64,000 nucleotides of DNA from positions 1,550,001 through 1,614,000 of the forward strand of contig NZ_JALLPL010000001.1 of the NCBI RefSeq assembly GCF_023276355.1. Reading direction: 5' to 3'. Source of the DNA: Haloplanus sp. XH21. Lineage in GTDB: Archaea; Halobacteriota; Halobacteria; Halobacteriales; Haloferacaceae. This document shows, piece by piece, positions 1 to 64,000 of the stretch (the stretch's first letter is position 1; every line of letters begins with the position of its first letter). The translations under genes were made by a program, and so were the position numbers. A model generated the notes under the pieces. The model worked only from the letters and a program-made list of their open reading frames with translations. It was not told the DNA's origin and made no database searches.

Positions 1-1135
1 CCGCACGCGGATTTCGCGCGACGCGGAACTCGCTGACGCTCGCCCGAGCGAAGTCCGGGAACATCTCTTCGACGTGGCCGAGCCACGTCTCTCGCAGTTC
101 CTCGTCGTCCATCTGCCAGACGGCCTCGGACTCGTCCTGGACGTAACTGGCGATGTAGAGCAGGTGGTCGCCGCCGTAGCGCTCGGTCGGGACGAAGTTC
201 GTGTGCTCGATGAGCGCGCCGAAGGGCGCGTCGTGGGCGATGTTGAGCCAGTACGTGTCGGTGAGCGACTCGTCCATCGTCACGACGGCACACACCGCGC
301 CCTGGAAGTCGATGTCGCAGGCGTAGCCCGTCAGGGATTCGAGCACGTTCGGCATCGTCGCGACGACGACGCCGTCGGTCGACTGGATCTCGGCCCGCTC
401 GTCCGTCTCGACGGTGACCGATTCGACCTGTCCGTCGGCCGTCGCGATGTCCGTCGCCCGCGCGCCGGTGACGATGTTCTCGCGACCCACCGCGTCGACG
501 AGGGCGTCGATCAGGACCGCGAACCCGCCCTCGAAGTAGCCGAGGATCTCGCCCCGCCGCAGGTCGCGTTCGCCGCGGAACTTGATGCGCCCGAGCAGCC
601 ACGCCGCGCTCACGTCGTCCTTGCGGTCGCCGAACTTGGCGTCCAGCAGGGGTTCGAAGAAGTTCTCGTAGACGCCGCGCGTGGTGTGTTCGAGCAGGAA
701 CTGTTTGATCGGGACGCCCTCGAAGTCCGCCAGGTCGTCGTAGGTGTCGAACCGCGGAACCCCGCCCCGAACGTCGATTTCGAGGGTCAACAGTCCGAGG
801 CGGAGGGTGTCGTAGAGGCTGAGATGCGGGTAGGCCGCGATCTGTGGCAGAGTGTCCAGTGGATGGACGACGCCGTCGACGTAGTAGGCGTTCTTGCCGA
901 CCAACCACTCCACCCGGTCGCCGAGGCCGAGGTCCGTCGCGAGGTCGACGATGGTCTCCTCGGACTTCGAGAGGTGGTGGTAGAACTTCTCGACGTCGTC
1001 GCCGGCCGTGGCGTAGGTGGCCGCCAGACCGCCGAGGTCGTCGCTCGCCTCCAGCACCGTCGCTTCGTAGCCGTGCTGCTGGAGTCGGTAGGCGGCGGCC
1101 AGGCCCGCGATGCCCCCGCCGACGACGTGAATCAT
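1..1135 (-). CDS. NAD(P)/FAD-dependent amine oxidoreductase-like protein, partial
   Basis: The gene starts with ATG at 1135 on the minus strand and runs off the left edge, so its C-terminus is missing. The N-terminus MIHVVGGGIAGLAAAYRLQ is a Rossmann GxGxxG dinucleotide-binding motif, followed about 20 residues later by an acidic residue (TVLEAS) expected to hold the FAD ribose. This arrangement is typical of the amine oxidase / protoporphyrinogen oxidase / phytoene desaturase superfamily. The middle carries the usual second FAD segment (around VESVTVETDERAEIQSTDGVVVA). The substrate cannot be told from sequence; sterol, carotenoid or porphyrin-type substrates all occur in this family. It is transcribed away from the lipoprotein gene at 1256. 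Confidence 0.8.
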   Translation of the reverse strand, partial: MIHVVGGGIAGLAAAYRLQQHGYEATVLEASDDLGGLAATYATAGDDVEKFYHHLSKSEETIVDLATDLGLGDRVEWLVGKNAYYVDGVVHPLDTLPQIAAYPHLSLYDTLRLGLLTLEIDVRGGVPRFDTYDDLADFEGVPIKQFLLEHTTRGVYENFFEPLLDAKFGDRKDDVSAAWLLGRIKFRGERDLRRGEILGYFEGGFAVLIDALVDAVGRENIVTGARATDIATADGQVESVTVETDERAEIQSTDGVVVATMPNVLESLTGYACDIDFQGAVCAVVTMDESLTDTYWLNIAHDAPFGALIEHTNFVPTERYGGDHLLYIASYVQDESEAVWQMDDEELRETWLGHVEEMFPDFARASVSEFRVARNPRA

Positions 1136-1255
1136 ACGCGTTCTCCGACGGGTACGGGTAAGTGGATTGTGGATCGGCAGCCGGTCGCAGGTTACTACGC
1201 CTGATAACTGGTTACGAACTGGTATATGGACCGATGCTGATCCATGCGCATGGAG

Positions 1256-1852
1256 ATGGATCGGCGGGGGGTTCTCACCGGGCTTGCGGCGAGCAGCGTC
1301 CTTCCGCTCGCGGGCTGTACGGGTGACTCGACATCGGCCGACGACGGCGGCGGGGAGCCCACCCCGGACGAGATGTCAGAGACGCCGGTCGGCGCCAGCG
1401 CGCGCCCGCAACACGACCTCGGCGACCCGTTCACCGTCGGGACGGGCGTGCGGTCGATCCGCTACGTCGTCGAGACCGTCAGTGTGGCCGAACGGATCGG
1501 CACCGAATCGTTCACGACCACCGCGGACGGGCTGTTTCTCGTCGTCGGTCTCACGATGGAGAACGTGGGCGACGAATCCATCGACATCACGTCCCGGCAC
1601 CTCCAGGTGGTCGACAGTCAGGGCCGGACGTTCGACGCCGACGACGAGGCGACCACGTATCTCAGCCAGGACGCGCGGTTCGGGACGGAAGGCATCACGT
1701 TCGAACAGCTCCAGCCAGGGCTCCGACAGACCAGAGCGGTCGCGTTCGACATCGTCTCCGAGGAGTCGTACGCGTTCAAGGTGTCGCCGGCAGGAATCTT
1801 CTCGGACGCGGTTCCGCACTACGTGGCGCTTGGAACCGTCCCGGAGCCGTAG
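1256..1852 (+). CDS. Tat-type lipoprotein with DUF4352-like domain
   Basis: A secreted lipoprotein of about 198 residues. The N-terminus MDRRGVLTGLAASSVLPLAGC combines a twin-arginine signal with a lipobox (LAGC), so it is probably exported folded and lipid-anchored. An acidic, low-complexity linker is followed by a beta-rich domain (PFTVGTGVRSIRYVVETV ... LFLVVGLTMENVGDESIDI) that resembles DUF4352/Ig-like extracellular domains. In-frame ATGs lie at 1244, 1250 and 1256. A TATA-like GTATAT at 1222-1227 predicts initiation near 1250, so the signal-peptide form from 1250 or 1256 is preferred. Function unknown. Confidence 0.8.
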   Translation: MDRRGVLTGLAASSVLPLAGCTGDSTSADDGGGEPTPDEMSETPVGASARPQHDLGDPFTVGTGVRSIRYVVETVSVAERIGTESFTTTADGLFLVVGLTMENVGDESIDITSRHLQVVDSQGRTFDADDEATTYLSQDARFGTEGITFEQLQPGLRQTRAVAFDIVSEESYAFKVSPAGIFSDAVPHYVALGTVPEP

Positions 1853-1938
1853 CTGTCGTACGGTTTTACTGGAAGTCAGGACCGGGGGTTCGGCGGACCG
1901 TCTCGGCGAACCACGGAATACAGTTCCATCGATCCGCT

Positions 1939-3183
1939 TCAGGTCCAGGGGACGGACCGCGACTGCAGTTCGCCCGCTAGCGATCGCCGCATCGCGTCGG
2001 TAGGGTCCGATCGGTTCGCCAGCACCCACATCAGTTTCGCCGTCGCCGTCTCCGGCAGGGTGTCGCCCGCCTCGACGACGCCCGCCTCCAGGAGGTCGCG
2101 CCCCGTGTCGTACACGCGGTCACAGACGCGGCCCTCGAGACACTGGCTGGTCATGGCGACGACGGTGCCGTCGTCGACCAGGTCCTCGATGCGATCGATC
2201 CAGTTCGTGCTGACGTGGCCCAGTCCCGTCCCTTCGATGACGACGCCGGCCGCGCCGTCGAGGTAGTCGAGAGCCGCGGGGTCCATCCCCGGCGTGAACT
2301 TCACGAGTTCGACGCCCGTCTCCAGGTCCGCCGACAGGTCGAGGTCGGTCTCGCCGCGCTCGGGGCCGCTGCGACGGAACGTGACCGCCTCCGTGTCGTA
2401 GTCGACGCGGCCGACCGGCTTCGCGCCCACCGTCTCGAAGGCGTCGCGCCGCGAGGTGTGGTTCTTGCGGACGCGCGTGCCGCGATGAAGGGCACAGGCG
2501 TCGTCGCTCGACGACTCGTGCATACAGACCAGCACGTCCGCGCGGTCGCTCTTTGCGGCCTCGACCGCACAGACGGCGTTCATCACGTTGTCGCTGGAGG
2601 GGCGGTCCGCCGAGCGCTGGCTTCCGGTGAAGACGACCGGCACCGGCGTGTCGAGCATGAACGCGAGCGCCGACGCGCTGTACTGCATCGTGTCGGTGCC
2701 GTGCATGACGACGACGCCGTCGGCACCGGCTTCGATCTCCTCGGCGACGGCCGCGGCGAGGTCCTGCCACACCGCGGGCGTCATGTTCTCCGAGAGGATG
2801 TTGGCGACGACGCGGCCGCGGTAGTTGGCCCGCCCCGCGAGATCCGGCACTGCGCGGAGCACGTCCTCGGCGTCGAACTGGGCGGTCACGGCGCCGGTGC
2901 GGTAGTCGACCGTTGAGGCGATGGTGCCGCCGGTCGAGATGAGCGAAATCGTCGGCAGGTCGTCGTCGAACTCGATGGTCGACGAGCCGTCGCCCTCGGT
3001 TGCGCTCTCGATGTCGTACACGTCGCGTTCGAGCACTTCGACGCTGGCGTCGTCGCGGTCGATGCCGACGTTGTAGCCGCCGCTCAGCTTCACGACGAGG
3101 TCGTCGGCCGTCGTCGAGGGCATGAGGACGCCCTCGTTCTCGACGCCCCCGCGCTCGACGCGGACGCGATCCCCTGGGTTCAT
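1939..3183 (-). CDS. gatD: Glutamyl-tRNA(Gln) amidotransferase subunit D
   Basis: GatD is the asparaginase-like subunit of the archaeal GatDE complex, which converts Glu-tRNA(Gln) to Gln-tRNA(Gln) by supplying ammonia from glutamine or asparagine. The 414-residue protein has an N-terminal small beta domain (residues 1-60) and then an L-asparaginase domain with the first catalytic signature STGGTIAS (83-90) and the second MHGTDTM (159-165). A conserved Lys region (RVRKNHTSRR) follows. The longer frame runs upstream to 3240, but MNPGDRVRV at 3183 matches the usual GatD N-terminus. GatE is not in this window. Confidence 0.95.
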   Translation of the reverse strand: MNPGDRVRVERGGVENEGVLMPSTTADDLVVKLSGGYNVGIDRDDASVEVLERDVYDIESATEGDGSSTIEFDDDLPTISLISTGGTIASTVDYRTGAVTAQFDAEDVLRAVPDLAGRANYRGRVVANILSENMTPAVWQDLAAAVAEEIEAGADGVVVMHGTDTMQYSASALAFMLDTPVPVVFTGSQRSADRPSSDNVMNAVCAVEAAKSDRADVLVCMHESSSDDACALHRGTRVRKNHTSRRDAFETVGAKPVGRVDYDTEAVTFRRSGPERGETDLDLSADLETGVELVKFTPGMDPAALDYLDGAAGVVIEGTGLGHVSTNWIDRIEDLVDDGTVVAMTSQCLEGRVCDRVYDTGRDLLEAGVVEAGDTLPETATAKLMWVLANRSDPTDAMRRSLAGELQSRSVPWT

Positions 3184-3266
3184 GCGTCGGGCTATCGCCC
3201 GGGCGGACTTGAATCCATTCGTTCCCGCGTCACAACGCACTTGACCGTCGCCGTCACAGTCACGGT

Positions 3267-3638
3267 ATGGGTCGCCTTCGCCGCGTGTTCGCGCCGCGAC
3301 AGTTCCTCCTGGCGCTCGCGCTCTCGATCGCCGGCCTCGTCGCCGGGAGCGCCGTCCCCGTCGTCGGCATCGTCGGCCGGTTTCTGGGCGTCGCGCTCGC
3401 GGGCTTCTGTCTCGCGTTCGTCGACTCCGAGCGCCGGTACGTCGAAGCGGGTCTCGCGGGCGCTCTCGCCGCCGGCGCGGGGTTCGTGCTGTCGGCGTTC
3501 ACCTCCGCGTTCGCACCCATAGCCGCCGACTACGGCCTCCGCATCGCGGGCGTCGGGGTCACCGCCGGACTGGTCGCGGCGCTGCTCGGGCATTACTTCG
3601 GTCGCGATCTCCGGGCGGGACTGACGCGGGACCTCTGA
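3267..3638 (+). CDS. Small membrane protein of unknown function
   Basis: A 123-residue protein with about four hydrophobic segments: residues 12-30, 33-53, 60-82 and 90-107. It begins with a basic stretch (MGRLRRVFAPRQF) and ends with a charged tail, suggesting an integral membrane protein with an inside N-terminus. It is divergent from gatD, and its stop codon directly abuts the stop of the convergent winged-helix gene at 3639. I do not recognise the family. Confidence 0.75.
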   Translation: MGRLRRVFAPRQFLLALALSIAGLVAGSAVPVVGIVGRFLGVALAGFCLAFVDSERRYVEAGLAGALAAGAGFVLSAFTSAFAPIAADYGLRIAGVGVTAGLVAALLGHYFGRDLRAGLTRDL

Positions 3639-4292
3639 TCAGGCGAGTCGCCACTCGTCGCCCTCGCGCTCGATCAACCCGCGGTCGGCGAGCGTGTTCA
3701 GCGCCCCTCGGACGGCGTCGGTCGGCGCCTCGACGGCGTCGACGATCTCCGCCGTCGTGCCGGAGGCCGTCGCAACCGCGGCGAGCACCTCCGCGTGGAA
3801 CCGGCTGTCGGCGTCGACGCCGAGGTGGTCGTCGAGGCGGTCGAGGATCTCCGTGACCCGGCCGTACACCCACCGCTGGGCCAGGGAGAGTTCGTTCTCC
3901 AGCGTCTGCAACTGGTCGAACGCCGCCGCGAGTTCGCCGACGTCGTCGTCGGCCTGGGCCGGCGTGTCGAGCGAGAGGTGTCGACAGCGGCCGTTCATGT
4001 CGAGACTCGGATTCGCCGGATAGGCGCTCTTGACGCCGAACCCGTACGGCGAGACGCTCACCTCGAGGCGAAGGTTGCGCGAGATATGGAAGTATTTCCG
4101 ACGCTGATCGTCGGTGTGACTCTCGACCAGTCCCGCCTCCTCCAGTTTCCGGAGATGGTCGATGACCGCCTTCGGACTCACGCCGAGATACTCGCTGATC
4201 TCGGTGACATAACAGGGCTTTCGAGACAGCAGTCGAAGGATCCGCCGGCGGTTCTCGTTGCCGAGGAGATCGAGTAGTACCGCCGAGTCCAT
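3639..4292 (-). CDS. ArsR-type winged-helix transcriptional regulator
   Basis: A 217-residue DNA-binding protein. Residues 5-70 form an ArsR-like winged helix (LLGNENRRRILRLLSRKPCYVTEISEYLGVSPKAVIDHLRKLEEAGLV), in which the recognition helix is SPKAVIDHLRKL. A linker with a Cys (NGRCRHLSL) and a helical segment lead to a second small helical/winged region at the C-terminus (TAEIVDAVEAPTDAVRGALNTLADRGLIEREGD). A TATA-like tract lies near 4313-4320 on the minus strand, giving an essentially leaderless transcript from 4292. The regulated genes are not evident; the neighbours are gatD and bolA. Confidence 0.85.
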   Translation of the reverse strand: MDSAVLLDLLGNENRRRILRLLSRKPCYVTEISEYLGVSPKAVIDHLRKLEEAGLVESHTDDQRRKYFHISRNLRLEVSVSPYGFGVKSAYPANPSLDMNGRCRHLSLDTPAQADDDVGELAAAFDQLQTLENELSLAQRWVYGRVTEILDRLDDHLGVDADSRFHAEVLAAVATASGTTAEIVDAVEAPTDAVRGALNTLADRGLIEREGDEWRLA

Positions 4293-4381
4293 AACGTGAG
4301 GTTAGCGGCGGTAGGTAAAAAGGCTCCGCATGCTGCCCCCCGATCCGTCAGCTTTTCCGCCGTGACCGCCCGAGTCGGGGT

Positions 4382-4651
4382 ATGGACACTGCCGAGGTCG
4401 AACGACTCATCGAGGAGGGCATCGAGGACGCCGACGCGACGGTCACCAAGCCCCGCGTGCCCGACGAGGACCACGAGGACGCCCACTTCGCCGCCGTCGT
4501 CGTCTCGCCGGCCTTCGAGGACCTGTCGCTCGTCCAGCAACACGAACTCGTCTACGACGCGCTCGACGGCTACATGACGACCGACATCCACGCCCTGGAG
4601 ATGAAGACTTACACGCCCGAGGCGTACGAGGAACACGGCCCCGAGGCGTAG
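4382..4651 (+). CDS. BolA family protein
   Basis: An 89-residue protein with the BolA fold: an N-terminal helix (DTAEVERLIEEGIEDADATVT), a beta hairpin ending in HFAAVVVSPAFEDLSLVQQHELVYDAL, and the conserved C-terminal pattern DIHALEMKTYTPEEY-like (residues 71-82). BolA proteins act in iron-sulfur or thiol-iron homeostasis, usually with monothiol glutaredoxins; the archaeal role is not established. The His of the VSPAF-LVQQH region and the DIHAL motif are present. It lies just upstream of fumC, separated by 37 bp that contain a separate TATA-like tract, so co-transcription is optional. Confidence 0.9.
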   Translation: MDTAEVERLIEEGIEDADATVTKPRVPDEDHEDAHFAAVVVSPAFEDLSLVQQHELVYDALDGYMTTDIHALEMKTYTPEAYEEHGPEA

Positions 4652-4688
4652 CGGTAACTTTTACGACGCGGCTCCCGTCGGTCTCCGC

Positions 4689-6119
4689 ATGAGCGACGAC
4701 TCCGAGACCGACGGCGACGTCCGGACCGAACGGGACAGCCTCGGCGAGATTCGCGTGCCCGCCGACGCGTACTGGGGCGCCCAGACCCAGCGCGCCGTCC
4801 AGAACTTCCCCATCAGCGACGAAACATTCGGTCGGCGGTTCGTCCGCGCGCTCGGCATCGTCAAGAAGTCCGCAGCGCGGGCCAACCGCGACTTGGGTCT
4901 CCTCGACGACGAGGTGGCCGACGCCATCGTCGCCGCCGCCGACGAGGTCATCGCCGGCGAGCACGACGACCAGTTCCCGGTCGATGTCTTCCAAACGGGG
5001 TCGGGCACCTCCTCGAACATGAACGCCAACGAGGTTATCGCCAACCGGGCGGCCGAACGGCTCGGCCACGAGGTGGGCGACCGAGTCGTCCATCCGAACG
5101 ACCACGTCAACTTCGGGCAGTCCTCGAACGACGTGATTCCGACGGCGATGCACGTCGCCGCCCTGGAGGCGGTCCAGAACGATCTGGTTCCCGCCTTGGA
5201 GACGCTGGCGGCCGAACTCGACGCCAAAGCGGAGGCGTTCGACGGCGTGGTCAAGACCGGCCGCACCCACCTGCAGGACGCCACGCCCGTCCGCCTCGGC
5301 CAGGAGTTCGGCGGCTACCGAACCCAGGTCGAGAAGGGGATCGACCGCTGTGAGTCGGTCACGCCACGGCTGGCCGAACTCGCCCTCGGCGGAACGGCCA
5401 CGGGAACGGGATTGAACACGCATCCGGAGTTCCCCGAACGCGCCGCGGAGTACATCGCTGCCGAGACGGGGCTCCCCTTCCGCGAGGCCGACGATCACTT
5501 CGAGGCACAGGCCGCCCACGACGCCATGAGCGAGGCCCACGGCGCGCTCCGGACGGTCGCTGGCTCGCTCAACAAAATCGCCAACGATCTTCGCCTGCTC
5601 GCGTCCGGCCCACGCAACGGTCTGGGCGAGATCGAACAGCCCGAAAATCAGCCCGGGTCCTCCATCATGCCCGGGAAGATCAACCCCGTCGTCGCCGAGG
5701 CGGTCAATCAGGTCCACACCCAGGTCGTCGGCAACGACGCCGCAGTCTCCGCCGGTGCGGCCGGCGGGCAACTCGACCTCAACCTCTACAAGCCCGTCGT
5801 CGCTCACAATTTCCTCCAATCCACCGACGTCCTCGCGAACGCTGCGGAGGCGTTCGCCGAGAAGTTCGTCGCCAAACTGGAAGCGAACGAGGCCCACTGC
5901 GAGGCGGCCGTCGAGCGGTCGATGGCGCTCGCGACGGCGCTCAACCCCGCCATCGGCTACGACAAGGCCTCCGAAGTGGCGAAGACGGCGCTCAAGGAGG
6001 ACAAGACCGTGCGCGAGGTGGCCGTCGAGAAGGGGTACCTGACCGAGGACGAGGCCGACGACGTACTCGACCCCGAGCGGATGACCCACCGCGGCATCCT
6101 CAGCGCCGACGACGAGTGA
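4689..6119 (+). CDS. fumC: Class II fumarate hydratase
   Basis: Fumarase C catalyses the reversible hydration of fumarate to L-malate in the citric acid cycle as a cytosolic homotetramer. The 476-residue protein is full length. It contains the substrate-binding motif SGTSSNMNANEV (near residues 104-115), the catalytic-base segment TGRTHLQDATPV (near 193-204), and the fumarase/aspartase signature GSSIMPGKINPV (near 324-335). It starts with an acidic halophilic extension (MSDDSETDGD). An A/T tract (AACTTTTACG) about 30 bp upstream of 4689 is a plausible TATA box. The malic enzyme at 17933 is metabolically adjacent. Confidence 0.97.
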   Translation: MSDDSETDGDVRTERDSLGEIRVPADAYWGAQTQRAVQNFPISDETFGRRFVRALGIVKKSAARANRDLGLLDDEVADAIVAAADEVIAGEHDDQFPVDVFQTGSGTSSNMNANEVIANRAAERLGHEVGDRVVHPNDHVNFGQSSNDVIPTAMHVAALEAVQNDLVPALETLAAELDAKAEAFDGVVKTGRTHLQDATPVRLGQEFGGYRTQVEKGIDRCESVTPRLAELALGGTATGTGLNTHPEFPERAAEYIAAETGLPFREADDHFEAQAAHDAMSEAHGALRTVAGSLNKIANDLRLLASGPRNGLGEIEQPENQPGSSIMPGKINPVVAEAVNQVHTQVVGNDAAVSAGAAGGQLDLNLYKPVVAHNFLQSTDVLANAAEAFAEKFVAKLEANEAHCEAAVERSMALATALNPAIGYDKASEVAKTALKEDKTVREVAVEKGYLTEDEADDVLDPERMTHRGILSADDE

Positions 6120-6201
6120 GGCGGATCGGCGTGAACCACCAGTAAAACGAGCCGTCCGAGACTGAGGCGACGCGTCAGCGGCGGCGCCTCGGGAGCGAAT
6201 C

Positions 6202-7752
6202 TCATTCCCGGAGGCGGAGCGTCGCGAGTACGACGGCGACCACAGCCACGACGACGTCGAACCCGGGTGCCCCGCCGCTGGTTCCGGTCGCTGCGGGGGT
6301 CGTCCCCGTCGTCTCGCCGCCGGCTGTCGCCGTGGCGCCCTCCGCCGCCGGCATCGGATCGACGCCGCCGTCCGCTCCCTCGACGAACGGGTGGTCGCCG
6401 CGGTCCAGTTCGGCCCCGCTCGCCGCCCCGTCGCCGTCCGGATCGAGCGACTCCGCGGCGACGTAATATCGGGGGTTCTCGGGGAGCGGCGGCAGGGCGT
6501 CGCCGACGACGTAGCGGTCCAGCCACGATCCGATCGACTCGTCGCCGGTCACGCCGATCACCGCCGCGCGGAAGGCGCGGTAGTCCCGGAACGACTCGGA
6601 TCGCCCCTCGAAGACATCACGGAGGTCCCGCTCACCGCCGGTCCGGCGCTGGATCCGTGCGTCGAGCGCCGCGAGGACGTGTGCGCCCTTGTCGTAATGG
6701 GCGGTCGTCCCCCGCCAGGTCCACGGTTGCGAGAGGATCACCGACTGCCGGTCGGGAGCGTACTCGGGCGCGCGGAGTCCGTCGAGGAACTCGTCGTAGG
6801 TGCCGACGCCGTCGTTGAGCGCGAAGACGCGGCCGTAATACTCCGCCGCCGCCTCCGTCAGCCACGCCGCATCCCCGGCCCCGACCGGTCCGAGGCGCGT
6901 GTGGACGTATTCGTGGGCGAAGACGGTCCCCGTGTCGGCGAACTGGAGCGCCGCCTCGCTCACCCAGAACGCGTCGTCGACGGTCGCTGCCTCGATGCCC
7001 TCGGTCTCCGAGGCGTTCAACGGGAGAACGAATACGGTCACTGCGTCCCGCTGGACGCCGAAGTCAAAGTGTTCGTTCGCGGTGCGGAGGAAGTCTGCTG
7101 CCCGCGACGTGTCGACGTCCTCGCCCCCGAGGACGAACGTCGCTCGCTCGTCGGCGACCGTCACGTTCCGGCGGTCGTGCGCCCCGAGATACGCCAGGTG
7201 GCTGGCCGCGTACCCGGGTTCATCGCTCGCGACGCCGAAGGCGGTGGTTCTGACCGGTCGCTGGTCAGTCCGGGCCTGGACCCGGGTGTTCGGCTCCGAG
7301 ACCAGCCCCCAATCTTCGCGCTCGACGCCGCGTACGCCGTCGGCGAGCGACTCGCCGACCGCGAGTCGCACCGAGACGCTCGGGCGTTCGGTCTCACCGT
7401 CCCAGCGGAACCACCCACTCGAGCGCTCGAACCCGTCGGTCGATGCGACCGAGACGCCGTCGGCCGACGTGCTCGGTATGCCGACCCGGAGTCCCGTCAC
7501 CGACGGCGGGATCCGGTAGTCGAACGTGATCGTCACGCTCCCCGGTTCCGGATTCCGCGAGGCGATGGCGCGCTGGTGGATGACCGGCCGGTCCTGCTGT
7601 GGAGCGATCGGCATCGCCGCCGCGTCGACGGCCGGCGTCCACGTCGCCGTCGCCTCGGCCGCCGTCTCAGTTCCGCCGGCGACGGCTGGCGCCGACCCAG
7701 CGGCGACGAGCAGTACCACGAGAACCAGCGTTCCCACCCGACGGTCGAGCAT
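6202..7752 (-). CDS. Secreted gluzincin-type metallopeptidase-like protein with PGF-CTERM anchor
   Basis: A 516-residue exported protein. It has an N-terminal signal peptide (VGTLVLVVLLVAAGSAPAVAGG), a beta-rich N-domain, a zinc-protease motif HEYVH (within VFAHEYVHTRLG) followed by WLTEAAAEYYG, which supplies the downstream Glu ligand as in M1/M61 enzymes. A calcium-binding-like DPDGDGAASGAELDRGD segment and a Thr/Ala-rich linker follow. The last ~24 residues (APGF, a hydrophobic helix, then LRLRE) form a PGF-CTERM sorting signal. The protein should therefore be processed by archaeosortase A (gene at 22514-23458) and lipid-anchored on the cell surface. The substrate is unknown. Confidence 0.87.
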   Translation of the reverse strand: MLDRRVGTLVLVVLLVAAGSAPAVAGGTETAAEATATWTPAVDAAAMPIAPQQDRPVIHQRAIASRNPEPGSVTITFDYRIPPSVTGLRVGIPSTSADGVSVASTDGFERSSGWFRWDGETERPSVSVRLAVGESLADGVRGVEREDWGLVSEPNTRVQARTDQRPVRTTAFGVASDEPGYAASHLAYLGAHDRRNVTVADERATFVLGGEDVDTSRAADFLRTANEHFDFGVQRDAVTVFVLPLNASETEGIEAATVDDAFWVSEAALQFADTGTVFAHEYVHTRLGPVGAGDAAWLTEAAAEYYGRVFALNDGVGTYDEFLDGLRAPEYAPDRQSVILSQPWTWRGTTAHYDKGAHVLAALDARIQRRTGGERDLRDVFEGRSESFRDYRAFRAAVIGVTGDESIGSWLDRYVVGDALPPLPENPRYYVAAESLDPDGDGAASGAELDRGDHPFVEGADGGVDPMPAAEGATATAGGETTGTTPAATGTSGGAPGFDVVVAVVAVVLATLRLRE

Positions 7753-7836
7753 GGCCCGCCTTGGGAGTGGGGTGGCAAGTATCTGTGGCCCCTCGCGCAG
7801 TACGCGGCGTCGCTCGGGGCGCGAAAAACACCGATC

Positions 7837-8691
7837 CTACTCCGCGTCGAGTCGCTCGGCGGCGTCGCGAGCCAGCAGCGGTTCGGCGTTCGGCGTCGGC
7901 AGCGTCACCACGTCCTCGCTCGCGAGGTCGTACTCGCGCTCGTCGACGCCGAAGATCTCGCCCACGTCGCGAGTGATGCGGAGAGTCGTGCGGTCGGCGT
8001 CCGGGGTGTCGCCCCCGTCGGGCGTGGGCGATCCGCCGCCGTCGACCGAGGCAGGCGAAGAGTCCGCGTCGCCGTGCCCGGTGGGGGCCGTATCGTCCTC
8101 GCTCGAAGGGGTCGTGGTTGTGGGACCGGCCTCGGCAGACGTCTCCGTGCCGCCGCCCATCGCCTCCGCGAGGAGGTCGTCCGGATCCGGCGGCGACGGC
8201 TCGTCCGATGGTTCCGGGGACGGGTCGGTCGACGCGGGGTCCGGGTCGGCATCGGGTGTCGCGTCGTCGCCCGCGTCGTCCGTCGCGGCCGAATCGGCGT
8301 CGGCATCGCCGACGAGAGAACCGATCACCATCTCGCGGTTGTCCTCGATGCGGGCGACCAGATCCTCGAACAGTTCGCGCTCCTCGTCGGTGAGGCCCTC
8401 GTCTTCGGTAGCCATGCCCGCGGCGGCGAACGTCGCACGCTTGACGATTTTTCCCACCCGGCGCTCGTAGATGCTCTCGACGACGCCCTCGGCCGTCTCG
8501 ATCTCGTCCGTGAGCCGCGTGACTTCCGGCGAGGAGAAGGGATCGTCCGCCTCTTTGGCAGCCTGTTCGCGTTCCGCCTTGCGCTCGGCGATATACTCAG
8601 CCACGTCCTGGTAGAACGAGTCCCGCAGGTGCTGGAGGCTGTCTTTCTGCCGTTCGGTGCGCTGGACGGAGCGCAGTTCCTCGACGTTCAT
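7837..8691 (-). CDS. DNA replication factor GINS (Gins51-type)
   Basis: GINS is a core part of the archaeal CMG-like replicative helicase with MCM and GAN/Cdc45. The 284-residue protein begins MNVEELRSVQRTERQKDSLQHL with an N-terminal helical A-domain (to about residue 140). A very acidic low-complexity linker follows, then a small beta B-domain at the C-terminus (TTLRITRDVGEIFGVDEREYDLASEDVVTLPTPNAEPLL), the order expected for Gins51. The start at 8691 overlaps the priS stop as ATGA, so translation is probably coupled. The longer upstream frame to 8742 is rejected because it runs into priS. Pairing with priS is a conserved archaeal arrangement. Confidence 0.9.
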   Translation of the reverse strand: MNVEELRSVQRTERQKDSLQHLRDSFYQDVAEYIAERKAEREQAAKEADDPFSSPEVTRLTDEIETAEGVVESIYERRVGKIVKRATFAAAGMATEDEGLTDEERELFEDLVARIEDNREMVIGSLVGDADADSAATDDAGDDATPDADPDPASTDPSPEPSDEPSPPDPDDLLAEAMGGGTETSAEAGPTTTTPSSEDDTAPTGHGDADSSPASVDGGGSPTPDGGDTPDADRTTLRITRDVGEIFGVDEREYDLASEDVVTLPTPNAEPLLARDAAERLDAE

Positions 8692-9848
8692 TCTTTGACT
8701 TTTCGGGCCCGGTCGCGCGTCATCAGGAAGACGCCGACGCACTCCGGTACTGAGTGCTCACCGGCGTCCAGTGTAAAACTGTCGCCGTCGAGTGCGACCG
8801 TCCCGGGATCGGTCACCTCGATCCGAACGGACTGTCGCGTGAACCGTTCGGGGACGGCGTCGACCAGCGGGTCGAAGTCGTCGATCTCGTCGCGGTCGAG
8901 GCGGCGGACGACGAGCCCGCTCCCGCCGTGGAGACTCCCCGGCAGGCGGATCAGCCGATGCGTGTCCGTCGTCACCGGTTCGTCGATGGGCGCCGTCTCC
9001 GCCGCCACCGTCTCTTCGGCGAGCGCTTCGACGAGGGTGCGCGCGCCCGGACCGCCGACCTCGACGTTGCCCCGGTCGACCGCGTCGGGGTTCTCGACGA
9101 AGGCGCCGAGCAGGGTGTCCGCCCGCCCCTCGCCGATGCCATCGAACGCCATGAGCCGTTCTTTCGCCGCCGCCTCGTCCAGCGACTGCAGGTCGTCGAC
9201 GAACGTCTGCAGGCGACGGTGGGTGCGTCGTCCCCACCCACCGCGCGTGCGGAGTTCGCGCCGCGTCGTCCCGCCGACCGCGCGGGTCCGCACCAGTCCC
9301 TCGACGTCGAGGTCGACCGCGCGGACGTAGTCGACGATTTCGCGGCGGGCCGCCGAATCCAGGTCGGCCACCCCCTCGTCGCGGACGTGGACGTGGTAGC
9401 CGCGGCCCCCGGAGAACACCACGGTCACGTCGTCGAAGCCGAAGTCGGTCTCGAGGAGATCCAGCAACCGACGGAGGGCGTCCTTACACGCCGCGAGCAT
9501 TTCCGCGTACGTGGCCGTCTCGGGGTCGATAGCCGGGAGGTGATCGGCGTCCAGATCGAACACGAGGTCGGCGCCCTGCCACCCCTTGTCGTCCATCGAC
9601 GCCGCACCCGGATCGTCGTACTGCGCCGCGGAGAAGTAGACGTGTCTGGGCGCCTCGCGCTGGAGGAAGTCGCCCACGTCGCCGAGATCGTAGATGGACT
9701 GGTGGCGGACCATCGTGGTCGCCTCGCCGCTCGTCCACGGAATGTGCCCCCACTCCCGCGCCGATGCGGCAGGGGGGAGCGACGGGTCCGCGCTCCGGTA
9801 GTAGTCGCCGAACCGCCCCGTGAGATACTCGCGCGTCCGTCGGTCCAT
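8688..9848 (-). CDS. priS: DNA primase small (catalytic) subunit
   Basis: PriS is the catalytic subunit of the archaeal/eukaryotic primase and makes primers with PriL. The 386-residue protein carries the catalytic acidic motif DLDADHL (near residues 98-104), the conserved SGGRGYHVHV motif (near 146-155) and the later DTHRLIRLPGSLHGGSGL segment that closes the active site. The start MDRRTREYLTGRFGDYYR is the standard haloarchaeal N-terminus. The gene overlaps the downstream GINS gene by 4 nt (ATGA). A CTATAG tract about 25 bp upstream is a candidate TATA box. Confidence 0.95.
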   Translation of the reverse strand: MDRRTREYLTGRFGDYYRSADPSLPPAASAREWGHIPWTSGEATTMVRHQSIYDLGDVGDFLQREAPRHVYFSAAQYDDPGAASMDDKGWQGADLVFDLDADHLPAIDPETATYAEMLAACKDALRRLLDLLETDFGFDDVTVVFSGGRGYHVHVRDEGVADLDSAARREIVDYVRAVDLDVEGLVRTRAVGGTTRRELRTRGGWGRRTHRRLQTFVDDLQSLDEAAAKERLMAFDGIGEGRADTLLGAFVENPDAVDRGNVEVGGPGARTLVEALAEETVAAETAPIDEPVTTDTHRLIRLPGSLHGGSGLVVRRLDRDEIDDFDPLVDAVPERFTRQSVRIEVTDPGTVALDGDSFTLDAGEHSVPECVGVFLMTRDRARKVKE

Positions 9849-9883
9849 TCGTCTACGCCGTCGGCGGCGACGCTATAGTAGCT

Positions 9884-9936
9884 TGTGATACGGAGTATCG
9901 GAAGGCTGCAGGGGTCCTCGCCGGCACAGTCCGGCG
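9884..9936. repeat. Possible degraded copy of the ATACGG palindromic repeat
   Basis: The sequence TGATACGGAGTAT at 9885-9897 is the reverse complement of the right arm of the complete elements at 35062-35149 and 35833-35920. It is followed by a short stem CGCCGG-CACAGT-CCGGCG. No second outer arm is visible, so this is at most a remnant. It lies upstream of priS, in the divergent priS/mscS spacer. Confidence 0.35.
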
Positions 9937-10009
9937 ACGATCTCTCGACAGGGACGAACCCCAAAGCTCGCGTGGAAACCCTTTTTTCCGGAGGTGGAGA
10001 GACACACCT

Positions 10010-11026
10010 ATGGACATCGGGGCGGCCGCGCAGACGACGCCGGCACCACCGGCGGGAACGCCCGAGTTACTCCAGTGGCTCTGGACGTTCACCGCCGTCC
10101 GCATCATCGTGGCCTTGGGCATCGTCGGCCTCGGCATCGTCCTCTCGAAGTTCCTCGTCCGGTTGCTCGGCCGCCCCGTCGCTCGGCGATTCGAGCGCCA
10201 GAGCGTCGCCCAGACCGTCCTCGGTCTGCTTCGCGTCTCCACGGTCGTCATCGCCACGCTCATCGGCGGGAGCATGGTCGGCCTCGGCTTGGGCGACATC
10301 GTCCTCTCGGTGACGGTCTTCTCTGCCGTCCTCGGTCTCGTTCTCGCACCTATCGTCGGCAGCGTCATCAACGGCGTGTTCGTCCTCGCCGACAACCCCT
10401 ACGAGATCGGTGACATGATCGAACTGGAGGACGGTCGCCGGGGCTTCGTCGACGACATCACGCTCCGCTATACGAAGATCTTCACGCTCGAAAACACCTT
10501 CCTGGTCATCCCCAACTCCCAGATGCGGGAACGCGACGTGACCAACTTCTCGGCGGAGGACGAGCGGACCCGCCTGTCGATCCCGCTGCTCGTCACCTAC
10601 GAGGGCGACCTCAACCAGGCCCGACGACTCATGGAACGGGCTGCGCGGAACTGCGACGATGTCATCGAAGGCGGTCCGGACATCCGCATCGGAAGCGCGC
10701 GCTACCCCGCGAAGCCGACCTGCCTGATCGACGCCTACGCCGACAACGGGGTCCGGCTGGTGCTCCGATTTTGGGTGCGGACGCCGTACAAGATCCCGCG
10801 CGTCGAGTCGACCGTCCGCGAGCGCATCTGGGAGGGACTAGAGGACGCGAACGTGGAGATCGCCTACCCTCACCAACACCTGCTGTTCGACGAGACGAGC
10901 GGCCAGGCGCGGGTCGCCGTCGAGGAGGCGTCCGATCGTCCAGATATCGACCGGCGGCGCGAGGACAGCGGGCCGACGGGGTCGACCGGCGACGACGCGC
11001 CGACGGGTGAACCGCCGACCGAGTGA
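10010..11026 (+). CDS. Mechanosensitive ion channel of the MscS family
   Basis: A 338-residue membrane channel that would release solutes on hypo-osmotic shock. Three N-terminal transmembrane segments are visible (residues about 22-47, 63-88 and 92-122). The pore-lining third helix (SVTVFSAVLGLVLAPIVGSVINGVFVL) runs directly into the conserved MscS beta domain DNPYEIGDMIELEDGRRGFVDDITLRYTKI...VIPNSQM. The C-terminal alpha/beta domain extends to about residue 300, then an acidic disordered tail. It is convergent with the UspA gene at 11030, with 3 bp between stops. Confidence 0.93.
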   Translation: MDIGAAAQTTPAPPAGTPELLQWLWTFTAVRIIVALGIVGLGIVLSKFLVRLLGRPVARRFERQSVAQTVLGLLRVSTVVIATLIGGSMVGLGLGDIVLSVTVFSAVLGLVLAPIVGSVINGVFVLADNPYEIGDMIELEDGRRGFVDDITLRYTKIFTLENTFLVIPNSQMRERDVTNFSAEDERTRLSIPLLVTYEGDLNQARRLMERAARNCDDVIEGGPDIRIGSARYPAKPTCLIDAYADNGVRLVLRFWVRTPYKIPRVESTVRERIWEGLEDANVEIAYPHQHLLFDETSGQARVAVEEASDRPDIDRRREDSGPTGSTGDDAPTGEPPTE

Positions 11027-11029
11027 CCG

Positions 11030-11434
11030 TCAGGACGTGTTGACCGTAATCACGTCACAGTCGAGTTTCTCTCGCAGGAAGGTGTCGATGTCGGGATCGT
11101 CGAGAAACCGGCGGAACGTGCGTCGCCACCGGCTGACCTGTTTCGAGCCGATGACGACCGCGTCGGCGTCCTCGGCCGCCACCTCGTCGAGGATGGTCTC
11201 CTCGACGAGAAAGCCCCGCCGGACGACGTAGCGCGCGCGGTCGATGGTGCCGAACTCGCGTTCGACCGACCGCTTCAGATCGGTCCGCGTGACCTCCCGC
11301 CCCTCCTGATAGAGGTCGACGTGAAGAACGGTCAGATCGGCGTCTCGTTCCTCCGCGATACGGACCGCCTCGGAGAGCGTCGCCCGGGAATGTCTCGTGA
11401 GCGGGTATCGGACCGGGACGACCACCAGCGTCAT
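11030..11434 (-). CDS. Universal stress protein (UspA family)
   Basis: A 134-residue cytosolic protein with the Usp alpha/beta fold: the first strand MTLVVVPVRYPL, the helix HSRATLSEAVRIAEERDADLTVLHVDL, and the later strand DADAVVIGSKQVSRWRR. The ATP-binding loop (G-x2-G-x9-G-S/T) is not recognisable, so it may belong to the non-ATP-binding Usp group. The reading frame extends to 11500, but the ATG at 11434 fits the first beta strand exactly. The function is inferred only at family level. Confidence 0.85.
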   Translation of the reverse strand: MTLVVVPVRYPLTRHSRATLSEAVRIAEERDADLTVLHVDLYQEGREVTRTDLKRSVEREFGTIDRARYVVRRGFLVEETILDEVAAEDADAVVIGSKQVSRWRRTFRRFLDDPDIDTFLREKLDCDVITVNTS

Positions 11435-11472
11435 GTATCGACTGACGACGGTGGGCGGTTTCAATCTGTCCG

Positions 11473-11559
11473 ATTCATACTGCCAGCTGTACGTCGACAC
11501 AGATATTCGCCACCCCGAGAGGGCGAATCTCTCGAAACGGGTACAGCCGATAGTATCAG
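11473..11559. repeat. Nested palindromic element, CTGTAC variant
   Basis: The left arm TCATACTGCCAGCTGTAC (from 11475) pairs with the right arm GTACAGCCGATAGTATCA (to 11558). An inner stem ATTCGCC (11514-11520) and GGCGAAT (11522-11529 region) forms a central hairpin. The element lies in the spacer between the UspA start and the dodecin stop, ending about 5 bp from the dodecin stop codon. It resembles the element at 20671-20757 and, more distantly, the ATACGG family at 35-46 kb. Confidence 0.6.
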
Positions 11560-11563
11560 TCGG

Positions 11564-11764
11564 CTAGTCCTCGAGTTCGAACGCCACCACGACTTCGGCC
11601 TGATACTCGCGGTCCTCGACGCCCGCGACCTCGACGCCGAGCTCCTCGACTTCGACCCATTTCACGTTGTCGAGCGTCTCGGTGGCCCGGTCGATGGCGT
11701 CGTCGGCCGCGTCGTCGAAACTCTCCTCGCTCCGTCCGATCAGGGTGATCTTCTTGAATACCAT
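11564..11764 (-). CDS. Dodecin
   Basis: A 66-residue flavin-binding dodecin, which forms a hollow dodecamer storing riboflavin or FMN. The sequence [39 protein letters not shown] matches the family along its whole length. It includes the aromatic W36 that stacks on the isoalloxazine ring, and the final strand [13 protein letters not shown]. Length and fold agree with characterised haloarchaeal dodecins. A palindromic repeat follows its stop codon. Confidence 0.95.
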
Positions 11765-11825
11765 TGGTCAGGACTCCTGTCACACCTTCACCAACGATCG
11801 ACTTAAATCCACAGCCGACTCCCGG

Positions 11826-12485
11826 CTACGCGTCCGTGCGGCCGAAGCGCTCCGAGAGCGCACCGACCACGTCGGTCAGGTGGGCCGTCCCCCACACCGC
11901 GACGATGATCCCACCGAGCGTATCGAACAGCAGGTCGAGCATCGTGTCGTCGAGGCCGTACTGGACGAGAATACTCTGAGATCCCGAAGCCGAAGCGATG
12001 AGCGTGACACCGAACTCGATGACCTCCCAGAACACGCCGAACGCGAGGACGAACAGCAGGATGAACACGAACATGAACCGTTCGGGGAGCGAGACGGCGT
12101 CTGAGTGGAGTTCGATGGCGCGGGCCGTGGCGTACCCCGCGGCGGCGACGATGGTCGACGACAGGGTGTGTGTCATGTGGTCCCACCACCAGACGCTCCG
12201 GTAGAGGTTGGTCGACGCGCCGGGGAGCCCGGCCGTCCCGAGAGCGTGAAGGAAGACGGCGACCGTGATCCACAGCGTCAGCGCCGAATCCATGGGAATG
12301 TGGTAGTCGCGTTCGAGGACCGCAGGGAGGTGTGTCACCCCGAACCCGATGGTCGCGTTGATGACGATGCCGGGATTGCCGCGCTCGAGACCGATGAAGA
12401 CCAGGCCGACGAGCAGAAGTTGCATCACGCGGGTGAGCTGTCGTTGCCGGCGCTCGCTCACCCCGAGGTACTCGCGCAGGCGCAT
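11826..12485 (-). CDS. Polytopic membrane protein (YjdF/DUF2238-like)
   Basis: A 219-residue protein with about six hydrophobic segments. Conserved-looking polar positions inside or next to helices include WWWDHMTHTLSSTI, FGVFWEVIEFG and DDTMLDLLFDTLGGII. That D-x-x-x-H / E-x-x-E / D-x-x-x-D pattern resembles the YjdF/DUF2238 membrane family, whose function is unknown. The start MRLREYLGVSERRQRQLTRVMQ abuts the stop of the upstream membrane gene (12486), so the two form an operon. Confidence 0.75.
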   Translation of the reverse strand: MRLREYLGVSERRQRQLTRVMQLLLVGLVFIGLERGNPGIVINATIGFGVTHLPAVLERDYHIPMDSALTLWITVAVFLHALGTAGLPGASTNLYRSVWWWDHMTHTLSSTIVAAAGYATARAIELHSDAVSLPERFMFVFILLFVLAFGVFWEVIEFGVTLIASASGSQSILVQYGLDDTMLDLLFDTLGGIIVAVWGTAHLTDVVGALSERFGRTDA

Positions 12486-13142
12486 CTACGTTCCCTCCGT
12501 CGGCACGGCGCCGGCGGGGTATCGGTCGCTCGTGTCGTAGCGTCGGAAGTAGAACTCGAAGACGACGCCGGCGATGACGCCCGCGATGGTCGCGGCGACG
12601 AAATCCCACATGAGCGCCTCCTCGACGGCGTGCTCCGGGCGGCCGTCGAGGAGGAGTTGGGTCCCGAGGAAGATGTCGGAGAGCCACCGGGCCTCGGCCC
12701 ACACGCCGGCGGTGGCGACGGTGGCGATGACGACGAACAGCACGGCGAACGCGCGGTTCATCCGGACGGGCGTGAACACGTCGATTTCGACGGCGATAAT
12801 GAGCGCGGCGGCGGCGACGGCGACGTACGTCGTCACCCGCCCCGTGAGCGTCACGTCCCCCACGGTCTGCCCGGCGACGAGGATGCGACCCAGCGCGGGA
12901 ACGGAGGCCAACGCGAGCACTTCCCAGGGAACCATCGCATCGACGCGGCGAAAGGCGACGGCCGGAAGCACCGCGAGTACGACCAGCGCGAGCGTGAACG
13001 CCGCCCAGAGGACCCGGCCCTCCAGCACGGCGGCCCCGCCGATCAGGCAGAGCGCGGCCACGAACAGCCACCCGAGGACGGCGTTGAGCCGGCGTCGCTC
13101 GAACAACGCCCGGAACCCGGCGTCGGGATCGATGGTCAACAT
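12486..13142 (-). CDS. Polytopic membrane protein, operon partner of the YjdF-like gene
   Basis: A 218-residue protein with about seven hydrophobic segments starting near residue 20. The C-terminal part (HAVEEALMWDFVAATIAGVIAGVVFEFYFRRY) again has an acidic E-x-x-x-x-D pattern within a membrane helix and may be related to its neighbour. The gene ends one base before the start of the 11826-12485 gene, which implies co-transcription and a joint function. The family is not recognised. Confidence 0.7.
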   Translation of the reverse strand: MLTIDPDAGFRALFERRRLNAVLGWLFVAALCLIGGAAVLEGRVLWAAFTLALVVLAVLPAVAFRRVDAMVPWEVLALASVPALGRILVAGQTVGDVTLTGRVTTYVAVAAAALIIAVEIDVFTPVRMNRAFAVLFVVIATVATAGVWAEARWLSDIFLGTQLLLDGRPEHAVEEALMWDFVAATIAGVIAGVVFEFYFRRYDTSDRYPAGAVPTEGT

Positions 13143-13274
13143 ACGGTGCCATCCGTCGGTGGCGGTGAAAAGGACTTGGGCCGGAGTCCCATCACCGATT
13201 CCGCGCGGCGTCTGCGCACGGATCTATCTCAGGGCCTTTATCACACGCTCGGAGGAACACGCAGTCGCTTCATC

Positions 13275-14039
13275 ATGTCACAGCTTCCTGGCCGCTATCG
13301 TCGAGCAGTCACTGCCATCGGGTTCGCCTGTCTCGGTCTCGCGCTCATCAGCGGGATGACCGTCGCCGTGAGCGGGCTTGCGGTCACCTCGCTCACCAAC
13401 AGCGAGGCCCAGGCCGGACAGACGACGACCCACACGCTGGAGTATCAGGCCAACGAGATCAGTGCCGACGGCGAGACCGACGTGCTGTTCGTCGAGTTCC
13501 CGAACGCCTACGCCGGGAACCTCTCGTTTTCGTCCGCCGAGTTCCGTAATCGAACCAGCGACGCGACGGTCCCCGTGAGTTCGAGTACGAGCATCGTCGA
13601 CGGTCCGGACGACGACGGGGTCCGTGACACGCTCCGAACCGGGGTCAGCAAGGACGCCGACTATCCGACCGACGACATCACCGCCACCTACGAGTTCAGC
13701 TTGACTCACCCGCCGGTCGAGGAGACGACGTCCTACGACCTGCGGCTCGTGGCGAACGACTCCTCGACGGGGACGAGCGAGACGACGGCCACCGACGCGA
13801 TAACCGTCGTGGCCGGTGACGATGCGACGGCGACCGCGACCGCGACGGCGGAGCCGACCGCAACCACGACGGCAACGCAGACGGAGACCGAAACGGCAAC
13901 GGCATCGCCGACGGCGACGGAAGCGATGACGGACACCGCGACCGAGGCAGAGACCACGTCGGGTGATGGACCCGGGTTCGGCGTCATCGCCGCGGCCGGA
14001 GCGCTGCTGGCTATCGGACTGCTGGCCCGACGCGACTAA
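13275..14039 (+). CDS. PGF-CTERM surface protein
   Basis: A 254-residue secreted protein: a signal peptide (AVTAIGFACLGLALISGMTVAVSG), a beta domain of about 140 residues with several N-glycosylation sequons (NLS, NRT, NDS), and a Thr/Glu-rich low-complexity linker likely to be heavily O-glycosylated. The C-terminus GDGPGFGVIAAAGALLAIGLLARRD is a classic PGF-CTERM signal. Archaeosortase A should cut near PGF and attach lipid. ATG 13275 is chosen because the signal peptide starts there; the frame continues upstream only as a shadow. A TATA-like CTTTATCA lies about 30-40 bp upstream. Confidence 0.88.
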   Translation: MSQLPGRYRRAVTAIGFACLGLALISGMTVAVSGLAVTSLTNSEAQAGQTTTHTLEYQANEISADGETDVLFVEFPNAYAGNLSFSSAEFRNRTSDATVPVSSSTSIVDGPDDDGVRDTLRTGVSKDADYPTDDITATYEFSLTHPPVEETTSYDLRLVANDSSTGTSETTATDAITVVAGDDATATATATAEPTATTTATQTETETATASPTATEAMTDTATEAETTSGDGPGFGVIAAAGALLAIGLLARRD

Positions 14040-14049
14040 CGCCGCTTCG

Positions 14050-14065
14050 CGACTTTTTTTCGGCG
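14050..14065 (+). terminator. Oligo-T terminator after the PGF-CTERM gene
   Basis: A run of seven T residues (14054-14060) occurs about 14 bp after the stop codon at 14039. Archaeal transcription commonly ends at oligo-T tracts without a required hairpin. The run is flanked by GC-rich sequence, so it stands out locally. Confidence 0.5.
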
Positions 14066-14299
14066 TCCGACGATCGGCTTCGTAGAAACGAGACCGCGGC
14101 CCCGAACGACGGACCGATCGCGTTCGAACTGCCTATCCAGTTGGTGGTGGGGGGAGAGGCCGCGGACACGTTCGGATCGGCGGCGGTGACACATAAGTGT
14201 GCGACCAATGTTGTCGTGGATCCTGGACCCGTGTCGCCGACAGCGCGTTCGAGTCGGTGCTCCGCAACCACTAAACGCGCCCTCCGCCTTCGTCCGATA
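14061..14299. other. Intergenic spacer upstream of rfcL
   Basis: This spacer has no convincing ORF on either strand and no RNA gene that I recognise. An ACATAAGTG tract near 14190 is a possible TATA element for a distant start. The stretch just before 14300 (CCACTAAACGCG) could act for rfcL. Confidence 0.4.
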
Positions 14300-15748
14300 A
14301 TGAGCGACTGGACGGAGAAATACCGCCCATCGACGCTGTCGGAAGTCCGCGGGAACGACAAGGCCCGCGACGCCCTGGCCGAGTGGGCGAAGACCTGGGA
14401 CGACCACCGCGAGGCGGTCGTCATCCACGGCAGTCCGGGCGTCGGCAAGACGTCCGCGGCCCACGCGCTAGCGGCCGACATGGGGTGGGAGACGGTCGAA
14501 CTCAACGCCTCCGATCAGCGCACGGCAGACGTCATCGAGCGGTTCGCGGGCCGGGCGTCGAAAAACACGACGCTCGCCGGATCGACGGAGGGCGACGGCG
14601 GTGGGCGCCAACTCGTCATCCTCGACGAGGCGGACAACATGCACGGCAACTACGACCGCGGCGGGGCGAGCGCGCTCACGCGCGTCGTGAAAGACGCCGG
14701 CCAGCCCATCGTCCTCCTCGCCAACGACTTCTACGAGATGAGTCGCGGGTTGCGAAACGCCTGCCAGGAGATCGAGTTCCGCGACGTCTCCGCGCGCTCC
14801 ATCGTCCCCGTGCTCCGGGACATCTGCCGACGCGAGGGCATTGAGTTCGACGCCGACGCCCTCGACCGCATCGCCGAGGTGAACGATGGCGACCTCCGCT
14901 CGGCGGTCAACGACCTCCAGGCGGCCGCCGAGGGCGGCCAACGGCTGACCGTCGACGACGTGGCGACCAGCGACCGCGACCGCAGCCTCGACGTCTTCCC
15001 CTTCCTCGACGCGGTACTGAAAGAGGAGTCGGCCGAGGAGGCGATCCAGTCGGCCTACCGCGTCGACGAGACGCCCGACGACCTGACGAAGTGGGTCGCG
15101 GAGAACGTCACCAAGGTGTACGAGGGGCAGGAACTCGCCCGGGCGTACGACCATCTCGCCGACGCCGACCGGTGGCTCGGCCGCGTGCGCGCCAGCCAGG
15201 AGTACGGCTACTGGCGCTACGCGACCGACGCCCTCGCGGGGGGGGTGGCGGCGTCGCGCGACGGGTCGAAGGGCGGGTGGACGCGGTTCAACCGCCCGCA
15301 GTTCTGGCCGTCGTCGGATTCGACCGCCGACGAAGTGGTGCGCAAGGTGGCCGAGAGTGGCGGGTTCAGCATGGCGACCACCCGCCGGGAGGTGCTGCCC
15401 TTCCTCGCGGCGATGACCCACCACTGCAAGCCCCGCGAACTGACGGTGGCGATGGCCGCCTACTACGACTTCGACGAGGCGGCGGTGTCGTTCGTCACGG
15501 GGAGCGGCGAGACGACGAACAAGGTGGAGTCCATCGTCGCCGACGCCCAGGAGTTGCGCGAGTCCGCGATGGAGGCTCACTCGGAGGCCTTCGGTGGGGG
15601 GCGGGCGAGCGCGGAGACGGCGGAGCCGACCGATGACGCCGACAGTGAGGCCGATGTCGAGGCGGACACCGCTGACGACACCGGCACGGCAGCCGAGGCC
15701 GACGCCGACGATGACGACGGACAGGCCGGCCTCTCGGATTTCATGTAA
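14300..15748 (+). CDS. rfcL: Replication factor C large subunit (clamp loader)
   Basis: RfcL with RfcS loads the PCNA sliding clamp. The 482-residue protein starts MSDWTEKYRPSTLSEVRGNDKA, the family signature. Walker A is GSPGVGKTSA (residues 44-53) and Walker B is LVILDEADNM. The AAA+ lid and collar domains follow. The C-terminus is a long acidic disordered tail ending in QAGLSDFM, a degenerate PCNA-interacting (PIP) box. The frame extends upstream to 14141, but ATG 14300 is the conserved start. Confidence 0.96.
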   Translation: MSDWTEKYRPSTLSEVRGNDKARDALAEWAKTWDDHREAVVIHGSPGVGKTSAAHALAADMGWETVELNASDQRTADVIERFAGRASKNTTLAGSTEGDGGGRQLVILDEADNMHGNYDRGGASALTRVVKDAGQPIVLLANDFYEMSRGLRNACQEIEFRDVSARSIVPVLRDICRREGIEFDADALDRIAEVNDGDLRSAVNDLQAAAEGGQRLTVDDVATSDRDRSLDVFPFLDAVLKEESAEEAIQSAYRVDETPDDLTKWVAENVTKVYEGQELARAYDHLADADRWLGRVRASQEYGYWRYATDALAGGVAASRDGSKGGWTRFNRPQFWPSSDSTADEVVRKVAESGGFSMATTRREVLPFLAAMTHHCKPRELTVAMAAYYDFDEAAVSFVTGSGETTNKVESIVADAQELRESAMEAHSEAFGGGRASAETAEPTDDADSEADVEADTADDTGTAAEADADDDDGQAGLSDFM

Positions 15749-15833
15749 CGATGGTCGCCGTTGTACGTCAGTGCACGCCTGCAAACAGTTCCAAACGTGA
15801 CGATATTTACGCCGGTGTGTCGTGGACTGGGCC

Positions 15834-16901
15834 ATGCGCGCTGCAGTCCTCCGGGAGCACGGCGAACCGCTGGAAATCACCGATGTCGATCGTCCCGATC
15901 CCGCGCCTCACGGCGTCGTCGTCGCCGTCGAGGCGTGTGGCATCTGCCGGAGCGACTGGCACGCCTGGCAGGGCCACGGCGAGTGGGTCGGCGACCGCGT
16001 CGTCGACGGACAGATCCTTGGCCACGAACCGGCCGGGCGCGTCGTCGATGTCGGCGACCGGGTCGACACGCTCACCGAGGGGGACCGCGTCGCCGTCCCG
16101 TTCAACCTCGGCGACGGCTCGTGTCCCCAATGCCTGAGCGGCCACGGCAACGTCTGCGAGGACGGCCTCGCCCTCGGCTTCCAGACCGAGGCCCAGGGCG
16201 CGTTCGCCGAGGAAGTCCACGTTCCCCACGCCGACTACAACGCGATGGCCCTCCCCGACAGCGTCTCGGCGCGGGACATGGCGGCGCTCGGCTGTCGGTT
16301 CATGACCGCCTTCCACGCGCTGACCGCACGTGGGGAGGTCGGCGCCGGCGACTGGGTCGCCGTCCACGGCTGTGGCGGGGTCGGTCTCTCGACGGTTCAC
16401 ATCGCCGACGCCCTCGGTGCGCGCGTCGTCGCGGTCGACATCCGCGACGCGGCGCTGGATCTGGCGACCGACCTCGGCGCCGACGCGGTGGTGAGCGCCG
16501 ACGGTCGTGAGCCGCAGGCGGTCACCGCGGACGTGCGCAGCGCGACCGACGGCGGCGCACACGTCTCGGTCGACGCGCTAGGGATCGCGGAGACCTGTCG
16601 CAACTCGGTGTTCTCCCTCCGTCGCCGTGGAACGCACGTCCAGGTCGGCTTGACGACCGACGAGGAGCGCGGCGAGGTGTCGCTCCCGGTCGAACGAATG
16701 GCGATGATCGAGGCGGACTTCCGAGGCGCCCGTGGAATGCCCCCGACGCGATACGACGAACTCCTCCGTCTGCTGGAGTCGAGAGCGATCGAACCCGGAC
16801 GGATCGTCCGCCGCGAGGTGGCTCTCGAGGACGTGCCCGAGCGGTTGGCGGCGATGACGGACTACGAGACGACGGGCGTCGAAGTCGTCACCGAGTTCTG
16901 A
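15834..16901 (+). CDS. Zinc-dependent alcohol dehydrogenase family protein
   Basis: A 355-residue medium-chain dehydrogenase. Catalytic zinc ligands are visible as C38 (GICRSDWHAW) and H64-E65 (GHEPAGRV). The structural zinc lobe reads D94-x2-C97-x2-C100-x7-C108, so the first of the four usual Cys is an Asp. The Rossmann motif VAVHGCGGVGLSTVHIA binds NAD(P). The substrate is not predictable; haloarchaeal members include sugar and alcohol dehydrogenases. ATG 15834 follows a TATA element (GATATTTA, 15802-15809) at the leaderless spacing. The stop lies 14 bp inside the convergent ctaA gene. Confidence 0.9.
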   Translation: MRAAVLREHGEPLEITDVDRPDPAPHGVVVAVEACGICRSDWHAWQGHGEWVGDRVVDGQILGHEPAGRVVDVGDRVDTLTEGDRVAVPFNLGDGSCPQCLSGHGNVCEDGLALGFQTEAQGAFAEEVHVPHADYNAMALPDSVSARDMAALGCRFMTAFHALTARGEVGAGDWVAVHGCGGVGLSTVHIADALGARVVAVDIRDAALDLATDLGADAVVSADGREPQAVTADVRSATDGGAHVSVDALGIAETCRNSVFSLRRRGTHVQVGLTTDEERGEVSLPVERMAMIEADFRGARGMPPTRYDELLRLLESRAIEPGRIVRREVALEDVPERLAAMTDYETTGVEVVTEF

Positions 16902-17751
16902 CGGTCGACCCCGTCGTTCCGTCGGTGTGTGCCCGCCGGGAGAGCACCGACGCGACGACGACGGCGCCCCCCGCCAGAAGGAAGACAGCGGCGTTGAACA
17001 GGCGAACGGTCGGCGTGTAGAAGACGAGGTCACGGCCGAGGAGCATCCCGACGAACAGCAAAGCGAGGGCGCTACCGGTCGCGAACCGGAGCCACGAGAC
17101 GGCCGAGTCGGCGAGCCACCGCGTCGCCGCCAGGAGCGCCGCGACGGCGATGAGTGCCGCGCCGTAGAAGACGGCCTGTGCGGCCGGCGAGTACGGAATC
17201 GACGTGACGACGCGACTAGTGAGTGCGGCCACGCCGAGCGCGCCGAGCGCGATCGAGAGGGCCCGCTGGACCCCTCCCAGGGACGGCGACGTCTCCGGCC
17301 GCGCCGAGAGCGTCGTCCACACGAGCAGAGAGAAGATCGCGAGCGCGACCACGAGATGTGCCCCCTGCGTCGGGGCGGAGTACCCCGACGGGAGGAGCCC
17401 GTTCAGCGTCACCGTCACGGCACCGATACTGATCTGGAGTGGCAGGAGTACGACCGCGAGCGTCGCCGTGACTTTGGCACGCCGGTCGGTTCGGCGCCAC
17501 GACCAGACCGCGGTCCCGAGGATGAACCACCCGGTCACCATCGCGACCAGGCGGTGGAACCACTCGACGAAACTCGGGATCGTCTGGGGCAGGAGCCCGT
17601 TGTCACAGAGCGGCCACTGGGCCGAACAGGCCAGTCCGGACCCCGTGGCGGCGGTGTAGATACCGAGCATGACGAGCGAGAGCGTCAGGCCCGTTGTGAA
17701 CGCGGCGAATCGCGAGAACGTGATCGCCTCTCGGACCTTCGAACGGCGCAT
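16888..17751 (-). CDS. ctaA: Heme A synthase (CtaA/COX15 family)
   Basis: A 287-residue polytopic membrane protein that oxidises heme O to heme A for terminal oxidases. It has eight hydrophobic segments arranged as two four-helix halves. Heme-ligand histidines appear in [13 protein letters not shown] and [14 protein letters not shown]. An extracytoplasmic Cys pair ([13 protein letters not shown]) matches the CtaA disulfide. The second half seems to lack obvious His in the matching helices, a known feature of short archaeal forms. The frame runs upstream to 17913, but [21 protein letters not shown] at 17751 is the natural start. Confidence 0.9.
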
Positions 17752-17932
17752 ACGCGCGTCTCGGCACCGGGCGTACTTAGGCCTGTCCGAACCTTTCGAG
17801 AACTGGGAATGGCGGATCGGCGTGTGTCCTCCGGCGATGGCGTCTGTCTCCACGGCTCCCGTCGACGGCCGTCGAAGCGCATCTCGACGTCTCACGGATA
17901 GTTTTTTGTCCACCCCTTCTGTGGTCGCGGTT

Positions 17933-20191
<2,259 letters not shown>

Positions 20192-20199
20192 CCGCCGCG

Positions 20200-20634
20200 T
20201 TACTCTTCGCCGATATTGACGACGAACACCGGCACTGTCGCGTTCTCGACGATGCGCTCGGTGACGCTGCCGAGATGTGCGAGGCGGTCCCGACCGGTCC
20301 GTCCGTGGGTGCCCATCGTGATGACGTCTACCCCTGCCTCGTCGGCGTATTGGAGGATGGCCTTGTAGGGGATTCCCTCGCGTACGTCGGTCACGACGTC
20401 GACGCCGGCGTCGGCGGCCGCGTCGGCGACGGCGGCGACGGCCGTCTCACCACGGTCACGCAGTCGCTCGATCAGGTCGTCGCGGTCCTCGTCGGCCGCG
20501 AGTTCGAAGCGGCGGTCGATGACGTACAGCGCGTGGACCGTCGCGTCGTGGTTCCGGGCCATCTCCAGCGCGTGTTCGAGCGTGCGGTCGACCCCTTCGC
20601 TCCCGTCCGTCGGAACGAGTATCGCGTCGTACAT
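20200..20634 (-). CDS. Universal stress protein (UspA family)
   Basis: A 144-residue Usp protein with the full ATP-binding signature: the first strand MYDAILVPTDGSEGVDRTLEHALEMA and the motif MGTHGRTGRDRLAHLGSVTERI, which is the G-x2-G-x9-G-S/T loop. It probably binds ATP, unlike the Usp at 11030. ATG 20634 is used because it begins the first beta strand. Its stop is 8 bp from the end of the convergent malic enzyme gene. Confidence 0.93.
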   Translation of the reverse strand: MYDAILVPTDGSEGVDRTLEHALEMARNHDATVHALYVIDRRFELAADEDRDDLIERLRDRGETAVAAVADAAADAGVDVVTDVREGIPYKAILQYADEAGVDVITMGTHGRTGRDRLAHLGSVTERIVENATVPVFVVNIGEE

Positions 20635-20670
20635 GGCCGACGGTTCGCGCCCACCGTACTTCAAACGATT

Positions 20671-20757
20671 CCTGATACTGTCGGCTGTGAGTCTTTCGAG
20701 GATTTCTCCACCCTCGGCGGTGAATATCTTGATCCAGTTACAGCCGACAGTACGAGC
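20671..20757. repeat. Nested palindromic element, CTGTCGGCTGT variant
   Basis: A 13-bp perfect inverted repeat, TACTGTCGGCTGT (from 20676) and ACAGCCGACAGTA (to 20752), encloses a weaker inner stem around CTCCACC/GGTGAAT. It sits in the divergent spacer between the UspA gene and the small zinc-finger gene at 20804. Its arms resemble those of the 11473-11559 element (CAGCTGTAC/GTACAGCCGA). Confidence 0.6.
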
Positions 20758-20803
20758 AGATGGCCGTAACGTACATGTTCGTTCCCTGCACTCATGTGAA
20801 CGT

Positions 20804-20959
20804 ATGCCGAGCTGTCAGAACTGTGGTTCGTTCGTTACCGACGACTACGTCCGTGTGTTCGCGCCGACCGGAATGACCCAGCCCCGCGTCTGCCCGAACT
20901 GTGAGGATCTGGTGCGCGACGGTGCCGACGTGAGGCAGGCGCGCGCGAGACGCACCTGA
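20804..20959 (+). CDS. Small zinc-ribbon protein (DUF7563-like)
   Basis: A 51-residue protein, MPSCQNCGSFVTDDYVRVF..., with two Cys pairs, C4-x2-C7 and C30-x2-C33, that should form one zinc ribbon. It matches a small haloarchaeal family I recall as DUF7563. Function unknown; a nucleic-acid or protein adaptor role is plausible. The frame is open upstream, but the ATG at 20804 gives the conserved start. Confidence 0.8.
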   Translation: MPSCQNCGSFVTDDYVRVFAPTGMTQPRVCPNCEDLVRDGADVRQARARRT

Positions 20960-20979
20960 GAGCCGTTCAGTCTGGCGAG

Positions 20980-21627
20980 TTACTCGCTCGTGGCGTGTTC
21001 CAGGCCTTCGAGCAGGGTGACCACGTTCTCCTCTTCGTCCGAGAGTTGCTGCGGGTAGATGGCCACGGTGACGACGTAGTCGCTCTCGTGCTGCACGGTC
21101 GCGGCGTGAAGGTAGACGTCGACCTCGGCGCCGGCGAGCGTGGCCGTCCCTTCGAACTTCGTGACGGTCGCCGACTGGTCGACGATGGTCACCGTCCGTT
21201 CGCCGACGGCGTCGCCGACGCTGATGCTCTCGTACTGCGATTCGAACTGCTGCAGGACTTCCCGTTCGGACATGTCGGCGATGGGGTTGAACGACTCCGT
21301 CGCGATTTCCACCTGTGGGCTGGTGAACGCGACGAAGACGGCCGCCCGCTCCGAACCCAGCGGACCCAGATCGACCTGTCGCTCGTACTGGGCGAGCTGG
21401 TTCGTCACTTCGACTTCCCGAGTCTGGCCCGCGACGCTGAACTCGCGGGTGACGACCTGATCGGTGACGGTGACCTCCTCGTAGCCGGTCTCGGAGATGG
21501 CCTGGTCGGTGACGGTCGCCGGCGAGGCGCTGAAACTGAGCGATTCGCTGCCCGTGATGAACCCGCAGCCAGCGGTCATCGTCAGGAGTCCGACCGCGCT
21601 GGCGGTCACGCCGCGACGTGTTGGCAT
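20980..21627 (-). CDS. Lipoprotein (DUF6517-like)
   Basis: A 215-residue secreted lipoprotein. The N-terminus MPTRRGVTASAVGLLTMTAGCGF has a twin Arg and a lipobox-like TAGC, so Tat export and lipid anchoring are likely. The mature domain begins SLSFSASPATVTDQAISETGYEE and is beta-rich, matching a haloarchaeal family I recall as DUF6517. Function unknown. The start at 21627 is preferred over the frame extension to 21645. Confidence 0.82.
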   Translation of the reverse strand: MPTRRGVTASAVGLLTMTAGCGFITGSESLSFSASPATVTDQAISETGYEEVTVTDQVVTREFSVAGQTREVEVTNQLAQYERQVDLGPLGSERAAVFVAFTSPQVEIATESFNPIADMSEREVLQQFESQYESISVGDAVGERTVTIVDQSATVTKFEGTATLAGAEVDVYLHAATVQHESDYVVTVAIYPQQLSDEEENVVTLLEGLEHATSE

Positions 21628-21728
21628 ACCGTTACCACGCACCACGAAAACAAAAAGAACGTTGGTTTCGGTTGCCGGTAGCGCGGCAAACGCCTCGCTT
21701 TTTACTCGTCGCCCGAGTACGAACGCCT

Positions 21729-22517
21729 GTGCTCACTTTCGTCGGTCTGGGTCTCTACGACGAACGCTCGATCACGGTCGAAGGACGCGACGCCCTCCGC
21801 GCCGCCGACCGTGCGTTCGCCGAGTTCTACACGAGTCGCCTCGTCGGCACCACCGTCGACGAACTCGAAGCCCACCACGGCGTCGACATCGAGATGCGTG
21901 ACCGGGCGGGCGTCGAACAGGATCCCGGTCCCATCCTCGATGCCGCCGCCGAGGGCGACGCCGTCTTCCTGACTGCCGGCGACGCGATGATTTCGACGAC
22001 GCACGTCGACCTCCGTCTGCGGGCCATCGACCGCGGCGTCGACACCCGAGTCGTCCACGGCGTCACCGCCCAGTCCGCCGCCTCGGGGCTCACCGGCCTC
22101 CAGAACTACCGCTTCGGCAAGGCGGTCACGCTCCCCTTCCCACGCGCCCACGGCGGCGACGACGTTCCAGCCTCCGTCGTCGAGTCCGTCGAGGCCAACA
22201 AGGAACGCGGCCTCCACACGCTGGTCTATCTGGACATCAAGGTCGACGATGGCCGCGGCGACGACGCCGGCGAGACGTACATGACGGCCGACGTGGCCGC
22301 CGGCCTCCTTGCCCAGGAGTGGCCCGACGCCCTCGGCGTCGTCGTCGCGCGCGCCGGGAGTCCCGATCCGGTCGTCGACGCCGACCGCCTGTCCGCGCTC
22401 GCGACCCGTGACTTCGGCGATCCGCTGCATCTGCTGGTGTTGCCCGGCGAGAGCCATCACGTCGAGGCCGACGCGCTCCGAACGCTCGGCGGTGCGCCGG
22501 CAGCCCTGCTCGACTAG
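21729..22517 (+). CDS. dphB: Diphthine synthase
   Basis: DphB methylates the histidine-derived intermediate on elongation factor 2 during diphthamide biosynthesis, using SAM. The 262-residue protein has the tetrapyrrole-methylase fold: the N-terminal LTFVGLGLYDERSITVEG, the SAM loop FLTAGDAMISTTHVDLRLRA, and the signature HGVTAQSAASGLTGLQNYRFGK. Initiation is at GTG 21729, since the next in-frame ATG would delete the first strand; a T-rich tract (CTTTTTACTC) about 25 bp upstream supports this. The 3' end overlaps the convergent artA gene by 4 bp. Confidence 0.95.
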   Translation: MLTFVGLGLYDERSITVEGRDALRAADRAFAEFYTSRLVGTTVDELEAHHGVDIEMRDRAGVEQDPGPILDAAAEGDAVFLTAGDAMISTTHVDLRLRAIDRGVDTRVVHGVTAQSAASGLTGLQNYRFGKAVTLPFPRAHGGDDVPASVVESVEANKERGLHTLVYLDIKVDDGRGDDAGETYMTADVAAGLLAQEWPDALGVVVARAGSPDPVVDADRLSALATRDFGDPLHLLVLPGESHHVEADALRTLGGAPAALLD

Positions 22518-23458
22518 TCGGCGCCCGGGCCGACCTCGTTCGGGTCCGGCAGGTCCAGCGCCTCGCGCAGGTCGTACTCCTCACGGGTGATGACGTAGAG
22601 GACGTCCTCGACGATGGTCACCAGTTCGGGCAGCTCCCGCACCACGAGGTAGGTGACGCCGACGAGGGCGACCACTGCGAGCACCTGACTGATGACCCGG
22701 TCCGAGAGATAGAAGGAGACCTTGTAGGGGTCGGTGCCGCCGAACAGGAAGAGCACTTCGTCGACGAACCACTGCATGTACTGCTTGCCGAACATCAACC
22801 CGATGAACGTCGTCCGGGCGATGTTGAGGACGTAGATGATGGGGACGGCGATGGCGAGCGCGCGGAGCTTCCGACTCAGCGGCGCCTCGACGGCGGCGAT
22901 GAGACCGACGAAGATGGCGATGCTCCCCAGCCCCGTACACGCGAGGATGATGGAGAACAGGATGGTGTGGCCGCCGTCGGTGACGAACTTGAACGTGTTG
23001 AGATACCCCTGATCGCCCTCGACGAGGGTCGGGTTGTAGCCGAGCAGTTCCATCGCCCACTGGGTCTGGGCGGTCGTATGAGCGATGAGGACGTGTCGGG
23101 GTGACGGGAGCGCGAGACCGGCGACCGTGAGCGCCGGAATCGTCTCGAAGGGGAGGTAGACGACACCCATGACGGCGATGGCCTTCGAGAGGACGAAGAG
23201 GGAGTCACGGCCGTCGTACAGGAGCCAGCCGACGTACAGCGACGCGGGGACCGCGACGAGCGAGAGAAAGCCTTCGACGAAGCTCCTCTGGACGAACGCG
23301 AAATGCGGGACGAGCGCGGCCCAGAACACGGCGAAGACGGCCCAGGCGGCCACCGTCGCCGTCCGAGCGTGGTCGCTCTCCCGGCGGCGGAGCAGGGCGC
23401 CGCTGAGAAAGAGGCCGATGACGACCCACGCGAGGGCGTCAGTTGTTGGGCCAGCCAT
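22514..23458 (-). CDS. artA: Archaeosortase A
   Basis: ArtA is the membrane protease/transpeptidase that processes PGF-CTERM proteins and links them to lipid on the haloarchaeal surface. The 314-residue protein has about eight membrane segments. The catalytic residues fit the archaeosortase triad: C174 in ILACTGLGSI, R215 in NIARTTFIG and R254 in LSDRVISQV. The window also encodes three likely substrates (6202-7752, 13275-14039, 43855-44760). ATG 23458 begins MAGPTTDAL; the frame extends to 23470. The short tail after the last helix is acidic and cytoplasmic. Confidence 0.95.
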   Translation of the reverse strand: MAGPTTDALAWVVIGLFLSGALLRRRESDHARTATVAAWAVFAVFWAALVPHFAFVQRSFVEGFLSLVAVPASLYVGWLLYDGRDSLFVLSKAIAVMGVVYLPFETIPALTVAGLALPSPRHVLIAHTTAQTQWAMELLGYNPTLVEGDQGYLNTFKFVTDGGHTILFSIILACTGLGSIAIFVGLIAAVEAPLSRKLRALAIAVPIIYVLNIARTTFIGLMFGKQYMQWFVDEVLFLFGGTDPYKVSFYLSDRVISQVLAVVALVGVTYLVVRELPELVTIVEDVLYVITREEYDLREALDLPDPNEVGPGAD

Positions 23459-23509
23459 ACGCAAACCCACGCAGTCGACGGGTAAATCCCTTGTCGTTCG
23501 CCCGACGCG

Positions 23510-24583
23510 TCACGGAACCCGCACCGTCACATCCGACATTCCGTCGTCCAGACCGCCGAAGGCCGTCTCGTAGCCCTCGTGACGAGCGACCTGTGGCTGG
23601 ACGGTTACGGAGAGCGTGAGTTCGTCGCCGGATTCGATGTCGTCGACGAGGGCGCCGTAGTGGTACTCGAGGTCGGGATCGATCGTCCGAGTAAACTCGC
23701 CGTCGAACACCGTCTCGCCGTCGCGCGTGAGCGTCCCCGCGAGTCCCATCGCCGGGATCACCATCCGGTTGTATCGGGTGCGCGCCGAGACGGCGAGGTA
23801 GATGCCGTCGCCGTCGACGCCAGCGGGTGGTGACTCAAGGGCCGTCACGACCAGGCGCGCGTCATTGCTGAGGCCCGAGCCGAGAGCCGTCCCCGGAAGG
23901 GCCGATTCGGCGGGCGCGACGCCGTTCGGAAGCGCCGCCATCGACATCGGCTGGATCGCACCGGGCGTTCCGGCGTCCGCCAACTGTTCGAACTCGATCT
24001 CGTTTTTCGCCGCCTCGCTGTAGTCGAAGGGGAACTCCACCGTCGCCGGGTCGTCGAACCGGTCACGGAAGGCACCCGTCCGCCGAGTCGACACGCCGCC
24101 GACGCTCAATAGGACGGTGTAGGTGCCGTCGCCGTCGAGACCGAAGTTCGCACCGTAATGTGTCCCCATGGGCTGTGAGAGCATAGGGTAGATCACTTCC
24201 TGGGAGACGAGCGAGTCGTCGCGATAGATTTCGATCGACAGCCCGGTTTCCGGGAGGACCGTCTCCGTTTCGGGGTCCCAGACGCTCGCCATCAGGTGGA
24301 CCGCGTCGTCGGCCTCGATGTCGGTCCGGGAGACGCTGTCGCCGTTGACGTTCCAGAACCGGTGGGGGTAGCTGTACGTGAGACCGAAGGCGTAGTCGCC
24401 GGTGGTCTCCGTGCCGATCATCGCCATCCCCTCGACGTGCGTCGGTTTGTAGACGCCGTCCGGGCGGTCTTCGATGACGGGCGGGACGCCGGCCGGCCGC
24501 GTCTCGACCAGTCCGGAACAGCCAGTGAGCGACATCGCCCCGGCGACGGCTGCGCCGGTCCGGAGCAGTTCGCGACGGTTCAT
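23510..24583 (-). CDS. Lipoprotein with P19/Tp34-like metal-binding domain (DUF7350-like)
   Basis: A 357-residue lipoprotein. The N-terminus MNRRELLRTGAAVAGAMSLTGC is a Tat signal with lipobox. Residues about 50-170 resemble the P19/Tp34 iron-transport family: GMAMIGTETTGDYAFGLTYSYPHRF..., an acidic HLMASVWDPETETVLPETGL strand, and the hallmark MGTHYGANFGLDGDGTYTVLLSVG (Met and His ligands). A second beta domain follows. P19-type proteins bind Fe/Cu outside the membrane and feed permeases. It lies 58 bp downstream of the DyP-like gene on the same strand, so the two probably act together. No permease is adjacent. Confidence 0.8.
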   Translation of the reverse strand: MNRRELLRTGAAVAGAMSLTGCSGLVETRPAGVPPVIEDRPDGVYKPTHVEGMAMIGTETTGDYAFGLTYSYPHRFWNVNGDSVSRTDIEADDAVHLMASVWDPETETVLPETGLSIEIYRDDSLVSQEVIYPMLSQPMGTHYGANFGLDGDGTYTVLLSVGGVSTRRTGAFRDRFDDPATVEFPFDYSEAAKNEIEFEQLADAGTPGAIQPMSMAALPNGVAPAESALPGTALGSGLSNDARLVVTALESPPAGVDGDGIYLAVSARTRYNRMVIPAMGLAGTLTRDGETVFDGEFTRTIDPDLEYHYGALVDDIESGDELTLSVTVQPQVARHEGYETAFGGLDDGMSDVTVRVP

Positions 24584-24641
24584 ACCCCTCCGTTGTGGCC
24601 GGGCGTGAAAACCGGTTCTGATCCGTCCGCCGACTCCATCG

Positions 24642-25928
24642 TCATTCGGGTCGGGGCGCCGGCAGCGACCGGTGCCGGCGCGGCGGGACGAGGAAGTACC
24701 CTCGTCGGCGGACGAAGATGTACTCCAGAATGCCGTTGTTGACCCGCTGGCGCACGGCCGGGGTTAGCTCCGTCATATCGGTGCCGTTCATCGCCCGGCG
24801 GACGGCCTCGAACTCGCTGATCCGGCGCTGCAGCGTGGGGAAATGCAGGCTCGCGACCCGCTGGTCGGAGCCGATGTCGTCGGTCGATTCGAAATGCCGC
24901 CGGAGCAGGCGCACGGTGCCGTCCTCGTCGCGGTTGGCGCGCGCGGCCTTCTGGGCGTGGCCGACGCGGCCGTACTCCCGTGCGTGGCCCTCGATGTCGT
25001 CGACGAACTGGTCGATGCCGCTGTCGGCGCCGAGGTTGTCGCCGACGCCCTCGACTAGGTCGTGTTCGACGTGTCCCGGGCTGAACAGTTCCATCACGCG
25101 CTCGTCGGCGGACTGCTCGCCGTACCAGTCGTCGAGGCGCTGCCGGAGGTTGGCGATGGCCTTCGTCGTCCCGCCGGCGAAGGGACCGTCCGTGAGCGTG
25201 ACGGCCGATTCGGTCGCCTGATTCCCGCGGAAGCCCGCCTCGAACCCCATGAACAGCGGCGCAGCCTCCGGGACCGGCCGGGAGTCGGGGATGCCCGCCG
25301 CGTCCTGGTTCTCGGCGGGGAGACCCGCCCCGACGAACCCCGTCCGGCGGGAGTCGACCGTCACGACATCGGTCAGCGGGGGGATGGTCACGCCGTTGGC
25401 GGACCCGCGTTCGCCGCGCAGGGCGCGGTCGGCCGCGAGCACGACATCGGCCCGGTCGCTCGCGAGGTGGAGTACGGCGTCCTGGCGGTCGAAAGTGGGC
25501 GACTCGAAGGGTGAGAGTGCGGTCGGCTGTGGCAGGTCGACGGATTCCGGTAGCGGGTCGTCGAACCGGTCGAAATACGACCGCGAGTAGGCGATGGAGT
25601 GGAGCAGTCCCTCGTGACTCCACTCGTAGGCGTGGTCGAGACCGTCGAGCGCCTCGGCGAGCGCCCGGCGGTCTGCGTCGGACGGCGGGTCGTCGCCGTC
25701 GAGGGTCAGATAGAGGAGGATCTGGTGGCGGGGGAGTTGCGTGTTGCCGTGGTCGTCGTGGCGAACGTACTCCCGCCACGCGTGCTGGCGCGGGGGTTTG
25801 GCGTCCGGATCACCCGTCGGCACGGGGTCGCTGTTGCGGTCGAGACAGGCAGTCAGGGCGCTCGCGCTTCCGAGTGCGACTGCGGCTTTCAGCACGGCGC
25901 GTCGAGAGTGGTCGCCGTCGCGGGGCAT
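24642..25928 (-). CDS. Secreted DyP-like (EfeB-related) protein, DUF7405-like
   Basis: A 428-residue exported protein. The signal SRRAVLKAAVALGSASALTAC is of Tat lipoprotein type. Several segments follow the dye-decolourising peroxidase / EfeB order: MGFEAGFRGNQATES (place of the GxxDG loop), GGTTKAIANLRQRLDDWYG, a His-containing REYGRVGHAQKAARAN (place of the proximal heme His), LLRRHF, FPTLQRRISEFEAVRRAMNG and the final GYFLVPPR. The catalytic Asp of GxxDG is not visible. With the P19-like neighbour this suggests periplasm-side iron or heme-iron acquisition, but peroxidase activity is uncertain. Confidence 0.75.
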   Translation of the reverse strand: MPRDGDHSRRAVLKAAVALGSASALTACLDRNSDPVPTGDPDAKPPRQHAWREYVRHDDHGNTQLPRHQILLYLTLDGDDPPSDADRRALAEALDGLDHAYEWSHEGLLHSIAYSRSYFDRFDDPLPESVDLPQPTALSPFESPTFDRQDAVLHLASDRADVVLAADRALRGERGSANGVTIPPLTDVVTVDSRRTGFVGAGLPAENQDAAGIPDSRPVPEAAPLFMGFEAGFRGNQATESAVTLTDGPFAGGTTKAIANLRQRLDDWYGEQSADERVMELFSPGHVEHDLVEGVGDNLGADSGIDQFVDDIEGHAREYGRVGHAQKAARANRDEDGTVRLLRRHFESTDDIGSDQRVASLHFPTLQRRISEFEAVRRAMNGTDMTELTPAVRQRVNNGILEYIFVRRRGYFLVPPRRHRSLPAPRPE

Positions 25929-26093
25929 CTAGCCGTTCTTTCGGCTTGGTGGACAAGCGGGTTGCGGTTCGTAGTGCCGCCGCTCGGAGAGAGAGTATCG
26001 GAACGAAGTTGTGCGTGGGTGATGCCCCGGATGGGAATCACCGGCATCGTCACCGCGGTGGTGAGTGGCGGGTCGAGGGACCCGCTCGTGCGA

Positions 26094-26178
<85 letters not shown>

Positions 26179-26315
26179 TCGCGGATTCTGTCTTACGGCA
26201 TACCACCGTTGACGGGGGTATTTGAAATGGCTTTCCTTTTGCCCGCCGGTGATTCGTTCGCCGCGTGACGTGTCGCTCCGACGGGCATATGGTGATCGCT
26301 CCGAACGGATCTATA

Positions 26316-26870
26316 ATGAACGCACGCGAACGCGTCCCCGAACTCACGGCGCTCCTCTCGGTAATGTCGCTGTCGCTGGTGTTCGGTGCCGTCCTCGGCG
26401 TGATTCCGCGAGGCGCCATCCCACGGGCACCGGCGGCCGTAATCGCGTCGATTCCACACGTCAACGCCGCCATCAGCGTCGTGGCGGTCGTCGCCATCCT
26501 CGCCGGCGTTCGGTTCGCGCGCCGGCGACGGTTCCGACGGCACCGCGCCGCAATGTTGCTCTCGACCGCGCTCTTCGTCGCTTTCCTCGTTCTCTACCTC
26601 TACAAGGTGATCATGGAAGGACCGTCGACGTTCACCGGACCGGAGACGGTCTATCAGTGGCTCTACCTGCCTCTGCTGGCCGTCCACATCCTACTCGCCG
26701 TCGTCTGCATCCCGCTGCTGTACTACGTGTTGTTGCTCGCGACGACGCGTCCCATCGAGGCGCTGACGCGGACGGCCCACGCACGCGTCGGGCGCGTGGC
26801 CGCGAGCCTCTGGTTGATCTCGTTCGTGCTCGGCACCGTCGTCTACGCCATGTTGTACGTGGTGTACTGA
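26316..26870 (+). CDS. DUF420 family membrane protein
   Basis: A 184-residue protein with five hydrophobic segments. The pattern IPHVNAAISVVAVVAILAG, RRRFRRHRAAMLLSTALFVAFLVLYLYKV and LPLLAVHILLAVVCIPLLYYV is characteristic of DUF420, found near cytochrome oxidase and heme genes; the conserved His residues (PHVNA, FRRHR, VHI, TAHAR) could bind heme or copper. Start candidates are 26289 and 26316; the second is preferred because it precedes the first helix closely. It may serve a terminal oxidase or the nearby copper enzyme NirK, but no direct link is visible. Confidence 0.85.
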   Translation: MNARERVPELTALLSVMSLSLVFGAVLGVIPRGAIPRAPAAVIASIPHVNAAISVVAVVAILAGVRFARRRRFRRHRAAMLLSTALFVAFLVLYLYKVIMEGPSTFTGPETVYQWLYLPLLAVHILLAVVCIPLLYYVLLLATTRPIEALTRTAHARVGRVAASLWLISFVLGTVVYAMLYVVY

Positions 26871-26898
26871 GACGGACGGCTGGATCGGTGGCGGGGGC

Positions 26899-27174
26899 CT
26901 ACTCGACGTACAGCGAGTAGACGATGACCGCGAATCCGACGAGCGTGAGCGCGCTCTCGATGACGATCGACTGAGCGAGCGAGAGCGAGGTGAACTGGTG
27001 GCCGACGCCAGCCAGCAGGGCGCCGACGGTGATGAGGCCGAAGCCGATGCCGAGCGCGCGGAGGGCCGGCGAGCCAGTCCGGTGGTGGGCCTTGAACGCG
27101 AGGAAGGTGATGAGACCCCCGAACAGGAGCGTCGCGGTCTTGACGGCCGTGAGCGCGATATCGAGATGACTCAT
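26899..27174 (-). CDS. Small membrane protein (DUF7521-like)
   Basis: A 91-residue protein with three hydrophobic segments: MSHLDIALTAVKTATLLFGGLITFLAF, LGIGFGLITVGALLAGVGH and IESALTLVGFAVIVYSLYV. It matches a haloarchaeal family that is commonly encoded right after a small winged-helix regulator, as here (4-nt ATGA overlap with the 27171-27548 gene). Function unknown. The pair may be a membrane component with a dedicated regulator. Confidence 0.8.
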   Translation of the reverse strand: MSHLDIALTAVKTATLLFGGLITFLAFKAHHRTGSPALRALGIGFGLITVGALLAGVGHQFTSLSLAQSIVIESALTLVGFAVIVYSLYVE

Positions 27175-27548
27175 GTCTCCTTTCGAACCTCCCCCCACAG
27201 CGACGCCAGGCGCTCGTCCGCCGTCCGGGACGGCCGACTGATCGACGCGTCGAGTGTTCGGTCTTCGGTCAGTTCGATTTCGACCGTCTCGAAATCCACC
27301 TCGTATCGGGTCGCGTGGTGACCGTCTGGCCTGAGTTCCGTGCTCTCCGCGAGCAGCGACGCCTCGGTCAGCAGGTCCAGTTTTCGGTATGTGGTCGACA
27401 TGGGTATTTCACACTCCTCTGACACTTCAGTCGCGGTCATGGGTTCGTCCAGGTGCTGGACGATGGTCCGGCAGTCGGGATCGTCGAGCGCGTCGAGAAC
27501 CGACTGCAGGTCGGGCGACGCCGCGCCCGACAACGGATCGCGCACCAT
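27171..27548 (-). CDS. Winged-helix regulator upstream of the DUF7521-like gene
   Basis: A 125-residue regulator. Residues 14-75 form a winged helix: LQSVLDALDDPDCRTIVQHLDEPMTATEVSEECEIPMSTTYRKLDLLTEASLLAESTELR, in which the recognition helix is MSTTYRKLDLL. This belongs to the large haloarchaeal HTH-20/ArsR-like group. Its stop overlaps the start of the membrane protein gene (ATGA), so translation is coupled. A perfect 10-bp palindrome lies 7 bp upstream of its start and may be an autoregulatory operator. Confidence 0.87.
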   Translation of the reverse strand: MVRDPLSGAASPDLQSVLDALDDPDCRTIVQHLDEPMTATEVSEECEIPMSTTYRKLDLLTEASLLAESTELRPDGHHATRYEVDFETVEIELTEDRTLDASISRPSRTADERLASLWGEVRKET

Positions 27549-27554
27549 GGCCCC

Positions 27555-27564
27555 CTCTCGAGAG
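27555..27564. promoter_or_regulatory. CTCTCGAGAG palindrome upstream of the winged-helix gene
   Basis: CTCTCGAGAG is a perfect 10-bp palindrome 7 bp from the ATG at 27548, where a repressor would block a leaderless transcript. Binding by the encoded winged-helix protein is an inference from position only. Confidence 0.4.
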
Positions 27565-27638
27565 AGGAATCACTTAGGCTCCCCGCCTCTCCCAACGAAT
27601 CGGGAATAGAGCCGTCAGTGCGGCCTCTCACCCCGGAT

Positions 27639-27650
27639 CGAACATGTTCG
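27639..27650. promoter_or_regulatory. CGAACATGTTCG palindrome, candidate anaerobic/denitrification operator
   Basis: A perfect 12-bp palindrome lies 42 bp upstream of the MoaD-like gene, immediately before a weak TATA-like tract (CATACCTTTT). A similar CGAA-N4-TTCG element lies upstream of nirK (28177-28188). A semi-palindromic element of this kind has been proposed for haloarchaeal denitrification promoters controlled by NarO; I cannot verify the published consensus here. Confidence 0.6.
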
Positions 27651-27691
27651 GACATACCTTTTCGGGGTGAAAGCGCCTAGGAGTAGCTGTC

Positions 27692-28093
27692 ATGAGCACG
27701 ACGACCGACACCGAGAGTACGACCCCGCAGACGACGACCGTTGCGCTCCGTGCGACGGGGCACGTCCGCGACGCGATGGAGACTCCCCAGCAGGAGTTCA
27801 CCTTCGAGGGCGACACCCTGCGCGACCTGCTGGAGGAGTTCTTCGATCAGCACCCCGAGCTCGCGGAGATGCTCATCGCCGAGACGGAGGCGGAAGCGTC
27901 GACCAGCGGGTGGGCCAAACCCCCCGAGAACCTGCCCGGAACGTGGCACAAGAACCCCGAGGGCGAACAGACCAAGCCCTTCGCGCGAGTGATGGTCAAC
28001 GGGAAGTTCAACGAAGTGCTCGACGGCTTCGACACGAAGATATCGGATGGCGACCGCGTGAGCTTCGTCTACCCGTTCATCTTCTGTTGCTGA
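27692..28093 (+). CDS. MoaD/ThiS-like beta-grasp protein ending in Cys-Cys
   Basis: A 133-residue ubiquitin-like protein. The N-terminal 20 residues are a Thr-rich tail; the fold then begins TTVALRATGHVRDAM, with the helix DTLRDLLEEFFDQHPELAEML and the closing ARVMVNGKFNEVLDGFDTKISDGDRVSFVYPF. Canonical sulfur carriers (MoaD, ThiS, SAMPs) end in Gly-Gly, which is thiocarboxylated; here the last residues are FCC. An insertion (WAKPPENLPGTWHKNPEGEQ) separates the two halves. It sits 174 bp upstream of nirK, and both genes have a CGAA-N4-TTCG palindrome, so a role in copper nitrite reductase maturation or NO metabolism is possible but unproven. Confidence 0.85.
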   Translation: MSTTTDTESTTPQTTTVALRATGHVRDAMETPQQEFTFEGDTLRDLLEEFFDQHPELAEMLIAETEAEASTSGWAKPPENLPGTWHKNPEGEQTKPFARVMVNGKFNEVLDGFDTKISDGDRVSFVYPFIFCC

Positions 28094-28176
28094 CGGGGCG
28101 CTCCCCCGTCGATCGGCTGTGACTGATCGACCGTCGGGTCGCTTCCCGTCGCTCCAGATCCGTTTTATGTGTGTCC

Positions 28177-28188
28177 CGAACGGATTCG
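28177..28188. promoter_or_regulatory. CGAACGGATTCG inverted repeat upstream of nirK
   Basis: CGAA and TTCG half-sites separated by four bases match the palindrome at 27639-27650 in both half-sites. It lies about 80 bp upstream of the nirK start and just after a TTTTAT tract (28163-28168). A nirK leader of tens of bases would therefore be needed if it acts on that promoter. Confidence 0.45.
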
Positions 28189-28267
28189 CCCCGGACGCCA
28201 GACCGTAGGAATCGCTGTCCGGGTTCATACCTGTGGGGAGTCATGCTCCAAATAGAGGTGACACCCA

Positions 28268-29383
28268 ATGCTCGAAACTACCCGGCGGCGAACGCTCCAG
28301 GCACTCGGCGTCGGCGGTGCGGCGACGGTTGCGGGGTGTAGCGCGGAGGCACCGAACGCGGAGCAAGCCGAAACCGAGCGGCAGCGAATGGAACAGCAGT
28401 CCGGTTCGATAGCGGATCAGGTCGCTGCCGATCCGACCGATATTCCGGGGCCGATAGACCGGGACGAGTCGACCACCCACGAAATCACGCTGACCGCCGA
28501 AGAGGTGACTGCCGAGATCGAACCCGGCGTCACGTTCGATTTCATGACGTTCGACGGGCAGATTCCCGGGCCAATGATTCGGATTCGGCAGGGGGATACG
28601 GTCGATCTGACGATCGAGAACCCCTCCGGGAACGTGCTCCCACACAACGTGGACTTCCACGCCGTCTACGGCACCGGCGGTGGGGCCGCAGCGACGACGG
28701 TCGCACCTGGCGAGGAGAACGCCCTCCGCTTCCGAGCGGACTACCCGGGGGCGTTCATCTACCACTGTGCCGTGCCGAACCTCGACATGCACATCAGTGC
28801 TGGCATGTTCGGCATGATCCTCGTCGAGCCGGAAAACGGGCTGCCCGAGGTCGATCAAGAACTCTACTTCGGGCAGCACGAGGTCTACACCGACGGCGAG
28901 GCCGGGCAGGAGGGCAAGCACCGTTTCGACATGGAGTCGATGAAAAACGAAGCGCCGACGTACGTCCTCCTGAACGGGGAGAAGTACGCCTGGGCAGCCG
29001 CCAACCGCGGCCCCATAGAGGTCGATCAGGGCGACCGTGTCCGGGTGTTCATGGTCGACGGCGGCCCGAACCTCTCCAGCAACTTCCACCCAATCGGAAA
29101 CGTCTGGAAGCGGGCCTACCGCGACGGAGGCGTGCCCGAGGACGGTGACTTCGAGGCCTACGCCGATAAGAACATCCAGACGATGAAGGTGCCGCCGGGA
29201 AGCTGCATGATCGGCGAGATGGACACGCCGGTGCCCGAACGCATCAAACTCGTCGACCACGCGCTCAGCCGCGTCGCGCGGCGGGGGATGTTGGCCGAAG
29301 TCGATGTGCTCGGAGAGGAGCGGGCGGAGATCTTCGACCCCGACGCCAACGGCTCCAGCCACGAGGGGCCGCAGTACGCCTGA
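28268..29383 (+). CDS. nirK: Copper-containing nitrite reductase
   Basis: NirK reduces nitrite to nitric oxide in denitrification at the outer face of the membrane. The 371-residue protein begins with a Tat-like lipoprotein signal (TTRRRTLQALGVGGAATVAGC). Type 1 copper ligands are H126, C167, H175 and M180; type 2 ligands are H131, H166 and, from the second cupredoxin domain, H331. The active-site Asp129 and His274 are also present. Both cupredoxin domains are complete. The electron donor is probably a halocyanin, which is not seen in this window. No norB or nosZ is nearby. Confidence 0.96.
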   Translation: MLETTRRRTLQALGVGGAATVAGCSAEAPNAEQAETERQRMEQQSGSIADQVAADPTDIPGPIDRDESTTHEITLTAEEVTAEIEPGVTFDFMTFDGQIPGPMIRIRQGDTVDLTIENPSGNVLPHNVDFHAVYGTGGGAAATTVAPGEENALRFRADYPGAFIYHCAVPNLDMHISAGMFGMILVEPENGLPEVDQELYFGQHEVYTDGEAGQEGKHRFDMESMKNEAPTYVLLNGEKYAWAAANRGPIEVDQGDRVRVFMVDGGPNLSSNFHPIGNVWKRAYRDGGVPEDGDFEAYADKNIQTMKVPPGSCMIGEMDTPVPERIKLVDHALSRVARRGMLAEVDVLGEERAEIFDPDANGSSHEGPQYA

Positions 29384-29629
29384 CCGCTCGCGCTCAGACG
29401 GGCTGTTGTCCGTCCGTTCCCGGCGGTCGCCGATGGAGGCGACCACCGGGACACCGGTACAACGATCCGTCTCAGGCCCCTCGCGTTCGCCCGATGCCGA
29501 GCACCGCCCTCTCACTGCCACCCGACCGGCGACGCCACCGACCGTCGGCCGTCGCGACGCCATACCACACTCCCTTTTCTGACGCGACGAAGCCGAAAGT
29601 TTGACCGGTACCCCTGCGGATTGACCGGT
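29384..29629. other. Intergenic spacer between nirK and the GT-C gene
   Basis: I see no convincing gene on either strand. The 10-mer TTGACCGGTA occurs twice, at 29601-29610 and 29621-29630, the second overlapping the ATG at 29630. The duplicated 10-mer could be an operator for the downstream gene. Confidence 0.35.
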
Positions 29630-31297
29630 ATGTCAGCGGCCGATTCCGAGGCGAGTCGTCGGTTCGACCGCGTCGCCGTCGCCGTCCTCGCCGTCACCGT
29701 TCTCGCCCTCGCTGCCCGTTTCGTCGGCCTCGGCTCGCGCCCCTTCCACTGGGACGAGGCTCGCGTCGGCTACTGGAGCCTCCGCTATCTCGACACCGGC
29801 GCCTTCGAATACCGCCCCGTCGCGGGCGGACCTCTCCTCTACATCATCGAGCGGTACGTCTTCGCGCTCGTCGGCGCAACCGACGCGACGGCCCGCGCCG
29901 TCGTCGCCGTCGTCGGCGGTTGTAGTCCACTCGTTGCCCTCCTCTTTCGTGACTCCGTGGAGCCGGACGGTACGCCGCCTCGCCATCAACTCAGCGACAC
30001 CGAGACCGTCGCGTTCGCGGCGCTTCTCGCGGCGAGTCCCGCCCTCCTCTACTACGGGCGATTCCTCCGGGGCGACGTTCCGCTCGCCGTCTTCGGCCTG
30101 GTCGTCGTCGGCTGCGTGATTCGCCTCCTCGACGACGGCGGGGCGCGTTACCGGTATCTCGGCGCCGCCGCGCTCGCGCTCTCGCTCGCCAGTTCGGCGT
30201 TCGTCGTGGGCTACGTCGTCTGCTGGCTGGTCGCCGCGGCGCTCACGCTCGATCAGCGACGACTCGTGGGCGAGGGCGGGGGCACCCTCGACCGCCTCGA
30301 GACCGCGGTCCTGCGCGTCCGCGGCTCCCCCCGGTCGGCGCTCGGCGCCATCGGCGTCTTTCTCGCGGTCCATCTCTACTTCTACGCGCCGCGATCCAAC
30401 GGGTCGATCCGGCCGACGCTCTCGACGCTGGAGGCGGCGTTCCTCGGCGCCCCACAGGCGTTCTACGGCGTGCGCGTCGTCGGCCGGCGGCAGGGCGGCA
30501 CCCACCAGATCCTGCCGTATCTGAGCGACCACCTCGGAACGCTCCTCGCGGCGTCGACCGTCGTCGTCGCGCTCGCGGCCGTCGGCTTCCTCGTCGATCG
30601 GTACAGCACCGGCGACACCCGCCCCGTCGTCGCCTTCCACGCCTACTGGGCGGGGGCGTCGCTGTTCGTCATCCCGGTCATCTCCGAGGAGAGCGCGGCG
30701 TGGCTCTCGGTCCACACCGTCGCCCCGGCGCTCGTGCCCGCGGCCGCCGCCGTCGGCCTGCTCGTTCGATACACGTCGCGGACGCTCGACCGGGACGACG
30801 CCGTCGGGACGGCCGTCGCCGTCCTGCTCGCGCTCGCGGTCGTCGGCCAACTCGGCGTCGGTGTCGCCGGAACGGCGTACGGTCCCACGACCGACGCGAA
30901 CCCGCTCGCCCATCACGCTCAGCCCGCCGACGATCTGGACCCCTTCGTCGACGATGTCTCTACGGCCATCGCCGGCAACGAGGGCGTCGACGTGCTCTTC
31001 TACGGATCGACGTTCGTCCCCGCACGCGACGCCGACTACGACCGCCCACCCGTCGACGACACGTGGGGGAACCGGCTGCCACTCCCGTGGTATCTCGAAC
31101 GCGTCGGGGCCGAGACGGACGGCGTCCGCAGCGTCGACGGGGTGGAGACGATGGCTGCGAGCGGATCGCTCCCGCCCGTCGTGATCGCGGACGCGGGCCA
31201 GGAGTCGACGCTGGCGCCACGGCTGGAGGGCTACGAGACGAGTACCTATCGCCTGTCGATACGGAACCGAGAAGTCGTGGTGTTCGTCCGGCGCTAG
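29630..31297 (+). CDS. GT-C type membrane glycosyltransferase-like protein (TIGR03663 family)
   Basis: A 555-residue polytopic membrane protein. After the first helix comes [43 protein letters not shown], the signature of the TIGR03663/ArnT-like group, with the acidic DE likely in the lipid-phosphate-sugar active site. About 11 transmembrane segments follow, then a soluble C-terminal domain (from about residue 430) with [11 protein letters not shown] and a final strand [17 protein letters not shown]. It probably transfers a sugar or related group at the outer face of the membrane. The stop overlaps the convergent TFB gene by 4 bp. Confidence 0.82.
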
Positions 31298-32247
31298 CGG
31301 AAGCCCATCGCTTCGATCTGTTCCTGATACCGGTTGCGGATAGTGACCTCGGTCACCTGGGCCACGTCGGCGACTTCACGCTGGGTCTTTTTCTCGTTAC
31401 AGAGCAGGGAGGCGGCGTAGATGGCGGCCGCGGCGAAGCCGGTGGGCGACTTCCCGGACAGCAGTCCCTGTTCGGCCGAGACGTCGATGATCTCCGTCGC
31501 CTTGGCCTGGACCTCCTCGCTCAGTTCGAGCGCGGAGGCAAAGCGCGGGACGAACTGCTTGGGGTCGACGGGTTTGAGTTCGAGACCGAGTTCCTGCGAG
31601 ATGTAGCGGTAGGTGCGACCGATCTCCTTCTGGGGGACGCGAGAGACCTCGGCGACTTCGTCGAGCGAGCGGGGGATGCCTTCCTGTCGGCAGGCGGCGT
31701 AGAGCGCCGCGGTGGCGACGCCCTCGATGGAGCGTCCGCGGATGAGGTCCTCGTTGAGTGCGCGCCGATAGATGACGGAGGCGACTTCGCGCACCGAGCG
31801 CGGCACGCCGAGCGCGGAGGCCATGCGATCGATTTCGCTGAGCGCGAACTGGAGGTTGCGCTCGCCCGCGTCCTTCGTCCGAATTCGCTCCTGCCACTTG
31901 CGCAGGCGGTGCATCTGCGAGCGTTTCTCGGAGGAGAGCGAGCGTCCGTAGGCGTCCTTGTCCTTCCAGTCGATGGTCGTCGTCAGCCCTCGGTCGTGCA
32001 TCGTCTCGGTGATCGGGGCGCCGACGCGGGACTTGCTCTGTCGTTCCGAGTGGTTGAACGCCCGCCACTCCGGCCCGCGGTCGATCTGCCGTTCGTCGAT
32101 CACTAGCCCACAGTCGTCACAGACGAGTTCCCCCTGATCCGCGTCCGTGACGATGTTGTCTGATCCACATTCGGGGCAGTCGACGGACTCGTCCGCTTCC
32201 TGTTCCGTCTCCTGGCTCCGCTGACGTTGGCGGCTCGGACGTTCCAT
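31294..32247 (-). CDS. tfb: Transcription initiation factor IIB (TFB), canonical
   Basis: TFB bridges TBP-bound promoters and RNA polymerase. The 317-residue protein has an acidic N-terminus, an intact zinc ribbon (CPECGSDN ... CDDCG), the B-reader/linker segment [23 protein letters not shown], and two cyclin-like core repeats. The second ends [29 protein letters not shown], including the BRE-contacting helix-turn-helix. It is one of two TFBs here; the other (54336-55271) lacks half of the zinc ribbon. The TATA box at 32269-32278 suggests a leaderless transcript. Confidence 0.96.
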
Positions 32248-32268
32248 TATAAGTGTCGTGGCGAACCT

Positions 32269-32278
32269 GTTATTTAAA
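32269..32278 (-). promoter_or_regulatory. TATA box of the canonical tfb gene
   Basis: On the minus strand the sequence reads TTTAAATAAC, centred about 26 bp before the ATG at 32247. That spacing is the one expected for leaderless haloarchaeal transcripts. Confidence 0.65.
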
Positions 32279-32354
32279 CCTTTGGCCGAGGTGCGGGGCC
32301 GTCGCTCCCGATATCGGACCTGCTATACTCGTCGCACCCCGACGGACGGATGCG

Positions 32355-33086
32355 ATGAACACCACCGACCACGACGTGCTGATCGTCGGCGGCGGTCCGT
32401 CGGGGCTCTCCGCCGGTCTCTTCACCGCTCGAGCAGGACTGGAGACGCTTCTCGTCACCGACGGTGATCCGATCCTCCGGCGCAACGCCCACCTGGAGAA
32501 CTATCCCGGCTTCCCCGCCGGCGTCAGTAGTGGCCTCCTCCTGGAGATGATGGAGGATCAGGCCGAGCGCGCCGGCTGTGAGCGTCGCGAGGGTCGGGTC
32601 GTGGATCTCCGCCCGCTCGACGACGGATTCGCCGCCGAAACGGCGGCCGGCGAGACGCTCACGGCGACGGCCGTCGTCGCCGCGACGAAGAACACGGTCG
32701 ATTTCCTCGAGAACATCGACGGCGTCGGAATCATCGACCGTGGCAAGTCGTTCGTCGAGACGGACGACCGCGGACGGACCGGCGTTCCGGGGCTGTACGC
32801 CGCGGGGCGGCTTGCCGCCCAGCCCTATCAGGCCATCATCGTCGCGGGCCACGGCGCGACGGTCGGGGTCACGGTCGTCGAGGATTCGGACGTCGACCTC
32901 TATCACGACTGGGTCGTGCCGGACCGGTATTTCACCGGGCGCGGGCGGGACCTCCCGCCAGGGTGCGAGGAAATCGACGACGCGAAGCGACGGCGACGGG
33001 AAGCGGAGTCGCTGGCAGTCATGCGCGACTACTTCGCCGAACCACACCCCGAGGAGCCGAACCAGCATCCCAGCGTCGAGGACTGA
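32355..33086 (+). CDS. Minimal thioredoxin-reductase-like FAD protein
   Basis: A 243-residue flavoprotein. The N-terminal FAD motif is VLIVGGGPSGLSAGLFTARAG, and the C-terminal FAD motif is GRTGVPGLYAAGRLAAQPYQAIIVAGHGATVGVTV. The segment between them is short, so the NADPH-binding insert of thioredoxin reductase is missing, as is the redox CxxC. A 60-residue basic/acidic C-terminal extension follows. It therefore cannot be a standard thioredoxin reductase; it may act with an unknown electron donor. It diverges from tfb across a 107-bp spacer. Confidence 0.85.
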   Translation: MNTTDHDVLIVGGGPSGLSAGLFTARAGLETLLVTDGDPILRRNAHLENYPGFPAGVSSGLLLEMMEDQAERAGCERREGRVVDLRPLDDGFAAETAAGETLTATAVVAATKNTVDFLENIDGVGIIDRGKSFVETDDRGRTGVPGLYAAGRLAAQPYQAIIVAGHGATVGVTVVEDSDVDLYHDWVVPDRYFTGRGRDLPPGCEEIDDAKRRRREAESLAVMRDYFAEPHPEEPNQHPSVED

Positions 33087-33255
33087 TCCTCGTAAGCGTG
33101 TCCCGTCGATCACCGACCACGGGAGCGGCGACCCTGGGGACATCGGCCGGTCGTCCCGACTCGCCGAGCCGGTATAGCCGTAGCTGTACTGCACACAGCG
33201 CCAGCAAAAGCAACTAGGCAGCCGTTTTATCTGTGAGATTGCCTGCCCCGCGGAT

Positions 33256-33450
33256 ATGGAGGCACCCACTCCATGGGTGTTTGCGGCGGCGGGCCTCGGG
33301 TCCCTCATCGCGTTCGTCGTAACCCTCTTCCAGTTCGGCGTCCCGTCCTCCTTTCTCTACTTTCTCCTGCGCTCGGTCGCGGTGGTCGGTCTCACGGCAA
33401 TCCTGATCTTCGGAGCGAGTTTCAAGACGCTGCGATCGGGTGACGAGTGA
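33256..33450 (+). CDS. Small membrane protein
   Basis: A 64-residue protein with two hydrophobic segments (VFAAAGLGSLIAFVVTLFQFG and LLRSVAVVGLTAILIFGASF) and a charged tail. A TATA-like TTTTATCTG lies 25-30 bp upstream of the ATG at 33256, which supports expression. Family not recognised. Confidence 0.7.
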   Translation: MEAPTPWVFAAAGLGSLIAFVVTLFQFGVPSSFLYFLLRSVAVVGLTAILIFGASFKTLRSGDE

Positions 33451-33472
33451 TCGAGGGGACTACGGGCGGCGG

Positions 33473-33509
33473 ACGAACGAAGTGAGTGCGCCGGCCGGGA
33501 ATTGAACCA
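33473..33509. repeat. 37-bp direct repeat, outlying copy of the tRNA-Gly 3' end
   Basis: These 37 bp are identical by eye to 33704-33740. That second copy covers 15 bp beyond the tRNA plus the acceptor 3' strand and part of the T arm of tRNA-Gly. The two copies are 231 bp apart in the same orientation, as expected for att sites left by a tRNA-targeting integrative element. Confidence 0.75.
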
Positions 33510-33703
33510 CGCCGAGACGGTCCTGCTCGCATTCGCTGCGCGGGCTGCGACTCGTCTACTTCAAATCCCGATTCGGGATTTGACCCACGGTCGTTCCGCT
33601 CGCTTCACTCCCTCCTTCAATCCGCGGCGTCGCGCAGTTCCCCCGGCCGGCTAGCTCGTCGCTATCGTTCCTCGCTCGCGGTCAACGGGAGAACTGCGCC
33701 GGC

Positions 33704-33740
33704 GACGAACGAAGTGAGTGCGCCGGCCGGGAATTGAACC
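33704..33740. repeat. 37-bp direct repeat, copy inside the intact tRNA-Gly gene
   Basis: Second copy of the 37-bp repeat, overlapping the 3' end of tRNA-Gly(TCC). Between the copies (33510-33703) lies sequence with an inverted repeat (GCGCAGTTC near 33635 and GAACTGCGC near 33691) and an AATCCCGATTCGGGATT palindrome near 33564, but no credible gene. Confidence 0.75.
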
Positions 33741-33789
33741 CGGATCGTTGGCTTGGAAGGCCAAAGTCTTGCCATTAGACCACCGGCGC
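33719..33789 (-). tRNA. tRNA-Gly (anticodon TCC)
   Basis: On the minus strand the acceptor stem GCGCCGG (33789-33783) pairs with CCGGCGC (33726-33720), with discriminator A at 33719. The anticodon stem TTGGC/GCCAA holds the loop CTTCCAA, giving anticodon TCC. The T arm has GGTTCAATTCC. The gene is 71 nt, CCA is not encoded, and there is no intron. Confidence 0.96.
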
Positions 33790-33847
33790 GCACGCAAGGC
33801 TTCTGGGTCGGGGGATAAGGCAGTTACGTTTGCTCGGCCACGACGGC

Positions 33848-34939
33848 TCAGTCGTCCGCGGCCGATTCGGCGGCCTCGGACTCCCGGAACGCGCGCGCGG
33901 CCTCCCGAATCGACTCCGAGACGGCCGGCACCTCGTCGGGACTGACCGGCCCCTCGGCCGCTATCTCCTCGATGCTCCGCGGGAACGCCCGCAGGTCCAT
34001 GTGGATGGCGATGCCGGCTTTCGCGCCCTGCCCCATCGCGACGGGGATCTGGTTGTGGCCCGGAACCATATCCCCGACGGCGTAGACGCCGTCGACGCTG
34101 GTCCGGCCGTGGTCGTCGACGACGATAGTGCCGTCGTCGTTGCGGTCACACCCGAGACTGACCGCCAGTTCGTTGTTGTACTCCGAACCGTACATCGGGA
34201 ACCCGCCGCGGTACTCGCGGACGGTGCCGTCGCCGGACTCCGTCCGGCTGCCCGTGGGACGCGGTCCCACGCTGTCCTCGAACTCGAAGCTCTCCAGCCA
34301 CCCGTCGTCGCCGCGAGTCATGCCCGTGATGTCCTCGTGGATGACGTCGATGGGGTGAGCGTCGAGCATCTCGCCCGTCTCGTCGCTCCAGGTCGGTTCG
34401 TCGCCCCGGGTGAGGAGGTCGACCTCGTCGGTGAAATTGAGCATGATCATGGCGACGTAGGCGGCGCTGTCGCCGTGGCCCATCACGTAGACGGGTTCGT
34501 CGACGAACATGTAGGCGTCACAGTGGAGGCAGTAATGCAGGCCGCGGCCCGTGGGCGGGAGCGGCGGATCGGGTTTCACGTCGCTGAATCCGGTCGCGAG
34601 GACGACCTGCGCCGCGTCGACGGTGGCGTCCTCGGTCTCCAGGCGGAACCGGTCGTCGGCCTGGGTGATGTCGCTCACGAACCCGCGGTGGTAGGTCGCG
34701 CCGTAGGACTGCACCTGCTCGCGAGCCGTTTCCAGGAACTCCACGCCGGAGGTGTCCTCGGTGACGCCGATGACGTTGTGCGTGTCCTGCATCATCGCCG
34801 CGCGGCCGCCGCCGCGGTCGACGACGAGAGTGTCGTGACCGAGGCGCGTGGTGTAGAGGGCGGCGGTCAGGCCCGCCGGGCCACCGCCGACGACGGCGAT
34901 GTCGTACTCGGTATCGGTCTGGGTGTCGCTGTCGGTCAT
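33848..34939 (-). CDS. Thioredoxin-reductase-like NAD(P)/FAD-dependent oxidoreductase
   Basis: A 363-residue flavoenzyme. The FAD motif is IAVVGGGPAGLTAALYTTRLG, the redox-active pair is C137-LH-C140 (in LHYCLHCDAYMF), and the NADPH Rossmann motif is VYVMGHGDSAAYVAMIML. The second FAD motif is GRTSVDGVYAVGDMVPGHNQI. It carries all elements of the thioredoxin reductase family, although the CLHC motif differs from the usual CATC. A 45-residue acidic extension ends the protein. It is probably a disulfide reductase for thioredoxin or a related partner. A palindromic repeat follows upstream at 35062. Confidence 0.9.
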   Translation of the reverse strand: MTDSDTQTDTEYDIAVVGGGPAGLTAALYTTRLGHDTLVVDRGGGRAAMMQDTHNVIGVTEDTSGVEFLETAREQVQSYGATYHRGFVSDITQADDRFRLETEDATVDAAQVVLATGFSDVKPDPPLPPTGRGLHYCLHCDAYMFVDEPVYVMGHGDSAAYVAMIMLNFTDEVDLLTRGDEPTWSDETGEMLDAHPIDVIHEDITGMTRGDDGWLESFEFEDSVGPRPTGSRTESGDGTVREYRGGFPMYGSEYNNELAVSLGCDRNDDGTIVVDDHGRTSVDGVYAVGDMVPGHNQIPVAMGQGAKAGIAIHMDLRAFPRSIEEIAAEGPVSPDEVPAVSESIREAARAFRESEAAESAADD

Positions 34940-35061
34940 CGTCGCCCACTTGCATCGCTGGCGGGTTAAGTCTACTACGTCTGTGCGTATCGCGGTCCCG
35001 ACCGTGCGGGTCGTCGCCCCTGTTCCTCGACGGTCGCCGGAACTGACGGACCACCGTCCGT

Positions 35062-35149
35062 CTCATACGGTTTATTGTAACTGTCTTCCGGTGAGTCGCC
35101 AAGACGGGTCGGCGACTCACCGGTGATGACTTACAATACTCCGTATCAG
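35062..35149. repeat. Nested palindromic repeat (ATACGG family), copy A
   Basis: The outer arms are CTCATACGGTTTATTGTAA (35062-35080) and TTACAATACTCCGTATCAG (35131-35149). The inner hairpin has a perfect 13-bp stem, CCGGTGAGTCGCC (35088-35100) and GGCGACTCACCGG (35111-35123), with a 10-nt loop. The right arm contains TCA (35146-35148), the stop codon of the minus-strand methyltransferase. The core between the ATTGTAA and TTACAAT motifs matches copy B better after inversion (9 versus about 18 differences over 64 positions, by eye). Confidence 0.85.
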
Positions 35150-35784
35150 TCCACCTCTGGGCCGACGACGGCGTAACAGTTGCCGCTCGCGAGGAAGCTG
35201 TCGTGGACGGCGAGCGCGCTCGCCGTCAGGTCACGTTCGAACTCGTCGGGGTCGTAGACGTGGTAGTACCGAGGCACCGTCTCGCCGCCGGGGAGCGTCC
35301 AGTCGACGGTGGTGTCGAACCCCTCCGTGGCGTCGAAGCGGTCGTGGGTCGTACTCCAGACGCTGACGAGGGCCCGCCCGCCCGGCGCGAGCACCCGCGA
35401 GAGTTCGTCGAGGCTGGCGAGACGGATCTCTCGGGGGCGGAGATGATGGAGCGTCGCCACGTAGACGGCGAGACCGAACCGCGACGGGGCAACGGGGAGT
35501 CGCGCGGCGTCACCCTGCACGAGGTCGGCGTCGAATCCGCGTGCGTCCTGCCGCTCACGGGCGGCCTGGAGAAGCCCACGACTCGCATCGAGGCCGACGA
35601 CGCGGTCCGCGCGTTCGGCGAGCACCTCGGCGTGCCGGGCGTTGCCACAGCCGATATCGAGGCCGAGCGCCACGGGGTCGGCGTCGTCGACGAACGATTC
35701 GATTTCGGGCCAGGGGTACTCCCGCGTGGCGGCGAAATGCTCCGCGATCCGGTCGTAGGTGGCGCGCGGATCCGGCCGGTCCAT
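35146..35784 (-). CDS. Class I SAM-dependent methyltransferase (Trm9-like)
   Basis: A 212-residue methyltransferase. The SAM motif I is LGLDIGCGNARHAEVLAERADRVVGLD, followed by LVQGDAARLPVAPSRFGLAVYVATLHHLRPREIRLASLDELSRVLAPGGRALVSVWS. That ordering, and the later PRYYHVYDPDEFERDL, resemble Trm9/ALKBH8, which methylate wobble carboxymethyluridine in tRNA, so tRNA is a plausible substrate. ATG 35784 (MDRPDPRATYDRI) is chosen; the frame extends into the flanking repeat. The gene is exactly bracketed by two palindromic repeats, and its stop codon is inside copy A. Confidence 0.87.
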   Translation of the reverse strand: MDRPDPRATYDRIAEHFAATREYPWPEIESFVDDADPVALGLDIGCGNARHAEVLAERADRVVGLDASRGLLQAARERQDARGFDADLVQGDAARLPVAPSRFGLAVYVATLHHLRPREIRLASLDELSRVLAPGGRALVSVWSTTHDRFDATEGFDTTVDWTLPGGETVPRYYHVYDPDEFERDLTASALAVHDSFLASGNCYAVVGPEVD

Positions 35785-35832
35785 ACGCCACGCTCGGCGC
35801 ACGGGCATAAACCACTCCCGGACTGCGCCCCG

Positions 35833-35920
35833 CTCATACGGTTTATTGTAAGTCATTACTGGTGAGTCGCTGGACCGTCTCAGCGACTCACCGGTAAACA
35901 GTTACAATAATCCGTATCAG
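35833..35920. repeat. Nested palindromic repeat (ATACGG family), copy B
   Basis: The outer arms are CTCATACGGTTTATTGTAA (35833-35851) and TTACAATAATCCGTATCAG (35902-35920). The inner stem is GGTGAGTCGCTG with CAGCGACTCACC. Relative to copy A one stem pair has changed on both sides (C/G to T/A), a compensatory change that supports selection on structure. The right arm contains the stop codon (TCA, 35917-35919) of the minus-strand pilC-like gene. Confidence 0.85.
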
Positions 35921-38016
35921 AGGAGCAGGACGGCGAACACCAGATACGTCAGCGCGAGCAGGCCGGCGGCGTGTTTGACGCCGTCGTCGACGCTCCCTTC
36001 GGCCAACTGGCCGGCGATGAGGCCGGAACAGACCGCCTGGATGGCGGAGACGTGGAAAAAGAGGAGTTCGTAGGCACTGGTGTTCACCTCTATGCCGCCG
36101 AACGCCCCGCCGAATCCGGTCCCCGGTGCCGACGGGCCGGCCGATACGGTTCCGGTCTGCTGGACGGCGGGGATGAACGCGACGGTCAACGCCGCGATGA
36201 TGCCGAGGAAGACGAACACCGAGATGTAGATCACGAGGACGTACGTGAGCATCTCCTGCCGGCGCTCGCGGCGGAGGCGCCGCGTCTCGGTAGCTTCGTC
36301 GGCGGCGATGCGGAGGACCGGCGCGATGTCGCCGCTGGCGTTCATGGCGTTCGTGATGAGCGTGACGGCCTGTGACACCATCCGCGCCCGGGTACGGGCC
36401 GCAAGCCGGCGGAGGGCGGTCGTCGCGTCTGCGCCCCATTCGATATCCCGCCAGGTGCGGTTCACTTCGTCTTCGAGGCCGCCGAGGTCGCTGCCGGCGA
36501 CTCGCCCGATGCTCTCGACGACGGTCATCCCCGCCTCGTTGACGCTCGCCAGGCGGTCGAGGAAGTCCGGCACCGCCTCTTCGACGCGGCGGATCCGTCG
36601 CTTGTGTGTCTCGTGAAGGAGGGCGAACACCGCCATGATAGCGAGGGTGGCCTCCATGACGGGATGATCCAGCGTCTGGAGCGCGGACGGGCCGAGCGGG
36701 ATCGGCGCGGCCCGGATCAGGACCCAGACGACGCCGAGCGGGATCGTGATCACGAGGCTGAGCCTCGGTCGTTCGAGGACCTTCCGAAGGGGGTTGTTCA
36801 GCCACCGACGGACGGCGCTGAAGCGGTCGTAGGCGACGAGACGCTCGACGTTCGGGAGGTCGGCGTCGGCGACTGCGCCACCGTCGGAGCGCGGGAGCGC
36901 GCTCGTCCCGCCACCCTCGGCGTTCTGCCCGGCGATCGCCGTCGATCCGGCCGTATCCTGTCCCACGTCCGTCATCGCCGTGTCGTGTTGCACCAGGCTG
37001 TCGATGTAGACGACGAAGCCGGCGCTCGCCAGCGGAATCCCGGCGTAGCTGACGAACCGAACGATCGGGAGCGTGTTCTCGATGACGAGGCCGATGACGA
37101 CGAGGACGGTGATGAAAAACAGCGGGCCGGCGACGAGGACGGTCACGTACACCTCGGCGAACGTCGCGACGAGTTCGAGATACTGTCGCTGCTGGGCCTC
37201 CGCTTCCTCCTGGTAGCGTTCGTACTGATCCCGGAGGAACGAGGAGAGGTTGCGGCCGCTCCCGAGGACGCTCGCGAGATTGTCCGAGAACTCCTCCAGT
37301 CCCTCGCTGGGCGTCCGCTCGGCGGTGTTCCGGAGCGCGGTCAGGATGTCGGTCGAGAAGGTGTTCATCTCCCGGACGGCGACGCCGACTTCGCGGGCCG
37401 CCTCGCCGTAGATCTCGTCGTTCTCAGCGAGCGTGTCGAGCGTGTCGGGAAACGGCATCCCGCTCCGCGAGAGCGCGTAGACGAAGGCGATGGTCCGGGG
37501 CAGGGTGGCCTCTATCTCGCTCGCGCGAGCACTGGCCAACTGGTCGAGATACGTCCACCGCGCCCAGTACGTTCCGAGCGCCAGGACGGAACCGATCGTC
37601 GCCCCGAAGAAGAGAAAGAGCACGAACAGGCCGAGCAGCGTCAGGTCCTGCAGTCGAGTGAGGCCACCGAGAAAGGACAGGGGCGCGGGGACGAACGCGA
37701 TGATGGCGTCCCGGCTGATTGCGAAGAGATCGACCAGCCACACGGCGGTGTACACCCCGAGGATGGCGCCGGCAACGCCGGCGACGCCGCTGATCAACAG
37801 CGTCCGCGAGGCGAACACCCGGTGGGTGGCGCCGACGTGGGTCGCTTGCAACCGCGACTGCTGCCAGGAGCGGCGGGGACTTCGGGCGACGTAGTCCCCG
37901 AAGATTGGGACGGCGATCCGCGAGACGAGCAGGCTCGCCCGCTCGCTCACCGGCGACAGGACGAGCGGGCACACGAGCACGGCGACCACGAGCAGGGGGA
38001 TGAGGTGTGCGATCAC
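35917..38016 (-). CDS. Type IV pilus / T2SS F-domain membrane protein (PilC/TadC-like)
   Basis: A 699-residue platform protein of the archaeal type IV pilus machinery. It has two T2SSF domains: one around residues 160-330 (TLPRTIAFVYALSRSGMPFPDTLDTLAE ... VTVLVAGPLFFITVLVVIG) and one around 480-640 (AVPDFLDRLASVNEAGMTVVESIGR ... LTYVLVIYISVFVFLGIIAALTVAF). Hydrophobic segments lie between and after them. Translation begins at GTG 38016, overlapping the PilB stop as GTGA, so the two genes are coupled; the larger open frame to 38799 is a shadow of pilB. No pilin gene is adjacent. Confidence 0.9.
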   Translation of the reverse strand: MIAHLIPLLVVAVLVCPLVLSPVSERASLLVSRIAVPIFGDYVARSPRRSWQQSRLQATHVGATHRVFASRTLLISGVAGVAGAILGVYTAVWLVDLFAISRDAIIAFVPAPLSFLGGLTRLQDLTLLGLFVLFLFFGATIGSVLALGTYWARWTYLDQLASARASEIEATLPRTIAFVYALSRSGMPFPDTLDTLAENDEIYGEAAREVGVAVREMNTFSTDILTALRNTAERTPSEGLEEFSDNLASVLGSGRNLSSFLRDQYERYQEEAEAQQRQYLELVATFAEVYVTVLVAGPLFFITVLVVIGLVIENTLPIVRFVSYAGIPLASAGFVVYIDSLVQHDTAMTDVGQDTAGSTAIAGQNAEGGGTSALPRSDGGAVADADLPNVERLVAYDRFSAVRRWLNNPLRKVLERPRLSLVITIPLGVVWVLIRAAPIPLGPSALQTLDHPVMEATLAIMAVFALLHETHKRRIRRVEEAVPDFLDRLASVNEAGMTVVESIGRVAGSDLGGLEDEVNRTWRDIEWGADATTALRRLAARTRARMVSQAVTLITNAMNASGDIAPVLRIAADEATETRRLRRERRQEMLTYVLVIYISVFVFLGIIAALTVAFIPAVQQTGTVSAGPSAPGTGFGGAFGGIEVNTSAYELLFFHVSAIQAVCSGLIAGQLAEGSVDDGVKHAAGLLALTYLVFAVLLL

Positions 38017-39632
38017 GCGTCGGTCCCGAGTCCCTGGATCCGTTCGAGGACGCGCTCGGAGTCCGCGTAATACTCGTTGACGAGCGCGGTGAACTGCCGG
38101 TAGTCGGTGATGCCGCGGTCTCGGAGGGCGGTGAGGAACCGCCGCCGGTTGCGGATCTCCTCCAACAGCTCGGTTCGCGTCCAGCCGCGGTCGTCCTGAA
38201 TCTCGTCGAGGAGGGAACTGTCGTAGCGGTCGAACGTGTCGGTGTCGGGGTCCCAGGTGAACGTGTTGGAGTAGTCGAGTTCGCCGGTCCGCTGATCGAT
38301 CCCGCCGATCTCGCTGATCGCGCTGGACCGGCGCACTCGCTCGCCGTCGAGACGGGTCAATCGCTGGACACAGAGCAGGTCGAGCGACTGGATCATCGCG
38401 CGCGGCACGTTGATCGGTTCGTTCTCCAAGCGATTGATCACCGTCTCGATGCTGTCGGCGTGCATCGTCGAGAACGTCGTGTGGCCGGTGTTCATCGCCT
38501 GAAACAGCGTCACCGCCTCTTCGCCGCGCACCTCGCCGACGATGATGTACTCGGGGCGGTGGCGAAGCGCCGACCGCAACAGGTCGTACATGTCGATGTC
38601 GGCGCCCTCGTGGAGGCGTTCCCGCGTCACGCTCGACAGCCAGTTGTCGTGGTACAGCGAGAGTTCGCGGGTGTCTTCGATCGAGAGCACTTTCGATCGG
38701 GGCGGGATGAACATCGAGACGGCGTTCATCGAGGTGGTCTTCCCGGACGCCGTCCCACCGGCGAAGATGAGCGACTTGTTGTGTTCGATGGCCAGCCACA
38801 GATACGCCATCTGCTCGACGTTGAACGTGCCGTAGTCGATGAGATCGATCGGCGTGAACGGGTCGTCGGCGTACTGCCGGATCGTGAACGCTGACCCACG
38901 GGGCGTCACCTCCTCGCCGAGAGCGAGTTCGACCCGAGAGCCGTCGGGCAGCGTCGTGCCCACGATGGGGTCGCCGACGCTGATGTGGCGCCCCGACTGC
39001 TGGGCCAACCGCACCACGTAGTTGTCGAGTTCGTCCGGCTCCTCGAAGATCACGTTCGTCTCGATGTCGGTGTACTGGTCGTGATAGACGAAGATGGGCA
39101 GGTCGTAGCCGTCACACGAGACGTCCTCGATGTGCGGATCGTGCATCAGGGGGTCGAGTCGACCGAACCCTCGGAAGTCCCGGACCAGGTAGTATCGGAG
39201 GGCGTGAAACGTCTCCATGTCCACGTCGAGACCGTACTCCTCGAGTAGCGACTCGAGTTCGGCCGACAGCACCGACTCGTCGATCTCCGTCCCCTCGGCG
39301 CGAAACAGGAGCGGATCGCGGATGTCCTCTCTGACGCGGTCGAGAAGCGACGACTGGAACGTCGAGAGGTCGGGTTCGACGGCGTGGTAGCGGTGCTTGC
39401 TCTCCTCGGCGTCGTAGGTGATGACGACGTAGGCAAAGGGCGCGTTCACCCAGTACCGGTCGAGTTCGTTTTCGTCCGACGGACAGTCGAAACTTCCGAG
39501 TGGGCCGTCCTCCCCGGGTCGGAACGGGCGAGCGTCGACGGTCGATCCCCGAAGCATCTCGTACGTGCGGACGAGTTGCCGGCGGAATCGATCGAAGGCC
39601 CGGTCGGCCTGCGACGCCGCGTCACCTGACAT
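38013..39632 (-). CDS. Type II/IV secretion system ATPase (PilB/TadA-like)
   Basis: A 539-residue assembly ATPase for type IV pili. The N-terminal domain (to about residue 230) precedes the CpaF-like core: FRGFGRLDPLMHDPHIEDVSCDG, then Walker A FAGGTASGKTTSMNA, the Asp box LSIEDTRELSL, Walker B EYIIVGEVRGEEA and the His box STMHADSIETVINRLE. All catalytic motifs are intact. The ATG at 39632 follows a TTTAAG tract about 30 bp upstream. The gene overlaps the downstream platform gene by GTGA, forming a two-gene pil operon. Confidence 0.95.
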   Translation of the reverse strand: MSGDAASQADRAFDRFRRQLVRTYEMLRGSTVDARPFRPGEDGPLGSFDCPSDENELDRYWVNAPFAYVVITYDAEESKHRYHAVEPDLSTFQSSLLDRVREDIRDPLLFRAEGTEIDESVLSAELESLLEEYGLDVDMETFHALRYYLVRDFRGFGRLDPLMHDPHIEDVSCDGYDLPIFVYHDQYTDIETNVIFEEPDELDNYVVRLAQQSGRHISVGDPIVGTTLPDGSRVELALGEEVTPRGSAFTIRQYADDPFTPIDLIDYGTFNVEQMAYLWLAIEHNKSLIFAGGTASGKTTSMNAVSMFIPPRSKVLSIEDTRELSLYHDNWLSSVTRERLHEGADIDMYDLLRSALRHRPEYIIVGEVRGEEAVTLFQAMNTGHTTFSTMHADSIETVINRLENEPINVPRAMIQSLDLLCVQRLTRLDGERVRRSSAISEIGGIDQRTGELDYSNTFTWDPDTDTFDRYDSSLLDEIQDDRGWTRTELLEEIRNRRRFLTALRDRGITDYRQFTALVNEYYADSERVLERIQGLGTDA

Positions 39633-39697
39633 CGTAGGACGTGAGCGCTACGCGAGGAATCGACTTAAACGTGCGCCCGGAATGAGATCTGGATCGC

Positions 39698-39768
39698 CTC
39701 ATACGGGTTATTGTCTGGTGGACCGCCGACCCGTCTGGGCGACCACCGGTGCTGGCTTACCGTCTCAC
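39698..39768. repeat. Nested palindromic repeat (ATACGG family), copy C, degenerate
   Basis: The left arm CTCATACGGGTTATTGTC (39698-) is preserved. The inner hairpin CTGGTGGACCGCC / GGGCGACCACCGG is still pairable, with loop GACCCGTCTG. The right arm is shortened to TTACCGTCTCA. It contains the stop codon (TCA, 39765-39767) of the next minus-strand gene. The loop matches copy B and the reverse complement of the copy A loop. Confidence 0.7.
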
Positions 39769-40778
39769 TCGCCTCGCTCCGGCGGCGAGATTCCCTCGAT
39801 ATCCCCCGTCGCGCTGTCGCTGACGACGAACTGCCCCGCGGCCTGCGTGCGCCGGCTCACTGCCGACACCCGAAGGACGTAGCTGCCGACGAGGACGAAC
39901 GGCGCGAGCGCGATGGCCTCGACGGTCGCGACCAGCAGGTGCGTCGTGGGGATGGCGCCCAAGAAATGCATGAACGACGCCGTCGTCGCCACCGAGAGTA
40001 CGGACGTGAACACGAGGTTTCGGGAGAGGTTCGCGAACTCCTGTCGGATGTAGAGCGATTTGAAGTAGGATCTGGCGGTCGCGAAATACTGCAGGAGCTG
40101 CAGAAGCTCGGTGATCGACTCCTCGGTCCGGGACGGGAGGTTGTCGCTGTGTGCCGAGCGCAGTCGCCGGAGGTCGTTTATCTGCCGGTCGTGGTTGTAA
40201 TCCATCATCGCGATGACGATGTCGGCGTTCGTCGACGACACCCGGAGCCGTCGGTTCATCTCGCCCGTCTCCTCGGCGAGGGAGTCGAGATACTCGTCCA
40301 GGTCGGCCCGCAGTTCGAACTCTGCGGCGTGGACGTCGTCGTCGATGGCCTGTGCGAGACTCAGTATCTCCGCCGAGAGCAGTCGGACGAACCGCACGGG
40401 GGCCGCGGGAACGTGCTCGACATCGAGCACGTCCTCTAACTGTCGGCGGAACTCGACGATGCTCTGAATCCGGCCGAACTCCCGATCGAGCGCCGACTCC
40501 TCCTGGGTGACGAAGAGGGAGTTCACCGAGACGACGATCGAAAAGAGCAGGAAGTTCCCGCTCAGCAGCGCGCCGACGAGCGGCACCGTCGTGTGCTGGT
40601 GGCTGGACTCACCGACCAGCGTGGCGCTGATCGTATGTCCCGCGACGCCGACGAGTGCGAAGCCAACCGCCAGCGCGACGCCGGCGACGACGACCCGGTC
40701 CCCGTCGAGCAGGAGCCAGCGGTACGCTCGCCGGAGCGACAGCCAGTGTCGACGCTCGTCGGCGGGTGGTCGAGACAT
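39765..40778 (-). CDS. Membrane protein of unknown function
   Basis: A 337-residue protein with four hydrophobic segments in two pairs: VVVAGVALAVGFALVGVAGHTI and VGALLSGNFLLFSIVVSVNSLF near the N-terminus, then LVFTSVLSVATTASFMHFLG and VATVEAIALAPFVLVGSYVLRV near the C-terminus. A cytoplasmic helical domain of about 170 residues lies between (ESALDREFGRIQSIVEFRRQLEDVLD...). The ATG at 40778 is chosen over a long upstream shadow because of a CATATAAG TATA-like element on the minus strand near 40806. Family not recognised. Its stop lies in repeat copy C. Confidence 0.8.
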   Translation of the reverse strand: MSRPPADERRHWLSLRRAYRWLLLDGDRVVVAGVALAVGFALVGVAGHTISATLVGESSHQHTTVPLVGALLSGNFLLFSIVVSVNSLFVTQEESALDREFGRIQSIVEFRRQLEDVLDVEHVPAAPVRFVRLLSAEILSLAQAIDDDVHAAEFELRADLDEYLDSLAEETGEMNRRLRVSSTNADIVIAMMDYNHDRQINDLRRLRSAHSDNLPSRTEESITELLQLLQYFATARSYFKSLYIRQEFANLSRNLVFTSVLSVATTASFMHFLGAIPTTHLLVATVEAIALAPFVLVGSYVLRVSAVSRRTQAAGQFVVSDSATGDIEGISPPERGE

Positions 40779-40802
40779 CTCGTTTCTCTGCCCGCTGGGG
40801 CG

Positions 40803-40866
40803 ACTTATATGGATTGTTGTAACGGTGTCCCGTGGGTTGTGGACGGGGCGCTGTTGGATCATTACC
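40803..40866. repeat. Degraded half of the palindromic repeat family, copy E
   Basis: The left arm TATATGGATTGTTGTAACGGTGTCCC (broken here into the match ATATGGATTGTTGTAAC) resembles ATACGGTTTATTGTAACTG of copies A and B. A stem-like GTGTCCCG / CGGGGCGC follows, and the right outer arm is absent. It lies directly after the stop of the DMT transporter gene, the same position taken by the complete copies. On the minus strand it also provides a TATA-like CATATAAG for the 39765-40778 gene. Confidence 0.45.
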
Positions 40867-41782
40867 CCCACGCGCGCCGAAGCCGAGCGAGTTCGGTGGC
40901 GACGATCCGGCGCTCGAGGAGCGCGACGCCGGCGACGACGACACAGAACCCGACCGCCGTCGCGACGGTGACGGGTTCGTCGAGCAGGATCCAGCCGGTG
41001 AGGGCGGCGACGATGGGAACGACGTACGCCACCAGGTTCGCACGGACGGGGCCGACCCGCCGGATGAGCGTGAAGTAGATGGGGTACGCAAAGGCCGTCG
41101 ACGGGATGGCGACCACGATCACCGTGAGGACGACGGTCGGCGTCGGCGTCGTCCCGGCGACCGATTCGCCGATGGCGTAACTCCAGGCGTGGAGAAGTAC
41201 GGCGCCGAGCCCCATCGCCCAGGCGGTCAGCGGGACGCTGTCCATCGTCGCGTTGATGCGTCGCATGAGCACGCTCCCGAGGGCGATGGCCGCCGCCGCA
41301 CCGAGGACGAGCAACTGGCCGACGGTCGACCCCGCGGTGAGCGTCTCCGGCGACGGCTGGACGATGATGACGACGCCCACCAGTCCCAGCAGAATGCCGA
41401 GCAGCCCGCGCAGATCCAGGCGGTCGCCGAGAAGGAGGAAGGCGAACGCGGGCGAGAGGATCGGGTTGAGGCCGTACATCACCGACGCCGCTGCGGGCGT
41501 GATCGTCTGCTGGCCGAGAAAGAGGAGGCCGTTGTTCGCGGCGACGATGGTCACCGCGCCGACGGCGAGGCCGGCCACGTCCGCGCGGGACCGCGGCCGC
41601 CAGTCGGTGTGGCGCCATGCGGCGTAGCCGAGAAGGATTGGCGCCGCCAGGTCGAACCGGAGGGCGGCGAAAAAGACCGGCGGGAGAGCGCCCAGACCGG
41701 CCTTAATCGCGACGAACGAGCAGCCGAACAACACGCTGAGGAGGACGAACAGACCGACGTTTCGGTAGCGACCGACGGGCAC
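40862..41782 (-). CDS. EamA/DMT-family transporter
   Basis: A 306-residue protein with ten transmembrane segments made of two EamA repeats; the second begins near TVGQLLVLGAAAAIALGSVLMRR. Typical DMT motifs include FVAIKAGLGALPPVFFAALRFDLAAP and the terminal helix pair ending VAGVALLERR. The substrate is unknown; the family exports amino acids, metabolites or nucleoside-like compounds. The proposed start is GTG 41782 (VPVGRYRNVGLF). A farther GTG at 41845 would add a poorly conserved hydrophilic extension. Confidence 0.85.
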   Translation of the reverse strand: MPVGRYRNVGLFVLLSVLFGCSFVAIKAGLGALPPVFFAALRFDLAAPILLGYAAWRHTDWRPRSRADVAGLAVGAVTIVAANNGLLFLGQQTITPAAASVMYGLNPILSPAFAFLLLGDRLDLRGLLGILLGLVGVVIIVQPSPETLTAGSTVGQLLVLGAAAAIALGSVLMRRINATMDSVPLTAWAMGLGAVLLHAWSYAIGESVAGTTPTPTVVLTVIVVAIPSTAFAYPIYFTLIRRVGPVRANLVAYVVPIVAALTGWILLDEPVTVATAVGFCVVVAGVALLERRIVATELARLRRAWG

Positions 41783-41867
41783 GGTCGACGTTCTCCCCGG
41801 CGGTAGATGGGCGTGTCGGTTCGATGCGGTCCGAGGCGTTAACACCGCCGCGACGCTGACTCAAGAC

Positions 41868-42479
41868 GTGAGCGACGACCGCGAGCGGTGGAACGAGACG
41901 TACCGCACCGACGAGGAGTTCGAGTTACCCGACGACCCGATACCGGCGCTCCAGTCCCGGATCGAGACGCTCCCGGCGGGTCGCGCACTCGACGTGGCGA
42001 CCGGCACCGGACGGAACGCGCTGTTCCTGGCCGAGACGGGCTACGATGTCGACGCGGTCGATGTCTCCGACGCGGCTCTCGAACGCGCGGAGCGGGCCGG
42101 GGAGGCGCGCGGCGTCGACGTGAACTGGATCCGCTCGGACATCGCCGACTTCGCGTTCGAGGAGTCGGCCTACGACGTCATCGCGGTGAGTTTCTTCGCT
42201 GCGCTGGATCGCCTGCCCGACATCAAGGAGGCGCTGGCGCCGGGTGGCGTCCTCGTCTACGAACACCATCTGCGGTCGAGCGACCCAATCGACATGGGGC
42301 CGTCGACCGACCGCTACCGGTTCCGCGCGAACGACCTGCTGCGGGCGTGTCTCGACCTGACGATCCTGGACTATCGGGAGCGGACGCGCACCGACGACGA
42401 GGGGCGGACGCTCGCGGTCGCGACGCTCGTCGGGCGCAACTCGACGGGTGGGCGGCAGTCGTATCCGCCGGAGGAGTGA
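41868..42479 (+). CDS. Class I SAM-dependent methyltransferase (TehB-like)
   Basis: A 203-residue methyltransferase with motif I ALDVATGTGRNALFLAETGYDVDAVDVSD, motif II region WIRSDIADFAFEESAYDVIAVSFF, and motif III APGGVLVYEHHL. It starts RERWNETYRTDEEFELPDDP, a pattern common to TehB/thiopurine-type small-molecule methyltransferases. The start codon is GTG at 41868. The substrate is unknown. It diverges from the DMT transporter, and an export-plus-modification (resistance) pairing is conceivable. Confidence 0.87.
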   Translation: MSDDRERWNETYRTDEEFELPDDPIPALQSRIETLPAGRALDVATGTGRNALFLAETGYDVDAVDVSDAALERAERAGEARGVDVNWIRSDIADFAFEESAYDVIAVSFFAALDRLPDIKEALAPGGVLVYEHHLRSSDPIDMGPSTDRYRFRANDLLRACLDLTILDYRERTRTDDEGRTLAVATLVGRNSTGGRQSYPPEE

Positions 42480-42516
42480 GTCCGGGCGCGACGACCGCTC
42501 TCGGTTGCTGGGGTTC

Positions 42517-43749
42517 TCAGGCCGCCTGTTCGGCCGACAGTGCCTCGTCGGCCTGCGCGGCCTCGTGCTGCACGAGATACGCGCGGTCGTCGGCAAATTC
42601 GGCGGCCGACGAGAGCGCGCGCTCGGTACCGATCTGTCGGAGCGCCCACGCGGCGGCGGCGCGGACCTCGTCGCTCTCGTCGTCGGCCAGCACGTCGGCG
42701 AGCGGGTCGATGGCGCGCGTGTCGCCGATGAGGCCGAGTGCGCGAGCGGCGTGTGGCCGAATCTGGTCGTTCTCTGCGGCGAGGCGCTCCGCGACGGCGG
42801 GCGTCGCTTCCTCGCTCCCGATTTCGCCGAGCGCCTTGAGCGTCACCTTCTGGAGCCCGGGGTCGCCGTCGCCTTCGATGTACTCCACGAGCGTGTCGAC
42901 GGCCTCCTCGGCGCCCATCTTCCCGAGCGCCTTGATACCGGGCTTGTCGCGCTTGCCGGCGCGCTGGTGCATGGCGTCGAAGGCCTCCTCGTCGTTCATC
43001 CGGGTGATGGCTTCGAGGCAGTGGCGCTCCATGAAGTCCGACTGGAAACTGTCGAGCGCGAGCAACACCATCTCGACGTTGCCGCGCTGTTCCCACTCCT
43101 TGAGCGCGGCCCACTCGGGCGGGTAGTCCTTGTAGTGGCCGAGTACGTCGTAGAACCCCTCTGCGCGGAGCTGTTCGTGGGTTTCCAGATCGTCCCATTC
43201 TTCGGCTTCCTCGAGGCCGGACTCCAGCGCGTCGGCGGCGTCGAGCAGCGTCTCGATCGTTTCGGCGTCCTCGTCGGGATCGAGACCGGCATCCGCAACA
43301 GCCTCGGCGACGGCGTCGAGGGCGTCCGCGTCGTCGCCCGAAATGTCGGCGGCGAGCGTTTCGCTCGCACTGTCGACGAAGTCGGCGACGGCCGTCGCGG
43401 CCCCGCCCTCGCCGTCCTCGGTCCAGCGGGTGTCTGTCAGCGTCTCGCTCGCGCTCTCGATGGCGTCGACGACATCGGACGCGTACGGCCCGCGCGCGGC
43501 TTCGAGGTCGGCCCGGAGGTCGTCGAGGCGGTCGGTGAGTTCCTCGCGGGGATCGGGGTCGTCCTCGTCTTCGTCCTCGGGGGCTGGCAAGTCGGCGGCC
43601 TCGAGGTCCTCGGCGATGTCGTCCAGCCGCTCCTCGACCGCGTCGAGGTCGTCTTCGGTCTCGGCAGCCTCCAGCGCCTCTGCGGCGTCGTCGAGGCGGG
43701 AGTCGAGGGTCTCGGCCGGAAGGTCTGTCTCGTCGTCCCCGTCGGTCAT
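42517..43749 (-). CDS. HEAT-repeat protein
   Basis: A 410-residue acidic protein. Residues 1-200 are helical and extremely acidic, likely coiled-coil (LDSRLDDAAEALEAAETEDDLDAVEERLDDIAEDLE). A middle segment (EQLRAEGFYDVLGHYKDYPPEWAALKEWEQRGN) precedes at least four HEAT/PBS-lyase-type repeats from about residue 240 to 400, for example PGIKALGKMGAEEAVDTLVEYIE, KVTLKALGEIGSEEATPAVAERL and RPHAARALGLIGDTRAIDPLADVL. It is probably a protein-protein scaffold. The start at 43749 is used; the upstream extension lacks conservation features. Confidence 0.85.
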   Translation of the reverse strand: MTDGDDETDLPAETLDSRLDDAAEALEAAETEDDLDAVEERLDDIAEDLEAADLPAPEDEDEDDPDPREELTDRLDDLRADLEAARGPYASDVVDAIESASETLTDTRWTEDGEGGAATAVADFVDSASETLAADISGDDADALDAVAEAVADAGLDPDEDAETIETLLDAADALESGLEEAEEWDDLETHEQLRAEGFYDVLGHYKDYPPEWAALKEWEQRGNVEMVLLALDSFQSDFMERHCLEAITRMNDEEAFDAMHQRAGKRDKPGIKALGKMGAEEAVDTLVEYIEGDGDPGLQKVTLKALGEIGSEEATPAVAERLAAENDQIRPHAARALGLIGDTRAIDPLADVLADDESDEVRAAAAWALRQIGTERALSSAAEFADDRAYLVQHEAAQADEALSAEQAA

Positions 43750-43854
43750 ACGGGCATGTTCCGTGTGACGCTCAAAAGAGCGTTTCCATTCGCCGGGCGC
43801 GGGGAAACTGGTTATCCCCGGCATCCATTAGTCCGGCTGCTCTACGATAGCCGT

Positions 43855-44760
43855 ATGGCACCCGTTTCGGTCACCCGCTCGGCCCTCATCACGGTCGTGA
43901 TCGGTCTTCTCGTCGCTGGGACCGTCGCGAGCGTCGGCGTCGCCGTCGAAGAACCGCGAGACGAACCCGCCGACACGAGCCCACCCGTTCGCGTCTACGT
44001 CAGTGAAACGCTCGACATCTCCGACGCCCAACTCACGGGCGGCGGCACGGTCGGCACGGACGAGACGACGTTCGTCTCGATACACGGCGACGAGGTGTTC
44101 AGCGTCGCTCCCGCAGACGCCGATTTCGACGGCATCGACCCCGGATCGTACGACGCCGACGGGGACGACGAAGCCGATTTGCTCGTCGTGCGCCCGCGAG
44201 TCACCGAGTTCGAGGTGCGCAACGAGCGAGGCGTCAACATCAAAGGCGACACGGTCGACGCGAACGACTTCGAGGAAGTGACGATCAGGGTCGAGTACAA
44301 CTTCGCCGAGGCGGACCGCCTCGACGTGACCGTAGAGTCGCCGGATGGCGTCGACCTCGCTGGGAACCGCCGTCTCACCGAGAGCGGCGATAGCGTCACC
44401 GTCGACACGAGCGGTGCCGACTCCGGAACCTATCGTATCGCCGTCGAGGGGAGCAACATCGAGGCCGGCGCCGCGACGACGACCGTGACCGTCGCGGGTG
44501 GGCGAACGGCGACCGCAACGGCGACGGCAACCGCAACGGCGACGGCGACCGCAACGGCGACGGCGACGCCCACTGCTACGACGACGCCCACGCCGACCCC
44601 CACCGCGACGCCCACGGCGTCCCCGACTCCGACTGTGACGCCCACGGCGACGCCGACGGGGACTCCGACGCCGACGGAATCGTCCGGCTCCGGGTTCGGC
44701 GTCGTCGTCGCCGTCGTGACCCTGCTGGTCGCGGCGCTGGTGACCGTTCGCCGTGACTGA
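43855..44760 (+). CDS. Surface protein with variant (SGF) CTERM sorting signal
   Basis: A 301-residue secreted protein. The signal peptide is SVTRSALITVVIGLLVAGTVASVGVAV. A beta domain of about 170 residues (VRVYVSETLDISDAQLTGGGTVGTDETTFVSIHG...) resembles haloarchaeal S-layer/BGTF-associated domains. A long Thr-rich linker follows (44503-44683). The C-terminus is SGSGFGVVVAVVTLLVAALVTVRRD: the PGF-CTERM layout of motif, hydrophobic helix and Arg cluster, but with Ser in place of the Pro. It is probably still an archaeosortase A substrate. Confidence 0.85.
   Translation: MAPVSVTRSALITVVIGLLVAGTVASVGVAVEEPRDEPADTSPPVRVYVSETLDISDAQLTGGGTVGTDETTFVSIHGDEVFSVAPADADFDGIDPGSYDADGDDEADLLVVRPRVTEFEVRNERGVNIKGDTVDANDFEEVTIRVEYNFAEADRLDVTVESPDGVDLAGNRRLTESGDSVTVDTSGADSGTYRIAVEGSNIEAGAATTTVTVAGGRTATATATATATATATATATATPTATTTPTPTPTATPTASPTPTVTPTATPTGTPTPTESSGSGFGVVVAVVTLLVAALVTVRRD
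44503..44683 (+). repeat. Low-complexity tandem repeat encoding a Thr-rich linker
   Basis: Short units such as ACCGCAACGGCGACGGC are tandemly repeated and encode alternating Thr-Ala, then Thr-Pro. The encoded stalk is a likely O-glycosylation region between the surface domain and the membrane anchor, and such arrays are prone to slippage. Confidence 0.75.
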
Positions 44761-44810
44761 TATCGCTGTGGGACCGACAGTATATGCCCCTCGGTCCCGA
44801 ACAGTCGTGC

Positions 44811-45497
44811 ATGTCGAACCGCGACGACGAGGAGTTGGCGGTCCTGCTCGCCGACCTGGAACGGACGCTGACGGATCTGCGGGCCGCCATCGACGAGGAT
44901 GTCCGCCAGCGACGGGCGCGACCGCCGACGCCCGGTGAACTCCTCCGGTTCACCGAGTCACACACGATCCCGACGCTCATCGCGTTGCTCGAAGCGACGG
45001 TGCGGTCGCTGGAACTCCTCCGGGCGCTGCTCCGCCTGGCCGGTCCCGGGTCCCAGCGATCGAGCCCCGAGACCCGTCCGCATCTTCGGGACCGACTGGC
45101 GGACGCCGACGCGCCCGACACCGAGACGCTCCGCGACGCCCTGGCCGATCTGCGCACGGCGTTGACGGGCGCGGACCTCCCCGAAGACTCCGCAGCTGGA
45201 TCGGTGCTCGCGGACGCGCAGGACCTGACGGCGGAAATCGACGACCGCTTGGCGGAAGCGCGCAGTGACCGAGCGGAGTCGCCGGCGGACGAGCAGCGTG
45301 ATCGTCGGCGCCGGCGCTCGGCGGGGGTCGCTATCGACGTGCGCGAAGAGGGAGCGGCCGCCGAACCGGACGAGACGGACGACGAGGCGGCCGTGAACGT
45401 GGACGCCGAACTGGAATCGATACGGGAGTCGATTGAGAGCGAAGAGGACGAGGGCGCAGACGAGAATGGCGATGAGGCGGGTGCCGCGCCCGAGTAA
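44811..45497 (+). CDS. Conserved haloarchaeal protein (DUF7547-like)
   Basis: A 228-residue hydrophilic protein. Residues 1-85 form helices (DEELAVLLADLERTLTDLRAAIDEDV, PPTPGELLRFTESHTIPTLIALLEATVRSLELLRALLRLAGP). The rest is acidic and largely disordered with further helix (DALADLRTALTGADL). It resembles a haloarchaeal family I recall as DUF7547; function unknown. ATG 44811 (MSNRDDEEL) is preferred over 44784. Confidence 0.75.
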   Translation: MSNRDDEELAVLLADLERTLTDLRAAIDEDVRQRRARPPTPGELLRFTESHTIPTLIALLEATVRSLELLRALLRLAGPGSQRSSPETRPHLRDRLADADAPDTETLRDALADLRTALTGADLPEDSAAGSVLADAQDLTAEIDDRLAEARSDRAESPADEQRDRRRRRSAGVAIDVREEGAAAEPDETDDEAAVNVDAELESIRESIESEEDEGADENGDEAGAAPE

Positions 45498-45519
45498 TCA
45501 CAGTATCGGTGCCCGCAGA

Positions 45520-45750
45520 CTACGCGGCGACGTACTGCCCGTCGACGCGTTCGACGAGGCCGCGCTCCGACAGGGTGTCGAGGACGGGCAACAGCGTGAT
45601 CTGCTGGATGTCGAGCGAGGCCTGCAGTTCGTCGACGGTCGCGCCGTCGGAGACGGAGAGAAAGAGGTAGACGAGCTTGGATTCGGCGGCGGCGATCTGC
45701 TCGGGGATGTCGAACCGTTCGGTGGACTGGGAGATCATCCGTGAGTTCAT
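45520..45750 (-). CDS. Small winged-helix regulator near the PHA locus
   Basis: A 76-residue protein that is essentially one winged helix: ESKLVYLFLSVSDGATVDELQASLDIQQITLLPVLDTLSERGLVERVDGQYVA. A TATA-like TTTATTAC on the minus strand near 45773-45780 gives about 25 bp to the ATG at 45750, so this start is preferred over 45756. A 9-bp inverted repeat lies just upstream of the TATA box (45794-45826). It may regulate itself or the PHA genes, but this is positional inference. Confidence 0.8.
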   Translation of the reverse strand: MNSRMISQSTERFDIPEQIAAAESKLVYLFLSVSDGATVDELQASLDIQQITLLPVLDTLSERGLVERVDGQYVAA

Positions 45751-45793
45751 GGACATCCTAACTGTTGGCGAACTAAGTAATAAACGCTTCCAA

Positions 45794-45826
45794 CATATGC
45801 ACTAGAGTATGGAAATCGTGCATATG
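45794..45826. promoter_or_regulatory. CATATGCAC...GTGCATATG inverted repeat
   Basis: Perfect 9-bp half-sites at 45794-45802 and 45818-45826 are separated by 15 bp, a two-turn centre-to-centre spacing of 24 bp. The site lies about 10-15 bp upstream of the TATA box of the 45520-45750 regulator gene, typical for an activator or an autoregulator in archaea. The region is clearly more A/T-rich than its surroundings. Confidence 0.6.
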
Positions 45827-45878
45827 TGATTATACACCTCTAGTTCCGCTCAGAGATCGATGCCGCCGTCGACGTCGA

Positions 45879-45967
45879 TCTCATACGGATTGCTGTGACT
45901 GTTTACCCCGACGACTGTCCGACTGCGGGCGGTCGATGTGGAACTGACGTACAGCACTCCGTCTCAG
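45879..45967. repeat. Nested palindromic repeat (ATACGG family), copy D
   Basis: The left arm CTCATACGGATTGCTGT (from 45880) pairs with the right arm ACAGCACTCCGTCTCAG (to 45967). The inner hairpin is imperfect (CGACGACTGTCC / GGGCGGTCG). As in copies A-C, the right arm contains the stop codon (TCA, 45964-45966) of the adjacent minus-strand gene, here phaC. Confidence 0.7.
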
Positions 45968-47331
45968 TCGGTGCGTTCGCGGGCGGCCTCGATCCAGCGC
46001 CGGATCCGCCCCTCGTCGATACCGGTATCGACGGAGAGTTCCGCGGGTTCGGCGTCTGCGAGATCCTCGACCGAGACGACACCCGCTGTATGCAGGTGTT
46101 CGGCGTACGCGGGGCCGATGCCGTCGAGTTCCTGCAGGTCCGTCTTCGTGGCGTCTTCGGGCGTCGTCTCGACGTCTTCGGCGACGGCGGCGTCCGGCCG
46201 CGCCGTCTCCGTTTCGGTCTCGACGGGCTCCGAGCCGGGTTCCGCTTCCGAGCGTTCGGCGAACCACTCGGCCACCGCGGGCCAGAGGTTCTCGTGGCTC
46301 GAACTCGACACCGAGAGCCCGATGTGTCCCGTCGAGTACTCCATGATCTCGGTGTCGTCGCTGGCGACCTTCTCGTTGAAGGGCTTGCTCGCCTCGGGCG
46401 GAATGAGGTGGTCGTACTCGCCGACGACCTGCACGACGGGCATCGTGATCTCGTCGAGGGCGACCCGCTCCCCGTTCAGTTCGAGTTCGTTGCGATAGAG
46501 CTTGTTCTCCTGGTAGATGTCCTGGATGAACTCCCGGAAGACGGCGCCCGCGACGTCGATGGGGTCGTTGAGCCACCGTTCCATCCGGGCGAAGTTCTCG
46601 ACGAACTCCTCGTCGTCGATGTTGTCGTAGAGGTTGCCGTACTTGGTGACGTAGTTGTGGACGGGATCCATCAGCGCGAAGCCCACGTCTAAGAACTCCG
46701 CAGGGACGTTGCCGAAGGTGTCCACGATCCGTTCGGGATTGAAGAACTCCTCGTCGCCCCACATCTCGAGGATGCCGCCGGTGTCGTCGAAACAGAGCCC
46801 AGCGGCCATCAGGCCGAGGTTGCGGACCTTCTCGGGGTGGAGCGCGGCGTACATGACGCTCATCGTCCCGCCCATACAGTAGCCGAGCAGGTTGATCGCG
46901 TCCTGTCCGGACCGCTCGCGAACCTCGTCGACGCAGTTGTCGATGTAGCGGTTCACGTAGTCGTTCAGCGCGAGCGACGTGTCGAGTTCGGAGGGCTCGC
47001 CCCAGTCGATCAGGTAGACGTCGAAGCCGGCTTCGAGCATCCGGCGGACGACGCTCCGATCCGGCTGGAGGTCCAGGATGTACGGCCGATTGATGAGCGC
47101 GTAGACGAAGAGGATGGGCACGTCGTGGCGCTCCTCCTCCGGCACCATCGGCTCGTAGTGGTGGAGTTCGAGTTTGTTCTCGCGGTACACCACCTCACTC
47201 GGCGTCTCGCCGACCTCGACCTCGGTCATCCGTTCGAGGCCATCGGGGATGGCGCCGACGGTCTCCGCCTCGTCCGCCGACCGCTTCCAGAGGTCGCGCT
47301 GGGCGTCCAGCGGGAAGGTAAAGGGGTTCAT
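45964..47331 (-). CDS. phaC: Class III polyhydroxyalkanoate synthase, PhaC subunit, with HhH-type C-terminal extension
   Basis: PhaC polymerises 3-hydroxyacyl-CoA into PHA granules, as a heterodimer with PhaE. The 455-residue protein has the lipase-like box G150-Y-C152-M-G-G with nucleophile C152, catalytic D307 ([10 protein letters not shown]) and H336 (STGHIGLS). After a linker, residues about 398-452 ([35 protein letters not shown]...) form a helix-hairpin-helix-like domain, normally nucleic-acid- or protein-binding. Haloarchaeal PhaCs have C-terminal extensions, but their role is unclear. The start overlaps the phaE stop by ATGA. Confidence 0.95.
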
Positions 47332-47870
47332 AGCTCGTCGATGATGCGGTCGAGTTTCTGCTCGATAGTGTGTTGGCGGCGCTCGAGTTCGACGAGCCGT
47401 TCACCAACCTCGCGCACGTCGCCGACGGTGGCGAAGTTGAGCGCGTGGAGCGTCTCCTCGGAGGCCTCGTCGATGTTCTGGCGCATGTCCATCGCTTCGT
47501 CGATGGTCTGGCCCGTCGCCGCGGCGAAGGCCGTCGTCGTCATCATCTCCTTGAACGCCTCGTTGGCCGAGGACAGCCAGATGTCACGGAACTCCTCGGG
47601 CTCGACGTCCTCGCCCTGGAACGACTGGCCCATGCGCTCGAAGGAGGTCTCGGCGGCGTCCATCCACGCCTCGTAGGCGCGCATCGACCCTTCGTACCCC
47701 TCTCGAACGCGCTCCTCGGAGAGGCTGTCCTCCATCGAATCCATCCAAGATTCGAGGAAGGCCGACTGGGCGTCGAGGTTCTGGTCGAGGGCGTTCATAT
47801 ACGTCTCCGTCATGCGTTCGAGAAACGCGTCCATCTGTCCGTCGAACGTGCTGTTGGTGTCGTTGGTCAT
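47328..47870 (-). CDS. phaE: Class III PHA synthase, PhaE subunit
   Basis: PhaE is the small subunit of haloarchaeal class III PHA synthase and is needed for PhaC activity. The 180-residue protein is helical and acidic: [37 protein letters not shown], the [36 protein letters not shown] core, and a C-terminal coiled coil [31 protein letters not shown] 47870 is chosen; the frame can be extended only through a TTG. It overlaps phaC by 4 nt and lies 37 bp after phaP. Confidence 0.93.
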
Positions 47871-47907
47871 TGTATGCAAATAGGAAGCGGGTGGGAAAAG
47901 ACTCCGG

Positions 47908-48378
47908 TCAGGCCGACTCGGTCAGCTCTTCGGCGGAGGCAACGGCGTCTTCGGCCGTCTCCTCGGCTTCGGCCTGCAGCTGTTCGATCGCGTCGAAGCT
48001 GTCCGTGAGCAGTTCGCGCTGGGTCTCGCTCAGCTCGTCGAGGGACGCCTCGGCTTCCTCCAGGCTCTGCAGGAACGACTGCCAGGCGTCCTCGTTGATC
48101 TCGTCGACAGCCTCGAACTGCTCGTCGACGGCGGCTTCGAGTTCGACGACGGACTCCTCGGGGAGCACCGACTTCAGGCCGTCGAGGTAGGCCTCGATTG
48201 CCGTCTTCGAGAGGGTCACGCCGCTCTGCTGGACCGACTGGAACGACTCGGCGGCGTCGAACCAGGTCTCGGTGGCGGTCCGCTGCACGTCGAGGCTGGT
48301 CTCGGCGGCACGGCGGGTCTGGTCGATCATCGTACGCTGCAACTCGAACGCCGAACTGAAGGGGTTGTTAGCACTCAT
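47908..48378 (-). CDS. phaP: Phasin-like PHA granule protein
   Basis: A 156-residue all-helical amphipathic protein (NPFSSAFELQRTMIDQTRRAAETSLDVQRTATETWFDAAESFQSVQQSGVTLSKTAIEAYLDGL...), as expected for a phasin that coats PHA granules and controls their size. Position between the AbrB regulator and phaE matches haloarchaeal phaRPEC clusters. It starts 6 bp downstream of the regulator stop. Confidence 0.88.
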   Translation of the reverse strand: MSANNPFSSAFELQRTMIDQTRRAAETSLDVQRTATETWFDAAESFQSVQQSGVTLSKTAIEAYLDGLKSVLPEESVVELEAAVDEQFEAVDEINEDAWQSFLQSLEEAEASLDELSETQRELLTDSFDAIEQLQAEAEETAEDAVASAEELTESA

Positions 48379-48384
48379 TGGAGT

Positions 48385-48699
48385 TCACTCCGAATTCTGT
48401 TTGACTGGGATGACGATCGTCTGGACGATGTCGCCGTCCTCGATGTCGAGCGCTTCGCGCTCGGCGTCGGGGATGCTGATGCGACCACCGCTCTGCACAC
48501 GGGTCTTGAACATCGCCGTTCCCATGCTCATCGCGCCGAGCTGGGAGAAGCCGTCGAAGCCACCACCGGTGCTACCCGACATGAAGCGTTTGAACAGCTC
48601 CATCTGCTGCTCGACGGCGTCTTCGCCGGCGTTCTGGAACTGCTGTCCGAACGGCATGGGCGGCCACATCGGCGATCCATCGTCCTCGTCTTCTGTCAT
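48385..48699 (-). CDS. phaR: AbrB-type PHA regulator (PhaR-like)
   Basis: A 104-residue protein. The C-terminal half is a SpoVT/AbrB swapped-hairpin domain (FKTRVQSGGRISIPDAEREALDIEDGDIVQTIVIPVK). The N-terminal part (WPPMPFGQQFQNAGEDAVEQQMELFKRFM) may bind the granule or PHA. In haloarchaea such a protein represses phasin/PHA genes when no polymer is present. ATG 48699 is used because MTEDEDDGS follows a TATA-like GGTATAAG at 48726-48733 on the minus strand with a short leader. It heads the phaR-phaP-phaE-phaC operon. Confidence 0.9.
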   Translation of the reverse strand: MTEDEDDGSPMWPPMPFGQQFQNAGEDAVEQQMELFKRFMSGSTGGGFDGFSQLGAMSMGTAMFKTRVQSGGRISIPDAEREALDIEDGDIVQTIVIPVKQNSE

Positions 48700-48725
48700 C
48701 CTTATCACATCCAACGCGTCCCAGA

Positions 48726-48842
48726 GGTATAAGCGTTACTTTGTTTACCACTCTATACCATTCAAAGACATCTGATGGTCAGGCCGGCCACACAGGCTCA
48801 CGACCGGATCCACCGGTCGCGGGAAGCGACCAGTCTTTAACC
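48726..48842. promoter_or_regulatory. Divergent promoter region of phaR operon and phaJ
   Basis: Minus strand: a CTTATACC-type TATA box at 48726-48733 for phaR. Plus strand: TCTTTAA near 48834-48840 for phaJ, about 26 bp from its ATG at 48864, so phaJ looks leaderless. The spacer between them is about 160 bp. I see no perfect long palindrome in it. Confidence 0.55.
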
Positions 48843-48863
48843 ACGGACGCACAACGATACCCA

Positions 48864-49496
48864 ATGACAGAACGAACGTCGACAACGGACCTCGCGGACG
48901 CGTGGCTGCAGTCCCAGAAGCACCTCTCGAACAGCGTGGAGCATTTCTACAACAGCGTGATGGCCGCCAACCAGGCGATGCTGTCGGATACGGACGATGA
49001 CGACGAGGACCGGCAGCCGGCGCCGTCGCCGGAACTCACCTACTCCAAGGCGGAGTGGTCGTTCGAACACACCGACGACGAAGAGGCTGGTGTCGTCAGC
49101 GTCGGCGACCGCATCGAGTTCTCGAAGACGCTCAGCGAGGCGGAGATTCAGGCTTTCGCCGACGCCAGCGGTGACACGAACCGCCTCCACCTCGACGCCG
49201 ACTTCGCCGAGGAGACGCGATTCGGCCGCCAGATCGTTCACGGAACGCTCGCCTCCGGCCTCATCAGCGCCGCCCTCGCGCGCCTGCCCGGGCTGACCAT
49301 CTATCTCTCCCAAGATCTCCAGTTCCTCGGCCCCGTCGACATCGGCGAGACGGTCACCGCCATCTGTGAAGTCGTCGAGGATCTCGGCGACGGCCGGTAC
49401 CGCCTGACGACGGTCGTCGAAGACGAAGACGGCGAGACGGTCATCGACGGCGAAGCCATCGTCCTCATCGACGACCTGCCCGAAGCCGACGAGTAA
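48864..49496 (+). CDS. phaJ: MaoC-type (R)-specific enoyl-CoA hydratase
   Basis: A 210-residue protein. An N-terminal helical extension of about 65 residues (TTDLADAWLQSQKHLSNSVEHFYNSVMAANQAML) resembles a phasin-type helix and may dock the enzyme on granules. The MaoC hot-dog domain follows, with the hydratase motif FADASGDTNRLHLDADFAEETRFGRQIVHGTL, including the catalytic D and H. It would supply (R)-3-hydroxyacyl-CoA from beta-oxidation to PhaEC. It is divergent from the phaRPEC operon. Confidence 0.92.
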   Translation: MTERTSTTDLADAWLQSQKHLSNSVEHFYNSVMAANQAMLSDTDDDDEDRQPAPSPELTYSKAEWSFEHTDDEEAGVVSVGDRIEFSKTLSEAEIQAFADASGDTNRLHLDADFAEETRFGRQIVHGTLASGLISAALARLPGLTIYLSQDLQFLGPVDIGETVTAICEVVEDLGDGRYRLTTVVEDEDGETVIDGEAIVLIDDLPEADE

Positions 49497-49538
49497 TCGA
49501 GCGTATCGCGCGGAAAAATCGGGCGCTCTCTTCCTTCC

Positions 49539-49895
49539 TCAGATCGGCTCGAACCGGTAGCCGTCCCAGTCGATGGCGTCGGGTTCGCGGATGCCGGCCT
49601 CGGGGTCGCGCAGTTCCTCGACGTACACCGGCCGCACCTCGTCGCCGATCTCTATCTCGTCGGTCGTGACGCCGCCGATGGCGCGCACGGGTTCGCCGTC
49701 GACGTCGAACTCGACGATGGCGAGCGTGTTCGGTTCGCGCACGCCGGGCGGCGTGGCCATGCTCGTCGTCCACGTGATGACTTCGGCGGTGTGTTCGCTG
49801 AGGTCCACCGAGTCGACCGGTTTCTTGCCGCCCGGGCCGATCGGATGGCCGGGGTACGTGATGCTGCCGTCGGGGTAGCGGTATGCTTCCATCAT
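49539..49895 (-). CDS. Haloarchaeal beta-ketothiolase, OB-fold beta subunit
   Basis: A 118-residue Zn-OB-fold (DUF35-like) protein: a short N-terminal region with YPDGSITYPGHPIGPGGKKPVDSVDLSEHTAEVITWTTSMATPPG and an OB barrel (REPNTLAIVEFDVDGEPVRAIGGVTTDEIEIGDEVRPVYVEELRD). The zinc-ribbon Cys residues of DUF35 are absent. Its ATG overlaps the thiolase stop as TAATG, so the two are translationally coupled. Haloarchaeal PhaA and BktB ketothiolases are known to need such a second subunit. Confidence 0.88.
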   Translation of the reverse strand: MMEAYRYPDGSITYPGHPIGPGGKKPVDSVDLSEHTAEVITWTTSMATPPGVREPNTLAIVEFDVDGEPVRAIGGVTTDEIEIGDEVRPVYVEELRDPEAGIREPDAIDWDGYRFEPI

Positions 49896-51049
49896 TATGC
49901 TGCCTCCAGAATGGTGGTGATGACGCAGTTCCCGAACCCGCCGACGTTGCAGGCGAGGCCGGTGTCGGCGTCGTCGACCTGTCGTTTCCCTGCGTCACCG
50001 AGCAGTTGTTCGTAGATTTCGTACACCTGGGCGACGCCGCTGGCGCCCAGCGGATGGCCCTTGGATTTCAACCCGCCGGAAGTGTTGATCGGCAGGTCGC
50101 CTCCGATTTCGGTGCGCCCCTCCTCGACGGCTTTCCAGCCCTCGCCTTTCTCGAAGAACCCGAGGTCCTCGCTCTGGAGGAACTCGAGGATGGTGAACAT
50201 GTCGTGGAGTTCGGCCACGTCGATGTCCTCCGGGCCGAGGTCCGCCATGTCGTAGGCGATGTCGCTCGACTCGACGACGCCGCGCATCGTCGTCGGGTCC
50301 GCGCGTTCGTGCACGACGTGCGTGTCCGTCGCGCCGCCCACGCCCGAGACGAGCACGTAGTCGTCGGTGTACTCCTTGGCGACGGACTCCGGACAGAACA
50401 TGAGCGCTGCGCTCCCGTCCGTGATGGGACAGAAGTCGTACAGGCGGAGCGGGTCGGCCACGATGGGCGACTCCAGTACCGTCTCCAGATCGACCTCTTT
50501 CTGGAACTGGGCGTGTGAGTTGTGGACGCCGTGGCGGTGGTTCTTCACCGCGACTTTCCCCAGACTCTCGCGCGGCGCGTCGTAGGTATCGAGATAGAGA
50601 CGCGCCGTCAGCCCCGCGAAACTCGGGAGCGTCACGCCGTGTTTGTACTCCGCCGGGTGGGTGATGGAGGCGATGACGTCCGTCGCCTCGGCGGTCGTTC
50701 GGTGGGTCATCTTCTCGCCGCCGACGAGCAGCGTCATGTCGCTGGCCCCGCTCGCGACCGACTGCCAGGCGTGTTTGACGCCCGCCCCGCCGCTCGAACT
50801 CGTCTGATCGATGCGGGCCGCATACGCCGGCATCGCCGCCAGGTCGTGCGTGAGCGCGTTCATGATCCCCGTCTGCCCCTCGAACTCGCCGCTCGCCATG
50901 TTCGAGACGTAGAGGTGGTCGATGGCATCGGGTGCGACGCCGGCGTCGTCCAGACACGCCGTCCCGGCCTCCGACAGCAGGTCGAGGATCCACCCGTCCC
51001 GCTGACCGAACTGGGTCATCGACGCGCCGATGATCGCTACGTTCTCCAT
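49895..51049 (-). CDS. Haloarchaeal-type beta-ketothiolase, alpha subunit (PhaA/BktB-like)
   Basis: A 384-residue thiolase-fold protein. It condenses acetyl-CoA with acyl-CoA to 3-ketoacyl-CoA for PHA synthesis. In place of the bacterial nucleophile motif C-A-S-G it has S84-S-S-G87 (RIDQTSSSGGAGVKHAW); the catalytic histidines are present in AELHDMFTILE and SKGHPLGASG. A Ser-His-His type site has been described for Haloferax mediterranei ketothiolases. ATG 51049 (MENVAIIGASMTQFGQRDG) is the family start. Co-location with phaRPEC/phaJ supports a PHA role. PhaA and BktB cannot be told apart by eye. Confidence 0.92.
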   Translation of the reverse strand: MENVAIIGASMTQFGQRDGWILDLLSEAGTACLDDAGVAPDAIDHLYVSNMASGEFEGQTGIMNALTHDLAAMPAYAARIDQTSSSGGAGVKHAWQSVASGASDMTLLVGGEKMTHRTTAEATDVIASITHPAEYKHGVTLPSFAGLTARLYLDTYDAPRESLGKVAVKNHRHGVHNSHAQFQKEVDLETVLESPIVADPLRLYDFCPITDGSAALMFCPESVAKEYTDDYVLVSGVGGATDTHVVHERADPTTMRGVVESSDIAYDMADLGPEDIDVAELHDMFTILEFLQSEDLGFFEKGEGWKAVEEGRTEIGGDLPINTSGGLKSKGHPLGASGVAQVYEIYEQLLGDAGKRQVDDADTGLACNVGGFGNCVITTILEAA

Positions 51050-51162
51050 ACACCCCCACGCGCATGCCACTGATTTACCGTTTGCCCTTGGCGCGTCTGG
51101 TCGGAATGCGGCACCCTCACACGACCGCAACGCTTAGACGCCGACCGGACGGACCACCACCC

Positions 51163-52005
51163 ATGTCACACGAACTCGGCGAGAGCGACTGGGACGACTG
51201 GCTCCCGACCGCCGTGGCCGACGCCGACCCCGAGACGGTGGCCATCTGGTATCTCGGCTGCAACGGGTTCGTCCTGAAGGGCCGCGACGGCACGACGCTG
51301 TTCATCGACCCCTACCTCGGCCTGGGCGATCCGCCACGCACGGTCCGGATGCTCCCCGTCCCGTTCGACCCCAGCGACGTCTCGTCGGCCGATGCCGTCC
51401 TGGCCACGCACGAACACTCCGATCACGTCCACGGGCCGACGCAGGCACCCATCCTCGCGTCGACAGGGGCCGACTACTACGCCCCCGACGCCAGCATGGC
51501 CGTCGTCGAACGCGAGGCCTGGACCGACGAGTGGGGCGTCGTCGCCGACCAGTTCGTGACCGTCGCCGAGGGCGACGAGTTCGACATCGGCGAGTTCACG
51601 GTCCACGTTGCCCCGGTGAACGATCCCGACGCCGACCATCCCGTCGGCTACGTCATCGAACACCCGACCGGGACGGTGTTCCACGGCGGCGATACCCGCT
51701 ATGCCGATACGTTCTCCCAGCTCGCCGAACGCTTCGACATCGACCTCGGAATCCTGGCGTTCGGGTCTGCGGGCATGATCCCCGACAAGGAGACGGGGAC
51801 CCCGAAGCGAACGCAGTGGTACGCCGACGAGAACGGCGTGATCCGCGCGGCCGAGGCGCTGGAACTCGATCGCCTCCTCCCGAGTCACTGGGACATGTGG
51901 AAGGGGCTGACCGCCGACCCCACCGTCCTCCACCCCCACGCGCGCAGTTTTCCCCATCCGAAGCGCTTGGACATCGTCGAAATCGGCGACCGAGTCGATC
52001 TGTAG
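51163..52005 (+). CDS. Metallo-beta-lactamase-fold hydrolase (UlaG-like)
   Basis: A 280-residue protein. The metal-binding motif is ATHEHSDHVHGP (HxHxDH-like), preceded by the UlaG-type start AIWYLGCNGFVLKGRDGTTLFIDPYLGLG. Further ligands are in FHGGDTRYADTF and the C-terminal PSHWDMWKGLTADP. This layout matches the L-ascorbate-6-phosphate lactonase (UlaG) branch, although the substrate in haloarchaea is unknown. ATG 51163 (MSHELGESDWDDW) is used. Confidence 0.87.
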   Translation: MSHELGESDWDDWLPTAVADADPETVAIWYLGCNGFVLKGRDGTTLFIDPYLGLGDPPRTVRMLPVPFDPSDVSSADAVLATHEHSDHVHGPTQAPILASTGADYYAPDASMAVVEREAWTDEWGVVADQFVTVAEGDEFDIGEFTVHVAPVNDPDADHPVGYVIEHPTGTVFHGGDTRYADTFSQLAERFDIDLGILAFGSAGMIPDKETGTPKRTQWYADENGVIRAAEALELDRLLPSHWDMWKGLTADPTVLHPHARSFPHPKRLDIVEIGDRVDL

Positions 52006-52056
52006 TCCGTTCGATCCGCCGGTTGTTTTATGCTACTACTCCGACTGTCATCGGGC

Positions 52057-53325
52057 ATGGCGAACGATCCAGACCCCGAGACCCAGGTGTCGGTGTCGAC
52101 GGGGGAGGTGCGCGTCGAGAAGACGTTCGAAGCCGATCGGTTCCCGGTTCCGGCCATCGCGTTCGAAATCGAGTCGCTCGTCGACTACCCGGTTCGCATC
52201 CGACTCGTGGATCAGATCCCCGAGTCGTTCGCGATGGAAGGGGTCGGATTCCACCCCGACTACGACAGCGACCACTGGACGGCCTACCGCGACCATCGCG
52301 TCGCGTACGAACGCACGTTCGATCCTGGTGAGGACGTGCTCACGGTGTACGGCATCCGCATCGACGACCCGGAGGAGGCGGCGGCCTTCCTCGGCGAACC
52401 GACGGTCGAACTCGTCGAAGTCGAGGACGGAGACGACGCGGGTGATGTCCTCGGCCGCGAGACGACCCAGGTCGTCCGCGACGCGCTCTCCGGGGAGTCG
52501 GACGGTGAGCTGTCGGGGCTGGAGAGCGAACCGGACTCCATTCTCGACGACGCGCCCGAACCCCGATCCCGCGACGAGGGCCTCGAGACCGTGATGGGCG
52601 CTCGCGACGAAGACGTCTCCGCCGTCGAGACGGAGGAGGAAGACGACACCGTCAGTTCGGCCGAGGCCGCCGCGGCGCTCGATCCGCGGGACGGTGTCGA
52701 CGCCGAGGCGGAAACGGCCGATGCCGAGGAAGCGGACGCAGGAGTGGGCGCCGCTGAGGGTGCCGCGGCCGGCTCGGTGGCGGCCACGCTCGCGGCCGAG
52801 CTCCGATCCGGCGACGTCGACGACGACGACCTCGCCGTCCTGCAGGACGCGTTCGACGGGGAACTGCCGACGAGCGCCGACGCCCGAATCAGTCGCCTCC
52901 AGTCACAGATCGAGGACCTGCTGGCCTACCGCGACGCGCTCGCCGACTTCCTCGACGAGAAGGGCACGGCAGAGGAGATGGTCGACGAGGTGTCCGACGA
53001 GGTAAGCGCCCTCGCAGATCGCGTCGCATCGTTGGAGGAGTCGCTGGCGGCGGCCGACGACGACCGAGAGGACCTCCACGACGAACTGACGGCGCTGTCA
53101 GACACCACCGCCGAGCTCTCCGATCGGATCGACTCGGTCGACGACCAGCTATCGGGTGTCGAGACGCGGATGGAGAACGTCGACGACCGACTGACGACGG
53201 TCGAGTCGTTCCGGTCGGACATCGACGACATCGAGTCGGAACTGGACGAGATCCAGGACGAACTGTCCGACGTCCAGACGTTCCGAGAACGGCTCAACAG
53301 CGCCTTCGGGCCGGGTGAGGAGTGA
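52057..53325 (+). CDS. Acidic coiled-coil protein of unknown function
   Basis: A 422-residue protein with three parts. Residues 1-120 form a beta-rich domain (EVRVEKTFEADRFPVPAIAFEIESLVDYPVRIRLVDQIPESFAMEGVGFHPDYDSDHWTAYRDHRVAYERTF). Residues 120-255 are a very acidic disordered linker. Residues 255-415 are a long coiled coil (LADRVASLEESLAAADDDREDLHDELTALSDTTAELSDRIDSVDDQLSGVE...). The layout suggests a structural or tethering protein. A GTTTTAT tract about 30 bp upstream could be its TATA box. Confidence 0.75.
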   Translation: MANDPDPETQVSVSTGEVRVEKTFEADRFPVPAIAFEIESLVDYPVRIRLVDQIPESFAMEGVGFHPDYDSDHWTAYRDHRVAYERTFDPGEDVLTVYGIRIDDPEEAAAFLGEPTVELVEVEDGDDAGDVLGRETTQVVRDALSGESDGELSGLESEPDSILDDAPEPRSRDEGLETVMGARDEDVSAVETEEEDDTVSSAEAAAALDPRDGVDAEAETADAEEADAGVGAAEGAAAGSVAATLAAELRSGDVDDDDLAVLQDAFDGELPTSADARISRLQSQIEDLLAYRDALADFLDEKGTAEEMVDEVSDEVSALADRVASLEESLAAADDDREDLHDELTALSDTTAELSDRIDSVDDQLSGVETRMENVDDRLTTVESFRSDIDDIESELDEIQDELSDVQTFRERLNSAFGPGEE

Positions 53326-53383
53326 CTGCGGCCGCGACGCGCGAAGCGCAATCGGTAAAGCCCGCGCCCTCGTTCAGTCCACA

Positions 53384-54280
53384 ATGACCGAGACGGTTCG
53401 GATCGCCGTCCCCCGCAAGGGACGGCCGCTGGAGGCGGTTCTCGAACGCTTCGCGACCGTCGCCGGCGCGGACGAACTCGCCGACGACGTCTCCTCGACG
53501 CTCCGGTACGAGAAAGCGATCACCAAGGAGAGCGCGATGGCCGAGCGCAGCGTCTACGACCGACTCGCCGCGTACAGCGATGTCACCGATCCGTACGCGC
53601 CGGAGTACACCCTCCTGCGCGACGACCGGGCGGGGAAGCCACGCCGGATCGTCTTCGATAGCGCCGCGCTCGACATCGGCGGCGTTCGGGTGGAACTGAT
53701 CGGCCGGGAGGAGCCGTTTCGGGCGCTCCGCACCCACGAGTTCGCGCTCGGATTCGACAGCGCCGACCTCGTGTTGGAGGAGGTGGTCACGCTCGGCGAG
53801 ACGGGCGTCGAATCCATCGCCGACGTCAACGACCGGATCGACCCCCGGGAGACGGACGTTCGGGTCGTGAGCGGCCTCGGCGATACGGTGTATCACACCC
53901 TGCTCGCGACGCCGGAGGTGGTCCCGCCCGGCACCGATCTGGACCGCGCGTTCGTCGCCGACTACGCCGGCCCGCTCTGTATCTCGCCCCGATACGAACG
54001 CCTCGTCGAGGCGATTCTGGGGACGAAAGCGGTCGAGAACGTCGAGTTCACCCATCCCGAGCCAGGGATGACGGAGGAAGCCGCCATCGCCGACGCGGGA
54101 CTGGGCGTCTATCTCACGCGAACGGGGTCGACGGCCCGCGAACACGGCCTCGTGGTCGGCGAGGACCTCTTCCCGAGCGAGACGGTGTTGATGGAGAACG
54201 TCGCGGAAGCGGGCGCCGAAGCGGCGCGACTCCGGGATGCGATCGTCGGGGCCGATGTCGAGACGGCGATCAGCCCCTAG
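53384..54280 (+). CDS. HisG-like protein (ATP phosphoribosyltransferase-related)
   Basis: A 298-residue protein whose start TETVRIAVPRKGRPLEAVLERFA resembles the HisG N-terminus (RIAVPNKGRL). A segment DAGLGVYLTRTGSTAREHGLVVGEDLFPSETVLM parallels the HisG PRPP-binding loop (D-x-V-x-S-G-T-T-L-x-x-N-G-L). The middle is divergent and the usual DLG...GTD motifs are not clear, so this is probably a paralogue with another role rather than the histidine enzyme. Its 3' end is included in a 59-bp tandem duplication. Confidence 0.7.
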   Translation: MTETVRIAVPRKGRPLEAVLERFATVAGADELADDVSSTLRYEKAITKESAMAERSVYDRLAAYSDVTDPYAPEYTLLRDDRAGKPRRIVFDSAALDIGGVRVELIGREEPFRALRTHEFALGFDSADLVLEEVVTLGETGVESIADVNDRIDPRETDVRVVSGLGDTVYHTLLATPEVVPPGTDLDRAFVADYAGPLCISPRYERLVEAILGTKAVENVEFTHPEPGMTEEAAIADAGLGVYLTRTGSTAREHGLVVGEDLFPSETVLMENVAEAGAEAARLRDAIVGADVETAISP

Positions 54281-54363
54281 ACGGCGCCGCGGGCGGCGTC
54301 CGGGTCGGGGCCGATGTCGAGACGGCGATCAGCCCCTAGACGGCGCCGCGGGCGGCGTCCGGG
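54246..54363. repeat. 59-bp tandem duplication at two convergent gene ends
   Basis: Positions 54246-54304 are repeated exactly, by eye, at 54305-54363. Each unit includes CCCCTAGAC, in which TAG is the stop of the HisG-like gene on the plus strand (54278-54280) and CTA is a stop on the minus strand. The TFB gene uses the distal copy (54336-54338). Without the duplication the two convergent genes would overlap at their stop codons. Confidence 0.9.
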
Positions 54364-55271
54364 TCGGTGCCGGCCTCCAGCAACTCGGTGTAACGGTTGC
54401 GGACGGTGACTTCCGAAACGTCGCTCACCGAACACACCTCCTTCTGGGTCACTTTCTTCCCCTCGAGAATCGAGGCGGCGTAGAGCGCCGCCGCCGCGAG
54501 GCCGACCGGACTCTTGCCGCTGTGGACGTCGTTCTGCATCCCCTCTTTGAGCAGGGAGCGCGCCCGCGCCTTCGTCTCGCCGTCGAGGTCGAGGTCCGAC
54601 GCGAACCGCGGCAGATACTCCAGGGGGTTGGCGGGTTCGATGGCGAGACCGAGTTCGCGGACGATGTACCGGTAGGCCCGCGAGAACTCCTTGCGGTCGA
54701 CCCGGCTGACGGGTTCGAACTCGTCGAGGCTCCGGGGGACCGACGCCTGGCGGGCGGCGGCGTACACCGACGCCGTCGCCATCGCTTCGATGGACCGCCC
54801 GCGCAACAGGTCGTCCTCCAGCGCCCGACGGTAGACGACGCTCGCCGTCTCGCGGACGCTCTCCGGCAGTCCGAGCGCCGACGACATCCGATCGATTTCG
54901 CCGAGCGCCTGCTTGAGGTTGCGCTCCTGGGCGTTCTTCGAGCGGAACCGCTCGTCCCACGTCCGGAGTCGCTGGAGTTTGCGACGCTTGCTCCCGTCGA
55001 TAGTGCGCCCGTTCGCGTCCCGGTCCTGCCAGTCGATGACCGACGAGAGGCCGTCGTCGTGCAGGAGTTTCGTCGTCGGCGCCCCGACGCGACTCTTCTC
55101 CGCGCGTTCGCTGGAGTCGAAGGCGCGCCACTCGGGGCCGTGGTCGATCTCGTCTTCCTCGACGACGAGCGATGCGTCACACTCCGGGCAGACGCGCTGG
55201 TCGGTCCGGCTCTCGGTCGTGGTGTGCTGTGCCCCGCCGGTCTCTCGGAGGGTTCGGAACTCCTGGCTCAT
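54336..55271 (-). CDS. TFB-family transcription factor with incomplete zinc ribbon
   Basis: A 311-residue TFIIB homologue. The zinc ribbon has only the first Cys pair (VCPECDASLVV); the segment that should hold the second pair is deleted and reads straight into EEDEIDHGPEWRAFDSSERAEKSRVGAP, the B-reader. The two cyclin folds are complete, ending [20 protein letters not shown]-like with a BRE-contacting helix. Haloarchaea use multiple TFBs for promoter selection, and this one probably serves a special regulon or modulates initiation. It diverges from a TrmB regulator. Its C-terminal codons lie in the 59-bp duplication. Confidence 0.9.
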   Translation of the reverse strand: MSQEFRTLRETGGAQHTTTESRTDQRVCPECDASLVVEEDEIDHGPEWRAFDSSERAEKSRVGAPTTKLLHDDGLSSVIDWQDRDANGRTIDGSKRRKLQRLRTWDERFRSKNAQERNLKQALGEIDRMSSALGLPESVRETASVVYRRALEDDLLRGRSIEAMATASVYAAARQASVPRSLDEFEPVSRVDRKEFSRAYRYIVRELGLAIEPANPLEYLPRFASDLDLDGETKARARSLLKEGMQNDVHSGKSPVGLAAAALYAASILEGKKVTQKEVCSVSDVSEVTVRNRYTELLEAGTDPDAARGAV

Positions 55272-55462
55272 GATTGGGGTCAGCGGCGCGTGGCAGTCGG
55301 TCGCGCTTCAGTTGCGGGTTGTACTGGTAGTATCTTAATAGTTTCTCCTATGTTTTGATTCCAATAGAAACAACTCGCGTGCCGTGCCAACGAAGGCCAC
55401 TGTCTGACCCGACTCTTTTTGGTGGTGTCATCCCAACTCGGGGACGACACGGGAGACTCGTA

Positions 55463-56278
55463 GTGACGCAAAACCCATCACCCGACGCCGAAAGCGACTC
55501 ATTCGTCGAAGAGGCAGTCGGCACGCTCCGGACGTTCGAACTCACGGAGTACGAGGCGAAGTCGTTCGTCGCCCTGATGCGCCTCCGCGAGGGGACGGCA
55601 AAGGAAGTGAGCGAAGTGGCGGACGTACCGCGCGCACGCATCTACGACAGCATGGACGCCCTGCAGGACCGAGGACTGGTCAGCGTCCAAGAGTCGAAAC
55701 CTCGGCGCTTCCGGGCCGTCTCACCCGACGAAGCGGTCGACCTGCTCGAACGCGAGTGCCGGAGTCGCCTCGACCGTCTCGGCGCTGTCCTCCCGCGCCT
55801 CGGCTCACCTGACCGCTCGACCGGCGCGGGCGAAGTCTGGTCGATGGAGGGGGAAGCCGCCGTCTCGGAGCGGCTCGCGACGCTCGTCGACGACGCCGAA
55901 CATGAGGTGTTGCTGGCCGTCGGCGTCGAGGCACTGCTCGGCGACGAACTGGTCGACGCGCTGACGGACGCGGCCGACCGCGGCGTGACGGTGGTGGTCG
56001 GGTCGCCGGGCGAGCCGATCCGTGACCGCCTCCGTGACTGCCTCGACGACGCCGATGTCGTCGAAACCTGGACCTGGTGGGACGCCTACCCCATCGAGAC
56101 CGGCGCCGTCACGAGCGTCCTCATGGTCGACGGGGACGCCCTCCTCGTCAGCGCCGACGCCGCCTCCGACCTCCCGGGCGTTCGCAATCACCGCGCCATC
56201 TGGACCGACAGCGCCGACGCGCCCGTCGTCGGACTGATGCGACCGCTTCTCGCGACGGCGATCCGCGGCCCGGACTAG
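55463..56278 (+). CDS. TrmB-family transcriptional regulator
   Basis: A 271-residue regulator. Residues about 22-85 form the TrmB winged helix (LRTFELTEYEAKSFVALMRLREGTAKEVSEVADVPRARIYDSMDALQDRGLVSVQESKPRRFRAVSPDEA). A helical segment (LERECRSRLDRLGAVLPRL) leads to a PLD-like C-terminal domain (VWSMEGEAAVSERLATLVDDAEHEVLLAVGVEALLG) that usually senses a sugar or other effector. Initiation is at GTG 55463. It is divergent from the zinc-ribbon-deficient TFB gene. The stop overlaps convergent panB by 4 bp. Confidence 0.9.
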   Translation: MTQNPSPDAESDSFVEEAVGTLRTFELTEYEAKSFVALMRLREGTAKEVSEVADVPRARIYDSMDALQDRGLVSVQESKPRRFRAVSPDEAVDLLERECRSRLDRLGAVLPRLGSPDRSTGAGEVWSMEGEAAVSERLATLVDDAEHEVLLAVGVEALLGDELVDALTDAADRGVTVVVGSPGEPIRDRLRDCLDDADVVETWTWWDAYPIETGAVTSVLMVDGDALLVSADAASDLPGVRNHRAIWTDSADAPVVGLMRPLLATAIRGPD

Positions 56279-57042
56279 GGGAAGTCGCCGTCCTCGACGG
56301 CCTCCCGGAACGCGTCCACCGCCGCTTCCATCTCCCCGCGCACGTCGCCGAACTGTTCCGCGAACGGGGGACTGGAGTCGGACAGCCCGATGACGTCCGT
56401 CACGACGAGCACCTGCCCGTCAGTCTCGGGGCCGGCCCCGATACCGATCACCGGGATGTCGAGGTCTGCAGTCACGTCGGCGGCCAGGTCGGCGGGGACG
56501 TGTTCGAGCACCAGCGAGAACGCGCCGGCCGCCTCGTGGCGCCGCGCCAGATCGCGAATCTCCGCCGCCGCAGCGTCGGTCGTCCCCTGACGGACGTACC
56601 CCATCTGATTGCGTCGCTGCGGCGTCAAGCCGAGATGCGCCATCACCGGAATCCCCAGCTGGACCAGTCGCTCGGTGAGATCGACGGTGTGCGGACCGGA
56701 TTCGAGTTTCACCGCGTTGGCGCCTGCCTCCTTGACGAGTCGGCCCGCGTTCTCGATTCCCTCTCCCTCGGTCGTTCCGTAGCTCAAAAACGGCATGTCG
56801 GCGACGACGAGGGCGTCCTCGGTCGCGCGGACCACCGCGCCGGTGTGGCTCTCGATTTCCTCGAGCGTCACGGGGAGCGTCGAGTCGTAGCCGAGCATCG
56901 CGTTGCCCACGCTATCGCCGACCAGAATGACGTCGATCCCGGCCGCGTCAACGATCGACGCCGTGGGCGCGTCGTACGCCGTCAACATCGTCAGCGGTTC
57001 GTCCCCCGCCGACGCCCGCCGTATCTCCTGTACCGTTGGCAT
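56275..57042 (-). CDS. panB: 3-methyl-2-oxobutanoate hydroxymethyltransferase
   Basis: PanB makes ketopantoate from 2-oxoisovalerate and methylene tetrahydrofolate-type cofactor for coenzyme A synthesis. The 255-residue TIM barrel starts MPTVQEIRRASAGDEPLTMLTAYDAPTASIVDAAGIDVILVGDSVGNAMLGY, with metal-binding D in the GDS motif. It continues VVADMPFLSYGT, VKLESG, PVMAHLGLTPQ and IPVIGIGAGPETDGQVLVV. The upstream gene on the same strand is panE, the next step in the pathway. Confidence 0.95.
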   Translation of the reverse strand: MPTVQEIRRASAGDEPLTMLTAYDAPTASIVDAAGIDVILVGDSVGNAMLGYDSTLPVTLEEIESHTGAVVRATEDALVVADMPFLSYGTTEGEGIENAGRLVKEAGANAVKLESGPHTVDLTERLVQLGIPVMAHLGLTPQRRNQMGYVRQGTTDAAAAEIRDLARRHEAAGAFSLVLEHVPADLAADVTADLDIPVIGIGAGPETDGQVLVVTDVIGLSDSSPPFAEQFGDVRGEMEAAVDAFREAVEDGDFP

Positions 57043-57073
57043 CGTCGGCGACTCGCACGCCGGGGAATTAATC

Positions 57074-57985
57074 CTAGCCCTCGTGGAGTCCCGCACCGAC
57101 CTCCCAGCCACGGATCAGCGCCGCGAGCGTTCGGTTGCTCGGCACCGCGCGATCCGCCTCGGCCGCCCGGTCGACCACGTAGCCGTTGATCGCGTCGATC
57201 TCCGTGCGCCGCCCCCGCGCGATATCGCGGTACATCGACGACCGGTTTCGCGCCGTCTCGCGGGCGACGGTCTCGACGGCTTCGACCGCCGCCGCGTCGG
57301 TGAGCGAGGCCCCGTCGGCGCGGGCGACGCGGGCCGTCTCGGTCGCCGTCGCCGCCGCGAGCTCGGCGAGCGCGTCCGTCTCCGCCACGGCCCCGTTCTC
57401 GACGCGCGCGAGCGCTGTGAGTGGGTTGATCGCGGCGTTGACCGCCAACTTCTCCCAGAGGCGACTCCGCGCGTCGGTCGTGACCGACGCGTCGGCGTCG
57501 GCCGCGCGAAACGCCTCGACGACCCTGGCGACGGGTTCGGACGCGTCCGGCGGCCGCCAGGCGCCGACCGTGACCGTCCCCCGGCCGAGCCACTCGACGT
57601 GGCCCGGTTCCGCGAGGCGGGCGCCACAGGTCGCCGTCCCCGCTAGCACCGGTGCGTCGACGTGCGCCGCGAGGATGTCCTCGTTGCCCATGCCGTTCTG
57701 CAGGGAGAGGACGGCGCCGACATCGCCGGTCGCGAGGTCGTGGGCCGCCGTCTCCGTGTCGTAGGCTTTCACCGTCACGACGGCGAGGTCCGCGCTGGCG
57801 TCTCGGCCCGCCGTCGTCGCTGCCGGCCGGACGTCGAGCGTCTCGACGCCCGTGATTCGGAGGCCTGACCGCTGTATTGCGGCGATATGGGGATCACGAC
57901 CGACGAGCGTCACGTCGTGGACGCGCGCGAGCAGTCCCCCGACGAGACTCCCCAGACTCCCGGCGCCGTAGATCAGGACGTCCAT
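57074..57985 (-). CDS. panE: 2-dehydropantoate 2-reductase
   Basis: PanE reduces ketopantoate to pantoate with NAD(P)H. The 303-residue protein starts [31 protein letters not shown] (dinucleotide motif), has the catalytic Lys in [13 protein letters not shown] and the family motif [13 protein letters not shown]. The C-terminal helical domain ([23 protein letters not shown]) follows with conserved N and E. ATG 57985 is chosen over the long upstream frame. It is co-directional with panB, 31 bp apart, forming a pantothenate (CoA) operon. Confidence 0.95.
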
Positions 57986-58057
57986 CGATACCTCGACACA
58001 CGAGCGCCAGCGACGGATACGTTTCGGTTCGGCCGTCCGCGTCCCGTTACACGTGTA

Positions 58058-59110
58058 ATGGTCGAGGTAAGCGTGGAAACCACGTTCCGCAATCCCAGCC
58101 GCTCTCGCCGTCAAGAGTGGCAACGCGTCACCCACATCCTCCGCGAATGCAAACAACGGCTTGTAGACGGCTGGGAAGACGGCACGCTCCCCCCGTCCGT
58201 GACAACTGGCGACATCGACAACCCACTCTACTCAGCACTCCAAAACCAAGCCATCCGCAACGCGAAAAGCGACTACGACGACGAACCCATCGAGTACACG
58301 GGCGAACAGCCTATCGAAGTCAACAACCAAAACTGGGAAATCCACACGACAGAGAACGACTCTGTTATCATTGGATTTCCCTGCATTAGTGATTGGTGGT
58401 ACACGCCAATTCACGTACACGACAGCATCCAAGAACCCGTCCAAGCCCTACTTGATGGCGACGCTGAGAAGACGAAACTCAGTGTCTGGCGTGAAGGTGA
58501 CGACTGGCATTGCTCGTTCACCATTGAATACGACGAGCGACAAGATGGGGAGGAAACACCCATTGGTGTTGACGTTGGCCACAACTACATCCTCGCTGCA
58601 ACGCCAGACGATGCGAGTGCTGACTCGTTCCTTGTGAGTGGCAAGGAACACAAGTTTGTGCGGCGGTACTACCGTTCCCTGCGCGACTCCCTACAGGAAA
58701 CTGGGGCGCATCGCGCCCGAACTCGCGTGGGTAACAAGGAGTACCGTCGCATCCAAGACATGAACCACACCCTCTCGAAACGGCTTGTCGAATATGCCAG
58801 TCAGTTCGAGAATCCCCTCATTAAACTCGAAGACCTCGAAAACATCCGTGACGGTAGCGAGTGGTACGGCGTTCATTCGTGGCCGTTCTACGAGCTCCAA
58901 CAGTTCATCACGTACAAGGCCGAGAAAGAAGGGATTCGTGTCGAGAAGGTTGACCCTGAGAACACAAGTCAGGAGTGTAGTCAGTGTGGTGAACTTGTGG
59001 GTCGTGACGGGAGCAAGTTCGAGTGTCAGCACTGTGGCTATGTGCGGCACGCGGATTTGAACGCGGCGGAGAACATCAGTCAGAGAGAGGGTGACCCATG
59101 CACGGCGTAA
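58058..59110 (+). CDS. tnpB: RNA-guided endonuclease TnpB family protein
   Basis: A 350-residue TnpB with all RuvC residues: D172 (GVDVGHN), E258 ([10 protein letters not shown]) and D333 ([10 protein letters not shown]). The target-nucleic-acid-binding zinc finger is C307-x2-C310 ... C323-x2-C326. The N-terminal bridge/REC region is somewhat short and runs [25 protein letters not shown]. No internal stop or frameshift is seen, so it may be nuclease-competent. TnpB cleaves DNA guided by an omega RNA from the element's 3' end. The ATG at 58058 begins [10 protein letters not shown]; upstream codons belong to the panE spacer. Confidence 0.92.
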
Positions 59111-59363
59111 CACTTCGGGTGACGCAAACCGTGCGGCCCAGCAGGCTGAACACCCTGCCGACCGCTTCGCGATCGCCTGCCACGTGCAGGTGGGAAGGCT
59201 CGTTTGACCGAGCTACACGCGCTGGAAAACACGCCCTTGGTAACAACTGGGCAGTGACCGTTGACGCTGGCCACGCGAAAGCGTATTTAAGCCGCCGAGG
59301 AAACGCGCAACCCTAATATCCCCATCGGGGAATCCCACCCCTTCAGGGGTGGGAGGAGGTCAA
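59111..59363 (+). ncRNA. Omega RNA (reRNA) scaffold at the IS right end
   Basis: The 250 bp after tnpB contain no ORF of note but end in two stem-loops: CCCC-ATC-GGGG (59320-59330) and CCCACCCC-TTCA-GGGGTGGG (59334-59353). By analogy with other IS605-family elements this is the omega RNA scaffold, and the guide is the flank immediately after the boundary at 59363 (TGATCCTCGTTCG...). The exact 5' end of the RNA, which may lie inside tnpB, cannot be set. Confidence 0.6.
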
Positions 59364-59989
59364 TGATCCTCGTTCGACCCCGACTCCCGGAGTAGCCGCG
59401 CGCGGAGGTAGGCGTCCAGTTCCGCCCGCACGGCCGCCGTATCGGCGCCGTCGTCGGTGGTCGCGCGCCGACTCGTGGCACCCGTGATCGCCGTCAGGAT
59501 GAACTCCGCGACCGGTTCGGGGTCGACCGGCCGGTAGACGCCCTCCTCGATACCGCGCTGGATGATGTCGGTGAACTGCTCGCGGAACCGCCGGTCGTTG
59601 GCCGTGAAATACGTTCGGAACGTCTCGTTGTGGGGCGACTGCCCCCGGAGTTCGACCATGACGTTCGTGAGTTCGGCGCGCTCCGGCTCGGGATCGGGCG
59701 CGAGAGTAAAATCGAGCACGTTCCGGAGGCAGTCGTGGGCGTTCTCGGTCGCCGGCTGTGGCATCTGTGCGGCGAAATGGTCGAGCAGATACTCCAGGAG
59801 TTCGACCAGCACCTCGTCTTTGCCGTCGTAGTGCTGGTAGATGAGCGACTTGCTTTTCGGGAACTGTTCGTCGATCCGCTGGATCGTGAGGTTCTCGTAC
59901 CCGTGTTCGATCAGCGCTGCGTAGGTCGCCCGCATGATCGCCGTCCGCGTCTCGTCGGCGTCGTCGCGAAAGGGGTGATCGAATGCCAC
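59360..59989 (-). CDS. TetR/AcrR-family regulator of the adjacent exporter
   Basis: A 209-residue repressor. The N-terminal helix-turn-helix is DETRTAIMRATYAALIEHGYENLTIQRIDEQFPKSKSLIYQHYDGKDEVLVELLEYLL; the ligand domain follows. The start is GTG 59989, not the farther 60010, because a TATA box at 60013-60021 predicts initiation near 59990 and the longer version would translate through the operator. Its stop codon (TGA, minus strand 59362-59360) lies within the terminal GGTCAA of the neighbouring IS. It probably represses itself and the divergent exporter operon. Confidence 0.9.
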   Translation of the reverse strand: MAFDHPFRDDADETRTAIMRATYAALIEHGYENLTIQRIDEQFPKSKSLIYQHYDGKDEVLVELLEYLLDHFAAQMPQPATENAHDCLRNVLDFTLAPDPEPERAELTNVMVELRGQSPHNETFRTYFTANDRRFREQFTDIIQRGIEEGVYRPVDPEPVAEFILTAITGATSRRATTDDGADTAAVRAELDAYLRARLLRESGSNEDH

Positions 59990-59990
59990 G

Positions 59991-60010
59991 GTGAATGAAC
60001 GTTCATTCAC
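59991..60010. promoter_or_regulatory. 20-bp perfect palindromic TetR operator
   Basis: GTGAATGAACGTTCATTCAC is a perfect 20-bp palindrome. It lies exactly between the TATA box and the GTG start of the TetR gene, so bound repressor would block RNA polymerase placement. A related half-site, GTTCATTC, recurs at 60021-60028 on the exporter side of the TATA box. Confidence 0.85.
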
Positions 60011-60011
60011 A

Positions 60012-60021
60012 AGCTATATAG
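60012..60021. promoter_or_regulatory. Shared TATA box between tetR and the exporter operon
   Basis: GCTATATAGT contains the near-palindromic CTATATAG, which can serve as a TATA box on either strand. On the minus strand it is about 26 bp from the tetR GTG. On the plus strand it predicts a start near 60043 and a leader of about 29 nt before the ATG at 60072. Confidence 0.6.
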
Positions 60022-60071
60022 TTCATTCCGTCTATCTATGCGAACATCAGCGCCCCTGCGCCGCTCAATCC

Positions 60072-61700
60072 ATGACCGCACCACACCGGAACGCCCTCCT
60101 CGTTGTCCTCGTCGTCACCGCCACCGTCGCCGCGACCGGAATCGCCGCCGGCCAGTCGTCGTCCGGGACCGTCATCGGTCGTCCCGACATCGATCTGTAC
60201 AGTTCGACGACCGAAGTCGAACCCGGTACCCGGACGGAACTCGATCTGGTGCTCTCGAACGACGGCCAACTGACCCGTGGCGGTCCCGCGGAGTACGAAC
60301 AGCGAGTCACGACCGCCCGTGGCGCGTCGGTCGAAGTCGAGGCCGGTCGCACGCCGTTCGAAGTCAACACGGGCCGCGTCGCCGTCGGTGACGTTCCGCA
60401 GGGGACGACGCCCGTCGGCCCCATTTCGCTCACCGTCCCGGAGGATGTCGAACCGGGGCGGTACCGCATCCCCGTCACCGTCTCCTACGGCTACACCGTC
60501 AGCGTGGAGTACGACGCCATCAGCGCACCGACGTACAACGATCTCACCCGCGAGGAGACGCAGTATATCACGGTTCGCGTGCGCGACCAGGCGCAGTTCG
60601 ACCTCGTGAACTCCGAGACGACGGCCCAGGTCGGCGATACGGGCACGCTCTCGGTGACGCTCGAAAACGACGGCACGCGCCCGGCACGCGACGCGAGCGT
60701 CGTGCTCTCGTCGTCGACCGACGAACTCACGCTGGGGAGTCAGTCGACTGCCTCCACCGGCTACGTCGGCGAATGGGATCCCGGCACCGAGGCGATGGTG
60801 AACTACACCGTCGCCGTCGCCAACGACGCCACACTGCGCAACTACAGTCTGACGGCGCGCGTCGAACACGAGGACACTGACGGCATCGCGCGCACGTCGG
60901 AACCCATCGCGGTCGGCCTCCGCCCCGCGCGCGAACAGACCTTCGCGCTCCGCGACGCGAACGCGACGCTCCGGGTCGGCGAGGACGGGACCTTCACCGG
61001 CACGGTCGTCAACCAGGGGCCGGACGTGGCCCGCCAGCCAGTGGTGGTGTTCCATTCGTCGAACCCCAACATCGACATCGAGTCCCGAGAGTACGCCCTC
61101 GACACGCTCGAGCCGGGAGCAGCCGGCGAGTTCGACTTCGACGTCTCGGTCAGCGACGCAGCGAGCGCCAGCACCCAGCAGTTCAACGTCTCCGTGCGGT
61201 ATCGCAACCAGCGCGACGACATCCGCCGGAGCGACGCGCTGGAGCAACGCGTCGCCATCGCGCCCCAGCGTGATCGGTTCGTCGTCGAGGCGGTCAACCG
61301 GACCGTGGTCGCCGGCGGCACCACGACACTCGACATCCGCGTGACCAATCAGGGTGACGAACCCCTCCGCGACGTGGAGGCCAAGGCCTTCGTCCAGGCG
61401 CCGCTGAGCAGCGGCGACGACGAGGCGCTGGTCTCGACGCTCGCGCCCGGCGAGACGCGAACGATCACCATCGGGTTGAGCACGAGTCCGAACGCCCTCC
61501 GGAAGGCGTACCCGGTCTCGCTGGATTTCCAGTACGCGCTCCCCGACGGTGACACGCAGGTCTCGCGGACGTATCGGCTGCCGATCACCGCCGAACCGCC
61601 GGCGCAACGCGGCCCGCCGGTCGTCCCGCTCACCGTCGGTGCGCTCGCGGTCGTTCTCGGCCTGTCCGTCTGGTATCGCCGGCGCGACGGGGGCAACTGA
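60072..61700 (+). CDS. CARDB/COG1361-type surface protein, exporter partner
   Basis: A 542-residue secreted protein. The signal peptide is NALLVVLVVTATVAATGIAAGQ. Three or four repeated Ig-like CARDB/NEW3 domains follow, each with a strand such as TELDLVLSNDGQL, GTLSVTLENDGTRPARDASVVL, GTFTGTVVNQGPDVARQPVVVF or TTLDIRVTNQGDEPLRDVEAKAF. A C-terminal membrane helix (VVPLTVGALAVVLGLSVWYRRR) anchors it outside. This is the standard partner of haloarchaeal RND-type permeases; the permease gene starts 7 bp downstream. Regulation is probably by the divergent TetR. Confidence 0.88.
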   Translation: MTAPHRNALLVVLVVTATVAATGIAAGQSSSGTVIGRPDIDLYSSTTEVEPGTRTELDLVLSNDGQLTRGGPAEYEQRVTTARGASVEVEAGRTPFEVNTGRVAVGDVPQGTTPVGPISLTVPEDVEPGRYRIPVTVSYGYTVSVEYDAISAPTYNDLTREETQYITVRVRDQAQFDLVNSETTAQVGDTGTLSVTLENDGTRPARDASVVLSSSTDELTLGSQSTASTGYVGEWDPGTEAMVNYTVAVANDATLRNYSLTARVEHEDTDGIARTSEPIAVGLRPAREQTFALRDANATLRVGEDGTFTGTVVNQGPDVARQPVVVFHSSNPNIDIESREYALDTLEPGAAGEFDFDVSVSDAASASTQQFNVSVRYRNQRDDIRRSDALEQRVAIAPQRDRFVVEAVNRTVVAGGTTTLDIRVTNQGDEPLRDVEAKAFVQAPLSSGDDEALVSTLAPGETRTITIGLSTSPNALRKAYPVSLDFQYALPDGDTQVSRTYRLPITAEPPAQRGPPVVPLTVGALAVVLGLSVWYRRRDGGN

Positions 61701-61707
61701 CCGATAC

Positions 61708-64000
61708 GTGTCCCGTCCCGATTTCCGAATCGACGCCGAGCGGTACGTCGACGCGCTCGACGCGTGGATCGTCGACCGTCCCGGCCGCGTTATCCTGCTC
61801 TTTCTCCTCATCTCCGGGCTGTTCGTCGTCGGCCTCGGCGGTGGCGGCACCGACTCCGGCACCGACCAGTTCACCGAGGACGTCCCCGCGGAGCAAGCAC
61901 TACAGGAGGTGAACGACAACTTCGAGCGCACCACCTTCGACGACGGCAGCGGGACGACGCAGTTGATCCACTCCGGGACGAACGTCCTCTCGAAGCCCGA
62001 ACTCCTGCGGATGCTCCGGGCACAGCACCGCCTCACCGACCACGACGACTTGCAGGTGTCGGGGACGGCGAGTGTCGCGCGGTCGGTCGCTCGCACGCTC
62101 GACCCCGAGGCGGACTCCCTCGCCGACGAGATTCGGGCGGTCGAACGGTCGACGCCCGGGGAAATCGACCGCGCGGTCCGGGAGACGGTCGCTGGCAACC
62201 CCCGGCTACGGTCCCTGCTCAGCGACGACTACAACGCCCGGTCGGCGTCGGCGTCGGCCACTATCGGCACGGTCTCGCACCGCTTGCCAGGTGGCGGGAG
62301 CGAAGGCGCCGGAACCAGCGGCACCAGCCCGCTCACGTCGATCCAGCTCCAGGCCGCATACGTCGTCTCTTCGGTCGGCGGCGACATCACCGTCTTCGGG
62401 AGCGGCATCATCTCCGAGGAACTCGGCAACGTCATCAACGACTCGCTCGCGCTGGTGATCCCGGCCGCCATCGCGCTGATCCTGTTTTTCCTGATCGTCG
62501 CCTACCGCGACCCGGTCGACCTCCTGCTCGGCCTGATCGCTCTCGCGATGACGATGCTCTGGACCTTCGGCTTCATGGGACTCGCCGGCATCGCGTTCTC
62601 GCAGCTGCTCATCGCGATTCCGCCGCTGCTGCTCGCCGTCGGCATCGACTTCGGCATCCACGCGATCAACCGCTACCGCGAGGAACACGTCGACGACGTG
62701 AGCGTTCGCGAGGCGATGCGCATCACCACGGATCAGCTCGTCGTCGCCTTCTTCATCGTCACGGGAACGACAGTGCTCGGCTTCGCGGCCAACCTGAGCA
62801 GCGGGCTGAGTTCGATTCGCGAACTCGGCATCGTCGCGGCGGTCGGGATCGTCTTCACCTTCTTCGTGTTCGGTGTCTTCCTGCCGGCGACAAAAGTCGT
62901 CGCCGACACGTGGCGCGAACGCCTCGGTATCCCGGAGTTCGGCTCCGCGGCGCTCGGCGACGAGGAGTCCCTGCTCGGCCGGGTCCTCCCCGTGGGCGTC
63001 CACGTCGCCCGCGCGGCGCCGAAGCTCTTTCTCGTCGTCGTCCTCGTCTCGACGGCGGTCATGGGCCAGTACGGCGCCGGCGTCGACAGCCGGTTCACCC
63101 AGGACGACTTCCTCCCGCCCGAGGAGCCGCCCGCGTACCTGGACTACGTGCCCGAACCGTTCCGTCCCGGCGACTACACCGTCACCCAGACGACGAACTT
63201 CCTGGAGCGAAACTTCCAGACCGGGGAGCAGGACACCACGACGGTGTACGTCGAGGGGCCGTTACATCAGGACTACGCGCTGGAGGCGCTGTGGCGGGCG
63301 GGCGACGACCCACCGTCGAGTTTCGTCGCTGACGACGGCCACGCCCGGGAAACGAGCATCGTGACCGTCATTCGGGACTACGCCGATCGCGACCCCGAAT
63401 TCGCGGCCCTGGTCGCGCGCAACGACCGGAACGACAACGGGATTCCGGACGATAATCTCCGGACCGTCTACGCCGCGCTCCTGGATTCGCCCGCACGCGG
63501 GCAGGCGCTGAACTACATCACCGACGACTACTCCAGCGCGCGCATCCAGTATTCGGTCGAGGCCGACGCGAGCCAGGAGGCCGTCACCGACGACACCCGA
63601 CAGGTGGCCGACCGGGTGCGGTTCGAGGCGACGGCGACCGGGAACGTCATCGTCCTGAAGGCCGTCTCGGACGTGATCGGCGAGTCGGCGTTCCGGAGCC
63701 TCGTGGTCGCGCTCGTCGCCGCGGCCGCGTTTCTGGTGCTGGTGTATGGGGCGCTCGAAGGGCGCCCCTCCCTCGGCCTGGTGAACGTCCTGCCGATCCT
63801 CGTCACCGTCGCCGCCCTCGCCTCGACGATGCGCTATCTCGACATCCCGTTCAACGTGCTCACGGGGACGAGCCTCTCTATCGCCATCGGGCTGGGAATC
63901 GACTACTCGGCGCACCTCCTCCATCGCTTCGTCGAGGAGTACGACGCCGCGACCGATGTCGACGATGCGTTGCTCGCCACCGTCCGTGGTACCGGCGGCG
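61708..64000 (+). CDS. RND/MMPL-family transporter permease, partial
   Basis: This is the start of a large permease, cut by the window end after 764 codons. It begins at GTG 61708 (VSRPDFRIDAERYVDALDAWIVDRPGRVILLFLLISGLFVVGLGGGG), with the first membrane helix and an extracytoplasmic loop. A five-helix sterol-sensing-type block follows (ALVIPAAIALILFFLIVAYRDPVDLLLGLIAL, FSQLLIAIPPLLLAVGIDFGIHAINRYREE), with the conserved D-F/Y-x-x-H motif of MMPL proteins. The second repeat starts near 63690 and repeats GLGIDYSAHLLHRFVEEY. It probably exports lipids or hydrophobic compounds by proton/ion antiport. Confidence 0.92.
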   Translation, partial: MSRPDFRIDAERYVDALDAWIVDRPGRVILLFLLISGLFVVGLGGGGTDSGTDQFTEDVPAEQALQEVNDNFERTTFDDGSGTTQLIHSGTNVLSKPELLRMLRAQHRLTDHDDLQVSGTASVARSVARTLDPEADSLADEIRAVERSTPGEIDRAVRETVAGNPRLRSLLSDDYNARSASASATIGTVSHRLPGGGSEGAGTSGTSPLTSIQLQAAYVVSSVGGDITVFGSGIISEELGNVINDSLALVIPAAIALILFFLIVAYRDPVDLLLGLIALAMTMLWTFGFMGLAGIAFSQLLIAIPPLLLAVGIDFGIHAINRYREEHVDDVSVREAMRITTDQLVVAFFIVTGTTVLGFAANLSSGLSSIRELGIVAAVGIVFTFFVFGVFLPATKVVADTWRERLGIPEFGSAALGDEESLLGRVLPVGVHVARAAPKLFLVVVLVSTAVMGQYGAGVDSRFTQDDFLPPEEPPAYLDYVPEPFRPGDYTVTQTTNFLERNFQTGEQDTTTVYVEGPLHQDYALEALWRAGDDPPSSFVADDGHARETSIVTVIRDYADRDPEFAALVARNDRNDNGIPDDNLRTVYAALLDSPARGQALNYITDDYSSARIQYSVEADASQEAVTDDTRQVADRVRFEATATGNVIVLKAVSDVIGESAFRSLVVALVAAAAFLVLVYGALEGRPSLGLVNVLPILVTVAALASTMRYLDIPFNVLTGTSLSIAIGLGIDYSAHLLHRFVEEYDAATDVDDALLATVRGTGG

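Follow-up and report, generated by a model that had tools for sequence, protein, structure and literature searches.

A short gene in the genome of Haloplanus sp. XH21 (2.94 Mb) lies upstream of nirK, the gene for copper-containing nitrite reductase, and encodes a small protein of the MoaD/ThiS type with cysteines at its C terminus. In MoaD and SAMP biochemistry, a C-terminal Gly-Gly is needed for adenylation by an E1 enzyme and for formation of the thiocarboxylate. What does a protein of this fold do when its tail ends in cysteine, and does its place beside nirK reveal its role? A sequence-only reading of the 64,000-nucleotide stretch analyzed here (the window) proposed that the Cys-Cys end might bind copper or a persulfide and serve the maturation of NirK. 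Table 1 lists the features discussed.

Table 1. Features of the window around the Cys-tailed MoaD-like gene
Feature	Position	Strand	Evidence or remark
DUF420 membrane protein, recurrent upstream neighbor	26265–26870	+	Pfam 1.4e-36; 15 loci, 5 genera; true start may lie further in
DUF7521 membrane protein	26899–27198	-	Pfam 8.3e-32; 12 loci; conserved Haloplanus neighbor
Divergent HTH_20 (ArsR-like) regulator	27171–27548	-	Pfam HTH_20 7.5e-12; position -1 in 11 loci; conserved in Haloplanus
Palindromic operator CGAACATGTTCG	27639–27650		No other site in the window matches CGAAYATDKTYG exactly
MoaD/ThiS-like protein with Cys tail, 133 amino acids	27692–28093	+	Pfam ThiS E 9.8e-07; homologues in 185/292 Halobacteria genomes
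Family-specific insert, residues 65–94, GW...LPGTW.KNPEGEQT	27884–27973	+	About 26 residues unaligned with Gly-Gly SAMP1/MoaD proteins
Codon of Cys132, invariant penultimate cysteine	28085–28087	+	Cys in 120/120 intact homologues
Codon of Cys133, variable last residue	28088–28090	+	C 94, L 16, V 6, F 3, R 1
Operator-like palindrome CGAACGGATTCG of nirK	28177–28188		79 bp before nirK ATG; weaker than CGAACATGTTCG
nirK, copper-containing nitrite reductase	28268–29383	+	TIGR02376 E 8.1e-113, above cut-off

A MoaD/ThiS-like family with an invariant penultimate cysteine

The open frame ends in FVYPFIFCC followed by a stop codon, with TGT TGC TGA at 28085–28093. Its product scores 29.7 bits against Pfam PF02597 (cut-off 22.5), which places it in the ThiS/MoaD superfamily, and comparison of the family profile with that of Gly-Gly SAMP1 proteins gives a probability of 96.7% over 85 aligned columns. 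The beta-grasp fold read from the letters is thereby borne out. The same protein falls short of the curated cut-offs of two more specific models, scoring 29.6 bits against 60 for SAMP1 (NF041918) and 37.7 against 49.5 for archaeal MoaD (TIGR01687, moaD_arch). Structure prediction, suggested in the earlier reading and run on two sequences, was poor (pLDDT 44.7); it gives weak support for the strand order and nothing beyond that. The profile alignment reveals an insert that Gly-Gly SAMP1/MoaD proteins lack, and within it G73, W74, N88, P89, and G91 are conserved at 99–100% in the homologue alignment. By inspection, the protein has no visible signal sequence. Its nearest named relative, from Haloplanus ruber, is 83% identical and was the sole locus to emerge from a single-sequence scan of genome contigs; no phage match was found.

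The tail was examined in genes read from 121 genomes, one of which was set aside as truncated. All 120 intact members carry the equivalent of Cys132, after which 94 have a second Cys and the others Leu, Val, Phe, or Arg (Table 1). The homologues of relatives end in P-F-h-[FY]-C-x. Because the penultimate cysteine is always kept and the last residue varies, the alignment marks Cys132 as the cysteine that matters and the double cysteine as a common, not a required, form. The Cys-Cys end noted at the outset is thus real and its tail conserved, but only its first cysteine is invariant. An error in the last codons of the sequence is ruled out, since the relatives keep the motif and the penultimate cysteine is retained in 120 of 121 genomes.

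The loss of the diglycine also holds. Gly-Gly occurs nowhere in the last 12 residues of the 133-residue protein. Homologues with Gly-Gly at the same position, named beforehand as the result that would overturn the claim, were not encountered: among those searched in Halobacteria and Halobacteriota genomes, no member of the insert-containing family had one. A hidden Gly-Gly unmasked by cleavage, as in QbsE-type proteins, was considered and ruled out, since the last 12 residues contain no Gly. With the conserved D-G-D as anchor, the tail exceeds that of Gly-Gly proteins by one residue. The profile alignment pairs Cys132 with the terminal Gly of SAMP1 and leaves residue 133 as the extra one, although a slip by one residue in this alignment is possible. 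The family thus lacks the C-terminal Gly-Gly that a functional sulfur carrier or SAMP presents to its E1 enzyme, so neither adenylation nor thiocarboxylate formation would be expected of this protein.

Of the Halobacteria genomes sampled, about 63% contain a homologue (Table 1), and so do 35 of the 60 genomes of the host and its relatives that were searched. Beyond Halobacteria, a search of 148 Halobacteriota genomes turned up no members; the matches there were to distant MoaD proteins and covered only the last strands.

Operator, neighbors, and co-occurrence with denitrification genes

Denitrification promoters of Haloferax mediterranei have CGAAYATDKTYG in common (PMC10062603, PMC11218638). 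Mutation of this element made the nor and nos promoters significantly less active, and the drop for nir was not significant (PMC10062603). The palindrome CGAACATGTTCG, the same 12-mer as in the nor and nos promoters of that species, lies 41 bp ahead of the Cys-tailed gene's start codon. The window contains only four CGAA-N4-TTCG sites; one is CGAACATGTTCG and another is CGAACGGATTCG upstream of nirK, in agreement with the earlier proposal that the two genes have an operator type in common. A CGAA-N4-TTCG site also lies 79–81 bp before nirK in 9/9 other Haloplanus-type nirK genes checked. Separately, CGTACATGTTCG at 20770–20781 of the window, with one mismatch to the denitrification operator, stands just upstream of a universal-stress-protein gene (20200–20664, minus strand).

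When we searched the 240 bp upstream of family genes, CGAA-N4-TTCG was found for 110 of 121, compared with 3.5% of background windows taken from the same loci. It also precedes 41 of 47 family genes in genomes that lack nirK. Because the neighbors vary widely between genera, the operator tracks this gene and no fixed neighborhood. The host genome has eight operator-matching places, five of them palindromic: upstream of the Cys-tailed gene, in the gap between norB and an HTH_10/BAT-type regulator, upstream of a COX1/NnrS-like gene and of a DUF2249 gene, and at a halocyanin gene (names that combine sequence reading with family matches of relatives). The conserved CGAAYATDKTYG palindrome in its promoter suggests that the Cys-tailed gene probably belongs to the anaerobic/denitrification regulon, and we infer that it is induced through CGAA-N4-TTCG. 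The main texts of PMC10062603 and PMC11218638 make no mention of a MoaD-like member of the regulon. Conservation of the operator speaks of regulation, not of chemistry.

The 174-bp interval between the Cys-tailed gene and nirK is as the sequence-only reading had it, and about 7 of 36 genera show the two genes linked: Haloplanus, Halobaculum, Haloprofundus, and four others. Genus g14 was left out of this count: its clustered "NirK" is a different protein, a two-domain Tat-type multicopper oxidase, and the Cys-tailed gene lies between it and norB (genomes G270, G222, G250, G105, and G131; loci L152–L154, L156, and L170). In three genera norB adjoins the gene. Other recurrent neighbors are TIGR04053 radical SAM proteins, CGCGG RiPP precursors, DUF2249 proteins, and NnrS-like proteins. 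SAMP1-type Gly-Gly genes adjoin it in five genera, joined in two of these by aldehyde ferredoxin oxidoreductase, and 37 of 88 loci have neither denitrification-type or radical SAM-type nor SAMP1-type neighbors. No sulfurtransferase or desulfurase recurs beside the gene at the loci examined.

Some further observations concern these loci and the window. Two small families without a Pfam match recur beside the gene, n16 (L052_13) in 6 genera and n11 (L140_6) in 5; S-P-F forms the C terminus of the n16 members shown. At L063:113-646, a 177-residue frame continues past the Gly-Gly of a SAMP1-type protein into another small Gly-Gly-ended protein (elsewhere an arCOG06308-like neighbor); either the two are fused or a stop codon has been lost. 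A low-complexity Val-Gly/Val-Ala repeat frame at 44430–44645 of the window (minus strand) is probably no gene.

Co-occurrence was counted in 249 Halobacteria genomes, and the following figures ignore relatedness and are descriptive. Odds ratios for the gene are 2.8 with nirK, 4.4 with norB, 7.5 with nosZ, and 4.1 with CGCGG, and its frequency is 24/69, 30/52, 67/85, and 38/43 in genomes with none, one, two, or three of nirK, norB, and nosZ. The gene occurs without nirK in 59 of the 159 genomes that bear it, and nirK without the gene in 34. Two Haloplanus-type genomes that have lost nirK keep both the gene and a perfect operator: G011 has no nirK, and G006 has a remnant only, a C-terminal part (L032:8684-9721) in frame with the following BAT/HTH_10 regulator. 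A role for NirK only is rejected by the co-occurrence, the linkage, and these two genomes. As a separate matter, the CGCGG putative rSAM-modified RiPP family (TIGR03995) tracks nirK very closely in the same 249 genomes (both 126, nirK only 8, CGCGG only 47, neither 68), and some CGCGG loci have the same operator upstream.

A role for NosZ only, as a supplier of sulfur for its CuZ site, is likewise rejected. Of the 75 genomes with nosZ, 67 have the gene, but it is also found in 92 genomes without nosZ, and the host genome gave no nosZ match. What survives of the proposed NirK role is thus the link to denitrification; the linkage and co-occurrence that a NirK-specific maturation factor should display throughout are seen in only part of the genera and genomes. 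Linkage to nirK is a recurring part of the tie to denitrification, not its essence. Since 24 of the 69 genomes devoid of nirK, norB, and nosZ still have the gene, its target may be broader than denitrification.

Possible functions of the cysteine tail

We favor, at a probability of roughly 40%, a model in which the Cys-tailed protein is an accessory factor for anaerobic respiration in haloarchaea, above all for denitrification, and uses the MoaD/ThiS fold as a persulfide carrier with the thiol on its tail. The CGAA-N4-TTCG operator would switch the gene on together with norB, nirK, and other denitrification genes. One thiol on the C-terminal tail would take the place of Gly-Gly/E1/thiocarboxylate chemistry, and a sulfurtransferase or desulfurase may load a persulfide onto Cys132, at the site where canonical MoaD carries its thiocarboxylate. 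The sulfur would then pass to an anaerobic metalloenzyme or cofactor in the manner of the penultimate cysteine of DsrC/TusE. By this analogy, a MoaD tail with one invariant thiol at its end suggests a persulfide carrier. More tentatively, the family may represent an unstudied class of sulfur carrier, in which a MoaD fold with the thiocarboxylate exchanged for a tail-cysteine persulfide has been recruited to the anaerobic regulon as a source of sulfur for denitrification or for other anaerobic enzymes.

The alternative that fares best, which we nonetheless judge rather unlikely, is that the protein carries nothing and acts as an adaptor or regulator. Its pseudo-MoaD tail would enter the pocket of MoaE, the E1 enzyme UbaA, or an anaerobic enzyme, with the cysteine as a redox- or NO-sensitive anchor. 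Retention of the fold and of the beta-strand leading into the tail, despite loss of the chemistry, fits such a role, as do the SAMP1-type genes alongside in five genera and the conserved insert, which could be a docking surface. However, a pure docking tail has no obvious need for an invariant cysteine, and most genera show no linkage to SAMP genes.

Distinctly unlikely is the suggestion that the Cys-Cys tail binds Cu(I) and delivers copper to NirK and other copper enzymes. The second cysteine, which a two-cysteine Cu(I) chaperone should conserve, is absent from 26 of 120 members (about 22%), including five nirK-linked loci in genus g62 that end in CL or CV, so a two-cysteine copper site is improbable. 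Moreover, NirK has an N-terminal Tat/lipobox-like signal by inspection and would therefore be exported, whereas the Cys-tailed protein lacks a signal sequence; the many gene-bearing genomes without nirK also count against this explanation. In its favor are the neighborhoods: nirK itself in about seven genera, a heavy-metal P-type ATPase in Haloprofundus, multicopper oxidases in Halobaculum and genus g14, and, in one genome, genes read as thioredoxin-like and CcdA-like between the gene and nirK.

We give still less weight to a lipid anchor at the C-terminal cysteine, similar to Rab-type -CC ends, that would tether the protein to the membrane near respiratory enzymes. Cysteine lipidation is known in archaea, and the hydrophobic Y-P-F-h-F-C-C tail places its cysteines at the very end, but many members end in a single cysteine followed by Leu, Val, or Phe, and we know of no archaeal enzyme that lipidates -CC-type ends. 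Finally, an ordinary SAMP or MoaD, with adenylation followed by a thiocarboxylate or an isopeptide bond, is scarcely credible: membership in the fold family speaks for it, but against it stand the absence of Gly-Gly in all members seen, the scores below the SAMP1 and moaD_arch cut-offs, and the canonical SAMP1-type proteins encoded elsewhere in the host genome, because of which the Cys-tailed protein is no substitute for SAMP1.

Comparison with known systems

Passages of Makarova and Koonin (2010) describe a halobacterial beta-grasp family, arCOG00539, with a double-cysteine C terminus (PMC2948915), and offer no function for it. No other paper in the literature searched names arCOG00539, and a search for MoaD proteins with a C-terminal cysteine yielded nothing useful. 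The Cys-tailed family is almost certainly arCOG00539, because fold, taxon, and motif agree: in the samples searched it is restricted to the class Halobacteria, has the ThiS fold, and ends in CC or C-x. The published passages note the motif, but they mention no regulon and do not report that only the first cysteine is invariant. The family is real, conserved, and previously noticed; its tie to the anaerobic/denitrification regulon is new. A family noticed in 2010 now extends over well over half of sampled Halobacteria genomes with a denitrification operator almost everywhere, and the gene gains a testable place in a pathway whose archaeal accessory factors are mostly unknown. Should the tail cysteine carry a persulfide, the MoaD/ubiquitin fold would be able to shift its chemistry from thiocarboxylate to thiol.

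SAMP1 and archaeal MoaD (NF041918, TIGR01687; structure 2m19) have the same fold and are at times encoded by neighboring genes. They differ from the Cys-tailed protein in their Gly-Gly, in a tail shorter by one residue, and in the absence of the insert of about 26 residues, and the protein stays below the cut-offs of both models. With the haloarchaeal denitrification regulon defined by CGAAYATDKTYG (PMC10062603, PMC11218638), the gene shares a 12-mer identical to that of the nor and nos promoters, here common to norB, the DUF2249 gene, and the halocyanin gene.

DsrC is persulfurated exclusively at its penultimate cysteine (PMC3397948). DsrC/TusE is a separate family: the Cys-tailed protein gave no match to TIGR03342 (DsrC/TusE), and its NCBIfam hits up to E = 1 are moaD_arch and SAMP1 only. 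The resemblance is one of working principle, drawn by analogy, in that DsrC/TusE works through a C-terminal tail whose penultimate cysteine is invariant, the position kept in every intact member of the Cys-tailed family.
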